DNA from: Acidobacteriota bacterium
GTDB taxonomy: Bacteria; Acidobacteriota; Blastocatellia; UBA7656
Length of the DNA: 64,000 bases
Direction of reading: 5' to 3'
Assembly (NCBI GenBank): GCA_040754075.1
Contig: JBFMDH010000001.1
Coordinates: 304,903 to 368,902 of the forward strand
Shown here: positions 1 through 64,000 of the stretch, piece by piece
Position numbering within the stretch: position 1 is the stretch's first letter
Layout: every line of letters starts with the position of its first letter
Translations under genes and position numbers: made by a program
The notes under the pieces: model-generated
Database searches by the model: none
Told to the model about the DNA's origin: nothing
What the model saw: only the letters and a program-made list of their open reading frames with translations

Positions 1-19
1 GTCTATCAGTGAGCCGTTT

Positions 20-3000
20 GTGCTCAACGCCTTTCGGCATCAATGGTTCTTTCACGAGTTGAGTAATGAAACAGCCGAGGAAATTGAGCAAGTGCTCAAC
101 GCCTTTCGGCATCAATGGTTCTTTCACTCGCTTGCGGGTTTTTGACGTGCAGCGTTCCCTGTTGTGCTCAACGCCTTTCGGCATCAATGGTTCTTTCACG
201 CTAGACGCGCCCCAAGTGCCGTCGCCCTTCAACAGTGCTCAACGCCTTTCGGCATCAATGGTTCTTTCACGCGGATTAATTTCATTCCTGGTTAGCCAGG
301 CAAAGCGGTGCTCAACGCCTTTCGGCATCAATGGTTCTTTCACTCGGGGTATTGATTATCATGCTTTTGATTCCAACCGGTGCTCAACGCCTTTCGGCAT
401 CAATGGTTCTTTCACAGCGTGAATTTACCGGTCGAACGAACCACCGCTTTTTGTGCTCAACGCCTTTCGGCATCAATGGTTCTTTCACCCCCGCGCCGGG
501 TTTGCGTTTTCGGGTCGGCTTAGTGTGCTCAACGCCTTTCGGCATCAATGGTTCTTTCACATTCAATTACGAATATGCGCGGCGGTTCGTTGGTGTGCTC
601 AACGCCTTTCGGCATCAATGGTTCTTTCACCGAACAGCGAAAATGCCCAGTGGTCAAAGTGGACACGTGCTCAACGCCTTTCGGCATCAATGGTTCTTTC
701 ACTCGGCGTACTCATAGGCTGCCAGTGAGTGACAATAGTGCTCAACGCCTTTCGGCATCAATGGTTCTTTCACCTTCCATTGAATCCATCCGTGAGAAAT
801 CTCATTAAGTGCTCAACGCCTTTCGGCATCAATGGTTCTTTCACGGGTGGTAATGTGACCTTGGATGCAAAAGGAACACGGTGCTCAACGCCTTTCGGCA
901 TCAATGGTTCTTTCACGATTTCCGCTTCTATGTCCTGCACCAGCCAGGTTTGTGCTCAACGCCTTTCGGCATCAATGGTTCTTTCACCGCAAATGTCCAG
1001 AAGTCAAAGAGCGCCGGAGTTGGGTGCTCAACGCCTTTCGGCATCAATGGTTCTTTCACTTTGACGAATAAAGCCTCGTAGCCTTGAAAAATCCGTGCTC
1101 AACGCCTTTCGGCATCAATGGTTCTTTCACACCTGGTAGACCTGATGCCCATTGTTGCCGTTCCAAGTGCTCAACGCCTTTCGGCATCAATGGTTCTTTC
1201 ACTGATTTTTTTGTTGACATTATATTTCTATGTGATAAGTGCTCAACGCCTTTCGGCATCAATGGTTCTTTCACTTGTGGTTCAGCGAATATCGTTGCCG
1301 AGCAATCGGAATGTGCTCAACGCCTTTCGGCATCAATGGTTCTTTCACACAAGGTTTTAGTTCTTCGCTCATGTTTGCTCCTGTGCTCAACGCCTTTCGG
1401 CATCAATGGTTCTTTCACCTGGAGGCACAGATAAAGCAGCGCGATGACCGCGAGTGCTCAACGCCTTTCGGCATCAATGGTTCTTTCACCTGCTTGACCT
1501 TGCGGTTGAAGCGCGAAAGCCAAGGTGCTCAACGCCTTTCGGCATCAATGGTTCTTTCACAAGAGGAAACTTCCGGCACCGTTGTTTTTTCAATCTAGTG
1601 CTCAACGCCTTTCGGCATCAATGGTTCTTTCACAATCCGGTTATTGGCAATGCCGAGACCATCCAGCGGTGCTCAACGCCTTTCGGCATCAATGGTTCTT
1701 TCACCGTTAAAACGCCCGAAGGTTAAGTATTTTTTTTACTACGAGTGCTCAACGCCTTTCGGCATCAATGGTTCTTTCACGGCTGAAACTCTCACAGCGT
1801 AATCCATTCTCGGTGTGCTCAACGCCTTTCGGCATCAATGGTTCTTTCACTGTAAGTGCAATGAGTTTCACATTAGCGCCTACAGGTGCTCAACGCCTTT
1901 CGGCATCAATGGTTCTTTCACATCTTCACGATTGCAGAACTGGGGGAAAAGTTTGTGTGCTCAACGCCTTTCGGCATCAATGGTTCTTTCACGTTTATCT
2001 CCACCTGTTCACTTTTGGAAGGTTTGGTGCTCAACGCCTTTCGGCATCAATGGTTCTTTCACACCAGGTTCACCCGCGCGCGCAAATGCAAATCCGCGCG
2101 TGCTCAACGCCTTTCGGCATCAATGGTTCTTTCACTAACGTTGCGGCGCGAACAACTTATTATTATTACCAGTGCTCAACGCCTTTCGGCATCAATGGTT
2201 CTTTCACACAAAATCGGGCTTTCGTTTCATTTTTTGACCCAGTGCTCAACGCCTTTCGGCATCAATGGTTCTTTCACACGTCACCTCCCACGCAACGAAC
2301 GACATCGACAGGTGCTCAACGCCTTTCGGCATCAATGGTTCTTTCACGGCCTGGCATGCTCGAACATTAAACCGGTCCCCCAAAGTGCTCAACGCCTTTC
2401 GGCATCAATGGTTCTTTCACCGGTGGCAGCGGTTTAGTGGTCGGTGCTGGCGGGAAGTGCTCAACGCCTTTCGGCATCAATGGTTCTTTCACATTCTGCC
2501 GATGTGCGACAGAAGGACGGGAAACTAGTGCTCAACGCCTTTCGGCATCAATGGTTCTTTCACAGCCTCGCAAATCTACACGCGCGCGAGGCTTTTTATG
2601 TGCTCAACGCCTTTCGGCATCAATGGTTCTTTCACTGTCTCATTTTCGTCAGGTTCGGATGATGCCGGTAGTGCTCAACGCCTTTCGGCATCAATGGTTC
2701 TTTCACGATATAGCGGTGGTTTGAAATCGCCGCGAAAAGCCGGTGCTCAACGCCTTTCGGCATCAATGGTTCTTTCACGCGGCGCTTTTTTGTGCCCGTG
2801 TGCGATTTCGTGCGTGCTCAACGCCTTTCGGCATCAATGGTTCTTTCACAATGATATTACAAAACGTATTTATGACCATCTTTGTGCTCAACGCCTTTCG
2901 GCATCAATGGTTCTTTCACACGGCGCATTTTGCCGGAAGCGGTGATCGTGCCGACCAGTGCTCAACGCCTTTCGGCATCAATGGTTCTTTCACAGAAAAT

Positions 3001-3210
3001 TCAAGCTGAAATCCCAGCGCAGTTATTTGTGCTCAACGCCTTTCGGCATCAATGGTTCTTTCACTCAAGTATTAAATTTTCTCAAAAAAGCTTAATGTTC
3101 GGTGCTCAACGCCTTTCGGCATCAATGGTTCTTTCACTCGCCAGTAATTTGATTTGCGCCACCTGCTGCGGGGTGTGCTCAACGCCTTTCGGCATCAATG
3201 GTTCTTTCAC
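20..3210. CRISPR. CRISPR array, 45 full repeats
   Basis: Forty-five copies of a 36-bp repeat start at 20, 92, 164, 235, 308 and so on to 3175. On the plus strand the repeat begins GTGCTCAACGCC and ends GGTTCTTTCAC; I saw no substitution in any full copy. Spacers are 34-40 bp, mostly 35-36, and all look different. Bases 1-19 look like part of another spacer, so the array probably continues to the left of the window. Read on the minus strand the repeat has a stem with a GAAA loop (GCC-GAAA-GGC) followed by an 8-nt tail TTGAGCAC, the form expected of a Cas6-cleaved 5' handle. This favours transcription leftward, in the same direction as the cas genes. The truncated repeats at the cas5 side argue the other way. 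No leader is visible. Confidence 0.98.
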
Positions 3211-3244
3211 AAAAGTTCGGCTAAATCACTGCGAGCATGGGTCA

Positions 3245-3322
3245 GTGCTCAACGCCTTTCGGCATCAATAAATCAGCGCGTGAAGCGACTGAGTACGCAG
3301 GTGCTCAACGCCTTTCGGCATC
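3245..3322. repeat. Two truncated CRISPR repeats next to cas5
   Basis: At 3245-3269 and 3301-3322 the repeat is present only as its first 25 and 22 plus-strand bases. Both copies keep the hairpin and the GAGCAC handle exactly (minus-strand sense) and lack the opposite side of the repeat. The interval between them is 31 bp. The end of the second copy is only 35 bp from the cas5 stop codon, which leaves no room for a normal leader. Loss of the outer side is typical of a trailer-end repeat if the array reads rightward. The intact hairpin and handle would still allow crRNA processing if it reads leftward. Confidence 0.9.
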
Positions 3323-3357
3323 TTTGAAGGAATGGAGAACAAGGAGTTTGATTGGAT

Positions 3358-4029
3358 TCAACGATTGTTTTTAATTTCAGTCCAATATTCATTGTGCGGT
3401 TTCTCTATGCTCCCACTTACGAGTTGATAAGATTCCCACAGAGTTTTTATTGATCCCACATGATCAACCCAATAAGGCATCGTCAAGGAACCATATTCTT
3501 TTCGCATCAACCAATGACAAGCTGCTCCGAATCGAAAAGGATTATTTGGCTCGTTTGGAAAATCAATGAGCAATGAAACTGAATCAATCAGGTCTCGGCT
3601 TTCGCCTAAGCTGAGACCGCCAAAACGATTGACTTCTTGGGGGTGAGTGAATGCAGCTATCAAGCGTTCCGTAAGTCTTAACTCCTTGTTGGCTTCATTG
3701 CTTGAATCAACCCAAACGCCCAAATAAATTCCCGTTAGCACCTCTTGAAAATCAGGTCGCGCATTTGTTGGGTCGCTGATGGGTTTCTTCTTAACTCTGC
3801 GAAATGTTCGTAGCACCACTGATCGCTCAGGTTTAGGATATTCATCAGGGCGTGCAATGGCTATTCGCACTCCTATATGTTTGTAGCGATTTTCTTCCCC
3901 CACTAACGAAAGCAACATTCCATAAACCGTTGCAGGAGGCGGAATCTCGTATGATTCGGCAAACTCACGAGCATAGGGCATACGAAATGAAGCTATCGGT
4001 GTTTCAATTGATAGAAAGACAGGCTTCAT
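3358..4029 (-). CDS. cas5: Cas5, dev-like (Cmx5/DevS)
   Basis: Cas5 is the Cascade subunit that holds the 5' handle of the crRNA. The protein is 223 aa and opens with the strand MKPVFLSIETPIASFRMPYA followed by the IPPPATVYGMLLSLVGE segment typical of the MYXAN/DevS type of Cas5. Its start codon overlaps the stop of cas7 by four bases (ATGA), so the two are translationally coupled. It is the last gene of the operon and ends about 35 bp before the truncated array repeats. No cas4, cas1 or cas2 follows it. Confidence 0.93.
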   Translation of the reverse strand: MKPVFLSIETPIASFRMPYAREFAESYEIPPPATVYGMLLSLVGEENRYKHIGVRIAIARPDEYPKPERSVVLRTFRRVKKKPISDPTNARPDFQEVLTGIYLGVWVDSSNEANKELRLTERLIAAFTHPQEVNRFGGLSLGESRDLIDSVSLLIDFPNEPNNPFRFGAACHWLMRKEYGSLTMPYWVDHVGSIKTLWESYQLVSGSIEKPHNEYWTEIKNNR

Positions 4030-4970
4030 AACAATTCTCCTCGCAATCGTTCGATCATCGCATCAACAGCAACCTTTACACCCGAATGCGTTTCTGCGCC
4101 AAACTGCTTTAACTTTGTGCCTGTTTCTGTGTTTGCTAAATAACCGCCGATGATTAACTCTTTTGCATCAATGTCCCCTGCTTCAACGCGCTGTAAAAGT
4201 TTAAGCGCATCAACTGTTTCAGCGCTCGGAGTGTCAAAGCAGTACAACAGACGCGGCGCGAAATCATGCGTCCATCGCAACACTATTGATTCAGGTGAAA
4301 AGTCATAAAGAAAGCGGCTGTGGTTTCCGGCGACTTCACCAAGATTACAGATTGCGTCAAGGACATGAATTGCCCGTGATGCAATATGCAAACGTGAAGG
4401 TGTTAGTGCAAAGCCATATTGATAGCGCGTAGCGTGTACCTCTGTTGCATAGAGCGATGTCGAGCTTCTTGAACCACTCTTAGAGTTAAAAGTTAAGTCA
4501 CCAACAAACGGAGTGGTTGAGACTGCGCGGGTCAACTCTAGAACTCCACGACGATTGTTTATCGTACCAGGCTTTTTCTTGCCTTTTCCTTTAGCTTCTT
4601 TTGCTTCACTTTCTGTTTCACTGCCTTCTTCTTTGGCAGCTTCGGCTCGCATATAACCTAAAACATCATCATCAATAAAACGTCTTCCATCAGGTGAGTT
4701 CCAGCCTTGCCAGTTTTCATCGCGCCAAGTGTGGGCATTGGCATTGTCATCCCAGCAACGATTTGTTGCCAAATCGTCTTTTTCATCCTTTGCGCGTTGC
4801 TGCCAGTAGTAACGCATCGCCCAACGTATTGCTTCAGCAGAAACGGTTGTGTGAAGTTCGCCTTGCCACAATAGTTTCTGTAGCGTTGTTATGTTACCTT
4901 CATTTTCGCCGCGATTATTTGCGGCTGTGCCGTTGCTCGTTAAAACTGCTCCAAACAGATGTCTTGTCAT
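4026..4970 (-). CDS. cas7: Cas7, DevR/Cst2 family backbone
   Basis: Cas7 forms the repeated backbone of Cascade along the crRNA spacer. The 314-aa protein has the DevR-family N-terminus (MTRHLFGAVLTSNGTAANNR, then GENEGNITTLQKLLWQGELH, TTVSAEAIRWAMRYYW). A charged Glu/Lys-rich linker at about residues 116-135 precedes the RRGVLELTRAVSTTPFVGD segment. A GGAG ribosome site lies 8 bp before the ATG. It is separated from cas8 by 72 bp containing a perfect small hairpin (4996-5012), an unusual gap in an otherwise overlapping operon. This gap may help give Cas7 its own translation rate, as more copies of it are needed. Confidence 0.95.
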   Translation of the reverse strand: MTRHLFGAVLTSNGTAANNRGENEGNITTLQKLLWQGELHTTVSAEAIRWAMRYYWQQRAKDEKDDLATNRCWDDNANAHTWRDENWQGWNSPDGRRFIDDDVLGYMRAEAAKEEGSETESEAKEAKGKGKKKPGTINNRRGVLELTRAVSTTPFVGDLTFNSKSGSRSSTSLYATEVHATRYQYGFALTPSRLHIASRAIHVLDAICNLGEVAGNHSRFLYDFSPESIVLRWTHDFAPRLLYCFDTPSAETVDALKLLQRVEAGDIDAKELIIGGYLANTETGTKLKQFGAETHSGVKVAVDAMIERLRGELL

Positions 4971-4995
4971 GGAATTTTCTCCTTTTTGAAATTGT

Positions 4996-5012
4996 AGTGG
5001 AAAGCTTCCACT
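4996..5012. promoter_or_regulatory. Hairpin in the cas8-cas7 gap
   Basis: AGTGGAA and TTCCACT (7-bp perfect stem, 3-nt loop) lie in the only sizeable gap of the operon. They could be an RNA processing or stabilising element that raises cas7 output. A related stem, GAAGTGG/CCACTTC, lies in the cas operon leader at 9837-9856. There is no U-tract beside it, so it does not look like a terminator. Confidence 0.5.
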
Positions 5013-5042
5013 TGGCTTTGCTATTTAAGAACAAACAGAAAA

Positions 5043-6593
5043 CTATGTTTGTTCTCCTCCTTGATTGTCACTGCTTTCTGTTTGCGTCTCTGGGCGTTTG
5101 TAACTAGCCAGTGCCAGCAATGCCAAATCCCGAGCGCGTGACCAATTCTGTTCGGTAAACATGGGTATAACCGCGCTCCAATTTTCTTGTAGCGTCTTTA
5201 ATTGACCTGCGCGTGACCAGAAGTCAGTAAGCTCTTTTCTTAATGCGCTTGAACTTTTGCACCGTGCTAACCCGACTCTCAATTTTTCATATTCCCGCTC
5301 AAAAAGAGATTTCAAATCCGCACGCTCGCGTTTAGCGCGACTACTTATTTGTCCATAGCGATAGCGCAAAGCTTCATGACAGGCTTCGACTATTACCTTT
5401 TCCGGCAACTCCAGATTTACGTTCTTAACCACTTTGTTCAATCCCTCCTTTTCAAATTTGACTAACTTGTAAGTCTCTTTGTTCTGCATGAGACTTGTGA
5501 AATTGGTGTACCACTTTCGCCCAAGAGCAAGGTTGTCTGCGAAAAGTTCTAAAGCAATACTCGGCACAATGAAGCCGCTTGCTTCTTCTCCCTTCTTCGA
5601 TTTGCTTTGCACAACTCGGTTCGGCAGCGAGTGCTTGATGAGATCATAGATTTGCAACTTGTCTTCAGAGCTTAAATCAACAGTGATTGCGGCAGTCCGC
5701 GTTTTTTGCTGAGTTGACCAGGGAACTGTGCCAAGGGTGATGACTTTGCATTGCTTACATTCTAAAGTGCGAAGTTGCTCCCGCGCTGTTGAGATCAACC
5801 TGAAAGCTGCGTCTCCGGTTCCGCAAGCGGTCAAGTCTAGCAGAGTCGCAGATCGGAGATTGCGCCGAATGGAAGCGTAAGTTTCAAGACTGTTTATCTC
5901 AGGAATAACGATTGCAAAACGTGCCTTCTGCGCGTGAATTGTTGAACGTAGATTGAAGTAAAAGCAGCCCACAGGAGCGAACAGTAATAACAAAGCGCGT
6001 TGTGGAGATTCTTCGAGTGCGGTATCTGATGTGAATGCCGTGTGACGAACAACTCCACCGGGAGCCAGCCAGCCAGCAAGTTTAACGCTCTTTGCCCACT
6101 CGTCTTTATCGCAAAAATCGCTAGCCGCTTTTTGATGACTATATTCTTCAAGTTTCGCATAATTAAGCAACACAGGAATCTCATCAACTATGAAAGTGTG
6201 CTGGTACTGACCTTTTATAGTCTTGCGTGTTTTTCCGTGTTGAAGAAAGGTGCCAAGCACACTTTGATGAATAACGGATTTTGCTTCGGGGCTAGGTTTA
6301 GCGGGGCGTAATCCGGCAAACTCAATCATTTGTGATTTGTCTCCTTGAGTATCAATACCGAAGGCTTCGGGCAACAACCAATCTAACAAACGCTGTGGTG
6401 TGCCTTCCCAATTGATCTCGATGCCATGAGCATCCAACTTAGGTGGGTACTCAATCCAATCAGGCCAATCTATTTTGTCGTCTTCTACGTCTCTAATCAG
6501 CGCATCGAGAGTCATCCATAATCCGGCTAATCCTGCGCGATGCAGCGATGAAAGACCCGGTTCATTCATTTGCAGTTTGAGTGTCTGATTCAT
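5043..6593 (-). CDS. cas8: Cas8 large subunit, dev-like (DevT/Cmx8-type)
   Basis: By position and size (516 aa) this is the Cascade large subunit, which recognises the PAM and recruits Cas3. Cas8 proteins diverge quickly, so the call rests mainly on operon order between cas3 and a DevR-type cas7, as in Myxococcus dev where Cas8 is DevT. The N-terminal part (SLHRAGLAGLWMTLDALI) and the C-terminal helical part (residues about 390-500) fit that family. I chose the ATG at 6593: it has GGAGGT six bases upstream and overlaps the cas3 stop by four bases. An in-frame ATG six codons earlier lies inside that ribosome site region. Confidence 0.85.
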   Translation of the reverse strand: MNQTLKLQMNEPGLSSLHRAGLAGLWMTLDALIRDVEDDKIDWPDWIEYPPKLDAHGIEINWEGTPQRLLDWLLPEAFGIDTQGDKSQMIEFAGLRPAKPSPEAKSVIHQSVLGTFLQHGKTRKTIKGQYQHTFIVDEIPVLLNYAKLEEYSHQKAASDFCDKDEWAKSVKLAGWLAPGGVVRHTAFTSDTALEESPQRALLLLFAPVGCFYFNLRSTIHAQKARFAIVIPEINSLETYASIRRNLRSATLLDLTACGTGDAAFRLISTAREQLRTLECKQCKVITLGTVPWSTQQKTRTAAITVDLSSEDKLQIYDLIKHSLPNRVVQSKSKKGEEASGFIVPSIALELFADNLALGRKWYTNFTSLMQNKETYKLVKFEKEGLNKVVKNVNLELPEKVIVEACHEALRYRYGQISSRAKRERADLKSLFEREYEKLRVGLARCKSSSALRKELTDFWSRAGQLKTLQENWSAVIPMFTEQNWSRARDLALLALASYKRPETQTESSDNQGGEQT

Positions 6594-9073
6594 TTTTTCA
6601 CCTCCCTCCACTTTGCCCCTGTTTTTTCACAGTAAGAAACCTCATCATTGGGCGCGATTCGGTACAGCCCGTGCTCTTTTAATCGCTCCCAACCATTTAC
6701 CGATGCTCGACCTGGAATGCTCAGAGAGCAGCGTATCGCTTCTTTTCGCTTCTCCATCCTGCCTTTGGTTTCAGACAAGCCCTTACCCGCGTCACGAATG
6801 ATTGGAACATCTCTCTCAAGCACGATAGGCACTGAAAAATCGCTTACTCTCAAAGTGTCTACCTGGCTTTTCCAACCATCATCCAGCCAAGCTGAATCTC
6901 CGCGACGCGATTGGGTTTGCGCTTGTTGAGAAGTTTGCGCTGAGGAAACAACTTTCAATTCCTCTGCCAAATCTGTTTGGCTCACAGATTGAGGATAATG
7001 CAGAAGCCGTTTGAGCCATTCATAGGCTAATAAGAAATCATCCGAAGACGCACCATTTGGTTTGACGTAAGGCATTGCATCATCAGGTTCCAGAATAAGT
7101 GCGAGTGGAACTTCTTTCGGTTCGTCTTCGTGTCGGTTGAGTCGTCCAAGTCGTTGAATGAGGGAAGCAGGCGGCGCAAGGTCGGTAATTAACAAGTCTG
7201 CCGAAAGGTCGAGAGACATTTCGGCTACCTGCGTTGTTATCGCAAAAGCTGCGCCAATCTTCTTTGGGTCAAAAGCTTCGACAACTCTTTTATGGTTCTC
7301 TCGCCGCTCAAAGTAGCGAAAACGACTGTGATAAAGATGAGCCAAAAAATTGTTTTGTTTGAAAAAGTCTCTCTCCCTTGATTCATCGTAAAGCTTGACT
7401 GTACGGTCAACGGTGTTAGCAATCCAAAGAACTTTTCCTCCACTCAACAAAACTTTTTCCGCTTCCTTCCATGCTTGAGCCTCGGGGTTTTCTTGTAGAT
7501 GCTGAAGCTTGTAACGTGGCGCATCCTCTCTCTTCTGCGGCCCTTGAATCGGCACAAGTTGGCCGCAGACTCGCTCAAGGGCTTTGAGCATATGCACTGG
7601 AAGCGAAGCGGTCATAAGCAACACGTCCGCGCCTTGAAAGGTTTTTAGAAACTTTAGTAACGCGCCGAATAGCTTTGGGTCGTAAGAGTGGATTTCATCG
7701 AAAACGAATGCTGCTCGTGCGAAAGCAGGGAATGAATAAAGCCCACGACGGTTGTTTTGAATCAATCCGAGAACGCTATCAACGGTGCATACGACAAGCG
7801 GTGGCGACCATGCTTGCAGCGATTCCAATCTCAAATCGGGAATCTCTTTGACCTCGCCTTTGGAACCAACTTCAATTAAGTCATCAGGTGTTTGAAAAAT
7901 GTTATCGAGGTCAACTACTGCCCGACTGTGCATCAGTGTTCCCTCAACCTTAGACTTGCTCACGTAGCCATTGAAGCCTTCTGATGCAGTTCCCGTTGTC
8001 GGGTAGCAGAAAAACAACTTGCATTGGTTTGCTCGCTGTGAAGCCCAGCGATAAGCTGCAATGGTCTTACCCGCGCCGCATCCCGCACGCACTAAAGTCA
8101 CGCGAGACTCGCTTTCTTCAACATCTTGTTGGAATCTTTCCCGCTCCTCATTTTTCTCAGAGCCTCGTAATCGCTCGCGCACAAGCTCATTCATGTCTTC
8201 GGTACTTAATACATCTTCCAGTGCTTTTTGAATCCAACCCTTGAGCGATTCTCTTGTTTGGCGTGAGACATTTTTTTCATTTGATAGCTCACTAGGCAAT
8301 GCAGAACCTGCAACGTCTGAAGCAACTACCATTGCTTTAACCGCTGCTAACCATTTTTTCGTTTCTTGGTCAGGTCTATCGAACCAGCTTGGCCCTTCTC
8401 TCGTGTAAAGCCTCTCCTTTAATTCAGACAAAGATTCAATATCTGTTCTGTTCTGTTCGTCGCTAAGAGAGTAGATGAACGGAGAGCCAAATTTGGGAGG
8501 AGAGCCAAGATTTAGCCGCTTTGCTCCTAATTGCAATAGCCCTTTAAAGTCTTTGTGGTTCAGATAGACTTTTAACTCTAAACCTATTGAATCTCGCGTT
8601 GGCTTATCTGTTTTTAGGTGATGCCCGACAACAGCGCAAATAGCCGCTTGAAAAATGAGTTCCGAATCAGAAACCGAAGCAGGGCAAAGCCATTCGCGCA
8701 AATCTTTAACTTGAGTGCAAAGTATTCCACTCAGAGCCTCATGTCTAATGCTTTGCGGTTGGGTTTTAACGTCGCGTAATCGGCGCACCATATTTTGAAA
8801 CTGGTCATTGGCTTTACCGAAGTCGTGAAGAAATGCGCCCAGTGTCACCGCACGTTTGAAACGCTCACTCCAAACCGAGGCGTCAAGCCCAAGCTGTTTA
8901 AGTAAATCATCAGCAGTATTTTTGAGTAAGGTTTCTGCCGCGTCTAGTACCTGTGCCGTATGTCCTTGCAGAATTTCAAAGTATTGGAGACTGCCGGTCT
9001 TACTGCGTGATTTTGCCAATAAGCGTTTGAAATCACTGTCACAATTTTTTGACGATTGTATCTGCTTGTTCAT
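6590..9073 (-). CDS. cas3: Cas3 nuclease-helicase (HD-DExH)
   Basis: Cas3 is the ATP-driven helicase and single-strand nuclease that degrades DNA marked by Cascade. The 827-aa protein has an N-terminal HD domain with GHTAQ, FLHDFGKAND (about residues 82-90) and VGHHLK (about 148). The SF2 helicase follows with Walker A GCGAGKT (about 331-337), DEIH (about 459-462), TASLP as motif III and QRLGRLNR (about 640-647) as motif VI. All catalytic motifs appear intact, so interference should be possible. The start at 9073 has GAGG upstream and is 2 bp from the cas6 stop. A longer reading frame upstream runs into cas6. Confidence 0.96.
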   Translation of the reverse strand: MNKQIQSSKNCDSDFKRLLAKSRSKTGSLQYFEILQGHTAQVLDAAETLLKNTADDLLKQLGLDASVWSERFKRAVTLGAFLHDFGKANDQFQNMVRRLRDVKTQPQSIRHEALSGILCTQVKDLREWLCPASVSDSELIFQAAICAVVGHHLKTDKPTRDSIGLELKVYLNHKDFKGLLQLGAKRLNLGSPPKFGSPFIYSLSDEQNRTDIESLSELKERLYTREGPSWFDRPDQETKKWLAAVKAMVVASDVAGSALPSELSNEKNVSRQTRESLKGWIQKALEDVLSTEDMNELVRERLRGSEKNEERERFQQDVEESESRVTLVRAGCGAGKTIAAYRWASQRANQCKLFFCYPTTGTASEGFNGYVSKSKVEGTLMHSRAVVDLDNIFQTPDDLIEVGSKGEVKEIPDLRLESLQAWSPPLVVCTVDSVLGLIQNNRRGLYSFPAFARAAFVFDEIHSYDPKLFGALLKFLKTFQGADVLLMTASLPVHMLKALERVCGQLVPIQGPQKREDAPRYKLQHLQENPEAQAWKEAEKVLLSGGKVLWIANTVDRTVKLYDESRERDFFKQNNFLAHLYHSRFRYFERRENHKRVVEAFDPKKIGAAFAITTQVAEMSLDLSADLLITDLAPPASLIQRLGRLNRHEDEPKEVPLALILEPDDAMPYVKPNGASSDDFLLAYEWLKRLLHYPQSVSQTDLAEELKVVSSAQTSQQAQTQSRRGDSAWLDDGWKSQVDTLRVSDFSVPIVLERDVPIIRDAGKGLSETKGRMEKRKEAIRCSLSIPGRASVNGWERLKEHGLYRIAPNDEVSYCEKTGAKWREVKK

Positions 9074-9075
9074 CT

Positions 9076-9726
9076 CTAACCTCTTTCTCTGACAGGCACG
9101 AAAACACCACAACACATTTTTTGTCGTCCCCCTACACCAATCTCTTGCAGCTTGATTGAATCTTCTACAGAGAGACCGCCAATCTGCACCGAATAACCGA
9201 CTATTTTTTGTCCTTTGATGTGAATGATACGGCGACTGAGTTCGTGACCTTGATGGTCTGGTTTGTCGTCAATCCAAACATCGCCACTTATATTTTGTTC
9301 TTGAAGTTTCTTTCGAATCGCAGTGATGAACATTTCGCGGGTTGGCGCAACAGTGTTTTTTTCGGCATCGCTTATCTTTATGACAACGCAGCGAGAGTAG
9401 AGCTTGTCCGATGGCTTTAACGCATAAACTTCTGGCACCCCTAATCTTATGCGGCTTTCTTTGTGAGTATTGAATAGGGCAAGACGCTTGCCAGCAAGTG
9501 GAATAACTTCGGACAAACGCTCAGATTGTAGCCGCAACCGTAACCGTGAATTCTTGGTCAGGCGCAATGTTCCATTGCCAGTAGGTAATCCAGATATTGG
9601 ATGAACAGCAAGCCAATCAACATTGTGCAGAATAGGCAACAGTGTTGAAAGCCCACTATAGAGAACATACCCGTGATCTGTCGGGATGTTGTCTCCAATA
9701 AGGCGAAAAGAAATATCTACGATCAT
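9076..9726 (-). CDS. cas6: Cas6 endoribonuclease, Cmx6 type (copy 1)
   Basis: Cas6 cuts pre-crRNA at the base of the repeat hairpin and often stays bound to it. The 216-aa protein starts MIVDISFRLIGDNIPTDHGY and ends with the glycine-rich loop IGVGGRQKMCCGVFVPV, the signature of the Cmx6 (MYXAN) group. The ATG at 9726 has GAGGAG 7 bp upstream; a TTG five codons earlier lies within that site. It is the first gene of the operon cas6-3-8-7-5. The leader before it holds the match to the hidden mini-array spacer. Confidence 0.93.
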   Translation of the reverse strand: MIVDISFRLIGDNIPTDHGYVLYSGLSTLLPILHNVDWLAVHPISGLPTGNGTLRLTKNSRLRLRLQSERLSEVIPLAGKRLALFNTHKESRIRLGVPEVYALKPSDKLYSRCVVIKISDAEKNTVAPTREMFITAIRKKLQEQNISGDVWIDDKPDHQGHELSRRIIHIKGQKIVGYSVQIGGLSVEDSIKLQEIGVGGRQKMCCGVFVPVRERG

Positions 9727-9836
9727 TTTGGTACTCCTCAATTCCTGGTTGTCAATTTATTGCTGACAACATATTCTATGCTTGTGAAAACAAGATGTGT
9801 GGAAGTAAAGGTTGAAAGACAAAAGGCACATTGGGC

Positions 9837-9856
9837 GAAGTGGATTCTGCCACTTC
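9837..9856. promoter_or_regulatory. Hairpin in cas operon leader
   Basis: GAAGTGG and CCACTTC form a perfect 7-bp stem with a 6-nt loop, about 110 bp before the cas6 start. It resembles the stem at 4996-5012. An imperfect inverted repeat (TCACT-TGAATC / GATTCA-ACAGTGA, 9886-9919) lies further upstream. These suggest a structured, roughly 200-nt 5' leader. Confidence 0.45.
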
Positions 9857-9930
9857 CATTCGAGTTAGCCCTGCAAGCCTTGTCTTCACTATGAATCTGT
9901 GCCAAGGATTCAACAGTGAGCCCTTGTCAT

Positions 9931-9950
9931 TCAACCATTGTACATCCACA
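9931..9950 (-). promoter_or_regulatory. Protospacer-like site matched by the mini-array spacer
   Basis: Read on the minus strand this site is TGTGGATGTACAATGGTTGA. It matches the first 20 nt of the degenerate spacer at 10042-10061 (TGAGGCTGTACAATGGTCGA) at 17 of 20 positions; mismatches are at 3, 6 and 18. The flanking 5' triplet (PAM position) is ATG on the same strand. The match stops after 20 nt. The site is in the leader of the cas6-3-8-7-5 operon, just downstream of a TTGACA element. Cascade bound here would be expected to block the operon without full cleavage pairing. This is inference from pattern, by analogy to CreA/CreR. Confidence 0.6.
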
Positions 9951-9966
9951 CATTGAACAAACGCAG

Positions 9967-9994
9967 TCTATTAAAATTTTAACTGCGGTGTCAA
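9967..9994 (-). promoter_or_regulatory. Putative cas operon promoter
   Basis: On the minus strand there is a perfect TTGACA (plus 9989-9994), followed after 15-16 bp by TAATAG/AATAGA (plus 9967-9973) as a weak -10. A 6-bp inverted repeat CGCAGT/ACTGCG (9962-9967 and 9982-9987) encloses the AT-rich centre TAAAATTTTA and could be an operator. Predicted transcription would start near 9960, putting the protospacer-like site at about +10 to +30. Confidence 0.45.
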
Positions 9995-10021
9995 GATTTT
10001 TTTGCACCGTATGTTTGAGTT

Positions 10022-10104
10022 TGCCGCTAGGCGTTGAGCATTGAGGCTGTACAATGGTCGAGTTTTTCATAGTTTAACTCGCTTTTCGATGATGCCGACA
10101 GGCG
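10022..10104 (+). ncRNA. Degenerate CRISPR mini-array (CreA/CreR-like crRNA gene)
   Basis: The first degenerate repeat, 10022-10041 (TGCCGCTAGGCGTTGAGCAT), matches the repeat's hairpin plus 8-nt handle at 17 of 20 positions and keeps the GCC/GGC stem. The second, 10091-10104 (GATGCCGACAGGCG), matches the hairpin at 13 of 14. The interval between them is 49 nt, which is what one 35-nt spacer plus the 14-nt 5' part of a repeat would give. The sense is opposite to the cas genes. After the second hairpin comes a T-rich run (ATATTTATTTTTCT) that could end the transcript at the cas6 copy-2 stop. A weak -10 (TATGTT, 10010-10015) precedes the first repeat. Too degenerate to be a new array unit; it looks like a domesticated regulatory crRNA. 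Confidence 0.65.
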
Positions 10105-10116
10105 ATATTTATTTTT

Positions 10117-10710
10117 CTAAAAAGTCTTCTTGTGCGAAATTGGTACGAAGAAACCGCAGCCCATGCGCCGTCTGCCGCCGAGGCCTTGTTCTTGCAACAC
10201 GAGCGAATCTTCGTCGCGCAAATCATGAATGCTCAGGGTGTAGCCGATGATGTGATGATTGCCGACTTTGAAAACCCGGCGGTTGCCGAGTTCCGGTTCG
10301 CCTTTGATGCCGCTTTCGTCCAGTTTATGCGCCACTGCTGTTAGAAAACTTTCCGGCTCGGTATGATTTTTTATCGTCACACAACGCGCATACAGCGACG
10401 ACGCCGGTTTTAACAAATTAATCTCGGGCACGCTCAGACGAATGACCGAACCGTCAACATCCAGCCGTTTGCCCGCCAGTTTCAACAACAACGGCACACG
10501 GTTTTGCGGACAACGCATTCTTAATTTGGCGCGCGGGTTTAATTGAATCGAACCGTCGCCGCGCTTTGCCCCTTGAATAGTCTCTACTGCCAGCCATTCG
10601 GCGCTGTGCGCTTCAGGAATCAGTTTTGATATGGATGCGAACAACGCATAACCATGATCGGACGGCAACGAATTGCCGAGCACCGCAAATTTCAATTCGA
10701 TATAGACCAT
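10117..10710 (-). CDS. cas6: Cas6 endoribonuclease, Cmx6 type (copy 2)
   Basis: A second Cmx6-type Cas6 of 197 aa that is clearly homologous to copy 1. It shares the N-terminal SDHGYALFASIS, the AGKRLDVDG segment, and the C-terminal loop QGLGGRRRMGCGFFVPI. It has a GGAGGG ribosome site before the ATG at 10710. It lies about 110 bp downstream of the WYL regulator in the same direction and about 390 bp upstream of copy 1, with the mini-array between. Differences across the whole length suggest an old duplication or separate acquisition, not a recent copy. It may process a different substrate or the same repeat under different control. Confidence 0.92.
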   Translation of the reverse strand: MVYIELKFAVLGNSLPSDHGYALFASISKLIPEAHSAEWLAVETIQGAKRGDGSIQLNPRAKLRMRCPQNRVPLLLKLAGKRLDVDGSVIRLSVPEINLLKPASSLYARCVTIKNHTEPESFLTAVAHKLDESGIKGEPELGNRRVFKVGNHHIIGYTLSIHDLRDEDSLVLQEQGLGGRRRMGCGFFVPISHKKTF

Positions 10711-10818
10711 AAATTATCCCTCCGGGAATTAAAGACAATCTCTCAAAGAAGCCTTTGATAACCGCAATCTTTAACCGGTGATCAAACGGACTACTTAACA
10801 TCCGACGCATCTTCAATT

Positions 10819-11838
10819 TCAATGATTTGTATACATCACGCGCATGACTTCGATTTCGTAAGCGACCAACTTGCGCAACTTTTCGGGCGCTACGGCTTTG
10901 GCGTGCGAACCATATTGCATCAGCCAGCGGGCAACCTGTTCTAATGCCGCTTCGGTGGTCTGAAAGGTCACCTGCAACCGCCCGTTGCCGAGTTCCTTGT
11001 TTTTCTGTGTCGGATGATAAGTACGCTCGCGCGCGTATCGCGCCTGATAGGCGTCAAATTCAATCGCCACTTCAACCGCTTTGCCGCCGCGAAACATGCC
11101 AAACCCGCTGCGCAAATATTTTTCCGCATCCCAGTTTTTCGGCGGTTTGAATACCCGCCGCGTCTTGCTCAAAGCCGATATGCGTCCGGCGTGAAAATCC
11201 CGCGTTTCACCGCGCAAGTGGTCGTAACAGACGGCGTACCATTCGCCCAGATGGTTATAAACTTTTAAAACATCGACATCGCGCTCACTCTGTTTATTGC
11301 TGTGTTGCGAATAATACTCAATGTGCAAAGTCTGCTGATGGGCAGCCGCTTCCGTCAGTTTACGTAAAATATCCGGCGAAGCGTCCAATGCCGGTTCCGG
11401 CGCGAAACTGATTGCCGATTCCAAAGCTTCCAAATCAACCTCAACTTCTTCAGGCAACAGCGCCGCCAATGAGCGCACCGCGTCGCGCGCCAGCCGCACT
11501 TCGGTAGTATTCCCAAGCCTGCGCAGAATGCGTTCAGCCGTAAAAAAACTGAGCAGTTCGCCTTTCGTCAGATTGATCTTAGGCAAGCGCCAATCGGGGT
11601 CGGTAAAATAAAACCCTTTCGCTTTGCGACTGTAAGCAAGCGGCGCTTTGAGTCTTCTGAGCGCCTGCAAATCTCTTTGTATGGTGCGCGGCGTACGCTC
11701 GACATCGCGCAATCCGGCTAAGGCGGCTTTCGAGGGATAGTCGCCTTTTTGAATCTCGGCGCAGATGGCGAGTAATCGTTCATAAGCGTGCAGGTGAACC
11801 CTTTGAGGTTTCGTTCGTGCTGTCGATTTTTTCCTCAT
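10819..11838 (-). CDS. WYL-domain transcriptional regulator
   Basis: An N-terminal helix-turn-helix (about residues 25-70, including TPRTIQRDLQALRRL) is followed by a WYL domain near residues 175-245 (HIEYYSQ, GEWYAVCYDHLRGETRDFHA). WYL proteins are DNA-binding regulators often tied to CRISPR and other defence loci and thought to sense nucleic-acid ligands. I placed the start at ATG 11838 (MRKKSTARTKPQ). The frame is open for another 49 codons, but that stretch is low in protein character and contains a hairpin at 11863-11881. It probably controls its own gene, cas6 copy 2 and perhaps the cas operon. The last point is inference. Confidence 0.88.
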   Translation of the reverse strand: MRKKSTARTKPQRVHLHAYERLLAICAEIQKGDYPSKAALAGLRDVERTPRTIQRDLQALRRLKAPLAYSRKAKGFYFTDPDWRLPKINLTKGELLSFFTAERILRRLGNTTEVRLARDAVRSLAALLPEEVEVDLEALESAISFAPEPALDASPDILRKLTEAAAHQQTLHIEYYSQHSNKQSERDVDVLKVYNHLGEWYAVCYDHLRGETRDFHAGRISALSKTRRVFKPPKNWDAEKYLRSGFGMFRGGKAVEVAIEFDAYQARYARERTYHPTQKNKELGNGRLQVTFQTTEAALEQVARWLMQYGSHAKAVAPEKLRKLVAYEIEVMRVMYTNH

Positions 11839-12148
11839 ACCCAAATACCATAACTCCACCACAGAGACAGCAAATGTCTCTTTGTAGAATTGAAAAAAAT
11901 TTTCATTCACGGTTGCCTGTCGCCGTGACGGGTAACGAGCTTGATTGACCCTTGCGAGGTCGGCGTGCAGTGATGTTGCCACCACCGGTTTAAAATTAAG
12001 ATGGGTTGCGCTTTAAAATAGGGATGGTTGGCTTTGAAGTCAATCCCCGCCTGATTTATTTTTTAGCCCTTATTTTTACCGCGGAGGAGCTGGTTAAAGA
12101 GCGAAACTCATTTAGCCGGGCGCGATTCGCAAAATGCTAAGGAGGCTT
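11839..12148. other. Divergent intergenic region, WYL regulator / YetF-like gene
   Basis: No gene is supported here. A hairpin AGAGACA-GCAAA-TGTCTCT at 11863-11881 lies just upstream of the WYL start and could be its operator. Its sequence also belongs to the CACAGAGAC-type intergenic motif seen at 46823-46919. An AGGAGG ribosome site for the next gene is at 12140-12145. Confidence 0.5.
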
Positions 12149-12739
12149 ATGAACGCGAAAATCTGGAGCGATATGTTTCAACTGGGATTACCGCTGCTGG
12201 AAAAAATTATCCGTCCGGTTGTCGTTTATGTCTTTATGGTCATCGGTCTTCGATTGGCCGGTAAAAGGGAACTCGCTCAACTGAATGCTTTCGACCTGGT
12301 GGTGCTGTTGATGCTTTCAAACACAGTACAGAATGCCATCATCGGTGATGACAATACCGTGACCGGCGGCATAATCGGAGCCACGACATTGCTGTTGAGC
12401 AATTATTTTGTGGTGCGCTTTTTGTTCAAGCATCCCGCGCTTGATCGCGTGCTCGAAGGCGACGCCGATGTCTTGATCGAAAATGGCAAGATCAAATCGG
12501 AACGCCTGCAAAAAGAGTTGATTACCCTGGAAGAACTCGAAGCCGCAGCGCGTAAACAGGGAATCGCCTCGCTTGCGGAATGCCAACGCGCGGTGCTTGA
12601 ACAGGGCGGAACCATCTCATTCATTGCCAAAAAACCTTCGGTTGAAGAATCGCGTTATCAGGAATTGCTCGCCCGATTCGACTATCTGACCAAAGAGTTA
12701 GCGGAGTTAAAACGCTTGCAGAAAAAAGCCGGAGATTGA
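12149..12739 (+). CDS. DUF421 / YetF-like membrane protein
   Basis: The protein (about 196 aa) has two to three N-terminal membrane helices (VVYVFMVIGLRLAGKRELAQ, then AFDLVVLLMLSNTVQNAIIG, and GATTLLLSNYFVVRFLFK). The soluble YetF C-domain begins near VLEGDADVLIENGKIK. The GKRELAQLNAFDLVVLLMLS motif is characteristic of the family. The exact role of these proteins is not known to me; Bacillus members have been linked to spore coat or stress. The ATG at 12149 follows AGGAGG closely; an in-frame ATG at 12134 lacks a ribosome site. Confidence 0.88.
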   Translation: MNAKIWSDMFQLGLPLLEKIIRPVVVYVFMVIGLRLAGKRELAQLNAFDLVVLLMLSNTVQNAIIGDDNTVTGGIIGATTLLLSNYFVVRFLFKHPALDRVLEGDADVLIENGKIKSERLQKELITLEELEAAARKQGIASLAECQRAVLEQGGTISFIAKKPSVEESRYQELLARFDYLTKELAELKRLQKKAGD

Positions 12740-12770
12740 AACGGGTAATTCGCGAAAGTGGCAAGTTATC

Positions 12771-15539
12771 TCATTTCAGTAAAGCCGCGTCGCAGAGCGC
12801 GAGTTTCTTTTTGATGCCGTCGGGGACCTGGGCATCGAGTGGACTCAAAGTCCCTCTGCTTTGCATATCGGCGAAGATGTCCAAACTCTTTTGATAAGCC
12901 TGACGCGCCGATTGAAAATGCGTCAGGCGTTGGCTTGCCGCAACCTTCGCGTGAGTTGCCAGCGTGTAATAACTCTCGGCGACTTCGAGATAGGCGGTCG
13001 CCCGCGCCGTTTGAAAATCGGCATTTTCCGATTCATCGACAGTGGCTTCGATTAATTCAAGGGTTTGCTCCGCATAATGCATGGCTTCCGCGCCTTTCCC
13101 GGAAAGCGCCAGGGCGCTTGCGGTCTTTGCCGCCGCTTCAATCATCAACCAGCGTTTCCAGTAATTGGTCGGGTCTTTTTCCAGTAATTCTTCGCGCAGT
13201 TGCAGCGCCTTGCGAAAGTTTTCACTGGCTTCGGCAGATTTCCCCGCATCGCGCAAAATATAACCGATGTTCAAATAGGAAATCGACGCGTCGGCTTTGA
13301 GCGTAGCGTTTTCCGGGTCTTTGATTGCCAGTTCGTTGCTGATGGCGACGCTTTTTTGGTAGCTTTCAAGCGATTTCGCGAGCAAGCCGCTTGCCGAATA
13401 AATCCCTCCCAGATTGGCATAACCGCTTCCCAGTATGCGTTTATATTCGGCATTCAACGGATTTTCCGTCGACAAAATTTTTCTGATTTCCAAAACGCGG
13501 TTCTGTTGTTCGAGAGCGCCCGCAAAATCTCCGGTCTGCAAGTAAATCTGTCCGATGGCTTCATGACAAACCGACAGCGCGCGCCGCGTCTCGGCGTCCT
13601 GCGGATTGCTGCGCGCCAGCCCTTCGTGAATGCTCAAGGCGCGGCGTTGATTTGCGAGCGCCTCATCCCATTTGCCTTGCGTGGTGAGAAAGCTTCCCAG
13701 ATCACCGGCGTTCAAGGCGATCAATCGTTGATAATTTTTATTTGCCGGTTCTTCGCGCGCCAGCGTCTCGGCAAGCGCCAGCGCCTGGCGATAACTCGCC
13801 AGCGCGCCATCGAGATTCGGGGTTTCCGAAAGCAAGGCGGCAAATTTTCTGTAGGTGTTCGCCAGATTCATCCTGAGTTCATGATTTTGCGAGTCGCGGC
13901 TCAATAAACTCTCACGAATGCGCACGGCATTGCTTAAATTTTCCAAAGCCTTTTGCGTATCCCCCAGATTGGCATAAGCTGAACCGCCGAGCACCGAACT
14001 GACGCGCTCATAAGCGTCCGCCAGTTCGCTTTGCAATGCCGGGTCGCCTGCGGCTTCAAGGGCAAAACTGTTGAGGTATTCGACCATGTCCTGCGCCAGT
14101 TTATTGCGCACCGGAACCGAACCGGGCAAATCGACAATCGCATCGTAATAATCAAAGAGCACCGAACGCGCTAAGCGGCGGGCTTTTTCGCGTTCAAAGC
14201 TCGCCAGTTCCCGCTGTTGCTGCGCCACATGCGCCTGCCACGCCGTCGCCACGATGCCGGCGATTAAGGTCAGCAAAACCAAACTTCCGGCAATCACCCC
14301 GGCTTTGTTGCGATTAATGAATTTCCAGGCGCGATAGGAAAACGTCCCTTTGCTGGCGCTCACCGGCAGACCTTGCAGATAGCGGCGTAGATCTTCGGAA
14401 AGCTGTTCCGCCGATGCGTAACGCTTGAGGCTCTCTTTGCGCATGGCTTTCAAGACGATGTTATCGAGGTCGCCCGATAATCGTTTGTGCAATTTGTCGG
14501 GCGAGCCTTCGCGCAACAGGCTCACATCTTCTGCGGTAATCAGTTGCGTCTTGACGTTTTTGACCGTGGCGGTCTTTTCTTCCAGGCGATAAATCACTGT
14601 GCTCGGTTTTTCCGGGTCGCTTTCGGAAACAATATGCAGAATCTCCATCGGCGAACGCCCTTTGTAACGATAGGGCGAACGTCCTGTGAGCATTTCATAG
14701 AGCACCACGCCGAGCGAATAAATGTCGCTGGCGGTGGTGATGTGATCGCCGCGCACCTGTTCGGGGCTGGCATATTCAGGCGTCATCATGCGCAGCATCG
14801 TGGCGGTTTCTTTGGTATAGTCGCCGGAATCGGGGGTCAGAATTTTGGCGATGCCGAAATCCAGCAGTTTGGGAGTGCCGTCTTCGGTGACCAGAATATT
14901 GCTCGGTTTGATGTCGCGATGAATGACCAGATTCTGATGCGCATAATGCACCGCAGCGCAGACTTTGCGAAACAGTTTCAGGCGTTGGGTGATGGTGAGT
15001 TTTTTTTCATCGCAATAGACATCAATCGGCAGCCCTTCGATGTGCTCCATGACAAAATACGGCAACCCGTTTTCGGTGGTGCCGCCATCCAGCAAATGGG
15101 CGATGTTCGGGTGTTCGAGGCGGGCGAGAATCTGGCGTTCATTACGAAAGCGTTCCAAAACATAGTCGGTATCCATGCCGCGTTTGATGATTTTCAATGC
15201 CACCCGTTTTTCAAATTCATCATCATCGCGAATGGCGAGCAACACCGCGCCCATGCCGCCTTGTCCGAGTTCACGGATGATTTTATAGTTGCCGATTTTT
15301 TGTCCGGGTTGCGGCGTATCGGTCTGGGTGAACAGGTCAACCGCCTGATCGAATGCCGAGCCTTGAATGAAGTGGGATGATTCTTCGTAAGAAAAGAGCA
15401 GGGATTCGACCTCTTCGAGTAAGGTCTGGTCATGGGCGCAGGCTTCAGCGAGAAAAACACTGCGACGTTCGGGAGCTTGTTGCAGAGCCGAATGAAAAAG
15501 CTCGTTTACTTTTTGCCAGTGTGTTGCGTCCATAGGCAT
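12771..15539 (-). CDS. Membrane Ser/Thr protein kinase with C-terminal TPRs
   Basis: This is a 922-aa Hanks-type kinase. The kinase domain (about residues 80-370) has GQGGMGAVLLA as the nucleotide loop, ALKII with the ATP-binding Lys, HRDIKPSN as catalytic loop and LLDFGIAK as the DFG motif; all look functional. A membrane helix follows at about 415-437 (AGVIAGSLVLLTLIAGIVAT). The rest is a long array of TPR helices (about 480-890), probably outside the membrane, for protein contacts. It lies directly downstream of a sigma factor gene read in the same direction. This ECF sigma/STPK-TPR pairing is common in Acidobacteria and suggests that the kinase or its ligand controls the sigma factor. Confidence 0.93.
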   Translation of the reverse strand: MPMDATHWQKVNELFHSALQQAPERRSVFLAEACAHDQTLLEEVESLLFSYEESSHFIQGSAFDQAVDLFTQTDTPQPGQKIGNYKIIRELGQGGMGAVLLAIRDDDEFEKRVALKIIKRGMDTDYVLERFRNERQILARLEHPNIAHLLDGGTTENGLPYFVMEHIEGLPIDVYCDEKKLTITQRLKLFRKVCAAVHYAHQNLVIHRDIKPSNILVTEDGTPKLLDFGIAKILTPDSGDYTKETATMLRMMTPEYASPEQVRGDHITTASDIYSLGVVLYEMLTGRSPYRYKGRSPMEILHIVSESDPEKPSTVIYRLEEKTATVKNVKTQLITAEDVSLLREGSPDKLHKRLSGDLDNIVLKAMRKESLKRYASAEQLSEDLRRYLQGLPVSASKGTFSYRAWKFINRNKAGVIAGSLVLLTLIAGIVATAWQAHVAQQQRELASFEREKARRLARSVLFDYYDAIVDLPGSVPVRNKLAQDMVEYLNSFALEAAGDPALQSELADAYERVSSVLGGSAYANLGDTQKALENLSNAVRIRESLLSRDSQNHELRMNLANTYRKFAALLSETPNLDGALASYRQALALAETLAREEPANKNYQRLIALNAGDLGSFLTTQGKWDEALANQRRALSIHEGLARSNPQDAETRRALSVCHEAIGQIYLQTGDFAGALEQQNRVLEIRKILSTENPLNAEYKRILGSGYANLGGIYSASGLLAKSLESYQKSVAISNELAIKDPENATLKADASISYLNIGYILRDAGKSAEASENFRKALQLREELLEKDPTNYWKRWLMIEAAAKTASALALSGKGAEAMHYAEQTLELIEATVDESENADFQTARATAYLEVAESYYTLATHAKVAASQRLTHFQSARQAYQKSLDIFADMQSRGTLSPLDAQVPDGIKKKLALCDAALLK

Positions 15540-15540
15540 T

Positions 15541-15660
15541 AGTCCGTAGTTTGTAGCCCGTAGTCCGTAGTTGTTGAGCCTTCTTTATTGATGCGCCAGG
15601 TTTCGCGCAACGCCAATGTGTTTTTGAAACTACGGACTACAAACTACGGGCTACGGACTA
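15541..15660. repeat. Heptamer-periodic inverted repeat element
   Basis: The left arm (15541-15572) is built of seven-base units of the form NNNGTAG (TCCGTAG, TTTGTAG, CCCGTAG, TCCGTAG). The right arm (15628-15660) is the same in inverse orientation, with the inner units in a different order. About 55 bp separate the arms. The TAG stop of the sigma factor lies inside the right arm. It sits between the sigma factor and kinase genes and could fold as a long RNA hairpin. Related elements are at 41958-42116, 45702-45767, 48048-48108 and 59376-59448. Confidence 0.8.
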
Positions 15661-16269
15661 TTTGGTAATTTCCCGATAAAGCCAGGCGCGCGCCATCGCC
15701 CATTCGCGTTCGACCGTTGCGTGGGATATTTCCAGGACTTCGGCAATCTCTTCGATGGACAAGCCGCCGAAAAATTTGAGTTCGACGATGCGACTTTTGC
15801 GCGGGTCAAAGACCGCGAGTTTTTTCATGGCTTCATCGAGCGCCAGAACGTCGATGTCCTGTTGGTTGTGAAAGACGTAATCGACCACACTCAGAGAAAC
15901 TTTGACCGCATCGCCGCCGCGTTTTTCCGCCTGTTTGGCAACCGCATGGTTGATGAGAATGCGCCGCATCATTTCCGCCGCGATGCCGAAAAACTGGGCG
16001 CGGTTTTTCCAGTCTACACGGTCTTGTTCGATGAGCCGCAAATAGGCTTCGTGAACCAGCGCCGTTGGTTGCAAGGTGTGACCGGGACGTTCCAGACGCA
16101 ATCTGCCGATAGCGATGCGACGAAGCTCTGCGTAGACCAGCGGCAGGATGGCATCGAGAGCCTGTCGGTTGCCGTTTCGCCAGTCAACTAAAAGTTGCGT
16201 CAGTCCCGGTTGCGAATGGGTTTCATGCGAACTCTCTTTTTGCGGTGCGGTCTCTTTTGCCATAGCCAT
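15658..16269 (-). CDS. ECF-type RNA polymerase sigma factor
   Basis: This is a 203-aa sigma-70 family ECF factor of the Acidobacteria/Planctomycetes group. Region 2 includes LVYAELRRIAIGRL and TLQPTALVHEAYLRLI; region 4 includes SRIVELKFFGGLSIEEIAEV and SHATVEREWAMARAWL. There is no visible anti-sigma gene next to it. Instead the next gene in the same direction is a Ser/Thr kinase with TPRs, so control may be by phosphorylation. It directs RNA polymerase to an unknown regulon. Confidence 0.93.
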   Translation of the reverse strand: MAMAKETAPQKESSHETHSQPGLTQLLVDWRNGNRQALDAILPLVYAELRRIAIGRLRLERPGHTLQPTALVHEAYLRLIEQDRVDWKNRAQFFGIAAEMMRRILINHAVAKQAEKRGGDAVKVSLSVVDYVFHNQQDIDVLALDEAMKKLAVFDPRKSRIVELKFFGGLSIEEIAEVLEISHATVEREWAMARAWLYREITK

Positions 16270-16416
16270 TTTTTCCGCGAAAGATTTTACCTTTGATTAG
16301 CCGGGCAAGTCTAAATTTTTTTCAGTGATTTGCCCTGACCGCTTGCCTAACCTGCGCCTTGCGTGGTTCAACTATCTGGCAAACCTTGTTTGAACACTTT
16401 CATACGATGAGGTCGA

Positions 16417-17208
16417 GTGGTGAAAAAATCGATAACCTGGAAAACCTTTCTAAGCCTGACGGCAATCTGTTTATTGACTATACTGGCGGTCGCTTGCAGC
16501 GGCAATCACAACCGCAATGCCACCAATAGTGAACCGGCGCGGCAACCCGCGCCGCCAAGTCTGCCCCCGGATACGCCGGTTCCGGCGCTTTGCGTCAACC
16601 CTTACTATCCGGTTTCGCCAACCCTCAAACGCCAATACCGCAACACCTATACGGATACACGTTTGAATACCACCTACACGGAAACCTACACCAATATCGC
16701 GGCGGATTCGTTTACCTATCATTTCAATTTCAGCAACGGGTCGTCGCAGACCAACGGATTCAAATGCACCGCTGAAGGGTTGGCGACCGTCGAGTTCGCG
16801 CAAGTCAACAGTGGCGGCGACCAAGCCAATGCAGTCAAATTTCAAACTTTGAAAGCTACAGGCGTGACCATCCCTGCGCCCGACAAATGGGTGAAAGGTT
16901 ACAAATGGACGAGCAGTTACGAAGTCGAAGGCAAATTCCCGATGGGCGATGCGAAGGGCAACATCACCATTGCCAATGAAATCGTCGGTGAAGAGAATGT
17001 GACGGTTCCCGCAGGCACTTACAAGGCATTCAAAGTCGAAGCCAATATCGTGCAGAAAATGATGGCAAGCGAAGGCGCTGGCAAACCCTTGACCATTCCC
17101 ATCGACGGTTCCATCAAAGTGGTGAACTGGTATGCCAAAGATGTGGGGATGGTGAAAACCTCGGTTGAAGGTTTGTCGACCGTTGAACTGCTTTCATTTG
17201 TGAAATGA
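16417..17208 (+). CDS. Putative lipoprotein of unknown function
   Basis: The 263-aa protein has a signal sequence with a lipobox (LTILAVAC, Cys near residue 27), then a Pro-rich linker and a beta-rich domain (about residues 65-260). This contains YEVEGKFPMGDAKGNI and the ENVTVPAGTYKAFKVEANI pattern, seen in many extracellular proteins that scale or track a lipid-like quantity. I do not assign a function. Translation appears to start at GTG 16417 with GAGG just upstream. Confidence 0.75.
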   Translation: MVKKSITWKTFLSLTAICLLTILAVACSGNHNRNATNSEPARQPAPPSLPPDTPVPALCVNPYYPVSPTLKRQYRNTYTDTRLNTTYTETYTNIAADSFTYHFNFSNGSSQTNGFKCTAEGLATVEFAQVNSGGDQANAVKFQTLKATGVTIPAPDKWVKGYKWTSSYEVEGKFPMGDAKGNITIANEIVGEENVTVPAGTYKAFKVEANIVQKMMASEGAGKPLTIPIDGSIKVVNWYAKDVGMVKTSVEGLSTVELLSFVK

Positions 17209-17519
17209 GCCTTGATAGCTGAAAAAAATGAGCGGTATAATCGTGCCCCCCCCTTCTTCCTGATTTTTAATTGGATTAAATAGCGAAACCGTTTAAACGG
17301 CGTTCCCGATTACCTCACGACCCATGATTTCTACACCTTGACACTCTATAAAATGGACGAAGCCATCATCTGACGAATCAAAGCGGGCGGGGACAAAATA
17401 AATTATTGGTGCAATAACCGTCGCAGGCTACAATGGTAACGCTCTACTGCCTGCGAGCTTTCCTTCTTCCAACTTGAGAAAATGGTTATGCGAGAAGCCG
17501 CATAACCAAAGTAGGGGTC
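17209..17519. promoter_or_regulatory. Structured intergenic region upstream of PAS kinase
   Basis: I see no gene in these 311 bp. There is a palindrome CCGTTTAAACGG near 17290 and an inverted repeat CGCAGGC/GCCTGCG (17422-17428 and 17449-17455). A perfect 10-bp hairpin, TGGTTATGCG/CGCATAACCA (17483-17492 and 17499-17508), ends only 11 bp before the kinase start codon. It lies next to the weak AGGGG ribosome site and could control translation start. Confidence 0.55.
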
Positions 17520-20213
17520 ATGAAAGAAAAAGGGAAATCCTCACCACCGGCTATCTTTCCACCTGAACGCCTCTCACGGCATTTTATTTTCAAGCCCTAT
17601 TATTTGCCACGATGGGGAAAGTATGTGCTGGCAGTGGCGCTCACCGCAGCCGCCCTTTTATTGCATGTGTTTCTTGGATTTTCACCCAGTGAAGACTTGG
17701 GGCTGACGTTGTTTTTGATTCCTATTGTGCTGAGCGCCTATATGGGCGGACTCGGCACCGGTTTGGTCTCGACAGCCATCATCGCCATTTTTACTCACTA
17801 CTACCTGATCAATCTGATTCATAACTTGCCGGTTTACCAGACCATTCACCGTTTGGAATGGGTGACCTTGGTTGCCATCGGCAGCCTCATCAGTTTTTTA
17901 ATCGAAGCCCTGCACCGTTCGCGTCAAAAGGCTGAGGCGATGATTGCCGAACGCGACGAGATGCAGATTTCATTGTGTGAGAATGAATCGCGATTGAGCG
18001 CCATTTTTCAGGGCATTTCCGACGCTGCGGTGTTTACCGATTTAGAGCGGCGCATTGTGTTGGTGAATCCCGCTTTCACCACGATGTTCGGTTATACGGC
18101 TGAAGAGGCGCTGGGCAGGGGCACGGATTTTCTTTATGCCGACCTGGCGGATTTTGAAAGAATGGGCAGAGAACGCTTCAATCCCCATGCCCAGTCAGAC
18201 CCTTCGCCTTATCAAATCAGTTTTCGTCGCCAGGATGGCTCCACCTTCTGGACGGAATCTCTGGGCTTGCGAATTTATGCGGAAGACGGAACCCCCAAAG
18301 GCTATCTCGGCGTGCATCGCGACATTACCGAACGCCGCCGCGCCAAAGCGGAATTATCTTACAGTGAAGCGCGTTATCGCGCTCTGGTTCTGGCAACTTC
18401 GCAAATCGTCTGGACTGCCGATGCCACAGGCAGTGTGACGACCGCTTTAAACCTTGAACCCTATATCGACGTTACGCGGAATCCCCAGGGAATGAACTGG
18501 CTTAAAGCTGTGCATCCTGATGAACGCGAACGGGTTTTGCAGGTTTATCAAGCGGGAATACGAAATCAATTACCTTTCGAGGTGGAAAACCGTGGAGTTT
18601 ATGGCGATGGCAGCTATCACGATTATTTAACCCGCGTGGTGCCGGTGAAGAATGCCGATGGCACGGTTCGGGAATGGACTGCCGCCTCAACCGACATCAC
18701 CGACCGCAAACGCGCTGAAAAAGATTTGCGCGAATCCGAAGAACGCTTTCGCCAGTTTGCTGAAAATATCAAAGATGTTTTGTGGATTAATAATCCCCAT
18801 ATTCCGAAAGTGCTTTACGTCTCTCCGGCTTATGAAAAGTTGTGGGGGCGACCGGCGGTTGAATTATATGCGGATTTCTCGCAATGGCTGGCAGGCATTC
18901 ACCCGGATGACCGTCAAATGGCGCTTGAGACCTTTGCGAACGGCAGGGGTGAAGGAGGTTACGACACGGAATATCGCGTGGCGCGCCCTGATGGCTCGCT
19001 GATCTGGATTCGCGACCGGGGCTTTCCGATTTTTAATGAGCGCGGTGAACTGATTCGCATGTCGGGCATCGCCGAAGACATTACTGAACGCAAACACGCC
19101 GAAACCGCATTGCAGGAATCCGAAGAACGCTTCCGCGTGTTGTTTAATGAAAAAGCGGTTGCCAGTTTGATTATTGACCTGCGCAACCATTCGATTGTCG
19201 ATTGCAATGAAAAAGCTCTGGAACTCTTCGGCTATTCAAAAGTGGAGATGTTGCAATTGGGAATTCCCGATTTGACGGTTAATGAAACCGACGAAAATGT
19301 GAACCGGATCAGGGATGAAATTTTAGAGATAAAAATGAACGTGCAGATTGAAAGTTCAATGCGAACCCAATCGGGAGAGGTGTTAAATGTCCTGGCCAAC
19401 GGTTCGACCGTGCAGATTGGCGGGGGAACCTTCGGTTATTGCTCGATGATCGATATCACCGACCGCAAACGCGCTGAAGATGCCCTGGCAAAATATACTG
19501 AAGAGTTGGCGCGTTCCAATAAAGACCTCGAACAATTTGCCTATGTCGCTTCGCATGATTTGCAGGAGCCTCTACGCGCGGTTGCCGGGTGTGTGCAGGT
19601 TTTGCAGCGACGCTACGCCGGACGGCTTGATGACCGCGCCGATGAACTCATCCGGCATACGGTGGATGGCGCTGAACGCATGCGAATTTTGATTGAAGAT
19701 TTGCTGGCGTTTTCCCGCGTTGGAACCCGTGGCGGAAAGTTCGCCACCTGCGATAGCCAAAAATCGCTCACCGATGCGCTGGCAAACCTCCGGCTGGCGA
19801 TTGCAGAGAGCGGCGCACAGATTACTCACGGGGCTTTGCCTTTACTCACCGCCGATGCCACGCAACTGACGCTGTTGTTTCAAAACCTGCTCAGTAATGC
19901 CATCAAATTTCGCCGCGCCTCAGCGCCGCAAATTCACATCGAAGCCCGACACCAAGCCAATGAATGGGTATTTTCGGTGCGCGACAATGGCATCGGCATC
20001 GAGCCGCAATATCACCAACGGATTTTCGGTATCTTTCAACGCCTGCATACGCGCCACGAATATCCGGGCACCGGTATGGGCTTGGCGATTTGCAAACGCA
20101 TTGTCGAACGCCACAGCGGACGTATCTGGGTTGAGTCGGTGTTTGGTGAGGGGGGGACATTTTATTTCAGTTTGCCCGACAAAAAACCAATTGAACGAAA
20201 TGGAAATTCATGA
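17520..20213 (+). CDS. PAS-rich membrane sensor histidine kinase
   Basis: The 897-aa kinase begins with a DUF4118/KdpD-like membrane domain (helices at about residues 34-53, 60-92 and 112-131). Four PAS/PAC units follow (start points near residues 157, 285, 410 and 535), each ending in the DITERK/DITDRK motif. The HisKA domain has ASHDLQEPLR with the phospho-acceptor His679. The ATPase domain has LLSNAIKFRR, DNGIGIEP and GTGMGLAICKRI. The stop overlaps the start of the receiver gene by four bases. The architecture resembles bacteriophytochrome-type HWE/HisKA sensors, but there is no GAF/PHY here. The signal is unknown. Confidence 0.93.
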   Translation: MKEKGKSSPPAIFPPERLSRHFIFKPYYLPRWGKYVLAVALTAAALLLHVFLGFSPSEDLGLTLFLIPIVLSAYMGGLGTGLVSTAIIAIFTHYYLINLIHNLPVYQTIHRLEWVTLVAIGSLISFLIEALHRSRQKAEAMIAERDEMQISLCENESRLSAIFQGISDAAVFTDLERRIVLVNPAFTTMFGYTAEEALGRGTDFLYADLADFERMGRERFNPHAQSDPSPYQISFRRQDGSTFWTESLGLRIYAEDGTPKGYLGVHRDITERRRAKAELSYSEARYRALVLATSQIVWTADATGSVTTALNLEPYIDVTRNPQGMNWLKAVHPDERERVLQVYQAGIRNQLPFEVENRGVYGDGSYHDYLTRVVPVKNADGTVREWTAASTDITDRKRAEKDLRESEERFRQFAENIKDVLWINNPHIPKVLYVSPAYEKLWGRPAVELYADFSQWLAGIHPDDRQMALETFANGRGEGGYDTEYRVARPDGSLIWIRDRGFPIFNERGELIRMSGIAEDITERKHAETALQESEERFRVLFNEKAVASLIIDLRNHSIVDCNEKALELFGYSKVEMLQLGIPDLTVNETDENVNRIRDEILEIKMNVQIESSMRTQSGEVLNVLANGSTVQIGGGTFGYCSMIDITDRKRAEDALAKYTEELARSNKDLEQFAYVASHDLQEPLRAVAGCVQVLQRRYAGRLDDRADELIRHTVDGAERMRILIEDLLAFSRVGTRGGKFATCDSQKSLTDALANLRLAIAESGAQITHGALPLLTADATQLTLLFQNLLSNAIKFRRASAPQIHIEARHQANEWVFSVRDNGIGIEPQYHQRIFGIFQRLHTRHEYPGTGMGLAICKRIVERHSGRIWVESVFGEGGTFYFSLPDKKPIERNGNS

Positions 20214-20683
20214 CGGAAGAAAAATTGCACAGGTCAATTGAAATTCTGCTGGTCGAAGATAGTCCGACCGATGCCTTGCTGACGCGCGAAGCCTTTGACC
20301 ATTGCCCTTTGAACCATCATCTGCACCACGTTGAAAATGGCGCGGATGCGCTCGCCTATTTACGTCGTGAAAACGGCTATGCAAGCAGGTCGCGCCCCGA
20401 CCTCATTCTGCTCGATTTAAATTTACCGCGAAAAAACGGCATTGAAGTGCTGCGCGAGATTAAAAATGAAGCGCAGTTGGCAAGCATACCGGTCGTGGTG
20501 TTGACCACTTCGCAGGACGAAGCCGATATAGTCACCGCGTATGATTTGCACGCCAACTGTTATATCACCAAGCCTGTAGAGTTCGACGAGTTGGTTGCTG
20601 TGGCGCGCGCCATCGGCGAGTTCTGGTTTGGGGTTGTCACCTTACCGCGTAATAAAAAAATCGTAGGTAGCTCAAATGTCTAA
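20210..20683 (+). CDS. Single-domain receiver, Rcp1 type
   Basis: This 157-aa protein is a stand-alone response-regulator receiver. It has the acidic pair in LLVEDSPTDALL, the phosphorylated Asp69 in LILLDLNLPRKNG, the Thr in VVLTTS and the Lys in YITKP. The Rcp1/CheY-like group usually passes phosphate between kinases. It overlaps both neighbours by 4 and 8 bases, so it most likely shuttles phosphate between the upstream PAS kinase and the downstream hybrid kinase. Confidence 0.93.
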   Translation: MTEEKLHRSIEILLVEDSPTDALLTREAFDHCPLNHHLHHVENGADALAYLRRENGYASRSRPDLILLDLNLPRKNGIEVLREIKNEAQLASIPVVVLTTSQDEADIVTAYDLHANCYITKPVEFDELVAVARAIGEFWFGVVTLPRNKKIVGSSNV

Positions 20684-23600
20684 TCAATTAATGATTCGTA
20701 TTTTGCTGGTTGAAGATAATTTCACCGATGTTCTGCTGCTGCGGGAAACGCTCTCCGGGGTCGCCAATGTCGAATTCGCGCTGACCCATGTTGTGAAATT
20801 GTCAGAAGCCTTGTCGCGTATCCAGAATGAAGTGTTTGATGTCGTGTTATTAGACCTCGGACTGCCGGATTCAAGCGGCGTTGATACGATTATGCAATTT
20901 CATCAACAAGCGCCCGCGATTCCCGTGCTGGTATTGACCGGAGTGGATAATGAAGACACCGGAATTGCCGCTTTGCAGGAGGGGGCGCAGGATTACCTGG
21001 TAAAAAATCAACTGCAACCGGCATTGCTCGGACGCGCCATTCGTTATGCTATCGAGCGGCATCGCGCCGCCACCGCTTTGCAGGAAAGCGAATTGCGGCT
21101 TGCGGCGATTGTTGATTCGCCGATGGATGCCATCGTTATTGTTGATGATGAGCATCATATCACTCTCTTTAACTCGGCGGCAGAACAGTTGTTCGGCTAT
21201 CGCGAAACCGAGGTCATCGGAAAAAGTATCAATCTGCTAATCCCCGAACGCTTTCGCGAGGCGCACATCGAACATATTCGCGCTTTTGGCGAATCTTCAA
21301 ATTACCCGATTCGCATGGATCAACGGCGCGAAGTCGTGGGTTTGCGCGCCGATGGCACAGAGTTTCCGATTGAAACCTCGATTGCCCAATTTATCGTGAC
21401 CGGACGCAAAATGTTCACCGCCATCGTGCGTGACATTACCAACCGCAAAAAAGCCCAGGCAGAGATTTTGATGTTGAACCAGAATCTGCAACGGCGCATC
21501 GACGAAATGGAAACCCTGCTCAATGTCTTGCCCATTCCGATTGGCATTGCCAGTGACCCCGAATGTCGCCATATCCGCGCCAATCCGGCATTTGCTGAAC
21601 TGCTGGCAATTTCGCCCGATGCCAATGCTTCGCTCTCAGCCGATGAGGCTGAACGCCCCAAGCATTTCAAAATTTATCAGAGAGACCGTGAACTTGCTCC
21701 TGAAGAATTGCCGCTACAGATTGCCGCAAGTCAGGGCAGGGAAATCCGCGACTTTGAAGCCAAGGTGATTCGCAGTGATGGAACCTCGGTTGATATTCTC
21801 GGTTATACGTCGCCGTTATTTGATGAGCACGGCAAAGCCCGTGGCAGCGTCGGCGCGTTTGTTGATATTACCGAACGCAAACGCGCCGAACTGCTTAACG
21901 AAGGTCAAAAGCAGGTGCTGGAAATGATTGCCAGCGGCGCGCCGCTTAAAGCGACGCTTGAGGCTTTACTCCGGTTTGTGGAAGCCAGTTCTGCGGGAAT
22001 GCTTTGTTCGATTCTCTTGCTCGATGCCGAAGGGAAACATCTCTATCACGGCGCAGCTCCCAGTTTGCCGCAGGAATACACCACAGCGATTGACGGCATT
22101 GCTATTGGTCCGCAAGTCGGCTCCTGCGGAACCGCCGCTTTTCAACGCCAGGCGGTTTTTGTTCGGGATATTGCGACCGACCCGCTCTGGAAAAATTACA
22201 AAGACCTGGCGCTGGGGTTCGGGTTACACGCCTGTTGGTCAACGCCGATTTTCGATGACCAGCAACGGCTGCTGGGAACTTTTGCGATGTATTACCATCA
22301 GCCCGCTTTACCCAGTGCCTCACAATTGCAGCTCATTGAAATCGCTACCCATACCGCCGCCATCTGTATCAACAAACACCGCACTGAAGAGGCGATGGCA
22401 AAAAGCCATGAGCAATTGCGCTTGTTGATTGAACAAGCGCCCATCAGCATTGCCATGTTTGACCGCGACATGCGTTACCTGACGACCAGCCGACGATGGA
22501 TCGAAGATTATGGCAGAGGGTATGACGATTTGACGGGTCGTTCACATTACGAAGTCAATCCCGATCTGCCCGACGAGTGGAAAGCCATCCATCAAAGAGG
22601 GCTGGCGGGTGAGATGTTAAGAAATGACGATGACCAGTGGTTGCACAGTGATGGCACCAGACAATGGTTGAGATGGGCAGTGCTTCCCTGGCGCAATAGT
22701 CGCGATGAAATCGGCGGCATCATCATTTCGGCAGAAGACATCACCGAACGCAAACGCGCCCAACTACGGCTGGCAACTCAGGAATCCATCAGCCGGACGT
22801 TAGTCGAAGCGAAATCGCTGGCTGAAGCCATGCCCAGGGTGTTAAAGGCGCTTTGCGAATCCGAAAACTGGGATTTCAGCGCCATGTGGCGAGTCGATAA
22901 ACAAGCCGATTGGCTTGATTGTCTTGAGGTCTGGCATCAGCCTGATTTCAGAGCGCCGGAATTGCTGGAGTTGTCGCGCAAATGTACTTTTAAAAGTGGT
23001 GAGGGGTTGCCGGGAATCATCTGGCAGACCGGCAAATCGCTATATTGGGAGAATCTTAAAAACGCCCACTTTTATTTGCGTTCGGCTCCCGCTATGGATG
23101 CCGGTTATTATTCGGCTTTCGGTTTTCCGATTCTGCTGGGTGACGAAGTCACCGGGGTGATTGATTGTCTTGGGCATCAACTCCCGAAACCCGACCAGAG
23201 TTTGCTCGATATGCTTGAAGTTATCGGCAAACAGATCGGGCAGTTCATCGAACATCGCCGCGCCGAAGAAGCCATTCAGCGATTCGTTGCTTATAGCCCG
23301 ACCGTGCTTTATGCCTTAAAAATAAAAGGTGACAAGTTAGTGTATGGCTGGACGAGCGACAATATTTTCGATCTCACCGGATATACGGTGAAAGAAACTC
23401 TGGAACCGGACTGGTGGGTAAATCATATTCATCCCGAAGATAAAGCGTCGGTTTTGTCTGCTCAGCCGGTTCCGTATGACCTTGACCATCAAATACAGGA
23501 ATTTCGTTTCCGCCGCAAAGACGGCAGTTATTTCTGGGTGCGCGATGAAAAACGACTGTTGCGTGATGAACAGGGAATGCCTGCGGAAATTATCGGTTGC

Positions 23601-24791
23601 TGGTCGGACATCAGCGACCGCATCGAACTCGAAGACCAATTGCGGCAATCACAAAAAATGGAAGCGGTGGGACGACTGGCAGGCGGTATCGCTCATGATT
23701 TCAATAATCTGCTCACGGTGATTATCGGCTATAGCGATTTGCTGTATTCGCGATTTTCCGAAAGCGACATCAATCGTTCGCTGGCAGACAACATCCGCAA
23801 CGCCGGACAACGCGCCGCTGTGCTAACCCGTCAACTGCTGGCATTCAGTCGCAAACAGGTGCTTGAACCCAAGGTTCTTGATCTCAATGAGATCGTCACC
23901 AACACCGAAAAATTGCTGAAACGACTGATTGGCGAAGATATTAATTTAAAGACCGAGCTTTCGCCCGCGCTTAGCCCGATCAAAGTTGATCCGGGGCAGA
24001 TCGAACAGGTGATTATCAATCTGGCGGTCAATTCACGCGATGCGCTGCCGCAGGGCGGACAACTGACGATTGCGACGAAGAATATAAAAATTGATGAGAA
24101 AAATCATCACCTGTATCCATCAATGCCGCACGGCAATTATGTACAGTTGGTGCTCAGTGATAATGGCTGCGGCATGCCGCCAGAAATTAAAGCCCGGATT
24201 TTTGAACCGTTCTTTACCACCAAAGAGGTCGGTAAAGGCACGGGGCTTGGACTGGCAACCGTCTTCGGCATTGTCAAACAAAGCGAAGGCTTCATTGAAG
24301 TAGACAGTGAAATTGATAAAGGCACCACCTTTGCGATTTATTTGCCGGCTTTTGAATCGCCGGACTCAGGCAAGTCGACTGATGGCGAGTTGAAACCGTC
24401 GGGAACCGGCAGTGAAACGATTTTGTTGGTCGAGGATGAAGAGAGCGTAAGACAAATCGCCAAGTTGACGTTGGAAATGCGTGGCTATCTGGTACTGGAA
24501 GCTCGCAATGCGCGCGATGCCATTTTCCTCAGAGAAAATTATTCAGGGAAAATCGACCTCCTGGTGACCGATGTCGTTATGCCGGAAATGAGCGGGCGGG
24601 AACTCGCGGAACGATTGCGGATGAACGACCCCACGCTGAATATTTTGTTTATGAGCGGTTATATTGATGATGCGATTTTGCGCCACGGCATCAGCGCCGC
24701 GCATCACACCTTTTTATCGAAACCGTTTTCACCGAGTGCTCTGGTTGAAAAAGTTCGCCATATTCTCGATGAACCCAAAAAGCCTTCGTAA
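20676..24791 (+). CDS. Hybrid histidine kinase REC-PAS-GAF-HK-REC
   Basis: At 1371 aa this is one of the largest proteins in the window. An N-terminal receiver (Asp60 in VVLLDLGLPD) is followed by two PAS units (about residues 140-260 and 270-400), a GAF domain (about 410-570), a PAS (about 580-700), a second GAF (about 710-860) and a PAS (about 870-985). Then come HisKA with IAHDFNNLL (His1007), HATPase_c (VNSRDAL, DNGCGMPPE, GTGLGLATVFGIV) and a C-terminal receiver (Asp1299 in LLVTDVVMPEMSG). It has no membrane helices, so it is cytoplasmic. Input and output receivers in one protein suggest a phosphorelay node fed by the Rcp1-like receiver. Confidence 0.93.
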   Translation: MSNQLMIRILLVEDNFTDVLLLRETLSGVANVEFALTHVVKLSEALSRIQNEVFDVVLLDLGLPDSSGVDTIMQFHQQAPAIPVLVLTGVDNEDTGIAALQEGAQDYLVKNQLQPALLGRAIRYAIERHRAATALQESELRLAAIVDSPMDAIVIVDDEHHITLFNSAAEQLFGYRETEVIGKSINLLIPERFREAHIEHIRAFGESSNYPIRMDQRREVVGLRADGTEFPIETSIAQFIVTGRKMFTAIVRDITNRKKAQAEILMLNQNLQRRIDEMETLLNVLPIPIGIASDPECRHIRANPAFAELLAISPDANASLSADEAERPKHFKIYQRDRELAPEELPLQIAASQGREIRDFEAKVIRSDGTSVDILGYTSPLFDEHGKARGSVGAFVDITERKRAELLNEGQKQVLEMIASGAPLKATLEALLRFVEASSAGMLCSILLLDAEGKHLYHGAAPSLPQEYTTAIDGIAIGPQVGSCGTAAFQRQAVFVRDIATDPLWKNYKDLALGFGLHACWSTPIFDDQQRLLGTFAMYYHQPALPSASQLQLIEIATHTAAICINKHRTEEAMAKSHEQLRLLIEQAPISIAMFDRDMRYLTTSRRWIEDYGRGYDDLTGRSHYEVNPDLPDEWKAIHQRGLAGEMLRNDDDQWLHSDGTRQWLRWAVLPWRNSRDEIGGIIISAEDITERKRAQLRLATQESISRTLVEAKSLAEAMPRVLKALCESENWDFSAMWRVDKQADWLDCLEVWHQPDFRAPELLELSRKCTFKSGEGLPGIIWQTGKSLYWENLKNAHFYLRSAPAMDAGYYSAFGFPILLGDEVTGVIDCLGHQLPKPDQSLLDMLEVIGKQIGQFIEHRRAEEAIQRFVAYSPTVLYALKIKGDKLVYGWTSDNIFDLTGYTVKETLEPDWWVNHIHPEDKASVLSAQPVPYDLDHQIQEFRFRRKDGSYFWVRDEKRLLRDEQGMPAEIIGCWSDISDRIELEDQLRQSQKMEAVGRLAGGIAHDFNNLLTVIIGYSDLLYSRFSESDINRSLADNIRNAGQRAAVLTRQLLAFSRKQVLEPKVLDLNEIVTNTEKLLKRLIGEDINLKTELSPALSPIKVDPGQIEQVIINLAVNSRDALPQGGQLTIATKNIKIDEKNHHLYPSMPHGNYVQLVLSDNGCGMPPEIKARIFEPFFTTKEVGKGTGLGLATVFGIVKQSEGFIEVDSEIDKGTTFAIYLPAFESPDSGKSTDGELKPSGTGSETILLVEDEESVRQIAKLTLEMRGYLVLEARNARDAIFLRENYSGKIDLLVTDVVMPEMSGRELAERLRMNDPTLNILFMSGYIDDAILRHGISAAHHTFLSKPFSPSALVEKVRHILDEPKKPS

Positions 24792-24880
24792 AGATTTACG
24801 CCTGTCAGTTTTCGGTTGGAAGCCGACAGTGACCGCGCCTGACGCCATACCCGTTGAGTAGCCATCTTTGACCGCGCTGG

Positions 24881-27037
24881 TTAGCGTTCGATAATTTCGA
24901 CGCGCTCGATTTTATCGCCGCGCGCGATGCGACCGACGACCTCCATTCCCGCTGTGACCTGACCGAATATGGTGTAACCGCCGTCGAGGTGCGGTTGCGG
25001 CGAATGGGTGATGAAAAATTGACTGCCGCCGGTGTCTTTGCCCGATAGCGCCATGCCGACCGCGCCGGTTTTGTATTCCAATAAATTAATCTCGTCGCGA
25101 ATTTGATAATCGGGTCCGCCGTTTTGATCGCCGCGCGGGTCGCCGCCCTGAATCACGAAATTGGGCACCACGCGAATCCACGCGAGTCCATTAAAGAAAC
25201 CGCTTTTTGCCAGTTGCAGGAAATTATCGACGGTTATCGGCGCATCCGCCGGTTTCAACTCAATCCGCACATCGCCTTTTGTGGTATGCAATATGGCAAT
25301 CGGATTTTTTCCCGATGACGTCAGTTGCGCCAGGCGTTTCCAATAGGCGCGGTCGTGTCCGGTCTTCACCGTGCCGATGCTCAGTTTCAATCCGCTCACA
25401 TCCTGTTTCGATTCGATTAGAAGTTCGGCGGCGCGACGCCGCACGACATAATCATCGTCTTTGGTCTCTTCGGCGAGCGCCTGAATGTTCATCGGTTTTT
25501 TTAATTTGGTGAGGGCTTCAACGATAGCGATTCGCGCATCGTTGGCTTTATCGGCTTTGGCGGTTTTGTAAGCTTCGTTGAGCGCCGTAATCACCGTATC
25601 CGATGCCTCGCCCGCATCGCCTAAAAGGTTTGCAACGGTAGCGCGCGCCACGACGTCCGGGGTTTTCAATTGATCAAGTAAAATTTTTTGCAAGCCATCG
25701 AGTTTCGTCGCCGCCAGCGCATTTAAAATATCGGAGATGGCGCGCGCGTCGGGTTTTGCCGCGAACAGGTCAATCAACGTTGCTTTGGCTTTTTCGGTTC
25801 TGAGTTCGCCAAGCCCTTGCGCGAAATTGGCTACGGCTTTCCAGTTGGCGATTTGAATTTTTGCCGATTCGGGAAAATCGAAAAACGCCGCTTCACCAAA
25901 TTTCGCCAGCGCGATTTCAACTTCAGGACTTGAACCGATGTGATTATCGACAGCCAGACGAAAGGCATTCAAAAACGGCAGGGCTTTCGCATCTTTCAAG
26001 TTGCCAAGCGCCGTGGCGACCAGCAGCAATAAATTCTGTTCACTGGGGACGCCGCCTTTGGCGCGGTCAAAGGCGCGAAAACCCGCGAGCCATTTATTGC
26101 CCGAATTGATTAACGGTTCGACGGCTTTGGCGTCGCCAATCGCGCCGAGCGCATTGATTGCGGAAGCTACGACCCGTTCATCTTTATCGGTCAGCAATTT
26201 GATTAACGGTTCAACCGCTTTTGCATCTTTGGCAACGCCGAGGGCGCGCGCTGCCTGGGCGCGAACCAGCGCGTCCCGGTCTTCAAGCAAGGGAATTAAA
26301 TTGGGGACGGCTGGGGCGATGTTTTCGCGAATGCGGGCAAGCGCATTTGCGGCTTGCCATCTGAGGTCTGCATCGGTTGAACGCAGTTGATTGATGATTG
26401 CCGGAATGGTTGACGCTTGGCGAATGCGCAACAGCGCCGTGAGCGTAAGCGAGGCAATCATTTTGCTGTCGGGCGAAACCGGTTGCGCAGGGTCAGGCAA
26501 TAATTTGACCAGGGTTTCGGCAATGCCGACCAGACCGTATTTGCCGAGGGCTTCGGCGGAGAGTTTATTCGAGGCGATTTTGCCGAGGGCTTCGGCGGCG
26601 CGGGCGCGCACCAATGCGGAGTCTTCGACTTCGGGATTGAGGCGGTCAAACAGTGAAGAAACCGCATAATGGCTTTCGATTTCGCCGAGCGAAAAAGCGG
26701 CAAGAGCGCGCAGTTCCGGGTTGCGGTCGATTTTTAAAACTTCGGTAAGCGAGTTGATATAGGATGGGTAGCCGATGCGCCCCAGAGCGAGAATCGCCCG
26801 GCGTCGCGCCGCGCCGTTATTGGCATTCAAGGGTGACACCAGATCAACCAACTCTTTGCTATTCGCCTGACGTTCATCTTCGGCTTGAATGATTTTCGGC
26901 AGGACGAGTTGCAAGGTGCGGTCGCGTTTCAGCGACGGTTTCTGTTGCGGCGGCAACGTCGGCGGCAACCCTTGCGCGAACAGTTGTCCGATTAAAATTA
27001 AAATTGCGATACCCGAAAAGGCTAAACGATTTTTCAT
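24881..27037 (-). CDS. Secreted HEAT-repeat protein fused to cyclophilin
   Basis: The 718-aa protein has a signal peptide (about residues 1-21, ending LFAQG). Some 12-14 HEAT-like repeats follow, with EDRDALVRAQAARALGVAKD and TDKDERVVASAINALGAIGD as clear units. From about residue 570 there is a cyclophilin-type peptidyl-prolyl isomerase (APITVDNFLQLAKSGFFNGL, NFVIQGGDPRGD, GSQFFITHSPQPHLDGGYTI). It probably folds or chaperones proteins in the periplasm, with the HEAT solenoid choosing clients. The usual active-site Arg of cyclophilin (FHRV) is replaced in AWIRVVPNF by a related Trp-Ile-Arg, so Arg is retained. Confidence 0.9.
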   Translation of the reverse strand: MKNRLAFSGIAILILIGQLFAQGLPPTLPPQQKPSLKRDRTLQLVLPKIIQAEDERQANSKELVDLVSPLNANNGAARRRAILALGRIGYPSYINSLTEVLKIDRNPELRALAAFSLGEIESHYAVSSLFDRLNPEVEDSALVRARAAEALGKIASNKLSAEALGKYGLVGIAETLVKLLPDPAQPVSPDSKMIASLTLTALLRIRQASTIPAIINQLRSTDADLRWQAANALARIRENIAPAVPNLIPLLEDRDALVRAQAARALGVAKDAKAVEPLIKLLTDKDERVVASAINALGAIGDAKAVEPLINSGNKWLAGFRAFDRAKGGVPSEQNLLLLVATALGNLKDAKALPFLNAFRLAVDNHIGSSPEVEIALAKFGEAAFFDFPESAKIQIANWKAVANFAQGLGELRTEKAKATLIDLFAAKPDARAISDILNALAATKLDGLQKILLDQLKTPDVVARATVANLLGDAGEASDTVITALNEAYKTAKADKANDARIAIVEALTKLKKPMNIQALAEETKDDDYVVRRRAAELLIESKQDVSGLKLSIGTVKTGHDRAYWKRLAQLTSSGKNPIAILHTTKGDVRIELKPADAPITVDNFLQLAKSGFFNGLAWIRVVPNFVIQGGDPRGDQNGGPDYQIRDEINLLEYKTGAVGMALSGKDTGGSQFFITHSPQPHLDGGYTIFGQVTAGMEVVGRIARGDKIERVEIIER

Positions 27038-27060
27038 AACGTAATGAATTAATCTTAACG

Positions 27061-27501
27061 TTAATTTGATTCGACTGCCATCATGGTTGCCTGCATGGTG
27101 GCGATGAGTTTTTCCGCGCCGTCGCGAATGGCAAAGGCATCGCCTTCACACACCGTTAAGGTCTTTCCGGCTTTTTTTACGCGCCCACGGGCGATGATCT
27201 TTTCGCCAAGCGCCGGCGCGACAAAATTGATTTTGAATTCAACTGTGACCACTTCAAAATTTTCCGCAAACAGGCTGATTGCCGCATAACCGCAGGCGGT
27301 ATCGACAATCGCGGCAACCGCTGCGCCATGCACGAAGCCGTGTTGTTGGGTGAGGTCTTCGCGGCGGTCGAGTTCGATTTCGACTTCGCCGGGTCGCACA
27401 CTGATAAGGCGCGCGCCGAGAGTGGTCATCAATCCTTGGCGCGCGAAACTGGCGCGCACCTTCGTTGCAAAATTCGCGTCTTGCGGTTCAAATGCGGTCA
27501 T
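27061..27501 (-). CDS. PaaI-family hotdog thioesterase
   Basis: This 146-aa protein is a hotdog-fold thioesterase of the PaaI type, which hydrolyses acyl-CoA. The signature is QHGFVHGAAVAAIVDTACGYAA with the catalytic HGG-like turn (VHGAA) and the helix Asp; the beta-strand VVTVEFKINFVAPA follows. It ends 23 bp downstream of the cyclophilin start and reads in the same direction, but there is no clear functional link. The substrate cannot be told from the sequence. Confidence 0.9.
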   Translation of the reverse strand: MTAFEPQDANFATKVRASFARQGLMTTLGARLISVRPGEVEIELDRREDLTQQHGFVHGAAVAAIVDTACGYAAISLFAENFEVVTVEFKINFVAPALGEKIIARGRVKKAGKTLTVCEGDAFAIRDGAEKLIATMQATMMAVESN

Positions 27502-27618
27502 ACAAATTCAGATGATGGAACCGAACGAAATCCGAAACAAAAAGTAGTCAAGATAAACTCTCTGCAAAACTTTAGACGATCAGCATAGCGATTTTTCGGC
27601 GTCCGTTTATGCCGTCGT

Positions 27619-29667
27619 TTATAGCTTTTCAATCTCGACGAGATTATCGTAAAAGGTCGCGCCTGCGCCGATGTCTGTGAGTTTCTGCGAAACCGTTTGA
27701 TTGACGTTGCGCTGGTCGGGACTGAGTTTATTCCACCAGATGGAAAGCGTCACCGCAACGCCCGGTTTTACACGGTCAGAGATGCGCGCCGTGACCTGAA
27801 ATTCGCCTCTATCGTTAAACACTCGCACCATTTCGCCATCCGCGATGCCACGCCGGGCGGCGTCTTCTGCGCTTAAATCCACGAACGGTTTTTTCTCCTG
27901 TTTGATAAACGATGGCAGATGCGAAAACGAAGTGTTTAAAAATGTCCGCGCCGGGGGACTCAGCAGTTGAATCGGATATCGCGCCGCAAGCTCCGGCGAT
28001 GATTCGGGCGATTCACGCGGCGGCACAAAATTGGGCAACGGGTCGATGCCGAGACTCGCCAGTTGTTCGGAATAGATTTCGCACTTGCCCGATGGCGTGC
28101 GGAAATTGCCTTCGGCAAACGGCGCGAAATTTTCCGGGATGTTCAAGCGCATCCAGCCTTCCTGTTTCAAGCGTTCGATGGTGATGCCTGCAAATGGCGC
28201 ATAATTCGTTGAAAGCGCCTGGTCGATAATGTCATCTTCGCTGTCTTTGAAACACGGGTCATCAAAGCCCAGGCGGTCGGCGAGCAATTTGAAAACTTCG
28301 ATGTTGGGTTTACATTCGCCAAGCGGGGCAATTGCCGGTTCGTTGTACATGAAATAGTAATGCCCGTAAGGTTTCACGGCGTCGCGATGTTCGAGTTGTG
28401 TGGTCGCAGGCAAAAGTATATCGGCATAATCAGCGGTGTCGGTTTGAAACTGTTCATGCACGACGGTGAATAAATCTTCGCGTTTGAACCCTTCGATAAC
28501 TTTTGCCTGGTCGGGCGCAACTGCTGCGGGGTTGGAATTGTAAACGTAAATCGCGCGCACCGGCGGGTCGGCTTCGGTTAGCGCATCGCCAAGACATGAC
28601 ATATTGATGGTGCGCGGATTGCCTTTGATTAAATCGGGACGTTCAAGCGCCTCGGTGTTCAACTTGAACATGCCACTGGTTGAAAGCAACACGCCGCCGC
28701 CGGCTTCGCGCCAAGCGCCCGTGAGCGCCGGAAGACAGGCAATCGCCCGCACCGCGTTGCCGCCGCCCGCGTGGCGCTGCAAGCCGTAATTGATGCGAAT
28801 CGCAGTTGGGCGAGTCGTCGCATATTCACGCGCAAAGTTGACGATTTCTTCAACGGTCACGCCGCAGATTTTGGCAACTCGCGCCGGGGTATATTCATTG
28901 ATACGCGGGCGCAATTTTTCAAAGCCGAGTGTGAAACTGTCAAGATAATTCTGGTCTTGCAAACCTTCGCTTAAAATTACGTTCATCACCCCGAAAGCGA
29001 ATGCCGCATCGGTTCCCGGACAGAGTTGAATCAATTGATGGGCGCGGTCAAGCGTGTCATTGCGATAAGGGTCGATGCCGATTAGACGCGCGCCGTTATC
29101 TACAGCCGCTTTGATTTGCGGCCACAGGTGAATGTTTGAGGCAAGCGTATTCGTGCCCCACAGAACAATCAATTTGGCGCGAGAAAACAGCATCGAATCG
29201 GTTCCCATATTCGCGCCAAGCGTGTATTTCATGGCATCGGCTCCGGCGGTCGCACAGATGGTTCGCGCAAGCAAACTTGCGCCCAGTCGATGAAAGAAAC
29301 GCCTGTCCATGCTTGAACCGTTCGCCAGTCCCATCGTGCCGCCATAACTGTAAGGCAAGATGGATTCGGGATTATCGGCGGCAATATCTTTGAAACGCGC
29401 AGCGATGGTGTCTAACGCTTCATCCCAACTGATGCGCTCGAATTTGCCTTCGCCTTTTTTGCCGACGCGACGCATCGGGTAAAGCAAGCGGTCAGGACTG
29501 TAGACGCGCTCAAGATAGCGGTTGACTTTGGCGCAAAGAAAACCATCAGTCGGGGGATGCGTCGGGTCGCCTTCGATTTTCGTGGCGCGACCATCTTCGA
29601 TGGTGATGAGCATCGCGCAAGTGTCCGGGCAATCGTGCGGGCAGGCTGCGTGAATTGTGTGTGCCAT
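27619..29667 (-). CDS. Molybdopterin oxidoreductase (Fe4S4, FdhA/BisC-like)
   Basis: The 682-aa protein belongs to the DMSO-reductase family, with a bis-MGD molybdenum cofactor. The N-terminal Cys motif C9-x3-C13-x3-C17 with C45 binds one Fe4S4 cluster. The Mo-pterin domains include IVLWGTNTLASN, RLIGIDPYRNDT and YVYNSNPAAVAPDQ, and the C-terminal dinucleotide-binding domain starts near residue 570. There is no Tat signal, so it is cytoplasmic. No ferredoxin or membrane subunit gene is next to it. The family covers formate, thiosulfate and aldehyde substrates; I cannot choose among them. Confidence 0.9.
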   Translation of the reverse strand: MAHTIHAACPHDCPDTCAMLITIEDGRATKIEGDPTHPPTDGFLCAKVNRYLERVYSPDRLLYPMRRVGKKGEGKFERISWDEALDTIAARFKDIAADNPESILPYSYGGTMGLANGSSMDRRFFHRLGASLLARTICATAGADAMKYTLGANMGTDSMLFSRAKLIVLWGTNTLASNIHLWPQIKAAVDNGARLIGIDPYRNDTLDRAHQLIQLCPGTDAAFAFGVMNVILSEGLQDQNYLDSFTLGFEKLRPRINEYTPARVAKICGVTVEEIVNFAREYATTRPTAIRINYGLQRHAGGGNAVRAIACLPALTGAWREAGGGVLLSTSGMFKLNTEALERPDLIKGNPRTINMSCLGDALTEADPPVRAIYVYNSNPAAVAPDQAKVIEGFKREDLFTVVHEQFQTDTADYADILLPATTQLEHRDAVKPYGHYYFMYNEPAIAPLGECKPNIEVFKLLADRLGFDDPCFKDSEDDIIDQALSTNYAPFAGITIERLKQEGWMRLNIPENFAPFAEGNFRTPSGKCEIYSEQLASLGIDPLPNFVPPRESPESSPELAARYPIQLLSPPARTFLNTSFSHLPSFIKQEKKPFVDLSAEDAARRGIADGEMVRVFNDRGEFQVTARISDRVKPGVAVTLSIWWNKLSPDQRNVNQTVSQKLTDIGAGATFYDNLVEIEKL

Positions 29668-30010
29668 AGCTCTCCTTTCAGATAAGGATTGAGCATAGCG
29701 AATTTTGCCGAAGAGTTGAACTGCAAAGTTACTTGGTATAAGAATGCGAATTCAAAATCGGGCTTTCTATAAAAAGTTAATCGTTTAGATAGCAACAACT
29801 TTTTAAGCTTTCAGGTAAAAATTGAAGCAGTCCCGCTTGAACGTACAAGGTTTATCCTCGGATTAGACGGATAAACTTTTTACGTTCGTCGGCAGATTCT
29901 TTAATTGCCATGAGCTGCTTTTATTGTTTGTAGCTTTTTTATCGAGTGAATTTTATCGACAATTTGCCGAATGCTTTCGTAAACGCTACTGTAATACTTT
30001 TCAGTGACCG
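29668..30010. promoter_or_regulatory. Intergenic region with inverted repeat
   Basis: No gene is supported in these 343 bp. A two-part stem, GAACGTA (29839-29845) with TACGTTC (29881-29887) and inside it GTTTATCC (29850-29857) with GGATAAAC (29869-29876), gives 15 paired bases around an 11-nt loop. It stands between divergent genes, so it could be an operator or a small structured RNA. Confidence 0.5.
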
Positions 30011-30655
30011 ATGAATTACCTGGGGCATCTTTATCTGGCAGAAGATACGGCGCACTCGCTGGTGGGTAATCTTTTGGGCGATTTCGTCAAAGGCTCCATC
30101 CCTGACCAATTTCCCGATGAAATTCGCAAAGGCATTTTGTTGCATCGCCGGGTTGATAGCTTTACCGATTCGCACCCGGTCTTTCGTGAGAGTTTAAGAA
30201 TGTTCAGTCCTGCGCGCCGTCGTTTCGCAGGCATTATGCTCGATATTTTTTATGACCATTATCTGGCAAAACATTGGGCGACCTATTCAAAGGTTGCGCT
30301 CGACCAATTTTCACAAAAGGTTTATCAGGTTTTACGCCATCACTATGCGATACTGCCGGAACGCTTGCAGCGAATGTTGCCTTATATCATCGAAGAAGAC
30401 TGGCTCACCTCTTACCAGGAACTCGACACCATTGACCGCACCTTGCGCCGTTTGGCGAAACGTTTCAAACGACGCAATGATTTAATGAGCGGCATCGAAG
30501 AATTGCACGCCAACTACGAATTCTTTGAATCGGGTTTCCATGATTTTTTCCCTGCCGTCATTCACTTTGTTGAAAATCAGCGGAAAACCCTTAATATCAC
30601 TGACGCAACAATTCATAACGGAGAAAAACTGACTGATGAAACTTTGGGGCGGTAG
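30011..30655 (+). CDS. acpH: Acyl carrier protein phosphodiesterase family (AcpH-like)
   Basis: This 214-aa protein matches the AcpH/DUF479 family, which removes 4'-phosphopantetheine from acyl carrier protein. It shows the N-terminal MNYLGHLYLA and LVGNLLGDFVKG motifs, the HRRVDSFTDSHP motif with conserved His and Asp, and IMLDIFYDHYLAKHW. These are the metal-binding HD-like residues of the family. The gene overlaps argH by 20 bp, so the two are co-transcribed although there is no clear pathway link. Confidence 0.88.
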   Translation: MNYLGHLYLAEDTAHSLVGNLLGDFVKGSIPDQFPDEIRKGILLHRRVDSFTDSHPVFRESLRMFSPARRRFAGIMLDIFYDHYLAKHWATYSKVALDQFSQKVYQVLRHHYAILPERLQRMLPYIIEEDWLTSYQELDTIDRTLRRLAKRFKRRNDLMSGIEELHANYEFFESGFHDFFPAVIHFVENQRKTLNITDATIHNGEKLTDETLGR

Positions 30656-32012
30656 ATTTACAGGCGAAGCCAATAAGGAATTTGCCCAATTTAACGCATC
30701 GTTCGCTTTTGACCGGCGCTTGATTGAAGCCGACATCGAAGGCAGTTTCGCGCAAGCCGAAGCCATTTTAAATGCCGGTATTTTAACCGAAACGGAAGCG
30801 CAGCAAATCAACGAAGGCTTGGAAAAAATTTTACAACGGGTTCGTGAAGATGACGGATTTTTGAACTCACGCGACGCTGAAGATGTTCATAGCTTCGTCG
30901 AAGCCGAACTGGTCGCGCTCATCGGCGAAGCCGGTTACAAACTGCACACCGGGCGCAGCCGCAACGATCAGGTGGCAACCGATTTGCGACTATTCCTGCG
31001 CGGCGAAATTGACCGGACGATTGACCTCCTTCGCGATACACAACACGCGCTCATAGAACTAGCAGAAAATAATCGTGAAGTGATCATGCCGGGTTATACA
31101 CACCTGCAACGCGCCCAGCCGATTCTGTTCGCGCATTACCTGCTGGCTTATTTTGAAATGTTCAGCCGTGACAGAGAACGCCTGAAAGAAATTCGCGCGC
31201 GTGTCAATGTCCTGCCGCTTGGCGCGGGGGCGCTTGCCGGAACCGGGTTTCAAATCGACCGCGAAGCCGTTGCCAAACGCCTCGGTTTTGACAAGGTCTG
31301 CGAAAACAGTCTCGACGCTGTAAGCGACCGCGATTTCGTCATCGAATTTATCGGCGCGGCGGCATTGATTATGGTGCATCTCAGTCGCCTTGCCGAAGAT
31401 TTCATTATCTATTCAACGTCGGAATTTTCATTCATCGAGCTATCGGATGCGGTGTCGACCGGTTCGTCGCTCATGCCACAAAAGAAAAACCCCGATTCAC
31501 TGGAACTGATTCGCGGCAAAGCCGGTCGCGTATTCGGACATCACACGGCGCTGCTTGCGACCATGAAAGGGTTGCCGCTCGCTTACAACAAAGATATGCA
31601 GGAAGACAAAGAGGCGCTCTTTGATACGATTGACACGTTGCGTGGCGCGCTCAAGGTGATGACCACCGTGCTTGGCAATACGCGCATCAATGGCGAACGC
31701 ACAAGGGCTGCGGCGTCTGTCGGATTTTTGAATGCCACGGATTTAGCCGATTATCTGGTGCGCCAGGGCTTGGAATTTCGTCGCGCCCATGAACTCGTGG
31801 GGCGCGTGGTTGCCTTTGCGATAGGCAAGGGCATTGACCTCGATGAGCTTTCGCTTGAGGAATACAAAACCTTTTCGCCGCTCTTTGAAGACGACTTATT
31901 TGCGGCGCTAAAACTCGAATCCTCGCTTGCCAACAAACCGGCGCGCGGCGGCACTTCGCCCGTAAGAGTCGATGAAGCGTTAGCGCGGGCTAAAAATAGT
32001 TTGTCGTTATAA
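30636..32012 (+). CDS. argH: Argininosuccinate lyase
   Basis: ArgH splits argininosuccinate into arginine and fumarate, the last step of arginine synthesis. The 458-aa protein has MKLWGGRFTGEANKEFAQFN at its start, HTGRSRNDQVATDLRLFL with the substrate-binding residues, and the fumarase/lyase signature GSSLMPQKKNPD with the catalytic Ser. A GGAG site lies before the ATG inside the end of acpH. It is 9 kb from, and opposite in direction to, the rest of the arginine genes at 41-50 kb. Confidence 0.97.
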   Translation: MKLWGGRFTGEANKEFAQFNASFAFDRRLIEADIEGSFAQAEAILNAGILTETEAQQINEGLEKILQRVREDDGFLNSRDAEDVHSFVEAELVALIGEAGYKLHTGRSRNDQVATDLRLFLRGEIDRTIDLLRDTQHALIELAENNREVIMPGYTHLQRAQPILFAHYLLAYFEMFSRDRERLKEIRARVNVLPLGAGALAGTGFQIDREAVAKRLGFDKVCENSLDAVSDRDFVIEFIGAAALIMVHLSRLAEDFIIYSTSEFSFIELSDAVSTGSSLMPQKKNPDSLELIRGKAGRVFGHHTALLATMKGLPLAYNKDMQEDKEALFDTIDTLRGALKVMTTVLGNTRINGERTRAAASVGFLNATDLADYLVRQGLEFRRAHELVGRVVAFAIGKGIDLDELSLEEYKTFSPLFEDDLFAALKLESSLANKPARGGTSPVRVDEALARAKNSLSL

Positions 32013-32022
32013 GGATTATCGA

Positions 32023-32114
32023 GCCGACGGAACCAACGCAATTATCGGAATAAATCGAAGCAGAAAGGCTTTCGCCGCTTCGCGTGATTTTATTCCTTGC
32101 GTTGGTTCCGTCGG
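32023..32114. terminator. Bidirectional stem-loop between argH and VPS10-like gene
   Basis: The arms CCGACGGAACCAACGCAA (from 32024) and TTGCGTTGGTTCCGTCGG (32097-32114) are perfect inverse copies of 18 bp. Inner arms (GGAATAAA/TTTATTCC) extend the structure. It lies between two convergent genes and can stop transcription from both sides, though the U-tracts are weak. Confidence 0.65.
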
Positions 32115-32121
32115 TTGGCTT

Positions 32122-35100
32122 TTACTGTGAAACCACAATCGGTTTGCCGGAAATAAGCGTCGGCGCATTGTACTTCTTCAAGGTCTCGTTCATCTTTGGC
32201 ACTGTTTCATTGATGAATTTATTAATCTCTTCCATCTTTTTGGGAAATTCGGATGACAACTCGGCGATGTATTCGCGTTGCGCCGCGGTTGGCGCGAAAT
32301 TGCCGCCACTGACGGTAAACATCATGCCGAAAAGATTGTCCGCAAGTTTCGGTGTGCCGCCAATGCCGCCACCTTCTGCCTGGGCGATGCTGTTTGCCAA
32401 ATCCTCAACCTGCTTTTTGTAATCGGTGAGCGCCTTGGTTAAATCCGCAGGCGCATCCGGCAAACGGTCTTTGACGGTTTTTTCAATCTGTTCGAGTTGC
32501 GCTTTATAACTATCGAGGGCGCGCAAGCCTTCATTGAGCGGCGACACCATGTTCTGAACTTTCATTGCCAAATCGAATTGCGTTTGTAAATCTTCGACGG
32601 TGACTTTGACGGTCGGGTCTATGCGCACTGCGATTTTCTTTTCCTGGGTTTTGCTGCCAAGCGTCAATTTCACGGTGTAGGTTCCCGGCATTACTTGCGG
32701 CCCGCTGAGGCTGCCTAAAAATTGCAACTGCTCTTCAGGAATCGGACGGCGCAGTTTCGGACCTTCGTAACTCAAATCCCAGACGGCGCGGTTGACACCC
32801 GGATTTTTCGAGGCGTTTTTAATTTCGCGAACCAACTTTCCATTGGCGTCAAAGATTTCAACTTTCAAAGGATTTTTGTCATCGGGTTTGTCTTTCAAAT
32901 AATAATAAATCAACGCGCCCGATGGCGGATTTGCGCCGGTGAATACCGCATCACCAATACCATAGCGCGTAAATCGTCTGGTGAAGCGAATGCCGGGACG
33001 CACATCAAATAACGTCGCATCGCTTGCCAGGACGTTGGCATTCATTTGTTGAAGTGGTGTCGCATCATCAAACACCCAGAAACTGCGCCCGTGTGTTGCC
33101 ACAATCAAATCGTTATCGCGTGGATGTACCACGATGTCATGCACGGCGACGTTAGGAAAATTTTTGAGTCCCAAATTTATCCAATTGCCGCCGCCGGTGT
33201 ACGAAGCAAACAGCCCGATTTCGGTTCCCGCATAAATTAAACCGGGATTTTTCGGGTCTTCGCAGAGCGCGTGAACATAGGCATTCGTCGGAAGTCCGGC
33301 GCTGATGTTTGTGAAGGATTTGCCGCCATCCGTGGTTTTGAAAACATAAGGACGATAATCATCGAATTTGTGACGGTCATACGCAACATAAGCCGTGTTG
33401 CTATTAACCCGCGACGGTTCAACGTGTGAGATGGATGAATCGACCGGAATGCCCGGCACATTTTTCGCCAGGTTCGTCCAGCTTTTGCCGCCATCGGTCG
33501 TCAGTTGCAAATTGCCGTCGTCGGTTCCAACCCAGATCATTCCCGCCTGTTTCGGTGATTCGGCAAGCGAGATGATGGTGCAAAAATATTCCGCCGAGGA
33601 ATTTTCTTCGGCAATCGGGCCACCCGCAACTTTTTGTCGCTCTTTGTTGTTGGTGGTTAAATCATCGCTGATTTTCGTCCAACTTTTGCCATAATCGGTG
33701 GATTTGAAAACCACATTGCTGGCGATATAGACGGTGTTTTTATTATGCGGCGAAGCTACCAAAGGCGAGTTCCAGTTGAAGCGGTATTTATTATTTTCCG
33801 CCGCGCCGCCGCCATTTCCCGCATACGGGTCGATGGATTGCTGTTCGCGATTACGCATATCGGTGCGCACGACATTGCCCGCCTGCGATTCGGTCAAATA
33901 GAGTTCCGGGTCATCCGGGTGATTGAGCGCATAAAAGCCATCGCCGAAACTGACCATTCGCCAATCGTCGTTGAGGATGCCTGCGGGTTCGCGTGTGCGC
34001 GAAGGACCAGTCCACGTGCCGTTGTCCTGCAAGCCGCCCGACAGCCAGTAAAACGGTTGGCGATTGTCTGCGTAAACCTGATAAAACTGACCAATCGGAA
34101 AGTTGTTGATATATGCCCAGGTGTTGCCATCCGTAGTGACCGCCACGCCGCCATCCTGACCTTGCCACATGTAGTTCGGATTTTTCGGGTCAATCCACAG
34201 CGCGTGATAATCAATGTGAGTGCGCGGTGAAATCATTTGAAAAGTTTTGCCGCCATCTATCGAACGATAGAGCGGTGATGAAACAGCATAGACCTTGTTT
34301 TCATTGGTCGGGTCAACGCGCACCCGCGTGTAATAAAATCCGCGCTGCACGATATTGGAATTTTTATAAACCTGCCGAAAGTTTTCGCCTTTGTCGTCCG
34401 AACGATAAAGCGCGCCATCTTTCGATTCGACAATCGCATAAACGATGTTGGGACTGCTTGGCGCAACCCGCACGCCGATGCGCCCGATGAGTTTCGGCAA
34501 CCCGTTGGTGATTTTATTCCAGGTTCTGCCGCCATCGAGCGAACGATATAAGCCGCCTTTTTCGCTGCCGCTCTTAAACGTCCACGGCTTGCGCTCGAAA
34601 TACCACATTCCTGCATACAAAATGTTGGGATTTGCCGGGTCGATTTCGATATCCGAAGCGCCGTGATTTGCGTCAATGTAGAGCGTCTTTTTCCAGGTCG
34701 CGCCGCCATCCGTGGTCATAAACACGCCGCGTTCTTCATTGCCGCCGAAGGTGTGACCGAGGGCTGCGACATAAACGATGTCGGGATTGGTGGGATGGAC
34801 GAGCACGCGGGAAATGGCGTTGGTGTCTTTGAGTCCCAGGTATTTCCAGGATTTGCCGCCATCTACGGATTTATAGATGCCATCGCCAAAGCCTACGCTG
34901 TTGCGCACATTGGATTCGCCTGTGCCGACCCAGATAACGTCGGGGTTGTTGGGTTCAAGGGCAATGTCGCCGATGGATTGCGAACCTTGCTTGTCGAAAA
35001 TCGCTGTCCAGGTCATGCCGCCGTTGGTGGTTTTCCAGACGCCGCCCGATGCCGCGCCGACATAAACCAGGTTGGGATTGCCGGGCACGCCTTCGACATC

Positions 35101-35286
35101 CGACACCCGCCCGCCCATATTGCTGGGTCCGATGCTGCGCCATTCGAGTCGCTCGAAGGCTTTGGTTTCCGTCGGTTTTTCGGTTGTTGCAGCCGGTTGT
35201 TGAGCAACCGTTTGTACAGCGAGAGTGAGTAATAATGTGAAAAGGATGAACGCGCACCACGATGGGTGAACTTTGCGATTGACCAT
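32122..35286 (-). CDS. Secreted VPS10/Asp-box beta-propeller protein
   Basis: The protein (about 1054 aa) has a signal peptide (LLLTLAVQTVAQ) and a large beta-propeller region of BNR/Asp-box repeats: GGVWKTTNGGMTW, SVDGGKSW, TTDGGATW, SLDGGRTW, SDDKGENF, STDYGKSW and TTDGGKSW. This is the VPS10/sortilin-like glycosyl hydrolase group typical of Acidobacteria and Bacteroidetes. After it (about residue 760 on) comes a beta domain and a C-terminal helical region with LDSYKAQLEQIEKTVKDRLP. The function is unknown; a role in binding or hydrolysing extracellular polymer is inferred. GGAGG lies 6 bp before the ATG at 35286 (another ATG is adjacent at 35289). Confidence 0.88.
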   Translation of the reverse strand: MVNRKVHPSWCAFILFTLLLTLAVQTVAQQPAATTEKPTETKAFERLEWRSIGPSNMGGRVSDVEGVPGNPNLVYVGAASGGVWKTTNGGMTWTAIFDKQGSQSIGDIALEPNNPDVIWVGTGESNVRNSVGFGDGIYKSVDGGKSWKYLGLKDTNAISRVLVHPTNPDIVYVAALGHTFGGNEERGVFMTTDGGATWKKTLYIDANHGASDIEIDPANPNILYAGMWYFERKPWTFKSGSEKGGLYRSLDGGRTWNKITNGLPKLIGRIGVRVAPSSPNIVYAIVESKDGALYRSDDKGENFRQVYKNSNIVQRGFYYTRVRVDPTNENKVYAVSSPLYRSIDGGKTFQMISPRTHIDYHALWIDPKNPNYMWQGQDGGVAVTTDGNTWAYINNFPIGQFYQVYADNRQPFYWLSGGLQDNGTWTGPSRTREPAGILNDDWRMVSFGDGFYALNHPDDPELYLTESQAGNVVRTDMRNREQQSIDPYAGNGGGAAENNKYRFNWNSPLVASPHNKNTVYIASNVVFKSTDYGKSWTKISDDLTTNNKERQKVAGGPIAEENSSAEYFCTIISLAESPKQAGMIWVGTDDGNLQLTTDGGKSWTNLAKNVPGIPVDSSISHVEPSRVNSNTAYVAYDRHKFDDYRPYVFKTTDGGKSFTNISAGLPTNAYVHALCEDPKNPGLIYAGTEIGLFASYTGGGNWINLGLKNFPNVAVHDIVVHPRDNDLIVATHGRSFWVFDDATPLQQMNANVLASDATLFDVRPGIRFTRRFTRYGIGDAVFTGANPPSGALIYYYLKDKPDDKNPLKVEIFDANGKLVREIKNASKNPGVNRAVWDLSYEGPKLRRPIPEEQLQFLGSLSGPQVMPGTYTVKLTLGSKTQEKKIAVRIDPTVKVTVEDLQTQFDLAMKVQNMVSPLNEGLRALDSYKAQLEQIEKTVKDRLPDAPADLTKALTDYKKQVEDLANSIAQAEGGGIGGTPKLADNLFGMMFTVSGGNFAPTAAQREYIAELSSEFPKKMEEINKFINETVPKMNETLKKYNAPTLISGKPIVVSQ

Positions 35287-35525
35287 CATCTGCCTCCTGA
35301 AAATTTCTGAAAAGTCATGGTTGATATTGAATATGGCTGGGGTGTTTCCACCGGTTTTATTAAAAGCCAAGCAAGCATAAACCAAAGCGAAGTTGCGCGT
35401 CTAATGCTGCGGAGTGTTCTCTCCGATTTTAGCGTCGAACAAATCCCCTCTACACCAGAGGCTTCACCATCGCGAATAAATAATGATTGATTTTTTCTTG
35501 CCGTCTATGATTGAGTCAGTGATTG

Positions 35526-36647
35526 ATGAAAGTGTCGAGCCGTAACAAATCGCCTTGGCTGGAACTGGCTGTCATCTTTTTTGCCTGGACACTCTATGGA
35601 TTGTTTTTTGCCAGTCAAGCCTATATCAGCGAAGCCCATTTCGGCAGAAACGCGAGCTGGCAGCGGGCGCTCGGCATCTGGATGACCTGCGCGTATTCGT
35701 GGGCGCTCGTCACGCCGCCCATTTTATGGCTTGCCCGTCGCCTGCAATTTAACCGGCAGACCTGGCGACGCAGTTTATTGATTCACCTGCTGGCGGCTAC
35801 TTTCTTTTCCACGTTGGTTCTGTTGCTCTATTCAATCTTGCGTTATCTGTTTTTTACGAGCGATAACGCGCCGAGCTTGATGCGCTCGTTTCGCAACCTG
35901 TTGATTATCGAATTTCACGCGAGCCTGCTGATTTATTCGGCTATTGTCGGCATCTATTACGGGCTGAATTACTATCGCGAATATAAAAGGCGTGAACTTG
36001 CAGCCGCGCAACTCGCCAATCAACTTTCGCAAGCGCAACTCGACGCCCTCAGAAAACAATTGCACCCGCACTTTCTCTTTAACACGCTCAACACGGTTGC
36101 GATTTTAATGGAAGAAGATACCAAAGCCGCCAGAGAAATTCTGGTTCGCCTGAGCGATTTGCTGCGCGTGACGCTTGATAAAAACAAAGCCCATGAAGTG
36201 GCGCTCAAACAGGAACTCGATTTTTTGCAGAGTTATTTGGAGATTGAACAGATGCGTTTTCAAGACCGCTTGCGCGTGCATCTCGAGATAGACCCGAAAA
36301 CCCTTGATGCCCGGGTGCCGGATTTGATTTTGCAACCCATCGTTGAAAACGCCATTCGTCACGGTATTGCGCCGCGCGCGCTTCCCGGCATTGTCGAGAT
36401 TCGCTCCGCGCAAATCAACGGCGATCTGTGCCTTGAGGTGCGCGACAACGGCAAAGGCTTTGATAATGAATTGAGTATGGATAAAGGTTTGGGGCTGGCG
36501 AATACCAAAGCGCGGCTTGAACAACTTTACGGCGACCGCCATCGCTTTGAAATCGCCAATCTCGATGAAGGCGGTGTACGGGTCAACATCACCATTCCGT
36601 TTCATACCCAAGCGATGACCGTGAACGGCAAAGAGAGTTCAAGATGA
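35526..36647 (+). CDS. LytS/YehU-type sensor histidine kinase
   Basis: This 373-aa kinase has four N-terminal membrane helices (about residues 12-30, 48-68, 85-107 and 120-145). A coiled coil follows, then the His_kinase domain with LRKQLHPHFLFNTLNTVAIL, where His182 is the likely phosphate acceptor. The ATPase part has ILQPIVENAIRHGI, DNGKGF and GLGLANTKARLEQLYG. It overlaps the next gene, a LytTR regulator, by four bases. I prefer the ATG at 35526 to the TTG just before it. Confidence 0.93.
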   Translation: MKVSSRNKSPWLELAVIFFAWTLYGLFFASQAYISEAHFGRNASWQRALGIWMTCAYSWALVTPPILWLARRLQFNRQTWRRSLLIHLLAATFFSTLVLLLYSILRYLFFTSDNAPSLMRSFRNLLIIEFHASLLIYSAIVGIYYGLNYYREYKRRELAAAQLANQLSQAQLDALRKQLHPHFLFNTLNTVAILMEEDTKAAREILVRLSDLLRVTLDKNKAHEVALKQELDFLQSYLEIEQMRFQDRLRVHLEIDPKTLDARVPDLILQPIVENAIRHGIAPRALPGIVEIRSAQINGDLCLEVRDNGKGFDNELSMDKGLGLANTKARLEQLYGDRHRFEIANLDEGGVRVNITIPFHTQAMTVNGKESSR

Positions 36648-37426
36648 AAAAGATTCGCGCGTTAATCGTCGACGATGAACCCATCGCCCGCAAAGGCATT
36701 CGCCGCGAGCTTGAAGGCAAGCCGGGTATTGCAATCATCGCCGAATGCGCCAACGGATACGACGCGGTGATGGCGATTCAAAAACAGCAACCGGATTTAG
36801 TCTTTCTCGATTTACAGATGCCCGAACTTGACGGTTTCGGTGTCGTTGAAGCAGTGGGCGTCAAGCAAATGCCGACGGTGATTTTTGTTACCGCGTATGA
36901 TGAATTCGCTTTGCGGGCGTTCGAGATTCACGCCCTCGATTATATTTTAAAACCGTTTAACAGCGAGCGATTTCAACAGGCGCTCGAACACGCCAGACGC
37001 CGGATTGAACAGGCAAACTTTGATGGCGTGAGTCAAAAACTCAAGTCGCTCATTGAGGATGCCGGGCGACAACCACCGGCTTCACAAAGTTATCTGGAAC
37101 GCATTGTTGTGAAATCAGGGGGCAAAATTTTTTTCATCAACACCGAAGCGATTGATTGGATAGAAGCCGCAGATAATTATGTGCGGCTTCACGTCGGCAA
37201 CGCTTCACACCTGGTGCAAGGGACGATGAATCGTCTGGAAAGCAAATTGAACCCGGAAGTTTTTTTGCGCATTCATCGCTCGACGATTGTCAACCTTCGG
37301 CGCGTTAAAGAACTGCAACCGCTGTTTCACGGCGAATATGTGATTACCCTTGCAAGCGGTAAAACCCTGACGTCGAGCCGCAGCTATCGCGATAAATTGC
37401 AACGCCTCGTGGCAAATGCTTTTTAA
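36644..37426 (+). CDS. LytTR-family response regulator
   Basis: The 260-aa regulator pairs with the upstream kinase. The receiver has DDEPIARKG, the phospho-acceptor Asp56 in LVFLDLQMPELDG and the Lys in YILKPFN. The LytTR DNA-binding domain at about residues 155-258 has IVVKSGGKIFFINTEAIDWI, EAADNYVRLH and RIHRSTIVNLRRVKELQP. These bind paired direct repeats in promoters. The next two genes, both secreted proteins read in the same direction, are possible targets. Confidence 0.94.
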   Translation: MKKIRALIVDDEPIARKGIRRELEGKPGIAIIAECANGYDAVMAIQKQQPDLVFLDLQMPELDGFGVVEAVGVKQMPTVIFVTAYDEFALRAFEIHALDYILKPFNSERFQQALEHARRRIEQANFDGVSQKLKSLIEDAGRQPPASQSYLERIVVKSGGKIFFINTEAIDWIEAADNYVRLHVGNASHLVQGTMNRLESKLNPEVFLRIHRSTIVNLRRVKELQPLFHGEYVITLASGKTLTSSRSYRDKLQRLVANAF

Positions 37427-37572
37427 AGCGGTGACGATTTGCCCAATAAACCAAGCCACTCGCCAACCCATATTGCCCATTCGCCCAATTTGAATACAAC
37501 CGCAAAAGCCCCTGGCGTATGCTGCAAACATAACCCCAGCGTCTTGGAATATTGAATTTTGTCGAGGAGCAT

Positions 37573-38061
37573 ATGATGAAAACCAGACAAGTGTATTCGC
37601 TAATCGCGGGTTTATTTTTACTGACCCTGTCGGCAATGGCGCAGAACAATGCCAAACCGGAAGCGCAAAAATTGAATGCCGGCGAAGCCGACCTTGCGGC
37701 AATCAAACAAACCGCGCTCGATTATGTTGAAGGCTGGTACGAAGGCAACCCCGAACGCATGGAAAGGGCTTTGCACCCCGAATTGGCAAAACGCATCGTG
37801 CGTACCGACCCGAAAAGCGGCAGAAGCCGTTTAGACCACATGGGCGCGATGGCATTGGTGCTCGGTGTGCGCGGTGGTGGCGGTAAAAATACGCCGAAAG
37901 AAAAACAGATAAAAGAGGTCTACATCCTCGATGTCTTTGGTAACACGGCAAGCGTTAAAGCGGTGATGTCGGATTGGATTGATTATCTGCACATCGCGAA
38001 ATTTAATGGGCGTTGGGTGATTGTCAATGTATTATGGGAATTGAAACCGCAACAACAATAA
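37573..38061 (+). CDS. Secreted NTF2-like (lumazine-binding type) protein
   Basis: A signal peptide (ending LSAMAQ) is followed by an NTF2-like fold of about 130 aa (AALKQTALDYVEGWYEGN-type start, here AAIKQTALDYVEGWYEGNPE, and DWIDYLHIAKFNGRWVIVNV at the end). Such domains bind small ligands or serve as enzymes; this one has the putative lumazine-binding pattern but no proven ligand. GAGGAG precedes two neighbouring ATGs (37573, 37576); either could be the start. Confidence 0.82.
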   Translation: MMKTRQVYSLIAGLFLLTLSAMAQNNAKPEAQKLNAGEADLAAIKQTALDYVEGWYEGNPERMERALHPELAKRIVRTDPKSGRSRLDHMGAMALVLGVRGGGGKNTPKEKQIKEVYILDVFGNTASVKAVMSDWIDYLHIAKFNGRWVIVNVLWELKPQQQ

Positions 38062-38097
38062 ATCACATTTTTGCACACGCAAGGCGAGAGCAAGGGA

Positions 38098-39336
38098 ATG
38101 AAAAATAAAAGAACCGGTATATTTTTGCTGATTCATTTGTTGGTCATTGCGATGCCCATCAATGCGCAGGAATGGAATCAATGGCGCGGCGCATTGCGCA
38201 ATGGGGTGGTGAGCGATTTTTCCGCGCCTGCAAACTGGGCGACCCCGCTCAAACAAATCTGGAAAACCCCGGTCGGCAGCGGCTATTCATCGCCTGTGGT
38301 GGCGCAATCGAAAATCTATCTTCACACCCGACGTGATGAACAAGAGGTAGTTTCCTGCATTGATTTGACCAGCGGCAAAATCGTCTGGAGTCAAAGCTAC
38401 GCGGCGCAGTTTGCCAAAAATCAATATGCCGCGCGCATGGGCAAAGGACCGAATTCAACCCCGCTCATTTATGCGGGAAAACTCTACACCCTCGGCGTCA
38501 CAGCGATTTTGTCGTGCTTTGATGCCAGGAGCGGAAAGCTTAAATGGCGCAAAGATTATTCGCCGTTTGTCGATACCTCGAAACTCTTTTGCGGAACCGC
38601 CATGTCGCCGGTTGTGGATAAAGACAAAGTCATCGTTCACGTCGGCGATGACCGCAAAGGCTGGGTCGTGGCTTTTGATGCCGAGAGCGGAAAAGAGAAA
38701 TGGAAATGGGAAGGCGATGGTCCGGGCTACGCTTCACCGATTATTGTTGACCTCGAAGGCACCCGCCAGTTCGTCACCCTCACGGATAAATCGGTCATCG
38801 GCATAGCTGCGGACAGTGGGAAATTATTATGGAAATTTGCTCACGCCGACGAGTGGAATGAAAATATCATCACTCCTGTGTGGTATCAAAAGAGCCTGAT
38901 TATTTCGGGCGTCAGACAAGGCACACGGGCAATTAAAATCGCAAAAACCGGCGAGAATTGGGCGGCTTCCGAACTCTGGCATAATCCCAAAGTTGCGATG
39001 TATATGAGTTCGCCGGTGCTGGATGGCGATTATCTGTATGGACTTTCGACCTTGAAAAAAGGGCAATTCTTCTGCGTCAACGCGCAGACCGGCGAAGCCC
39101 TCTGGATGACCGAAGGGCGCAATGCCAATAATGCCACGGTGGTTGCAGCCAGGAATTTTTTGTTTCTGCTTACCGATGATGCCGAGTTGATTGTAGCGGC
39201 AAAAGGCAGCAAAGGATTCGAGCAACTTGCGCGCTATACGGTTGCCGATAGCCCGACCTGGTCGCATCCGTTAATTTTTGGGAAACAACTTCTCATCAAA
39301 GACGAAAAGAATTTAACCTTGTGGCGTTTTCAATAA
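38098..39336 (+). CDS. Secreted PQQ-like beta-propeller protein
   Basis: The protein is about 412 aa with a signal peptide (LLIHLLVIAMPINAQ). WD-like PQQ repeats follow: EWNQWRGALRNG, CIDLTSGKIVWSQ, CFDARSGKLKWRKD, AFDAESGKEKWKWEG, IAADSGKLLWKF and CVNAQTGEALWMTEG. This propeller occurs in outer-membrane assembly protein BamB and in alcohol dehydrogenases; there is no enzyme motif here, so a binding or scaffold role is more likely. The ATG at 38098 gives a proper signal peptide; the open frame upstream starts at TTG. Confidence 0.85.
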   Translation: MKNKRTGIFLLIHLLVIAMPINAQEWNQWRGALRNGVVSDFSAPANWATPLKQIWKTPVGSGYSSPVVAQSKIYLHTRRDEQEVVSCIDLTSGKIVWSQSYAAQFAKNQYAARMGKGPNSTPLIYAGKLYTLGVTAILSCFDARSGKLKWRKDYSPFVDTSKLFCGTAMSPVVDKDKVIVHVGDDRKGWVVAFDAESGKEKWKWEGDGPGYASPIIVDLEGTRQFVTLTDKSVIGIAADSGKLLWKFAHADEWNENIITPVWYQKSLIISGVRQGTRAIKIAKTGENWAASELWHNPKVAMYMSSPVLDGDYLYGLSTLKKGQFFCVNAQTGEALWMTEGRNANNATVVAARNFLFLLTDDAELIVAAKGSKGFEQLARYTVADSPTWSHPLIFGKQLLIKDEKNLTLWRFQ

Positions 39337-39378
39337 TCCAGCCAGAACATCAACAGTTGAATCAACCAGAGGATGTTT

Positions 39379-39507
39379 ATGGCAACCCCGCAATTCAATC
39401 AACCGCTATCGCGCCGTGATTTCATGTGTCGCGTAATGACCCCCGCTTCAACGCCACTTAGGAAAGCCAAAACTCATCCGGTCTCAAAAACCTGTGAAAG
39501 CCCCTGA
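39379..39507 (+). pseudogene. Remnant of a Tat-exported protein (42 codons)
   Basis: An ATG with GAGG upstream opens MATPQFNQPLSRRDFMCRVM, which has the twin-arginine motif SRRDFM at the usual place for the signal of a Tat-exported oxidoreductase or DUF1501 protein. The frame then loses hydrophobic character and stops after 42 codons. I read it as the 5' end of a gene whose remainder has been lost. The surrounding 39337-39720 holds no other gene. Confidence 0.45.
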
Positions 39508-39720
39508 ATATTGCCGGTGATTTCACGAATTCTTGAGTGGGCTTTTCCGGTTAGTCTGTGGCGACGAAAAAATATTTTCTCCTCCTTTGCCCGCCGCCAA
39601 AACCGCAAGAATGTTCAAGACAACGCTTTTGCCTTTATTTAATTTCTATCGAGTGACCGTAAAGAAGCAGAAAATTTTTCAAGTATCAGAATTTTGATAC
39701 CTGGTGTAAGGGGTTTACCG

Positions 39721-40929
39721 ATGAATTCACAAAAACGATGGCTTATTAAAACCTTGGTTCTATTTTTTTTGATGGTGCAATTCGGCTTGATTGGTGTTGC
39801 TAATCCGACACCCATTGAATGCCGCAATGCACTCAACTCAACCACGACTGTGGGGTTTGATTCCGAACGCTGGCATATCAAAGACCCCAAGGGGCGCGTC
39901 GAAGAGCATCTCGGTCGCCGCAGCCTTTACCTCACCGCTGGCTACGCCTATTTGAAAGATGTGGAATTTGAAAATGGCGTGATTGAAGTCGATATTGCGC
40001 CGCCGACGCTCCGCTCGTTTATGGGTATCGTGTTCAGATTTGAAAGCGTCGATGAGCATGAAATTGTCTATTTTCGTCCGCACAAAAGCGGGCTTGATGA
40101 TGCCGTGCAATACGCCCCTTCGCTCAACGGTTCAACCCCTTGGCAACTCTATAGCGGCAAAGGCTACACTACCGCGACCGATATTCCCAATCAACGATGG
40201 GTTCACGTGCGCATCGAAATCGCAGGGCTGGGCGGCAAGGTTTACTTAAATAATGCGCCGCAACCTGTGCTGGTTATCGAAGATTTAAAACGCGGCTACA
40301 GTCGGGGTTCCGTGGGACTCTGGGGCGGCGCAAACGGCGGGCACTTCGCCAATTTCACTTATACGGTTGAGCCGGTGAGCGCCAGACCTGAACGCCAACC
40401 GCAACCGATACCGGCAGCGATAATCAAACGGTGGGAACTGTCAGAGGCTTTTGAGGTCGAGAAAATCAACCCGGAAACGCTGCCTGCCGCCGCTGAGTTA
40501 AACAAATTGAAATGGGACAAAGCCAGTGTCGAAGCGCCCGGAATGTTGGTGATTAATCGCTATCGTCGAGCGCCGGAAATCGTGCGATTTTTCGTTAAAC
40601 CCGAAGAACGCAGTGGAAAGCGTGAAGGTCGTAGAGCGGTGTATGCGCGGGCAGTGATTTATTCCGACCGCGGGCAAACCAAAAGAATGTCTTTCGGGTA
40701 CAGCGATGAAGCGACGGTGTTTTTAAATGGTCAACCGCTGTTTACCGGCAAAAGCGCTTTTCGTTTTCGCGACCCGGGTTTTTTAGGAATTATGGATGTG
40801 GAAAACGATGCGGTCTATTTGAACCTGAAAAAAGGTCGCAATGAACTCATTCTGGGGGTTGCGGATTATTTCGGCGGCTGGGGGTTGATTTGCCGTTTGG
40901 ATGATCTACAGGGCATTCGGCTCGAATAA
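39721..40929 (+). CDS. Secreted LamG/DUF1080-like protein
   Basis: The 402-aa protein has a signal peptide (KTLVLFFLMVQFGLIGVANP). At about residues 35-210 there is a jelly-roll domain like concanavalin/3-keto-disaccharide hydrolases (FENGVIEVDIAPP, GIVFRFESVDEHEIVYFRPH, GSVGLWGGANGGHFANFTY). A second beta domain with a galactose-binding character follows (DEATVFLNGQPLFTGK, GRNELILGVADYFGGWG). It likely binds or cuts extracellular glycans. I took the ATG at 39721, which follows AAGGGG. Confidence 0.72.
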   Translation: MNSQKRWLIKTLVLFFLMVQFGLIGVANPTPIECRNALNSTTTVGFDSERWHIKDPKGRVEEHLGRRSLYLTAGYAYLKDVEFENGVIEVDIAPPTLRSFMGIVFRFESVDEHEIVYFRPHKSGLDDAVQYAPSLNGSTPWQLYSGKGYTTATDIPNQRWVHVRIEIAGLGGKVYLNNAPQPVLVIEDLKRGYSRGSVGLWGGANGGHFANFTYTVEPVSARPERQPQPIPAAIIKRWELSEAFEVEKINPETLPAAAELNKLKWDKASVEAPGMLVINRYRRAPEIVRFFVKPEERSGKREGRRAVYARAVIYSDRGQTKRMSFGYSDEATVFLNGQPLFTGKSAFRFRDPGFLGIMDVENDAVYLNLKKGRNELILGVADYFGGWGLICRLDDLQGIRLE

Positions 40930-40996
40930 AAGATTAAAAATCGCATTAGCTCTCTCGGAATACTTCAACTGAAAGCGCGATTATTTTAACCAGATG

Positions 40997-41058
40997 TGAA
41001 GCGAAGAGCCAAAGCCTCTCCTGAAGGCAAATAACTAGTCCGTTACTCTTCGCTTCAC
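40997..41058. terminator. Bidirectional stem-loop
   Basis: GTGAAGCGAAGAG (40997-41009) and CTCTTCGCTTCAC (41046-41058) form a perfect 13-bp stem between convergent genes. The right arm ends directly at the argB stop codon. It probably terminates both transcripts. Confidence 0.65.
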
Positions 41059-41946
41059 CTATTCTGTAATCATCGTGCCCGCGCCTTCATCGGTGAAGAC
41101 TTCATAAAGCAAGGCATTGCGCTTCGACCCGTTGATAATGTGGGCGCTGCGCACGCCGCGACGAATGAGGCTGGCGATTGCGGCAATTTTGGGAAGCATG
41201 CCTGCCGACACCACTTTGTTTTTCACTAAGGCTTCGGCTTCATCAACCGTGAGGCGTGAAATGCGCGAAGCCGGGTCGCCTTTATCACGCAGAATGCCGT
41301 CAACATCGGTCATCAGAATCAATTTTTCCGCCTGTAATTTTGCGGCGATTTCCGCAGCGATGGTATCGGCATTGATATTGTAAACATTGCCTTGTTCATC
41401 TGCGCCAAGCGAGGAAATCACCGGGATGTAATCGTTATCCAACAACAATTCAAGCAAGCGCACATTGATGTCAACAATGTCGCCGACGTGCCCGAAATCA
41501 ACGGTTTCGATTTGCCCGGTCGCTTCGTTGAGAATTTTTTTTATCTCGCGCCGTTTCGCATGAATGATGTCGCCATCAATCCCTGAAAGCCCGACGGCTG
41601 CGGCTCCAGACTTTCTGAGCGCCGCGAGAATATCCATGTTGATTTGTCCTGCGAACACCATCTTGGCGATTTCCAAAGTCTCGTCATCAGTGACGCGCCG
41701 CCCGTTGATAATCGTCTGCGCGATGCCTAACCGTTCGGCGACGTTGGTGAGTTGTTTGCCGCCGCCGTGAATCACCGCGACGTGAATGCCGACCTGTTCG
41801 CAAAGCGTAATCTCTTCGGCAAGCGCCGCGAGTTGGTCAAAATTTTCGGTGATTTTGCCCGATAGTTTGACGACGAATTTTTTATTCTTGAAACGTTGAA
41901 TGTAAGGTAACGCTTCGCGCAGCAAATCTAATCGTTCGTTTATCAT
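41059..41946 (-). CDS. argB: N-acetylglutamate kinase
   Basis: ArgB phosphorylates N-acetylglutamate, the second step of arginine synthesis. The 295-aa protein has KFVVKLSGKI for phosphate binding, IHGGGKQLTNVAERLG, the NADTIAAEIAAKLQAEKLIL segment and LTDVDG-type LMTDVDGILRD. It is the last gene of the minus-strand arginine cluster. It is separated from argF' by 166 bp with a heptamer inverted repeat, so it may have its own promoter. Confidence 0.95.
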   Translation of the reverse strand: MINERLDLLREALPYIQRFKNKKFVVKLSGKITENFDQLAALAEEITLCEQVGIHVAVIHGGGKQLTNVAERLGIAQTIINGRRVTDDETLEIAKMVFAGQINMDILAALRKSGAAAVGLSGIDGDIIHAKRREIKKILNEATGQIETVDFGHVGDIVDINVRLLELLLDNDYIPVISSLGADEQGNVYNINADTIAAEIAAKLQAEKLILMTDVDGILRDKGDPASRISRLTVDEAEALVKNKVVSAGMLPKIAAIASLIRRGVRSAHIINGSKRNALLYEVFTDEGAGTMITE

Positions 41947-41957
41947 CAGCCCTCGCT

Positions 41958-42116
41958 TAATTGCGGATTGCGGATTGGTAACTCAGCGATTGCCTGTTGG
42001 CGAATGGCTGGCTTGCGAGACGGCAGCGATTTTGCAGAACCGCAAACGCATCGGTTCGCGCTGTAAAATAACTTCTTCAATCAATCCGCATTTCGCAATC
42101 CGCAATCCGCAATTAA
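41958..42116. repeat. Heptamer-periodic inverted repeat element
   Basis: The left arm (about 41958-41978) consists of seven-base units GCGGATT. The right arm (42080-42116) is in inverse orientation, built of CGCAATC units. Between them is about 100 bp of unrelated sequence. It lies between argF' and argB and overlaps the argF' stop by a few bases. Confidence 0.75.
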
Positions 42117-43120
42117 AGAATTGATGCCAGCACCGCCTTTTGTACATGCAGGCGATTTTCCGCTTCATCAATTGCCGCCGATTGCGCGCCGTCTAAAACG
42201 GCGTCGGTGACAATGACATTGCGGCGCACCGGCAGACAATGCATAAACCAACCCGCATCGGTTGAGCGCATCACCGCTTCATCTATGCGCCAGTGTTTGT
42301 ATTGTTCACGCGCGGCAATATCGCCCGCCGCGTTGCCGTAAAAATCTTTGCTGCCCCAGCTTTTCGCATAAATGATTTTTGCGCCCGCTGAGGCTTCGCG
42401 GTAATCGCGTGAAATCTCGACGTTTCCGCCGTTGGCGTTGGCGGCGTTATGCACTTGCTGCATAATCTCGTCGCCCAAATCGTATTCCGGCGGACAGGCG
42501 ATGGTTAAATCCAGACCGAATTGCGCGGCGATGAGCGCAAATGAATTGGGCACCGCCATCGGGAGTGTCCGTGGATGCCATGCCCAGGACAACACGACTC
42601 GCTGATGATTGAGGGAGCCGAGTTTTTCACGAATCGTCATAATGTCAGTAAGCGATTGAAACGGATGAAAGCGCGACGACTCTAAATTGAACACCGGCAC
42701 ATCGCTGTATTTAGCAAAACCGCGCACCACACGGTCTTGCATATCTTCTGCAAACTCCTGCATCTCTGGAAAGGCGCGAACTCCTATGGCGGTGACATAA
42801 CGCGACAGCACGCGCGCCGCTTCGATGATGTGTTCGGCTTTGTCTGTATCCATCACCACGTTTTCGCGGTACTCCAGATTCCAGGTGCCTTTGCCAATAT
42901 CCAATGCAGTGGCATTGCCGCCGAGTTCATAAATCGCAATCTCCATAGAGGTGCGGGTGCGCAGCGAAGGGTTGAAAAAAATCAATGCAACGCTGCGTCC
43001 CGCAAGCGGTTTCTCGTTGTATTCGCGGGCTTTCATTTTCGCCGCGAGGTCAATCAGCGCGGTGAGTTCGGCGGTGGTGAAATCGCCTGTGTTTAAAAAA
43101 TCTTTGCCTTTAATGTTCAT
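42113..43120 (-). CDS. argF': N-acyl-L-ornithine carbamoyltransferase (AOTCase/SOTCase type)
   Basis: This transcarbamylase forms acyl-citrulline from acyl-ornithine and carbamoyl phosphate. The 335-aa protein has NPSLRTRTSMEIAIYELGG for carbamoyl phosphate, YAKSWGSKDFYGN, HCLPVRRNVIVTDAVLDG and AIDEAENRLHVQKAVLASIL; the last parts are those of the Xanthomonas N-acetylornithine enzyme, not of usual ornithine carbamoyltransferase. The segment WAWHPRTLPMAVPNSFA is more like the Bacteroides N-succinyl enzyme. At the position that sets the acyl group (Glu92 in Xanthomonas, Pro90 in Bacteroides) it has Ala95 (DTDKAEH), so the preferred substrate is open. Confidence 0.9.
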   Translation of the reverse strand: MNIKGKDFLNTGDFTTAELTALIDLAAKMKAREYNEKPLAGRSVALIFFNPSLRTRTSMEIAIYELGGNATALDIGKGTWNLEYRENVVMDTDKAEHIIEAARVLSRYVTAIGVRAFPEMQEFAEDMQDRVVRGFAKYSDVPVFNLESSRFHPFQSLTDIMTIREKLGSLNHQRVVLSWAWHPRTLPMAVPNSFALIAAQFGLDLTIACPPEYDLGDEIMQQVHNAANANGGNVEISRDYREASAGAKIIYAKSWGSKDFYGNAAGDIAAREQYKHWRIDEAVMRSTDAGWFMHCLPVRRNVIVTDAVLDGAQSAAIDEAENRLHVQKAVLASIL

Positions 43121-43147
43121 CCTGTTTTGTAAGTTGTTACTCTCCTT

Positions 43148-44479
43148 TTAAACCGGAACCCCTGTGGCTTTCACATTGCTGATGGTTTCCAGGGCTTCCT
43201 GCAAATCGCCGATGATGTCTTCGACCGGTTCGAGTCCCGCGCTGATGCGAATGCCGCCGGGGTCTATGCCAGCCTTTTGCTGTTCTTTTGCAGGAATCAC
43301 CGAATGAGTCATCGACGCCGGATGCTCAATCAGGGTGCGAACCTGTCCAAGCGAAACCGCAAGCGTAATGGTCACGGCATTGTCTGCGAGGTAATCCATC
43401 ATCTGGCGTCCGGCTTCGCGCGCCGCTTCGGCTGCGCCTTTCAAGACGAAATAAATCATGATGCCGGGCGAAAAATTACCGTTGATGTCAACCATCTGCC
43501 GACGCGCAAGCTCATACTGCGGATGGCTTTCGAGTCCCGGATAATAGACGCGCTCGATGAGTGGATGGGCTTCGAGAAACTGGGCAATCCGCATCGCCGA
43601 TTCAATCTGTTGACGTGAACGTATGGCAAGCGTCGGCAAGCCATGCACCAGCGGTTGCCAGGCGGAACGCGGGCTGAGCGACGCGCCGAAATCTTTGCGA
43701 AACAGCAACACATCCGGTTCAAGCAGTTCGGGACCAATCCACACGCCACCCATATCCGTGCCAAATCCGCCGATGTTTTTCGTCAGCGAATGACAGACGA
43801 CATCCGCGCCAAGCGTCAGCGGTCTTTGCGAAAACGGCGTCGCAAAAGTGTTATCCACGACGATGAAAACTTTACGCGATTTGCCGCGCTGGCGATTTAC
43901 GCGCTCAACTGCCGCGCGAATCGCCCCGATGTCAATGATTTCAAGCGTTGGATTGGTAGGCGTTTCAAAATAGATGACCATCACATCATCGGTTAAAAGT
44001 TTTTCGACTGCATCGACCTGTTTCATATCAACCAGTTTCGCTTTGACGCCGAAACGCGGCATCCAGTTCGTCAGCAGCGAATAGGTGCAGCCATAAAGAT
44101 TTTGATGCGCCAGAATGGTGTCGCCGGTTTTGACCAACACACCGAGCGCCGCGCTGATTGCCGCCATTCCGGTTGAAAAACAGACGGCGCATTCGCCTTC
44201 TTCAATCGCCGCGAGTTTGTCTTCGAGCATCGAACGCGAAGGTTCGTCCAGCCGGTCATAGATATAAATCGGCGGATGGGTGTGGCGGTTAAATTCGGGA
44301 TTGGCGAAATGCTGAAAACCTTCCGCGCCGCGTTCCGCGCTCTCTAAACGATATGCCGCAGACGCGGAAATCGGCGGAATGATGTGGTCTTTGTAATCCC
44401 AGTGAACCGAATAAAAATCACCATGAATCAGGCGAGTCTCTTTTTGATATTTGCGACGAGATTTTTTTTCTTCGCTCAT
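43148..44479 (-). CDS. PLP-dependent Cys/Met metabolism enzyme
   Basis: The 443-aa enzyme is in the cystathionine gamma-synthase/O-acylhomoserine sulfhydrylase/methionine gamma-lyase family. It shows YIYDRLDEPSRSMLEDKLAA, ECAVCFSTGMAAISAAL, FETPTNPTLEIIDI, VVDNTFATP and the PLP-lysine motif HSLTKNIGGFG. The member cannot be named from sequence. It is placed between argD and argF' with gaps of only 36 and 27 bp, so it is in the same operon, an unusual partner for arginine genes. The ATG at 44479 has AGGAG 8 bp upstream. Confidence 0.88.
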   Translation of the reverse strand: MSEEKKSRRKYQKETRLIHGDFYSVHWDYKDHIIPPISASAAYRLESAERGAEGFQHFANPEFNRHTHPPIYIYDRLDEPSRSMLEDKLAAIEEGECAVCFSTGMAAISAALGVLVKTGDTILAHQNLYGCTYSLLTNWMPRFGVKAKLVDMKQVDAVEKLLTDDVMVIYFETPTNPTLEIIDIGAIRAAVERVNRQRGKSRKVFIVVDNTFATPFSQRPLTLGADVVCHSLTKNIGGFGTDMGGVWIGPELLEPDVLLFRKDFGASLSPRSAWQPLVHGLPTLAIRSRQQIESAMRIAQFLEAHPLIERVYYPGLESHPQYELARRQMVDINGNFSPGIMIYFVLKGAAEAAREAGRQMMDYLADNAVTITLAVSLGQVRTLIEHPASMTHSVIPAKEQQKAGIDPGGIRISAGLEPVEDIIGDLQEALETISNVKATGVPV

Positions 44480-44515
44480 CACTTGCGCTCCTTTGGAAGA
44501 AATTCTCGTGCCTGC

Positions 44516-45688
44516 TTATATGATGATTGTCGAAAGCGCCTGCAAAAACAAGTCTATCTCTTGGCGCTTTAAGGTAAGCGGCGGCAACAGTCTGAGGACG
44601 CTCGCATCGTCGGCAAGCCCGGTGATGATTTTCTTTTCAAGCAAGCCCTGTTGATAGGGCTTTGCCGAATCGCTTGTGAATTTGATACCGATGAGATAAC
44701 CAAGCCCGCGAACCTCTTCGACGAAATCGAGATTGCGGAGTTCATTCAATAAATAGGCAGAATTGACGCGAACATTTTCCAAAAGGTGTTCATCACGTAT
44801 CACATCAATGGTCGCTTCAAGCGCGGCTGAGGCGATGGGTCCGCCGCCAAAGGTGGTTCCTAAATCGCTGGTCTTGATATGCGCGGCAATGGTTTCAGTC
44901 ATCAAGACTGCCCCCATCGGGATGCCACTGGCAATACCCTTTGCGGTCGAAATCATATCGGGTTGCACACCGAAATGACCTGCAAAGAAAAATTCGCCGG
45001 TGCGCCCCATGCCGGTTTGCACTTCGTCGTAAATGAGAAACGCGCCGTGCGTGTCGCAGAGTTCGCGCAAGGCTTGATAAAACGCCGCGTCACCCATGCG
45101 CGCGCCGCCCATCGATTGAATCGGCTCCAGCAGAATCGCCGCCGTATCGGAATCCATCAAGGCTTCAACCGAACCAATGTCGCCGAATTTGGCATAGACG
45201 TGACCGTCGAGCATCGGGCGCGCGCCTTCGCGATATTTCGGAAGCCCGGTTGCCGCAAGCGACCCCGGCGTGCGCCCGTGAAAACTGCCGTCAAACGAAA
45301 TGACTTTCAATTTGCCGGTGATTTTGCGGGCGAGTTTGATGGCGTTTTCGTTGGCTTCGGTTCCCGAATTTACGAAAAAGACTTTGGCGAAAACCCCGGG
45401 CGCGCATTCGATAAATTTTTTCGCGGCGCGCGCCCGCGTATCGTTATAAACCAGATTGGAATAAAAAATAATTTTCGCTGCCTGGTCGCTGATGGCTTGC
45501 ACGATGCGCGGATGTGAATGCCCCGTTGAGACAACAGCGTGTCCACCATAAAGGTCTAAATATTTTTCACCTTCCGTGGTGTACACCCACACGTCTTCGC
45601 CGCGTTCGATAACGAACGGAAATTTTTTATAAGTTGCGACCTGATATTTTTCTTCAACGTCAATGATGTTTTCTAATTTTGGTTGCAT
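44516..45688 (-). CDS. argD: Acetylornithine aminotransferase family
   Basis: ArgD transfers the amino group from glutamate to acyl-glutamate semialdehyde to give acyl-ornithine. The 390-aa protein is a class III PLP aminotransferase with VNSGTEANENAIKLARKITG, SFHGRTPGSLAATG, LIYDEVQTGMGRTGEFF and the Schiff-base Lys in STAKGIASGIPMG. Whether the acyl group is acetyl or succinyl depends on the pathway and is tied to the open specificity of the transcarbamylase next door. Confidence 0.94.
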   Translation of the reverse strand: MQPKLENIIDVEEKYQVATYKKFPFVIERGEDVWVYTTEGEKYLDLYGGHAVVSTGHSHPRIVQAISDQAAKIIFYSNLVYNDTRARAAKKFIECAPGVFAKVFFVNSGTEANENAIKLARKITGKLKVISFDGSFHGRTPGSLAATGLPKYREGARPMLDGHVYAKFGDIGSVEALMDSDTAAILLEPIQSMGGARMGDAAFYQALRELCDTHGAFLIYDEVQTGMGRTGEFFFAGHFGVQPDMISTAKGIASGIPMGAVLMTETIAAHIKTSDLGTTFGGGPIASAALEATIDVIRDEHLLENVRVNSAYLLNELRNLDFVEEVRGLGYLIGIKFTSDSAKPYQQGLLEKKIITGLADDASVLRLLPPLTLKRQEIDLFLQALSTIII

Positions 45689-45701
45689 AGAGATTTGTCC
45701 A

Positions 45702-45767
45702 TAGTCGGTAGCCAGTAGTCGGTAGCCAGTAGTTTGAATCTTGCTACGGACTCCTGACTACTGACTG
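45702..45767. repeat. Heptamer-periodic inverted repeat element
   Basis: The left arm (45702-45732) has AGTCGGT/AGCCAGT seven-base units. The right arm (45744-45767) is the imperfect inverse (TACGGACTCCTGACTACTGACTG). It fills the whole argC-argD gap and ends at the argC stop. Confidence 0.75.
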
Positions 45768-46799
45768 TTAAGGATTGGTTCCGGCAACGACCAGACTGGT
45801 TCGTTCTTCAACGGCGAACATCAAGTTCATATTTTGAATCGCCTGTCCCGCCGCGCCTTTGACTAAATTATCGAGCGCCACGAATACGACAACCGTATCG
45901 CCGCTTGCTGCCCATCCGATGTCTGTAAAGTTAGTGCCCTTGACCCAATTAATATCGGGCGAGCCACTGACGAGACGAATAAAAAATTCGTTGCCGTAAA
46001 AATCGCGCAGAATGCCGCCGACTTCGTCATGCGTCATCGCTACACGCGTGGTGAAATAGATTGAAGCGAAGATGCCGCGCACCGTTGGCAGCGAATGCGT
46101 CTGCATAATGAGCGTTGCATCCTGCGACCAGTCGCTGTTGACCGACGAGAGCAGTTGTTCAACTTCGGGTTGATGCTGATGCTCCAGAATTTTATAGGCG
46201 TAAAAACTGTTGGCGCGTTTCGGATGATGCGTGCCGGCGGCAGCTTTTGCGCCCGAACCGGATGAACCGGTCTTCATATCGGCGATGATTTTTCCGGTCA
46301 CCATTCCCGAAGCGATGAACGGATACAATCCAAGCTCAAGCGCCGTTGCAAAACAACCGGGATTGGCAATGCGCGAAGCCTGTTTGATTTGTGTGCGATT
46401 GACCTCGGTGAGTCCGTAAACAAACTGGCGTTGCGCGTCCATCGCCGAATGCTCGCGCCCGTAGGCTTCTTTGAAAATGTCCGCATCGGTTAAGCGAAAA
46501 TCCCCCGATAAATCAACGATTTTTACATTCGCAGGAATTTGCGGCACGATGTCCATCGCCTGACCATGCGGCAATCCTAAGAAAACACAATCGAGGTCTG
46601 CGAAATCGCGCGTGTCATGGGTCGAAGCAAAAGTTAAATCCGTCAGCTTCGCTAAATTGGGATGCACCGCATCAACCCGTTTGCCCGCGTGTTCATTCGC
46701 TGTTACCAGTTTGATTTCGACCTGCGGATGAAATAACAGGAAGCGCAACAATTCGCTTCCGCCGTAACCTGAGCCGCCGATAATGCCGATTTTTATCAT
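45768..46799 (-). CDS. argC: N-acetyl-gamma-glutamyl-phosphate reductase
   Basis: ArgC reduces the acyl-glutamyl phosphate to the semialdehyde with NADPH. The 343-aa protein starts with the Rossmann motif IGIIGGSGYGGSELLRFL, has the catalytic Cys in RIANPGCFATALELGL, and GSSGSGAKAAAGTHHPKRAN. The C-terminal part with VKGTNFTDIGWAASGDTVVV is the dimer and substrate domain. Confidence 0.95.
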   Translation of the reverse strand: MIKIGIIGGSGYGGSELLRFLLFHPQVEIKLVTANEHAGKRVDAVHPNLAKLTDLTFASTHDTRDFADLDCVFLGLPHGQAMDIVPQIPANVKIVDLSGDFRLTDADIFKEAYGREHSAMDAQRQFVYGLTEVNRTQIKQASRIANPGCFATALELGLYPFIASGMVTGKIIADMKTGSSGSGAKAAAGTHHPKRANSFYAYKILEHQHQPEVEQLLSSVNSDWSQDATLIMQTHSLPTVRGIFASIYFTTRVAMTHDEVGGILRDFYGNEFFIRLVSGSPDINWVKGTNFTDIGWAASGDTVVVFVALDNLVKGAAGQAIQNMNLMFAVEERTSLVVAGTNP

Positions 46800-46822
46800 G
46801 TCAACTTCCTGAAGATTTATTC

Positions 46823-46919
46823 ACCACAGAGACCCAGAGCAAATAAAAAATATAACCCGGTTTGAATGATTCTTTTCTTCTCTCTATTAAATATCTCAGT
46901 GCCTGGGTGTCTCTGTAGT
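46823..46919. repeat. Inverted repeat of the CACAGAGAC type
   Basis: The left arm ACCACAGAGACCCAG (46823-46837) and the right arm CTGGGTGTCTCTGTAGT (46903-46919) are near-perfect inverses in the argC-P-loop gene gap. A related short hairpin lies at 11863-11881. It is likely a dispersed intergenic repeat, not an operator specific to one gene. Confidence 0.65.
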
Positions 46920-46923
46920 TATC

Positions 46924-48030
46924 TTATAAAATCCTGAGGTTCCAATTATTGACCTTGTTTTGAACAATCTGCGCCAGCCGTTCGCCCGTATGCACAGCAT
47001 TAGCAGCTTCGAGTCCGAGTTCGGTTCGCACATACGCTGCGCCCATCTGCGAATCGGTGACTGCGCCGGATACCACATCAATCTTGACGCCGCGTCTTGC
47101 CAGCAGTTCGCGCCCGCCCCACGCGCCGACGAAATCGCTGGCGCAAAACACCAATACGGCAGTCGCTTTCATTAATTCATCGTCGGCGAAAATCGTATCG
47201 ACGCCGTAACCGCCTAAAATGCCATCACCCATTTCGATGACGATGCAATCGGGTTCCTCTTTGCAGAGTTCGTTTATCACCCCTTTGGCGATGGGCGCGA
47301 GGTTATCGACATTTACCGTCGAAGGCAGCCCGCAATCGAGAAAACTCAGAGTTTTCACCGCCCCGTGGTCGTGCATATTCAAAGTGTCGCGCAAACAGGC
47401 AACGCCCGAAAGCTTCGCTGCGGCAACCCGCATTCCTGCGCGCGCCAGATGCTTGATGATTTCGGTTGCCGCATAAGTTTTGCCGGAATTCATACAGGTT
47501 CCCGCGACCATAACGATTGGTGTAGTGATTTTAGCAGTCGGCAGCGGCGCAATCGCGTTTTCCGAAATGTTTAAAATTTTTCCGGCGCGCACCGGCATGC
47601 CGATGACTTCGACTTCGATGGCGTTGCTCAAACTGTGATGATGCCCTTTGCATTCGCCGACGAGTCCGCCGAGATTCAATAGGTGCAAACGGTCGCCCGC
47701 TTTGATGGATTGGGGCACATCGCCGATGAAACCTTTCAAAGCGCGCCGGAAACCTAAAACGCCCGCGATGATGTCGCCCGGATTGATTTTCGCCATTCTG
47801 CCTGTAACCAATTCAAGGGTGTTGTAAGTTGCGTTGTCGGTAATCGTGCGCACGATGACGACGTTGCCGGCGTGGGCTTCGCAATCTTTGGTGATTTCCA
47901 GATCGTGCGAGAGGTGCAGATTCACCGTAGCCGACGCGACTTTATCCACACGCACCAGGTGTAAATCGGTGGCATATTGATTTTCGCTTTCATCCATCGT
48001 AGAGGTCAGTTTTTCTTTGGCTTGTAACAT
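46924..48030 (-). CDS. P-loop protein in arginine operon, unknown function
   Basis: The 368-aa protein has a beta-rich N-terminal domain (about residues 1-160) and a P-loop domain with MVAGTCMNSGKTYAATEIIK (about 178-197), VAAAKLSGVACLRDT and DCIVIEMGDGILGGYGVDTI. The fold looks like the dethiobiotin synthetase/DUF1611-type GTP/ATP proteins. I do not recognise the family. It is inside the arginine cluster, between argC and argG. In an acetyl-pathway an enzyme is still needed for N-acetylcitrulline and for acetylglutamate supply; whether this protein contributes is open. AAGGAG lies before the ATG. Confidence 0.7.
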   Translation of the reverse strand: MLQAKEKLTSTMDESENQYATDLHLVRVDKVASATVNLHLSHDLEITKDCEAHAGNVVIVRTITDNATYNTLELVTGRMAKINPGDIIAGVLGFRRALKGFIGDVPQSIKAGDRLHLLNLGGLVGECKGHHHSLSNAIEVEVIGMPVRAGKILNISENAIAPLPTAKITTPIVMVAGTCMNSGKTYAATEIIKHLARAGMRVAAAKLSGVACLRDTLNMHDHGAVKTLSFLDCGLPSTVNVDNLAPIAKGVINELCKEEPDCIVIEMGDGILGGYGVDTIFADDELMKATAVLVFCASDFVGAWGGRELLARRGVKIDVVSGAVTDSQMGAAYVRTELGLEAANAVHTGERLAQIVQNKVNNWNLRIL

Positions 48031-48047
48031 GGTCTTCTCTCCTTGAA

Positions 48048-48108
48048 GAAACGATGAACGATGAGTTCGGATTCATTTCAAAAGTTCATCGTTCATCGTT
48101 CATCGTTA
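48048..48108. repeat. Heptamer-periodic inverted repeat element
   Basis: The left arm (48048-48065) has ACGATGA seven-base units, and the right arm (48085-48108) has three TTCATCG units in inverse orientation. It fills the gap between argG and the P-loop gene and overlaps the argG stop. The same ATCGTTC/GAACGAT unit is found in the element at 59376-59448. Confidence 0.8.
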
Positions 48109-49317
48109 TTTTTGTTCGGCTGCGAGTTTTCTCAGTCTCAATCTCAAAGCATTCAACTTGATAAAGCCTTCGGCATCGCGCTGGTTGTAAACCGTATCGC
48201 GTTCAAAGGTGGCGAAAGCTTCCGAGTAGAGCGAGTAGGGCGATTGGCGACCGACCACCGTGCAATTGCCTTTGTAAAGTTTCAGACGCGCTGTGCCTGT
48301 GACATTCTTTTGCGTCTCATCCAAAAGCGCGCGAATCGCTTCAAACTCCGGCGTGTACCAGAAGCCGTAATAGATCATTTCGGCGATGCGCGGCGCGAGC
48401 GAATCTTTGAGGTGCATCACTTCGCGGTCTAAGGCGAGCGATTCGACGGCGCGATGCGCGGCGTGCAAAATCGTCGCGCCCGGCGTTTCATACACGCCGC
48501 GAGATTTCATGCCGACGAAACGATTTTCGACAAGGTCAACCCGACCGACGCCATGTTCGCCGCCGATTTTATTCAGACGGTCAAGCAAAGCGGCGGGCGA
48601 CAGCGGTTCATGGTTGACGGTCACGGGTACGCCCGCTTCAAATCCGACCTCGACATACTCGGCTTTGTCCGGCGCGTCTTCGGGCGCTTTCGTCAAGATG
48701 AAAATTTCTTTCGGAGGTTCCGCCCAGGGGTCTTCGAGAATGCCGCCTTCATAACTGATGTGCATTAAATTGCGATCCATCGAATAGGGTTTATCTTTGG
48801 TGGCGGTAACCGGAATGTTGTACTTTTCGGCATAAGCAATCAGGTCTGAACGCGATTTGAATTCCCACTCGCGCCACGGGGCAATGACTTTGATTTGCGG
48901 CTCCAAAGCGTAATAGGTGAGTTCAAAGCGCACCTGATCATTGCCTTTGCCGGTTGCGCCGTGGGCGACTGCCTGCGCTCTTTCTTTTCGAGCGATTTCG
49001 ATATGGCGTTTGGCAATCAGCGGGCGGGCAAGCGAGGTGCCCATCAAATAGACGCCTTCGTACACGGCGTTGGCTTGAATCGCCGTGAAGACGAAATCGC
49101 GCACGAACTCTTCGGTTAAATCTTCGACATAAAGTTTCGATGCGCCCGTGGCTTTGGCTTTTTCATCAAGCCCCGTGAGTTCTTCGGCTTGCCCGATATC
49201 TGCGGCGTAGCAGACGACTTCGCAACCATAGGTCTCTTTGAGCCAGCGCAAAATCACCGAAGTGTCGAGTCCGCCGGAATACGCCAGCACGACTTTCTCT
49301 ATTTTTTCATCAGACAT
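48106..49317 (-). CDS. argG: Argininosuccinate synthase
   Basis: ArgG joins citrulline and aspartate with ATP. The 403-aa protein has the ATP loop [55 protein letters not shown] and [16 protein letters not shown]. Two ARG-box-like sites lie in front of it (49367-49395). In an N-acyl pathway the citrulline must be deacylated first; the deacylase gene is not in the window. Confidence 0.96.
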
Positions 49318-49366
49318 TTATCATTCCTCCAAAAATGTTTAGAGGCGGCGTCGAGCCGCCCGCATA

Positions 49367-49395
49367 TGAATCGCATTCAATGAATAAAAATTTCA
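49367..49395. promoter_or_regulatory. ArgR operator-like sites upstream of argG
   Basis: TGAAT-CGC-ATTCA (49367-49379) and TGAAT-AAAA-ATTTCA (49381-49395) lie side by side and resemble the classic ARG box TGAAT-N4-ATTCA, with a 3-nt centre and one extra T respectively. The second overlaps the argR stop codon. A GGCGGC/GCCGCC hairpin lies at 49344-49360. Confidence 0.55.
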
Positions 49396-49830
49396 ACGGC
49401 TGAGGCGAGGCTTTGACAGCCCAAAAAGTTTCCGTATCGCCTGAATTGCCGCTTTTTGATTTGCCAAATCTTTCACCGCAATAAACACCGTGTCATCGCC
49501 CGCCAGCGTCCCGACGATGGTTTTGAGATTCGCGTAATCAATTTTCAAAGCCACAGGTTGCGCCTGTCCCACTTCAGTTTTCAGCACGATGAGATGATCG
49601 CCTGCCGTATTCAACTCAATTCTCGGCAGGGTAACGCCCGCGCCGTTCAGTTGCGGGGCGACATAACGCCCGCCGAGTTTGGTGAGGCGCAGTTCGACAA
49701 TATCGCGCGAGACGCTTGATTGGGTCGCATCAATGCCGCGCGCCGACAGGCGTTTAACCAGTTCTTCCTGGGTGCCGACGGCGTGCGCTTTGATAATTTC
49801 AAGTATCTTTTTCTGCCGCTCTCTTTTCAT
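49393..49830 (-). CDS. argR: Arginine repressor
   Basis: ArgR is a hexameric repressor activated by arginine. The 145-aa protein has a winged helix N-terminus (KILEIIKAHAVGTQEELVKR and ATQSSVSRDIVELRLTKLGG). The C-terminal oligomerisation/arginine domain has IVGTLAGDDTVFIAVKD with the GDD motif for arginine. It starts the minus-strand cluster argR-argG-...-argB and should control it through the sites in front of argR and argG. Confidence 0.95.
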   Translation of the reverse strand: MKRERQKKILEIIKAHAVGTQEELVKRLSARGIDATQSSVSRDIVELRLTKLGGRYVAPQLNGAGVTLPRIELNTAGDHLIVLKTEVGQAQPVALKIDYANLKTIVGTLAGDDTVFIAVKDLANQKAAIQAIRKLFGLSKPRLSR

Positions 49831-49841
49831 AAGTCATTTCG

Positions 49842-49876
49842 GTTTATGCAAAAGTTTGCATATTTTTTGCATAAAC
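49842..49876. promoter_or_regulatory. ArgR-like palindromes upstream of argR
   Basis: TATGCAAA-AG-TTTGCATA at 49845-49862 is a perfect 18-bp palindrome, the length of an ARG box. Together with TTTTGCATAAAC (49865-49876), which is the exact inverse of GTTTATGCAAAA (49842-49853), it gives three half-sites. It begins 12 bp upstream of the argR start codon, fitting autoregulation. Confidence 0.6.
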
Positions 49877-49960
49877 ATTCAAAAAGATGAATAAGTATGC
49901 ACTTTAGTTGCGGCTGCGTCAAATCTTTTTTTTGAGAAAATTGATCTTGAGGAGTACGGC

Positions 49961-51298
49961 TTATCGTTTCGGAGAATTATTAGGGATTGAGGATTCAGCA
50001 AAAAGTTTTAAAACTTGAGCGGATGGATAGGTTGACAAAGATGCAACAGCATTTGCCAACTCTATTGGAAGCAATCCATTTTCATGCTTACTGCTTAATA
50101 TATTGGGTAAGGTCTGCAAAATACGACTCAACCCTATAACATTATCTAACCTTGGGTTTGAAATAAAGTTTTTCATTTCGCAACTAACTGGAATTGTAAG
50201 TACAAAGCGATAACGTTCACCGATTGTAACAAAGGCTTTTGCTCCGTAATTTGTATCTTGACCATATAAATAGGCAGTGTTTGAGGAACGGTGTTGAATT
50301 TCCTCACAGATATATTCGTGGTTCGGAATGAATATATGATTGGCAGGCGCATTTCTTCCAATTAGATTTAAGTAATCAACAAATGTTCCCGTTTTTTCTT
50401 GACCTATGAGGTAAATAGGAACGTTTTGCTCAAGCGCAAATAGGAAAAAACGACGAATCGGCGCAACTAATTTTGAGTAGTGAGCGCGAAGTTGTAAGGG
50501 GCCATCTTTCAAAAATAAACACCGCCGTAATATTTGGCGATTGGTTTCCCAAAAATGTCGTACCCCTGTGAAAAGGAGCAGTAATTCGTGGATGTTCATA
50601 TAGGCTGACGCAACGGTTTCACGAGCCGCTTCTTCTGCCATTTCAAGGTGAAAACCAAGCATATCTGAAATGAATATTTCTTTGCCACACGTCGGACAAT
50701 TTCCTTTTTCTGCATCATAAGGCAGAGTTGCGTCGTTGCTTTCGCAATGCGGGCATTGAAACGGCGGTAATGATTTTGTTTTGCCTGACCATTTTTCGTA
50801 TGCCAACCATTTTAGCGTTTCAATCGGCTCGCCGTTGAGCGAATCGTCTTTGAGGGATTCATAAATGATTTGACGAACAGCTTGAGAAACTGAAACGCCT
50901 GGCACTTTAATGTGGCGAAGTGGAAACACTGTAGCATGGTATAATGCAGAATCTGCCATTAAATCACGCAGTTCAAAAGGGTGTGGCGACTCTCTGTCAA
51001 TTTTGTTCAATGCTATTTGGTCGAGTCGCAGAAGTGCGGTTTTGATAAAAGCTAAGGCTTTATATGGGGGTGTTTCGTCTTGAATAGGTTGCCAAGAGCC
51101 GTCAACACTAAAAATTATATCAAGCGGCAGTTTTGCCGACGGAAACGATTCCCAGTAAACAGTATCAGTTTCTTCACCCTTTGATGGTTGTTCAAAACTA
51201 GCCACTAATTTTTGAACAAGGGAACTTTTCAAAACTTCGAGATGCCCAAGTTTACTAGCTTTCTCACTAGGTAAGTTTTTTCCAGCTTGATAAGGCAT
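49961..51298 (-). CDS. nurA: NurA-domain nuclease with zinc ribbon
   Basis: NurA is a 5'-3' nuclease that works with the HerA translocase. The 445-aa protein has the catalytic-Asp motifs SVDGSW (about residue 65) and FLKDGPL (about 263), and the IYLIGQEKTG strand. A Cys4 zinc ribbon (CPHCES and CPTCGKE, about 181-205) is inserted between them. The gene is 3 bp downstream of herA and in an AT-rich stretch unlike the arginine genes before it. I infer a defence role for the three-gene set. Confidence 0.8.
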   Translation of the reverse strand: MPYQAGKNLPSEKASKLGHLEVLKSSLVQKLVASFEQPSKGEETDTVYWESFPSAKLPLDIIFSVDGSWQPIQDETPPYKALAFIKTALLRLDQIALNKIDRESPHPFELRDLMADSALYHATVFPLRHIKVPGVSVSQAVRQIIYESLKDDSLNGEPIETLKWLAYEKWSGKTKSLPPFQCPHCESNDATLPYDAEKGNCPTCGKEIFISDMLGFHLEMAEEAARETVASAYMNIHELLLLFTGVRHFWETNRQILRRCLFLKDGPLQLRAHYSKLVAPIRRFFLFALEQNVPIYLIGQEKTGTFVDYLNLIGRNAPANHIFIPNHEYICEEIQHRSSNTAYLYGQDTNYGAKAFVTIGERYRFVLTIPVSCEMKNFISNPRLDNVIGLSRILQTLPNILSSKHENGLLPIELANAVASLSTYPSAQVLKLFAESSIPNNSPKR

Positions 51299-51301
51299 AG
51301 G

Positions 51302-53311
51302 TTACTTCCCATCTTGTACTTTTGGCTCAAACTTAAAAGCTTGCACAGGAACCACAAAACGATGTGAGCGCGTCAACATCCTAATATAGCCGGGGGTTTT
51401 GGCGCGAAGAATATCATCCTTCAAACTCTCATAAGCTACATTCATCTTGGCTAGTGCATTCACTTCATCTTGCGATGACAAATGAGCAATAAAAAAGTTT
51501 TCCGTTTGCGCCAATAAGTCCCCATTTACTGTTGTCGGCGACTGTGTTGAATAAACCATACCGATTTGATACTTTGCGCCTTCCTTCGCGAAGCGATTGT
51601 AAATTTTCGTTGGGTCTTCGTGGCGCGGGAAAAGATTATGCGCCTCTTCAAAATAAATTTGAATGAAATGATTTCCTAAACGATCATTACTGAATTTCTC
51701 AACTTGATGCTCAAAAACTGCGTTAGAAAGCATATCTGAAAAGTAATCTCTGAGTGTCGGATGTGCATTTCCTAAATCCAAAATGACTGTTTGGCCTTCG
51801 TCTAAAGTTTGCAAAACACCTCGCACGAAATTGTCAGCGTTTGGGTCGTGATATCTTCTATAAGGAGAGATCAAAGATGTTCCGCTCCGTCCGGTTTGCG
51901 GCTCTAGAAACTCCAACAAATGAATATCGTCGGTATCAAAAATTGAGCCGCCACTGCCAGTAGAAATTAAGGCGGCGTGGTTAGGATTGTCACGGCGAAA
52001 CCGATTGATATTTTCAAGTTCTTGTTGTAGCGAGCTAAGGTTTTGCGGTTGGGCGGGAAGCGCGGAAGCGTCTTGAGCGCGGTATACAGCCATTCGTAGG
52101 TTTTGATTAAAATTTGGATTGAATCCGATTGGTCTTATTCCAGTGGGAGCAGAATTTTGTAGTCGTGTTTCGTTAGCTTGAAAGCCTGCTTTGAACAAAA
52201 TTGCCCAAAACATTTGAATTTTTCTCACTGCTCTATTTCGTTCGCCGCCGGGCGGCATTTTATAAACTTCATCTAAAGCGGGAAGTTCGACACTTGCATA
52301 ACTAGCAACGTAACCGGAAAGCCTGTTATCTTGCGCCAGAAAACTATAAATAATGCCTTGTGAACTATCGGGCTGCTCGTAAAAATTCAATTTTAATGGC
52401 TTTGATTCGCGTTTTTCTTTTTTAGTCAAAGCATAAACTTCACATCTGTCTGGGTAAACTGTTGGCAAAGATGTGTTTTGCGGATTGTCGTTAGCATATT
52501 CACCATTGATGTCAAAAATCAATTGCCCGACGGTTGTTTGTTTTTCATTTTTCCGTTTCTGGTAAGTTTCAAGCAAACTTTGTGCAAGCAATTTGACAAC
52601 ATTGCTTTTCCCGAGCCGTGTTTTGCCAAACATTGCTGTCCTTGCTCCGAGAAAGTCCGTTGTCGAAACGCAAACGTCAACTTTCGGTTGTGCTTTATTC
52701 GGCAATGGCAAACGACATTCGGTCAAACGCAAGTTTCCGATTGGGAATTGGTTTTCGGTTGCAACCAAACTGTTAATAACAAGATTCAATAAATTATCAT
52801 CGGGCGCATAAACCTTGTACTTATGTGCACTGACGAAGTTATTCACATCACCAGAAAACTCAACTGTATCGTCTTGGTGAGGGTGGGGGTAGAACATTCC
52901 TAAAACCCCTGTTGTTAATGCGCCCCATTGCAACTCCGCTTGAGTGAATCGGTCTAGCTCAGGCATCGATTTCTTCTGGAGTTCAAAATAAGTTTGCTGC
53001 GTTTCTTTTGAAAGAGGCGTCGGTGCAGAATCAAGAACGCGCAGCAAGGTAAAATGAGGTGTTTCGATGGAATCTTTAAGTGCTGGAGTCATAATCAGTA
53101 GCGAATTGCGCGGAACGCCACCGACGGCGATTTTGAAAGGATCTGAGGTGATAATTGTTATTGTGTCGTAACCAATATCAAGAACATAACCGACAAAGCG
53201 AAGTTCAGAATATTTTTTCGCTATTTCATTAGCGGTTTCACGCTCTAAAAACTCTTTGAGTATGCGTAGGGGATGTGTTTGTTGGGCGGCTTGATTGAAA
53301 AAAGTTTGCAT
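51302..53311 (-). CDS. herA: HerA-like hexameric ATPase
   Basis: The 669-aa protein is a HerA/FtsK-superfamily DNA translocase. The N-terminal HAS-barrel (GYVLDIGYDTITIITS) is followed by Walker A in FGKTRLGKSNVVKLLAQ (about residue 230) and Walker B in IYFEEAHNLFP. A QSPTTVNGDLLAQTENFF segment with the sensor residues comes before the C-terminal end. Its ATG shares one base with the dam stop. HerA pumps DNA to its partner nuclease NurA; pairs of this kind are used in repair in archaea and in several phage-defence systems in bacteria. Confidence 0.9.
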   Translation of the reverse strand: MQTFFNQAAQQTHPLRILKEFLERETANEIAKKYSELRFVGYVLDIGYDTITIITSDPFKIAVGGVPRNSLLIMTPALKDSIETPHFTLLRVLDSAPTPLSKETQQTYFELQKKSMPELDRFTQAELQWGALTTGVLGMFYPHPHQDDTVEFSGDVNNFVSAHKYKVYAPDDNLLNLVINSLVATENQFPIGNLRLTECRLPLPNKAQPKVDVCVSTTDFLGARTAMFGKTRLGKSNVVKLLAQSLLETYQKRKNEKQTTVGQLIFDINGEYANDNPQNTSLPTVYPDRCEVYALTKKEKRESKPLKLNFYEQPDSSQGIIYSFLAQDNRLSGYVASYASVELPALDEVYKMPPGGERNRAVRKIQMFWAILFKAGFQANETRLQNSAPTGIRPIGFNPNFNQNLRMAVYRAQDASALPAQPQNLSSLQQELENINRFRRDNPNHAALISTGSGGSIFDTDDIHLLEFLEPQTGRSGTSLISPYRRYHDPNADNFVRGVLQTLDEGQTVILDLGNAHPTLRDYFSDMLSNAVFEHQVEKFSNDRLGNHFIQIYFEEAHNLFPRHEDPTKIYNRFAKEGAKYQIGMVYSTQSPTTVNGDLLAQTENFFIAHLSSQDEVNALAKMNVAYESLKDDILRAKTPGYIRMLTRSHRFVVPVQAFKFEPKVQDGK

Positions 53312-54138
53312 CAGTTTAATCCTCCTCTGTTTTTATAACTTGTAATGAGAACCTCACCTGAATTATTTGACAGAATTCCGGGTCTTCGCCCTGTGCCTTT
53401 TGGAATAGAATGGATTTTATAACCTTTGAATAAATTTGTAATTTCAGGATGGCTGGAAGTTGTTAATGCCCAATGAAGACCCCGTTTCTTTGCTCGTATT
53501 AAAGTGCTTGCCAATCGCTGATGGTCAGCAAAACTAAACTGCTGTCCCACATAATGTGCATGAATTTGCTCTTTATCACCTGGGCGATATGGAGGGTCGA
53601 GAAATAGAAAATCTCCTGTTTCGCAATTATCAATGACTGTTTCAAAATCTGCACATTTCAATTGTATACCCTTCAATGCTTTTGAAGTCAGAAGTAACGT
53701 TTCTTCTGTGATAACCCAACGCCTATCCTGTCCGCCGTACCCAACATTGAATTCCCCATTTGTATTGTGCCGCCACATTCCTTTGAAACAAGTGCGATTT
53801 AAGTAAAGCATTCGCGCAGCACGTTCTGGAAGAGAACTAGCCTCACTTTTATCACGGATTTTGTGATAACTATTTTTATTATTGCCAAACGAATGGTACA
53901 GTTTCCAAACAATGTGCGGTGCATAACGAACGCCACAATAAATGTCTATTAAATCGGAGTTGATGTCAGAAAGAAGAGCCTGCGAAGGGTTTAAATAAAA
54001 AAATAACGCTCCGCCTCCAACAAACGGCTCCACATATTTACCAGTTATTTGCTCAGCAGTTGGAATATGTGGAATGAGAAAACTCAATAACCGCCGCTTG
54101 CCACCTGGGTAACGAATTAGATGCGCTATTTGACTCAT
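53311..54138 (-). CDS. dam: D12-class adenine-N6 DNA methyltransferase (Dam-like)
   Basis: The 275-aa enzyme puts a methyl group on adenine. It has RYPGGKRRLL at the SAM site, YVEPFVGGGALFFYLNP as motif I, and FLFLDPPYRPGD as the catalytic DPPY motif; the middle part FNVGYGG is usual for the D12 class, whose common target is GATC. The target here is unknown. It is the first gene of the Dam-HerA-NurA set. It could mark own DNA while HerA-NurA destroys unmarked DNA. No clear ribosome site precedes it. Confidence 0.92.
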   Translation of the reverse strand: MSQIAHLIRYPGGKRRLLSFLIPHIPTAEQITGKYVEPFVGGGALFFYLNPSQALLSDINSDLIDIYCGVRYAPHIVWKLYHSFGNNKNSYHKIRDKSEASSLPERAARMLYLNRTCFKGMWRHNTNGEFNVGYGGQDRRWVITEETLLLTSKALKGIQLKCADFETVIDNCETGDFLFLDPPYRPGDKEQIHAHYVGQQFSFADHQRLASTLIRAKKRGLHWALTTSSHPEITNLFKGYKIHSIPKGTGRRPGILSNNSGEVLITSYKNRGGLN

Positions 54139-54337
54139 TTATTATAAATGTAACTTAAAGGGGTAATACGTTTCTTCCTCACTCCTAACCACATCATAGA
54201 CGAATTGCTAAATTCCTGATTTCAAGAATATGCCAAAAATAATATGACTGATTTGGGGCTGTCACCCAATCAAAATAACAGGAGAAATCTAGCATAAAAT
54301 TTTTGTACAAGAAACACAGCCACATATTGTTGTGGTT

Positions 54338-54778
54338 TTATTTAATATCAGCAGGGTTTACTGATGTTATCTCTGTGAAGCGTTTAAAATCATCCGTGTT
54401 GAAGGTGAGCAGGTGACTGATGGTGTGAACTTTCATCGCCGCAGCGATACGCGCATCAGGCGAGGGTTTGCCCAAGACCTGGTGTTGCGAGACCAGAAGT
54501 TTCCATTCGTTATAGATGGCAGGAACATCGGGTTTTAAGAAAAAGACGGTGGTGAATTTCTCCAGGTGCAAGCGTGCTTCGTCGGCAGTCAAACCTAAAC
54601 CGTTCGCCTTTTGCGGACGAGTAGCAATCGCCCAGAATTCGTATAAATTCTGAGCGAGAACAAAAATTTCTTCACCTCTGCTGAGAAGCGTTCCCACTGA
54701 CTGTTTGGCGATGCCGTGCATGGGGTGGCTTGCTTCTATGCTACGCGCCAGCACGTTGGTATCTAAAGCGTAGCTCAT
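54338..54778 (-). CDS. vapC: PIN-domain toxin (VapC family)
   Basis: The 146-aa protein is a PIN ribonuclease. It has the acidic site residues in YALDTNVLA (Asp near 5), LYEFWAIATRP (Glu), PSPDARIAAAM (Asp) and FNTDDFKRF (Asp). Its start overlaps the stop of the small gene upstream by four bases, as is usual for toxin-antitoxin pairs. It probably cuts tRNA or rRNA. Confidence 0.9.
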   Translation of the reverse strand: MSYALDTNVLARSIEASHPMHGIAKQSVGTLLSRGEEIFVLAQNLYEFWAIATRPQKANGLGLTADEARLHLEKFTTVFFLKPDVPAIYNEWKLLVSQHQVLGKPSPDARIAAAMKVHTISHLLTFNTDDFKRFTEITSVNPADIK

Positions 54779-55035
54779 AATTGGTTATTTTCGCGTTCTT
54801 GATAAATGCTCTCGCGGGTATCATCGGCTATCGCGCCAATGACTGAATGGCTCTCTACCCACTCGCGCCAGAGGCTGGCTTTTTCAGAAGAACTTAACTG
54901 CTGAGTTTCTGATGGCGGAATTTTATCTCGAAGAAGACGGTTCAAATACTCATCTATGGAAATGCCAAGCGCGTTTGCCTGAGCCGCCAAACGTTCAGCC
55001 GTCTCCGGTTTTATCGTTTCAAGTATTGCGCTCAT
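54775..55035 (-). CDS. vapB: Antitoxin of the VapBC-type pair
   Basis: The small protein (86 aa) precedes and overlaps the PIN toxin. The N-terminal part (KPETAERLAAQANALGISID, EYLNRLL) looks like a ribbon-helix-helix DNA-binding domain and the C-terminal part is the likely toxin-binding tail. It should neutralise the toxin and repress the operon. Confidence 0.8.
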   Translation of the reverse strand: MSAILETIKPETAERLAAQANALGISIDEYLNRLLRDKIPPSETQQLSSSEKASLWREWVESHSVIGAIADDTRESIYQERENNQL

Positions 55036-55196
55036 GGGCGCATTTTAACACGAGGTCATTTGAATGTTCACTGATTTTTTGGCGATTCATTTCAAGGCTG
55101 CGAACACGAATGATGTCAGGTTGTTGCGGAAATGTAGGAGAATGCTTGTTCTAAAAAATTATCCAGATTGTTTGGACGCGGGTTCGCGGATTCGCG

Positions 55197-57506
55197 TCAG
55201 GAAACAAACTTTCCGGTCTTAGGATTGTAAATAATTCGCCTGATGAACGGGCGATGAAAAATCGTTTTGCTGTCAACTGCAATGGAAATGCTGCGACCGA
55301 AGTTCACCGAAATTTTATGACCGCGATAGCGCACATCTTTAATCGAAAACCGTAGCGGCGCACGCGCAAGCGGCGCGATTTCAATCAACCCATCTTCACG
55401 CGGAGTGATGCCGATTAGAAAACGCATGAGCAAATCGTTATAGGAGGAATGAAAATAATCCGCAAGCCAGCGAATCGGTTCGCCGGTGTGCGAATTGTAA
55501 TGTTCGACGACACAAGGGACAGACAAATCATTATTGCGAAATTGCATCTTCGTATGACGGTTTAATAATTCCAGCCAGGCTGTACGCAAACGCTCATCAT
55601 TGGTCATTCGCGCGCCGTTGGCGAGCGCGTCCAAGACCAGCGCGTTACTGAAAACCCAGGTCGGCCCGTTCCAACTGTCAACGTAGCTGTAAGGTTTGTC
55701 AGGCGAAGCGTGCGGTCCCACTTTCCACCGTCCCGCGGCATCGAATGCCGGTGAATCCTGCGAAGCCGATGGCACAGGAAAAGCCGTCCAGAATGCTTTC
55801 GGGTCTAGCAAGTGATTGAAAACCGCTGCTTCATCTTTGGTTGCGAGCAGACCGAATAGAAAAGGGAAGAAACCATCAGCCTGTTTGGCTTCCAGGGCTT
55901 TTTCATCGGTGGTCGGATGAATATCGTAAAAGAATTGGGTGCGCTCGTCCCAGAGTTTGTCTTTGACGGCACGGCGAATATTTTCCGCGCGCTTCAGGTA
56001 GTCGGTTGCGGTTGGCGAATCGCCAGATATTGCCGAGGCTTTGGCAATTGCCAGGTTATTTAAAAAGTAATAGGTCGCTTCATCAACGCGCTCTACGGAC
56101 AGGTATTTTTTGTAAATCGTCGGGTCTTTGGTGAGGTGATTATCGGTTACGAATTCATCGCCTTTCGTATGATCCCAGCGCGGCACGGTGAAATAATGAA
56201 AACTCGGTTGATATTCCATTCCGGTAATCCAGGTGCCCCAGGTAGTCGGTAAAAAATCCTGGTCTTCATCTTTGGCTTCTTCCGAAGCGACAAACCTTTT
56301 CATCACCGGCAAAGCTTCTTTGATTAACTCCGGGTTCGGCGCGACCAGATGCAGTTGCCAGATGGCAAACGGCGTCCAGTTGAGGTAATCAAAAAAATCG
56401 TCTTTGGTAATGGCGACGCGAGCCTGTCCGTTTGCAAGCGATTTGTCATTGAGCCAACGCGCTTCCATGATTTGCAAAGGCAGGGGCAAGCCGATGACTT
56501 TGGTAAACCACCGACCGGCGACGCCTTCGTAGATGACGCGGTCGCGATACGGATGATTGGAGACGAATTTGCGCGTGTTGATTGAACATTTTTTTACCAG
56601 ATACCAGCGATAGTAATACATCTTCTTTATCGCTTCATCGGAACAATTAAACTCCGGCACGCTATCAGCGAACCATTGATTGAATTCTGCGATTCGTGCA
56701 TCAAACGCATTCCGCTTAATCGCTGATGCAAGTTTATCGGCGCATTCTTTCTGAGAGTTTCCGAAGATCATTCGCACGGAAAATTGTTTGGTTGATTTAG
56801 GGTTAATCGTTATTGGCTGCGTCAAGTCAGCATTCAAGGTGCTGCCAAAGCCGCTGCCGTTCATTAAGTAAAATTTTTCGATTTGCAAATCTGTAAAGTA
56901 ATAGGTGGTCGGTTTGAATCGGATATGCCCTTGAACTGTGTTCGATGCCCGCGAAACATCAGGTTTGGGTTGGTCGGATGTTCCCGCCCTGAGCAAATCT
57001 ATCACCCGAATGCTGAGCGTGTGACTGAGTGAAGGGGATGAATTAAAAACCATTAAATTACTGAAAACCTCTTCGTTATCGTTGATAAATTTGGTCTCTT
57101 CGATTTCAAATGTGATTGCGCCGCTCGCATCGTTCAATTGATAACGAGTTTTTACGTAAGCCGGTGTCCAGGTGTTCTTGATGGGTTTTGCCGTGAGCGG
57201 TTTGCCGTTACTGGTGAATTCATATTTGAACAAGCCTTTGAAATCGGTGGCGTGAACGTAGTAGACCTGTCCGACGAATCCGGGTTCAGCGTCGAGCCAG
57301 CGCGTCAGTTTGCTGTCGAGTTGCGGCAACCATAACCCTTCGCCGCCAACATCCGCGCGTACACTGTTTTTCAAATAGTTATTGATATCCGGCGGATTTT
57401 TAATCGCCGGTCGTTTGGTCTGCGCTTGCTGAGAATCGATTAAAGAAATAATGACGGCAAAAGCCAGGAGCAAAGTTCGCGCAAGATGAATGCCGTTTAA
57501 TTTCAT
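55197..57506 (-). CDS. Secreted MGH1-like (alpha,alpha)6 glycoside hydrolase
   Basis: The protein (about 769 aa) has a signal peptide (LLLAFAVIISLIDSQQAQ). The N-terminal beta domain (about residues 30-255) is followed by an (alpha/alpha)6 barrel like trehalases, GH63 and MGH1 (LPTTWGTWITGMEYQPSF, YVDSWNGPTWVFSNALVLDAL, HTGEPIRWLADYFHSSYNDL). Asp-rich DSWNGPTWV is the most telling part. It probably releases glucose or mannose units from extracellular or periplasmic glycans; the exact substrate is not clear. The ATG at 57506 has AGGTGG upstream. Confidence 0.82.
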   Translation of the reverse strand: MKLNGIHLARTLLLAFAVIISLIDSQQAQTKRPAIKNPPDINNYLKNSVRADVGGEGLWLPQLDSKLTRWLDAEPGFVGQVYYVHATDFKGLFKYEFTSNGKPLTAKPIKNTWTPAYVKTRYQLNDASGAITFEIEETKFINDNEEVFSNLMVFNSSPSLSHTLSIRVIDLLRAGTSDQPKPDVSRASNTVQGHIRFKPTTYYFTDLQIEKFYLMNGSGFGSTLNADLTQPITINPKSTKQFSVRMIFGNSQKECADKLASAIKRNAFDARIAEFNQWFADSVPEFNCSDEAIKKMYYYRWYLVKKCSINTRKFVSNHPYRDRVIYEGVAGRWFTKVIGLPLPLQIMEARWLNDKSLANGQARVAITKDDFFDYLNWTPFAIWQLHLVAPNPELIKEALPVMKRFVASEEAKDEDQDFLPTTWGTWITGMEYQPSFHYFTVPRWDHTKGDEFVTDNHLTKDPTIYKKYLSVERVDEATYYFLNNLAIAKASAISGDSPTATDYLKRAENIRRAVKDKLWDERTQFFYDIHPTTDEKALEAKQADGFFPFLFGLLATKDEAAVFNHLLDPKAFWTAFPVPSASQDSPAFDAAGRWKVGPHASPDKPYSYVDSWNGPTWVFSNALVLDALANGARMTNDERLRTAWLELLNRHTKMQFRNNDLSVPCVVEHYNSHTGEPIRWLADYFHSSYNDLLMRFLIGITPREDGLIEIAPLARAPLRFSIKDVRYRGHKISVNFGRSISIAVDSKTIFHRPFIRRIIYNPKTGKFVS

Positions 57507-57675
57507 ACTTACCACCTGAAAATGTTCGTGTGGTTTATATCAAAATGGCGTACACAACACAAAATTGTAAGAGATGGATGAGATTTCTGTGAGCCTGCGA
57601 TAAGAAAAATAACTTGAGCATCCTTTCCGAAAAATTGCTCATCCATAGCCGCCGACAAACAAGGGAGAAATAAAC

Positions 57676-58482
57676 GTGACACCAGTAAAAAGCGTTGGAT
57701 ATTATCTTGCCATTGTCTTGGTAACGGCATTCTCAATTCTGATTATAAATTGTTCAAAAGCGGTGCCGTCACGAAACAGCCGGAAAGGGAATTTGAATAA
57801 CGGCGCCGAAACGACTCAGATAACTAGGCAAGAAGCCAGCAATCATGAAACTTCTGAAATCATTCAGACTTTAATTCCAGATGATTTTGCGATAGACGAA
57901 GAGATAGACCGGTTTAACCGCGATGAAATAATAATTGAACTGACAAAATTAGAACCACAGACGCAAGGTGTGCGAGCGCTCAGTGTGGCGTATCTGCTTG
58001 CAAGTTTAAAACACGATTATTTAACCAACCAGAAAAAGATAGTAAGTTTATTACAATCCTGTAGCCGTGAAGGAATCAATCGAATAGGTTCAATCCAATG
58101 TGAAATGGCGACAGATTATGGAATCCGATTATTTGAAAAAGGCGATGACTCGTTGCTTAATCCTTTGCTTGATATGGGGTTGGTCAGTGATGGCGACCTG
58201 GCGGAAATGTTAGGCAGTTTTTATGCAGACATTCTCCAACATCAACCTGAAAAGTTTCTCCTTGCATTGCAGACACGAAAGCCAAAAGAACAACGCGAAC
58301 TTGCCTGGTTGGCAGGCGCAGAAGATGGGAGCGGTATGCCTCCTGAAACCTTATCTGAAGTGATGATTTCGCTTGAACGAATATCCGAGCAGAAGAGCAA
58401 TCGTCTGGCAGACACCGCAAGACGATGTTTAAAGGAAATTGAAAAAGTAAATCACAGGATTAACCGATTAACCAATGAGTGA
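57676..58482 (+). CDS. Putative lipoprotein, unknown function
   Basis: The 268-aa protein has an N-terminal membrane/signal segment YYLAIVLVTAFSILIINC with a lipobox-like Cys near residue 26. A charged linker and an all-helical domain (about 70-265) follow. I do not recognise the family. The GC content is lower than in the flanking genes. Confidence 0.65.
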   Translation: MTPVKSVGYYLAIVLVTAFSILIINCSKAVPSRNSRKGNLNNGAETTQITRQEASNHETSEIIQTLIPDDFAIDEEIDRFNRDEIIIELTKLEPQTQGVRALSVAYLLASLKHDYLTNQKKIVSLLQSCSREGINRIGSIQCEMATDYGIRLFEKGDDSLLNPLLDMGLVSDGDLAEMLGSFYADILQHQPEKFLLALQTRKPKEQRELAWLAGAEDGSGMPPETLSEVMISLERISEQKSNRLADTARRCLKEIEKVNHRINRLTNE

Positions 58483-58668
58483 TGGGACACCGTTAATCAA
58501 TACAGCGAATTCTCGATAGGCTGGACATCCACAACCTTCTTCAAACTCAGGGGGCAGTTTTAAACTGACGCTCAATGGTTTCTTTGAGCTTTAGGTTTTT
58601 AATAAAAGATTGAAACTGTTTTGGAATCTGTACGTTCAAAACCAAACATCAGGCGCGGTTAAACCAAA

Positions 58669-59370
58669 ATGCAAAGCGCATTCATTGTTTTTCGACTAGC
58701 TCGACATCTGTCCGTTCACGTCGCTCACACGATTGAATCGCAGGTCGAAACTTACCCGGACGATTGGCGACTCGACCTCGCATCAATCATTCTATTCGGC
58801 GCTTTCGCCGGTGTTTCCGTGGGCGCGTGGACGGGCGGTATTCACACCGTTTATGTCGCAAGCAAAGTGCCGTTGTTGCTGATTGGCACTTTGCTCATCG
58901 GTTTGCCGTCGATGGCGCTACTCGGGCGATTGCTCGGTTGTTCGCTAAGTTTAACCGAGACTGCCAGTCTTACGCTTTCATCCATCGCCCGCACAGCGGT
59001 GGTGCTTGGCGCGCTGTCACCGGTGACTACCTACTTTGCGCTGACGCTCCCGTCGCGTGGCGTGAGTGTTTATCGCGCGGTGGTGCTCTTGCAGGTTTTT
59101 AGTTTTGCTATTGCAGGGTTCGTCGGCGTGGCGGCTTTGCGTAAACGATTAGCGAGAGTTGTCCTAAGTCGCAGCCACCAACTGCGTATCATTTGTCTGT
59201 GGTTATTTATTTATTCATTCGTCGGCGCGCAACTGACCTGGTTATTGCGCCCGTTTTTAGGCAACCCCGGCGCGACCGTTGAATACTTGCGCCCATACGG
59301 CGAACGCATCGGCGTTGATAGCAATTTTTATGTTTCGGTTTATCTGCTCATCAAACATTCACTTTTTTAA
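58669..59370 (+). CDS. Polytopic membrane protein, tandem paralogue 1
   Basis: The 233-aa protein has about five membrane helices (about residues 40-60, 65-90, 105-125, 138-158 and 173-193). The segments SSIARTAVVLGALSPVTTYF and LWLFIYSFVGAQLTWLLRPF are shared in pattern with the next gene (RSIAGFALIVSVIWAALAPV, IIWFGVYAAVVSQLFVDFTP). Proteins of this type occur in myxobacteria and Acidobacteria with no known function. Confidence 0.7.
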   Translation: MQSAFIVFRLARHLSVHVAHTIESQVETYPDDWRLDLASIILFGAFAGVSVGAWTGGIHTVYVASKVPLLLIGTLLIGLPSMALLGRLLGCSLSLTETASLTLSSIARTAVVLGALSPVTTYFALTLPSRGVSVYRAVVLLQVFSFAIAGFVGVAALRKRLARVVLSRSHQLRIICLWLFIYSFVGAQLTWLLRPFLGNPGATVEYLRPYGERIGVDSNFYVSVYLLIKHSLF

Positions 59371-59375
59371 TCACC

Positions 59376-59448
59376 GAGCTTGAACGATGAACGATGAATA
59401 AAAAAATTTTGACCCTCCTTCATCGTTCATCGTTTGGCGTTCAAGCTT
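59376..59448. repeat. Heptamer-periodic inverted repeat element
   Basis: The left arm (59376-59398) has AGCTT followed by GAACGAT repeats and the right arm (59419-59448) is the near-exact inverse with ATCGTTC units and AAGCTT. It is in the gap between the two membrane paralogues and shares units with the element at 48048-48108. Confidence 0.8.
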
Positions 59449-59469
59449 TTTTCCTGGGGAGGAATAGAC

Positions 59470-60237
59470 ATGCGTCACACATTATGGATTGAGTTATATT
59501 TTCAAAAGGCTGCAACGGTCATCGGGCAATTGTTGCGCCGCTCGGATAGCGCAAGCGCAGGACTTCGCGCCGATGGTGGTGTGCCCATCTGGGATGCGTT
59601 GATTGTGGCGTTGCCGCTGGCGGCGTTTTACGGCATGGGTATGGGGCTTGGCGCGGGCTTTCGCACAGCGATGTATAACGGCGCGAAATTGAGTCTTATC
59701 TTATTTGCATCGGGTGCGATTTGCTTGCCGTCGTTTTATGTTTTTTCAACCCTCGCCGGTTCGCGCTTTTCATTCAAAGAAGCGGCGCGTTCCATCGCCG
59801 GGTTTGCCTTGATCGTATCGGTCATCTGGGCGGCGCTTGCGCCGGTCACCGGTTTTTTTACGGCAAGCGTATCATCGGGCGGGTTTCTCATCGCGCTACA
59901 TGTAATAGCGATTTTTCTGGGCTTTTCCATCGGTGGCTCGATACTCGGTCGCGCGCTGGCTGGTACAAAACAATATCGTCGGATTCCCGCTTCCAATCTA
60001 CAGTATGAGATTTTAGAACTGCCTGAAATTTCGTCGCAGCCTTTGCCAACCGCAAACGCCAAAGCCCGCGTGTCACCGGTATTTTTCATCATCTGGTTTG
60101 GCGTCTATGCTGCGGTTGTCAGCCAATTGTTCGTTGATTTCACGCCCTACCTTGAAGCCCACTCGTTCTTGCGCGGCGAACGCATTTTCTTTTTGGATGC
60201 TGCCCGACAGGTTTTAAATTGGGGGTCGGCGGGTTGA
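59470..60237 (+). CDS. Polytopic membrane protein, tandem paralogue 2
   Basis: The protein (255 aa) has about six membrane helices and the same layout as the gene upstream: a soluble N-terminus, helices with SKVPLLLIGTLLIGLPSM-like (here AKLSLILFASGAICLPSF), the APVTGFF/SPVTTYF motif, and a last helix before a short tail. It probably arose by duplication. GGGAGGAA lies before the ATG at 59470. The role is unknown. Confidence 0.72.
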   Translation: MRHTLWIELYFQKAATVIGQLLRRSDSASAGLRADGGVPIWDALIVALPLAAFYGMGMGLGAGFRTAMYNGAKLSLILFASGAICLPSFYVFSTLAGSRFSFKEAARSIAGFALIVSVIWAALAPVTGFFTASVSSGGFLIALHVIAIFLGFSIGGSILGRALAGTKQYRRIPASNLQYEILELPEISSQPLPTANAKARVSPVFFIIWFGVYAAVVSQLFVDFTPYLEAHSFLRGERIFFLDAARQVLNWGSAG

Positions 60238-60339
60238 GTAAATTTGTAAGCATATGAATGTATGGCAGCGAGTTTATCGCCGGTTTGTTGAGGGCAATCC
60301 GATTGGCGTTGGACAACCTGCCGTACATTCAATTAAAAC

Positions 60340-61452
60340 ATGCCACGAACCATGCACGAGATGCCGCACCGACCATTACCCATTCCAAACTGCTCAGAAC
60401 CCCATCAACCTTGCCGCAGCAGCATTATCATCGTCAGTTTTAATGCCAGGGAAAAACTCGCTCGCTGTTTGGATTCAATTGTTAAAAATCTTACAAACGA
60501 TACGGAAGTAATCGTTGTCGATAATGCGTCTTGGGAAAGCAATGCCGAGATGGTTGAAAGCGCATACCCTGCGGTTGCTCTCATTCGCTCTGAAACCAAC
60601 CTGGGATTTGCAACCGGTTGCAACCTCGGCGTTCGCCAGGCTCGCGGAAAGTATCTGGTATTTCTCAATCCCGATACCCTTGTCGAAAACAATTGGCTGG
60701 AAAACCTGATTCGTCCATTTGAGGAAAAAAGTGAAGTGGGAATTATCACGCCGAAAATTTTATTAAGCGACCGCCCCGATACCATCAATGCCTGCGGAAC
60801 CGCTGTGCATCTGACCGGTTTGAGTTTGTGCAGAGGTTTAGGGTTGCCGCGTCAAAGGTATGACGGTTTCGGAGAAGTCGGAGCCATCTCAGGCGCGGCT
60901 TTCGCCATCCGACGCGAATTATTTGAGCGGCTCGGCGGGTTCGATGAAGATATGTTTCTTTATATGGAAGATATTGATTTATCGCTAAGGGCAAGATTGA
61001 CCGGTTGGCAAACCTATTACACACCCGATTGCACGATTTTTCACGACTACGAACTGCGAGTCACGCCCTTGAAAGTTTTCTGGCAGGAGCGCAATCGTTA
61101 CTTGATGCTACTGAAAATTTTCAAGTGGCGCACCTTAATCTTGCTTTTGCCTGTGTATCTTCTTGCCGAAATGATTACCTGGAGTTTTGTGTTCATTCAT
61201 GACCGTCAGCATTTGATGAACAAACTGAATGCCTACGGTTGGGTCATCAGAAACTGGTCAACAATCCTGGGCAAACGCGCGACGACCCAGTCGCTAAGAG
61301 CGGTTACGGATCGCGAACTCTTAAAGGCGATGACCGATCAGTTGGATTTTGGACAAGCCTCCAGCGGAATTGTCGCGAGACTTGCGAAGCTTATCTTTAC
61401 TCCCATTTTTTACCTGCTCAGAAAATTTATTTTAGCCATTGTCTGGTGGTAA
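60340..61452 (+). CDS. Family 2 glycosyltransferase
   Basis: The 370-aa protein is a GT-A fold glycosyltransferase of the rhamnosyltransferase-like group. It has SIIIVSFNAREKLARCLDSI, VIVVDNASWESN, ETNLGFATGCNLGVRQARGK, YLVFLNPDTLVENNW (the NPD motif at the metal site) and MEDIDLSLRARLTGWQTYY. A membrane helix near residue 265 anchors the C-terminus. It likely builds a cell-surface polysaccharide. The first 27 residues precede the domain and the start codon is uncertain. Confidence 0.9.
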   Translation: MPRTMHEMPHRPLPIPNCSEPHQPCRSSIIIVSFNAREKLARCLDSIVKNLTNDTEVIVVDNASWESNAEMVESAYPAVALIRSETNLGFATGCNLGVRQARGKYLVFLNPDTLVENNWLENLIRPFEEKSEVGIITPKILLSDRPDTINACGTAVHLTGLSLCRGLGLPRQRYDGFGEVGAISGAAFAIRRELFERLGGFDEDMFLYMEDIDLSLRARLTGWQTYYTPDCTIFHDYELRVTPLKVFWQERNRYLMLLKIFKWRTLILLLPVYLLAEMITWSFVFIHDRQHLMNKLNAYGWVIRNWSTILGKRATTQSLRAVTDRELLKAMTDQLDFGQASSGIVARLAKLIFTPIFYLLRKFILAIVWW

Positions 61453-61484
61453 ATGATTAGTAGCTTTTCCAGGAAGTCGCTTTT

Positions 61485-63518
61485 TTAAGGCGGAATCTCA
61501 TAAATCGAAAATCTCCCGGAAGGGGATTCATATAACAGATTGAGATGATCAAATCTTGCGCGAGTTTGAACCTCGCCCATCGCCAGAACATAACGCGCCC
61601 CCAGGGTTTTCAAAATCGGCAGATGCGGCGACAGCTTAACCACAACCGCATCATCTTGCGTACTGTTGAATCGGGTTCCCTGATTGGGTTCGCCATATTC
61701 AAGTTGCACCAGGGCAAAGCGATTGTATTGCGGTTGATAAATACCCGAGGGGTCGAACTTGCGCCATAAAGCCAACTGTGGGGGCCAGTGTTCGCCCGAG
61801 AGCGAGCGACCGCCAAGAAGCGTCACCAGGATGCCCGGATGAACGCCGCCATAACATAACCACAGAGGACGGTCGCTGGATTGCTGGTTGAGGCGCACGA
61901 TTTGTTCGGCAAGTTCGGAGTGATAGAGGTGGTTCAGGTTGGTTGCCAGCGGATTGAATCGTGAGGTCGTGGCGATTAAAATCACACCGAGTACGGCGCA
62001 AAAAATCAGTTGTCTGCCATTTAATAAACAATATGACAAAACCCCTGCGATGAATGAAACCAAACCAATAGCCGCAACCGGCAGAAAATTTTCGGTGAGC
62101 TTATTTAACGAATATCCGTGGGCGATAAACAACAGGATAACCATTAGGCTTACGACCCAGGGCATCAGTTTTTCCCACGGACTGAACTCGGCAAGCCGCG
62201 CTCTGGCAGTAAACGCCAGCACCTGCATACATAAAAAGATTGACGCCAGTCCGATGACGATGTCGGCGCGGTAAGGCGGCACGTAACTCAAAAAAGTCAA
62301 CCTGGCGATGATTTCCGGTAAACCGATAAACAGGAAAAAGAGCATCGTGAGCAGAAACCCGACCATCAACCAACCGATAATGCCCACACCTTTGCGTAAT
62401 CGCCTGGAGAGCGCCAAGCCCAAAAAAACAACCGGAAAAAGATAATAAAAAGAAGATGACTCGGTCTGATTTAAGAGCGCCTGCGGCGCACCGTAAATGG
62501 TTATCAGATTGTACAAGCCTTTAAACAGCAGGGCAAAAGTATAGTCGCCTCCCAAAGAGACACGCCGCCCCGGATAAACCGTTGCCGACATCACTTTCAT
62601 ATCCGGCAAACAGGTATAAAGAAAAGCCCCGATGATTAAACCGGCTACAGCAGTAGCTCCCAGTAAAGCAAAAAGCCGGGGTTTGTAATTCGATTTAAAG
62701 GAAAGGTCAAGCCGGTCGCGGATAAACAGTCCGGCAAAAACAAAGAGAAACAGATAACCCAGAGACACCTGCCAGGGGGGATATAAAATCATCACGAATC
62801 CGGCAAAGCTGAGACCCAGAAGCAGGGCGCAGGTGATGAGGGTCGAACGTTTCTCTGTACGAAACAGATGATAGGCGGTTAAACATGCCAGGGCGATAAA
62901 AAACGTCAGATGCGCAGGCCATAAAGACCAGCAGACCACATAAGCCGAAGCGCAAAACCAGAAGGCTCCGAAAGCCGCCAGTTTTTTATTCCCCTGCAAG
63001 AGAATTTCAAATAGCAGGTAAAGCGCCGTGTAGCAGGCAAAGATTTGAAACCACCAGTACCAGGCGAGTCCGCGTTGCGCGCCAAAGATGAAATATCCCC
63101 AGGTCGCCGGTCTCGCAAGCGTCGCAATATGCAAAACCGGCGCGTGTTGACTGAGCAGCATATTCTGCCCGTTGCCGATGTTGGTATTGATAACCGGAAA
63201 TTTTGGCTTGTGAGATAACTGACTGAGCGCCAGCGGTGTGGCAATGACCAATTCATCCCAACGAATCCAACGCGCCCGCGCCATCAACCAATCGCGTTTG
63301 GAATCGGATTCGCCATCTGTAATGGTTGAGGGTTGCGGATGCCAGAGGAGATAGCCATTGTAAGGGGTTTCCGGTGCCCACCAATCGGCGGTCACCCCGG
63401 TTGATGACCCGTGAATTCCCCACAAAACGAGGAGCAGAAAAAATGCCCACAAGCCTAATAATGCCCTGGTTCGCGCGTTGAGAGACATTACCGCTTTAAA
63501 AAAAAATTGCCTGTCCAT
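61485..63518 (-). CDS. Large polytopic membrane protein (YfhO/GT-C-like)
   Basis: The 677-aa protein has about 12-13 membrane helices from the start (LLGLWAFFLLLVLWGIHG) to about residue 500, then a soluble C-terminal part (about 510-677) with LWLCYGGVHPGILVTLLGGR and VLAMGEVQTRARFDHLN. A long outside loop near residues 45-120 holds the usual acidic residues of GT-C enzymes. This layout fits lipid-linked sugar transferases or YfhO-type proteins. It is most likely involved in glycan or lipid modification, in line with the flanking glycosyltransferases. Confidence 0.7.
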   Translation of the reverse strand: MDRQFFFKAVMSLNARTRALLGLWAFFLLLVLWGIHGSSTGVTADWWAPETPYNGYLLWHPQPSTITDGESDSKRDWLMARARWIRWDELVIATPLALSQLSHKPKFPVINTNIGNGQNMLLSQHAPVLHIATLARPATWGYFIFGAQRGLAWYWWFQIFACYTALYLLFEILLQGNKKLAAFGAFWFCASAYVVCWSLWPAHLTFFIALACLTAYHLFRTEKRSTLITCALLLGLSFAGFVMILYPPWQVSLGYLFLFVFAGLFIRDRLDLSFKSNYKPRLFALLGATAVAGLIIGAFLYTCLPDMKVMSATVYPGRRVSLGGDYTFALLFKGLYNLITIYGAPQALLNQTESSSFYYLFPVVFLGLALSRRLRKGVGIIGWLMVGFLLTMLFFLFIGLPEIIARLTFLSYVPPYRADIVIGLASIFLCMQVLAFTARARLAEFSPWEKLMPWVVSLMVILLFIAHGYSLNKLTENFLPVAAIGLVSFIAGVLSYCLLNGRQLIFCAVLGVILIATTSRFNPLATNLNHLYHSELAEQIVRLNQQSSDRPLWLCYGGVHPGILVTLLGGRSLSGEHWPPQLALWRKFDPSGIYQPQYNRFALVQLEYGEPNQGTRFNSTQDDAVVVKLSPHLPILKTLGARYVLAMGEVQTRARFDHLNLLYESPSGRFSIYEIPP

Positions 63519-63871
63519 ATTCACTAAAGATTAATTTGAGATTTAATAAAGACCCGCACGCATTTAACCTCAGCAAAGGTTCCGGATGATCTGCATAAGC
63601 CTCGCGAACCGGTTTTATCGTCAACGGTCTTTATGGAAAATCACTGTGCCACTTATCAAAGGTGGCTTCCCAGGGGAAATTCAATTTGGTTTAGCGAACC
63701 GTCTTTTTCCGTAAACCAATTGATGGTTTCATCAATTGGTTTTCGATGCCACTTAAACGAATCTCTAACAGCCGATCAAATTGGCATCATCCTTTTGCCG
63801 ATTTGAGGTTGTTGAAAAAAGCGCCCCGACAATCAAAAAATAGCTCATCGTAAAGCAAGCGAAATCCCGCT
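63519..63871. other. Intergenic region, no clear gene
   Basis: I see no complete gene. On the minus strand 63656-63775 is open for 39 codons (ending with FPLGSHL) but has no start codon and a stop directly upstream. It might be the tail of a lost gene. Nothing else stands out. Confidence 0.4.
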
Positions 63872-64000
63872 TTATTTGGGGGTTTCATTGATATCCAGAA
63901 CGATGGCTTGCAAAAGCAGTTGGAAACCGAGAATCAATGGCAACAACGCCAACATAATCGTTCCGGTAGGCGTCAAACGATTGGTTAGCATGGTTTCAAC
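63872..64000 (-). CDS. C-terminus of a glycosyltransferase (cut by window edge)
   Basis: The last 42 residues of a minus-strand gene. The tail TPTGTIMLALLPLILGFQLL followed by LQAIVLDINETPK has the form of the membrane helix that ends family 2 glycosyltransferases of the dolichyl-phosphate-mannose-synthase type. The stop is TAA at 63872-63874. The N-terminal catalytic part lies outside the window. Confidence 0.65.
   Translation of the reverse strand, partial: VETMLTNRLTPTGTIMLALLPLILGFQLLLQAIVLDINETPK

Follow-up and report, generated by a model that had tools for sequence, protein, structure and literature searches.

Does a single degenerate repeat-spacer-repeat unit, lying between two cas6 genes and outside the CRISPR array, encode a guide RNA that controls the cas genes beside it? 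The sequence-only reading had proposed such a unit in an Acidobacteriota genome, and we followed it up in the surrounding 64 kb of DNA (the whole stretch analysed, hereafter the window) and in cas6 loci of other genomes. Units of this kind recall CreR, said to be the cas-regulating RNA of Liu et al. 2023. We conclude that the unit is very probably a CreR-like crRNA gene through which Cascade represses its own cas operon, with transcription, processing and repression inferred; the anatomy, the guide-target match, its flank, the mismatch periodicity and the recurrence in other loci are observed.

Anatomy of the unit and its cas neighbourhood

Cmx6, Cas8a1/Cmx1, the DevR-family Cas7 and the Cmx5/DevS Cas5 all score over the curated cut-offs of their MYXAN/Dev models (Table 1), which meets the criterion for type I-MYXAN and bears out the label 'dev-like' given to the locus earlier. 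The cas genes and the array, which counts 56 strict repeat copies on the contig and extends left of the window, run along the minus strand. The unit points the other way, its plus strand opposing both the cas operon and the array crRNA strand. The start of cas6a is likely ATG 9726, with AGGAG upstream.

Table 1 Positions of the unit, its target and the neighbouring CRISPR-Cas features in the window
Feature	Position	Strand	Basis or remark
CRISPR array	20..3336	- (crRNA strand)	47 repeat copies in window
cas5 (Cmx5/DevS)	3358..4029	-	TIGR02586
cas7 (DevR family)	4026..4970	-	TIGR02585
cas8 (Cas8a1/Cmx1, MYXAN)	5043..6611	-	TIGR03485, TIGR03486
cas3	6590..9115	-	Family models
cas6a (Cmx6), first gene behind target	9076..9726	-	PF09559, TIGR02807 (profiled on 9076-9741)
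Guide target (protospacer), read 9950 to 9931	9931..9950	-	Matched by guide nt 1-20 (10042-10061)
PAM-like ATG, 5′ of target	9951..9953	-	Sequence; ATG/GTG in other matched units too
Predicted sigma70-type promoter TTGACA-18-TAGACT	9965..9994	-	Reads into cas6a
psiR1, degenerate repeat 3′ part (hairpin + 8-nt handle)	10020..10041	+	17/20 to array repeat
psiS, guide, 35 nt	10042..10076	+	Implied spacer length 35 nt
psiR2, second degenerate hairpin	10091..10104	+	13/14; at +50 past handle
T-rich tail 3′ of psiR2	10105..10119	+	Sequence inspection
cas6b (second Cmx6)	10117..10710	-	TIGR02807; upstream neighbour, convergent with unit

The two cas6 genes do not stem from a recent duplication. cas6b clusters with the Cas6 of other loci of the same class and phylum, several of them beside the same WYL gene, and cas6a sits elsewhere in the Cas6 tree on a long branch; a newer operon may have been placed here next to an older WYL-cas6 pair. 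cas1 is absent beside the array, and the genome's two Cas1 matches lie on other contigs (C37 and C43).

The first degenerate repeat, psiR1, reads TGCCGCTAGGCGTTGAGCAT at 10022-10041 and matches the hairpin plus handle of the array repeat at 17 of 20 positions, as had been claimed, being the sole non-array match with three or fewer mismatches in the 64-kb window (chance expectation 0.02). Its stem pairs as GCC/GGC in the fold, and its 8-nt handle is TTGAGCAT (10034-10041). The second hairpin, psiR2, reads GATGCCGACAGGCG and agrees with the array repeat hairpin at 13 of 14 positions; this match, the 49-nt gap that separates it from the handle end and the T-rich tract behind it were all found as first described. 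Matches of the psiR2 type with up to two mismatches are expected 1.02 times per window by chance, two further two-mismatch sites are present, and no handle-like sequence follows the hairpin on its 3′ side. The T-rich tail could possibly end transcription, by inference, although no terminator was called in it by the rule of our terminator scan. With degenerate repeats outside the array that keep the hairpin and the handle, the unit satisfies one of the criteria for CreR.

In its own genome, the strict pattern GCCNNNNGGCGTTGAGCA occurs in the 56 array copies, in the window unit and at one site on contig C17. That last site lies inside a 622-codon open frame without a good target within 3.5 kb, and a second unit elsewhere in the genome was rejected on these grounds.

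Guide target and predicted promoter

The target, which the sequence-only reading had not reported, was first seen in an inverted-repeat search of the gap, which paired 10042-10061 with 9931-9950 at 85%. Guide nucleotides 1-20 agree with the minus strand from 9950 to 9931 at all positions but 3, 6 and 18 (17 of 20), and this match begins precisely where the handle ends. When positions outside the array on both strands were taken as guides and scored at nucleotides 1-17 minus 6 and 12 against ATG-flanked sites within 600 nt, only 2 of 120,920 reached 14 of 15, the window guide being one of the two. The predicted promoter scores 10/12, with 2 such sites in the stretch against 0.9 expected in shuffles, and ends 11 nt ahead of the ATG flank, which places the target footprint at about +5 to +39. 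The partial guide match therefore adjoins a cas promoter that is predicted, not demonstrated. A weaker inverted copy of the target region, pairing 9795-9822 with 9924-9953, lies in the cas6a leader and also has an ATG on its 5′ side; it might serve as a second operator or form a stem in the RNA.

The mechanism that we propose is inferred from this arrangement. Cas6 would cleave a short plus-strand transcript at both degenerate repeats, yielding a crRNA made of the 8-nt handle and the 35-nt guide, which would be loaded into the I-MYXAN Cascade (Cas8-Cas7-Cas5-Cas6). The loaded complex would then bind the ATG-flanked site just past the predicted cas6a-cas3-cas8-cas7-cas5 promoter, where it would block transcription, and pairing that stops near nucleotides 17-20 should, by analogy with CreA, be too short for cutting by Cas3. 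The outcome would be negative feedback, in which array crRNAs or inhibitors that divert Cascade would release the cas genes, as reasoned from CreR.

Recurrence and mismatch periodicity in other I-MYXAN loci

A search for relatives with one Cas6 as query returned none. The survey set comprised 92 loci with a located cmx6, duplicates having been dropped; some carry a partial cas6, and two (L032 and L033) are near-copies. These 92 loci are a sample: the alignment query kept 80 of 105, and in one search 396 genomes were taken out of a larger phylum. In the 1.2 kb upstream of cas6 the loci hold 21 degenerate hairpin-plus-handle candidates, for each of which the best guide match was sought anywhere in the upstream region with no flank imposed. 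In 11 of the 21 this match reached 13 to 16 of 16 and was flanked by ATG (10) or GTG (1): the window, L035, L036, L038, L052, L081, L083, L084, L092, L126 and L127. L084 belongs to Thiococcus pfennigii, a cultured carrier of the unit. Shuffled guides reached 13/16 in 75 of 6,300 trials, 3 of them with a TG flank; for random positions drawn from these regions the counts were 323 and 16 of 5,400, respectively, and 76 of 5,400 scored the full 16, a sign that the upstream regions contain internal repeats. Together with the window null, the shuffles led us to reject a chance guide match.

The other 10 candidates had no good target in the upstream region. They comprise the second repeat of the L092 unit, six fair hairpins (L115, L117, L069 twice, L124 and L105) and three weak ones (L068, the second of L084, and L121). 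When nine unmatched guides were searched over whole loci, again with no flank imposed, the best match was an ATG target for three more (L079, L078 and L104, scoring 13, 13 and 12 of 15), and six had no good target there. For L115, L117, L069, L124 and L105 the stretches fetched contain no good target; their hairpin-plus-handle sites (L115:9770, L117:269, L124:9888, L105 at ~9887 and L069 at ~9907) perhaps act elsewhere in the genome or have decayed.

With the Myxococcus loci described below, 17 further units with a guide-target match were found in I-MYXAN loci of several phyla, 18 including the window. The sequence-only reading would have been refuted by a lack of conservation in relatives, and this is not what was found: the same architecture recurs in 17 other loci, but it is patchy, a matched upstream unit being present in 11 of 92, and most MYXAN loci sampled have no unit by the rules of these searches. 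On a Cas6 tree of 98 rows, the 18 unit rows require 17 label changes and are as scattered as shuffled labels, with 15 of the 17 changes forced by well-supported branches. A single origin of the units was rejected on this count, and their scatter implies that they arise or turn over often.

Mismatches between guide and target gather where Cascade flips out a base, at positions 6, 12 and 18; in type I-E, each sixth guide base is flipped out, according to the part of PMC11127173 that was available. In the first 11 pairs, position 6 is mismatched in 9, position 12 in 7 and position 18 in 10; elsewhere within 1-17, 11 of 165 cells are mismatched. Because the pairs were chosen without scoring position 6, selection accounts for part of the excess there, and position 12 alone gives a fair test (7/11 pairs, p = 9e-6). 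The ATG-flanked target, the 17 other loci and the mismatches at 6, 12 and 18 support the earlier proposal of a domesticated regulatory crRNA, in which the RNA, its cleavage and the repression remain inferred.

The spacing of the unit recurs as well. The second hairpin stands at +43/44 past the handle in 8 units and at +48-50 in 7 (15/18), two classes that differ by about one 6-nt Cas7 step; outside them fall L104 (+30), L083 (+81) and L139 (+40, with a poor hairpin). Across the 14 non-Myxococcus units the stem is paired in 92.9% of cells, compared with 31 to 60% when it is slid, and stem covariation was not above shuffles, one pair being changed on both sides.

These regularities bear on whether the unit is merely a dying mini-array, functionless, whose last spacer matches neighbouring DNA by accident. 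Both repeats are indeed degenerate and several similar units have no target, yet only the parts relevant to a crRNA are kept, unrelated loci show the guide-target match, the flank and the mismatch pattern again, and in Myxococcus the guide has changed along with its target, which leaves this explanation very improbable.

Orientation bears on a different alternative, in which the 20-nt arms work without Cascade, either as antisense RNA or by folding into an RNA hairpin. The arms do form inverted repeats, and a 2022 review places a 'distinct antisense RNA' on devI (PMC8730458, available in part). In the four Myxococcus loci, as in the window, the guide nevertheless has the sense of the mRNA, so that it cannot pair with the mRNA there. 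Across all units it is sense to the downstream gene in 12/18 and antisense in 6/18, a variation that makes action on DNA more plausible than action on mRNA, and the 6-nt mismatch period also speaks against such an RNA. Antisense action on the mRNA is disfavoured by guide orientation, and we give the Cascade-independent explanation as a whole almost no credence. Among the 11 loci with a matched upstream unit, 8 have unit and operon on opposite strands.

A sigma70-like promoter was found near the target in 7/18 units by our own rule, without a shuffle control: in the window, L052, L126 and L078 the predicted start falls at the target or just before it, in L038 and L084 the target adjoins the -35 box, and L127 has another arrangement. 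The flank is ATG or GTG in 18/18 units, although it was imposed by the search for three, and the PAM has been deduced from these same targets. Seven spacer-phage matches from four arrays (L106, L162, L163 and L164; one phage per match) have the flanks ATC, ACG, GTG, ACG, ACG, TGA and ATG, a mixture that leaves ATG as the PAM without independent confirmation. Neither the window array spacers nor the L166 array matched phages, and the L148 and L105 arrays gave weak matches only.

Past the target, cas6 is the first long gene led by a Shine-Dalgarno (SD) match in the window, L035, L036, L038, L081, L083, L126 and L127. In L104 and L078 a small gene pair stands there instead, the second member carrying sigma-70 region 4 (Pfam); these two small ORFs (L104:5317-5900 and L078:13151-13750) resemble a split sigma factor under Cascade control. 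L092 has a 186-codon ORF behind the target, of which the 179 aa tested had no Pfam match, L052 has a 75-aa ORF with weak zinc-ribbon matches only, and L084 and L079 have small ORFs without an assigned family. One device thus seems, by inference, to drive several outputs: cas autorepression, a small transcription factor or, in Myxococcus, a DevI-like protein.

Such outputs raise the possibility of a CreTA- or CrePA-like addiction module, in which the promoter would first drive a toxin, be it an RNA or a small protein, from the ~220-nt cas6a leader, and the guide would silence it. This would suit a leader that is long and contains an inverted repeat (9795-9822 with 9924-9953), the small ORFs between target and cas6 in L052 and L084 and the DevI-like ORF in Myxococcus, and CreT toxins are diverse, some lacking a recognisable ORF (PMC8501985, as far as its text was available). 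The window leader nevertheless has no ATG mini-ORF with an SD match by our rule, which does not exclude an RNA toxin; it has two TTG ORFs (45 and 3 codons) with an SD match, and by eye no mini-ORF like the published rare-codon CreT ORFs. In L035, L038, L083, L126 and L127, moreover, cas6 begins 38-128 nt past the target, which leaves scant room. We therefore regard addiction as unlikely, if less so than the other two alternatives, and retain autorepression by a CreR-like crRNA as the preferred explanation.

Myxococcus dev-type loci and known systems

Among 31 myxobacterial cas6 loci fetched, four bear the unit (L134, L137, L139 and L140); this search required an ATG or GTG flank, and L139 had first been found without that condition. 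The sample covered the genus of M. vastator (27 genomes, 17 with cmx6) and the family (96 genomes, 24 with a match). The unit block is absent from L129, L135, L136 and L138, which have a close Cas6. The record 'Comamonas sp. KCTC 72670' (L113, on G512 C20) bears Myxococcus-type cas6 loci and groups with Myxococcus genomes, so its label is probably wrong.

The order in the four loci is target (ATG followed by TTGGT...), small ORF, psiR1 with the handle GTTGAGCAA, guide (TTGGT...), psiR2, cas6, cas3, cas8, cas7 and cas5, so that the ATG-flanked target lies directly upstream of, or at the start of, the small DevI-like ORF. In L134 this ORF has 40 codons and a GTG start behind AGGAG, the same length as the DevI of M. 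xanthus, which we take to be 40 residues; in L137, L139 and L140 the ATG at the target offers a further in-frame start. Of 96 genomes, three gave a relative of the L134 ORF and all three carry the unit, with the fourth carrier (G526) not matched; the DevI-like ORF has no curated NCBIfam model. Between L134/L137/L139 and L140, guide and target have changed identically at positions 7, 8 and 11, with no joint change at 6, 9 and 12. In one carrier, G534, the array beside the dev-type operon has a spacer that matches int of phage Mx8 at 37/37; this genome is, by inference, M. xanthus.

DevTRS negatively autoregulates by a mechanism described as unknown in 2021, with the matching spacer unknown and the activity of Cas3 and Cas6 dispensable (PMC8616872), and Cas5-Cas7-Cas8 were reported in 2022 to act on devI, a sporulation inhibitor, through a 'distinct antisense RNA' (PMC8730458), both sources being available in part. 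Given that the guide targets a site at the DevI-like ORF, Cascade would silence devI and the whole dev operon. The dispensability of Cas6 would count against this, an objection softened by a second cmx6 in three of the four unit-bearing genomes (two copies in G534, G519 and G526; one in G522). We lean towards a hidden CreR/CreA-type crRNA as the missing specificity factor of DevTRS, by which Cascade silences devI and the dev operon, with I-MYXAN systems generally self-controlled in this way (or serving addiction), a view held with less assurance than that of the window unit. The four Myxococcus-genus loci offer a testable mechanism for DevTRS autoregulation and, if it is true, a concrete, mutable guide and target.

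The comparison with known systems rests on those parts of the cited papers that were available. The M. xanthus dev system shares the cas family, by model names, and the negative feedback of DevTRS on the dev transcript (PMC8616872, PMC8730458), but differs in that no crRNA-like guide is named for it, the mechanism being given as unknown (PMC8616872) or as an antisense RNA (PMC8730458); nor was a crRNA-like guide for Myxococcus dev or I-MYXAN named in the literature found, a search that mostly left out subscription papers. CrePA has a protein toxin repressed by CRISPR (PMC12737573), and the Myxococcus version likewise has a DevI-like small protein behind the target; DevI, however, is described as a sporulation inhibitor (PMC8730458), and no toxin protein is seen in the window. 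CreA resembles the unit in its pair of divergent degenerate repeats, of which the first retains the 8-nt handle and the second the hairpin, in guide nucleotides 1-5 and 7-11 that pair beside a PAM, and in the H. hubeiense unit directly upstream of the cas operon (all PMC8501985). The known tRNA-sequestering CreT is a mini-ORF with rare codons (PMC8501985); the window differs from CreTA in having no recognised CreT-like toxin and in a target at the cas operon's own predicted promoter.

The closest counterpart is CreR, a crRNA-like RNA from a mini-CRISPR by the cas genes with a partial guide match to the cas promoter and autorepression as its effect (PMC13131331, PMC12948488, PMC12737573). One review assigns CreR RNAs, as autorepressors of cas genes, to types I-B, I-E and V-A (PMC13131331), and another calls them widespread in 'Type I and Type V-A' (PMC12737573). 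The window unit differs by belonging to I-MYXAN, of the Dev family, by its ATG flank and by lying mostly on the opposite strand; it looks like a variant of CreR in I-MYXAN, though a CreR paper listing such loci is not excluded. Mismatch clusters at 6, 12 and 18 provide a simple signature for spotting further hidden guides, and, if the proposed function is true, the RNA-guided self-repression of CRISPR-Cas extends to Dev/MYXAN systems.
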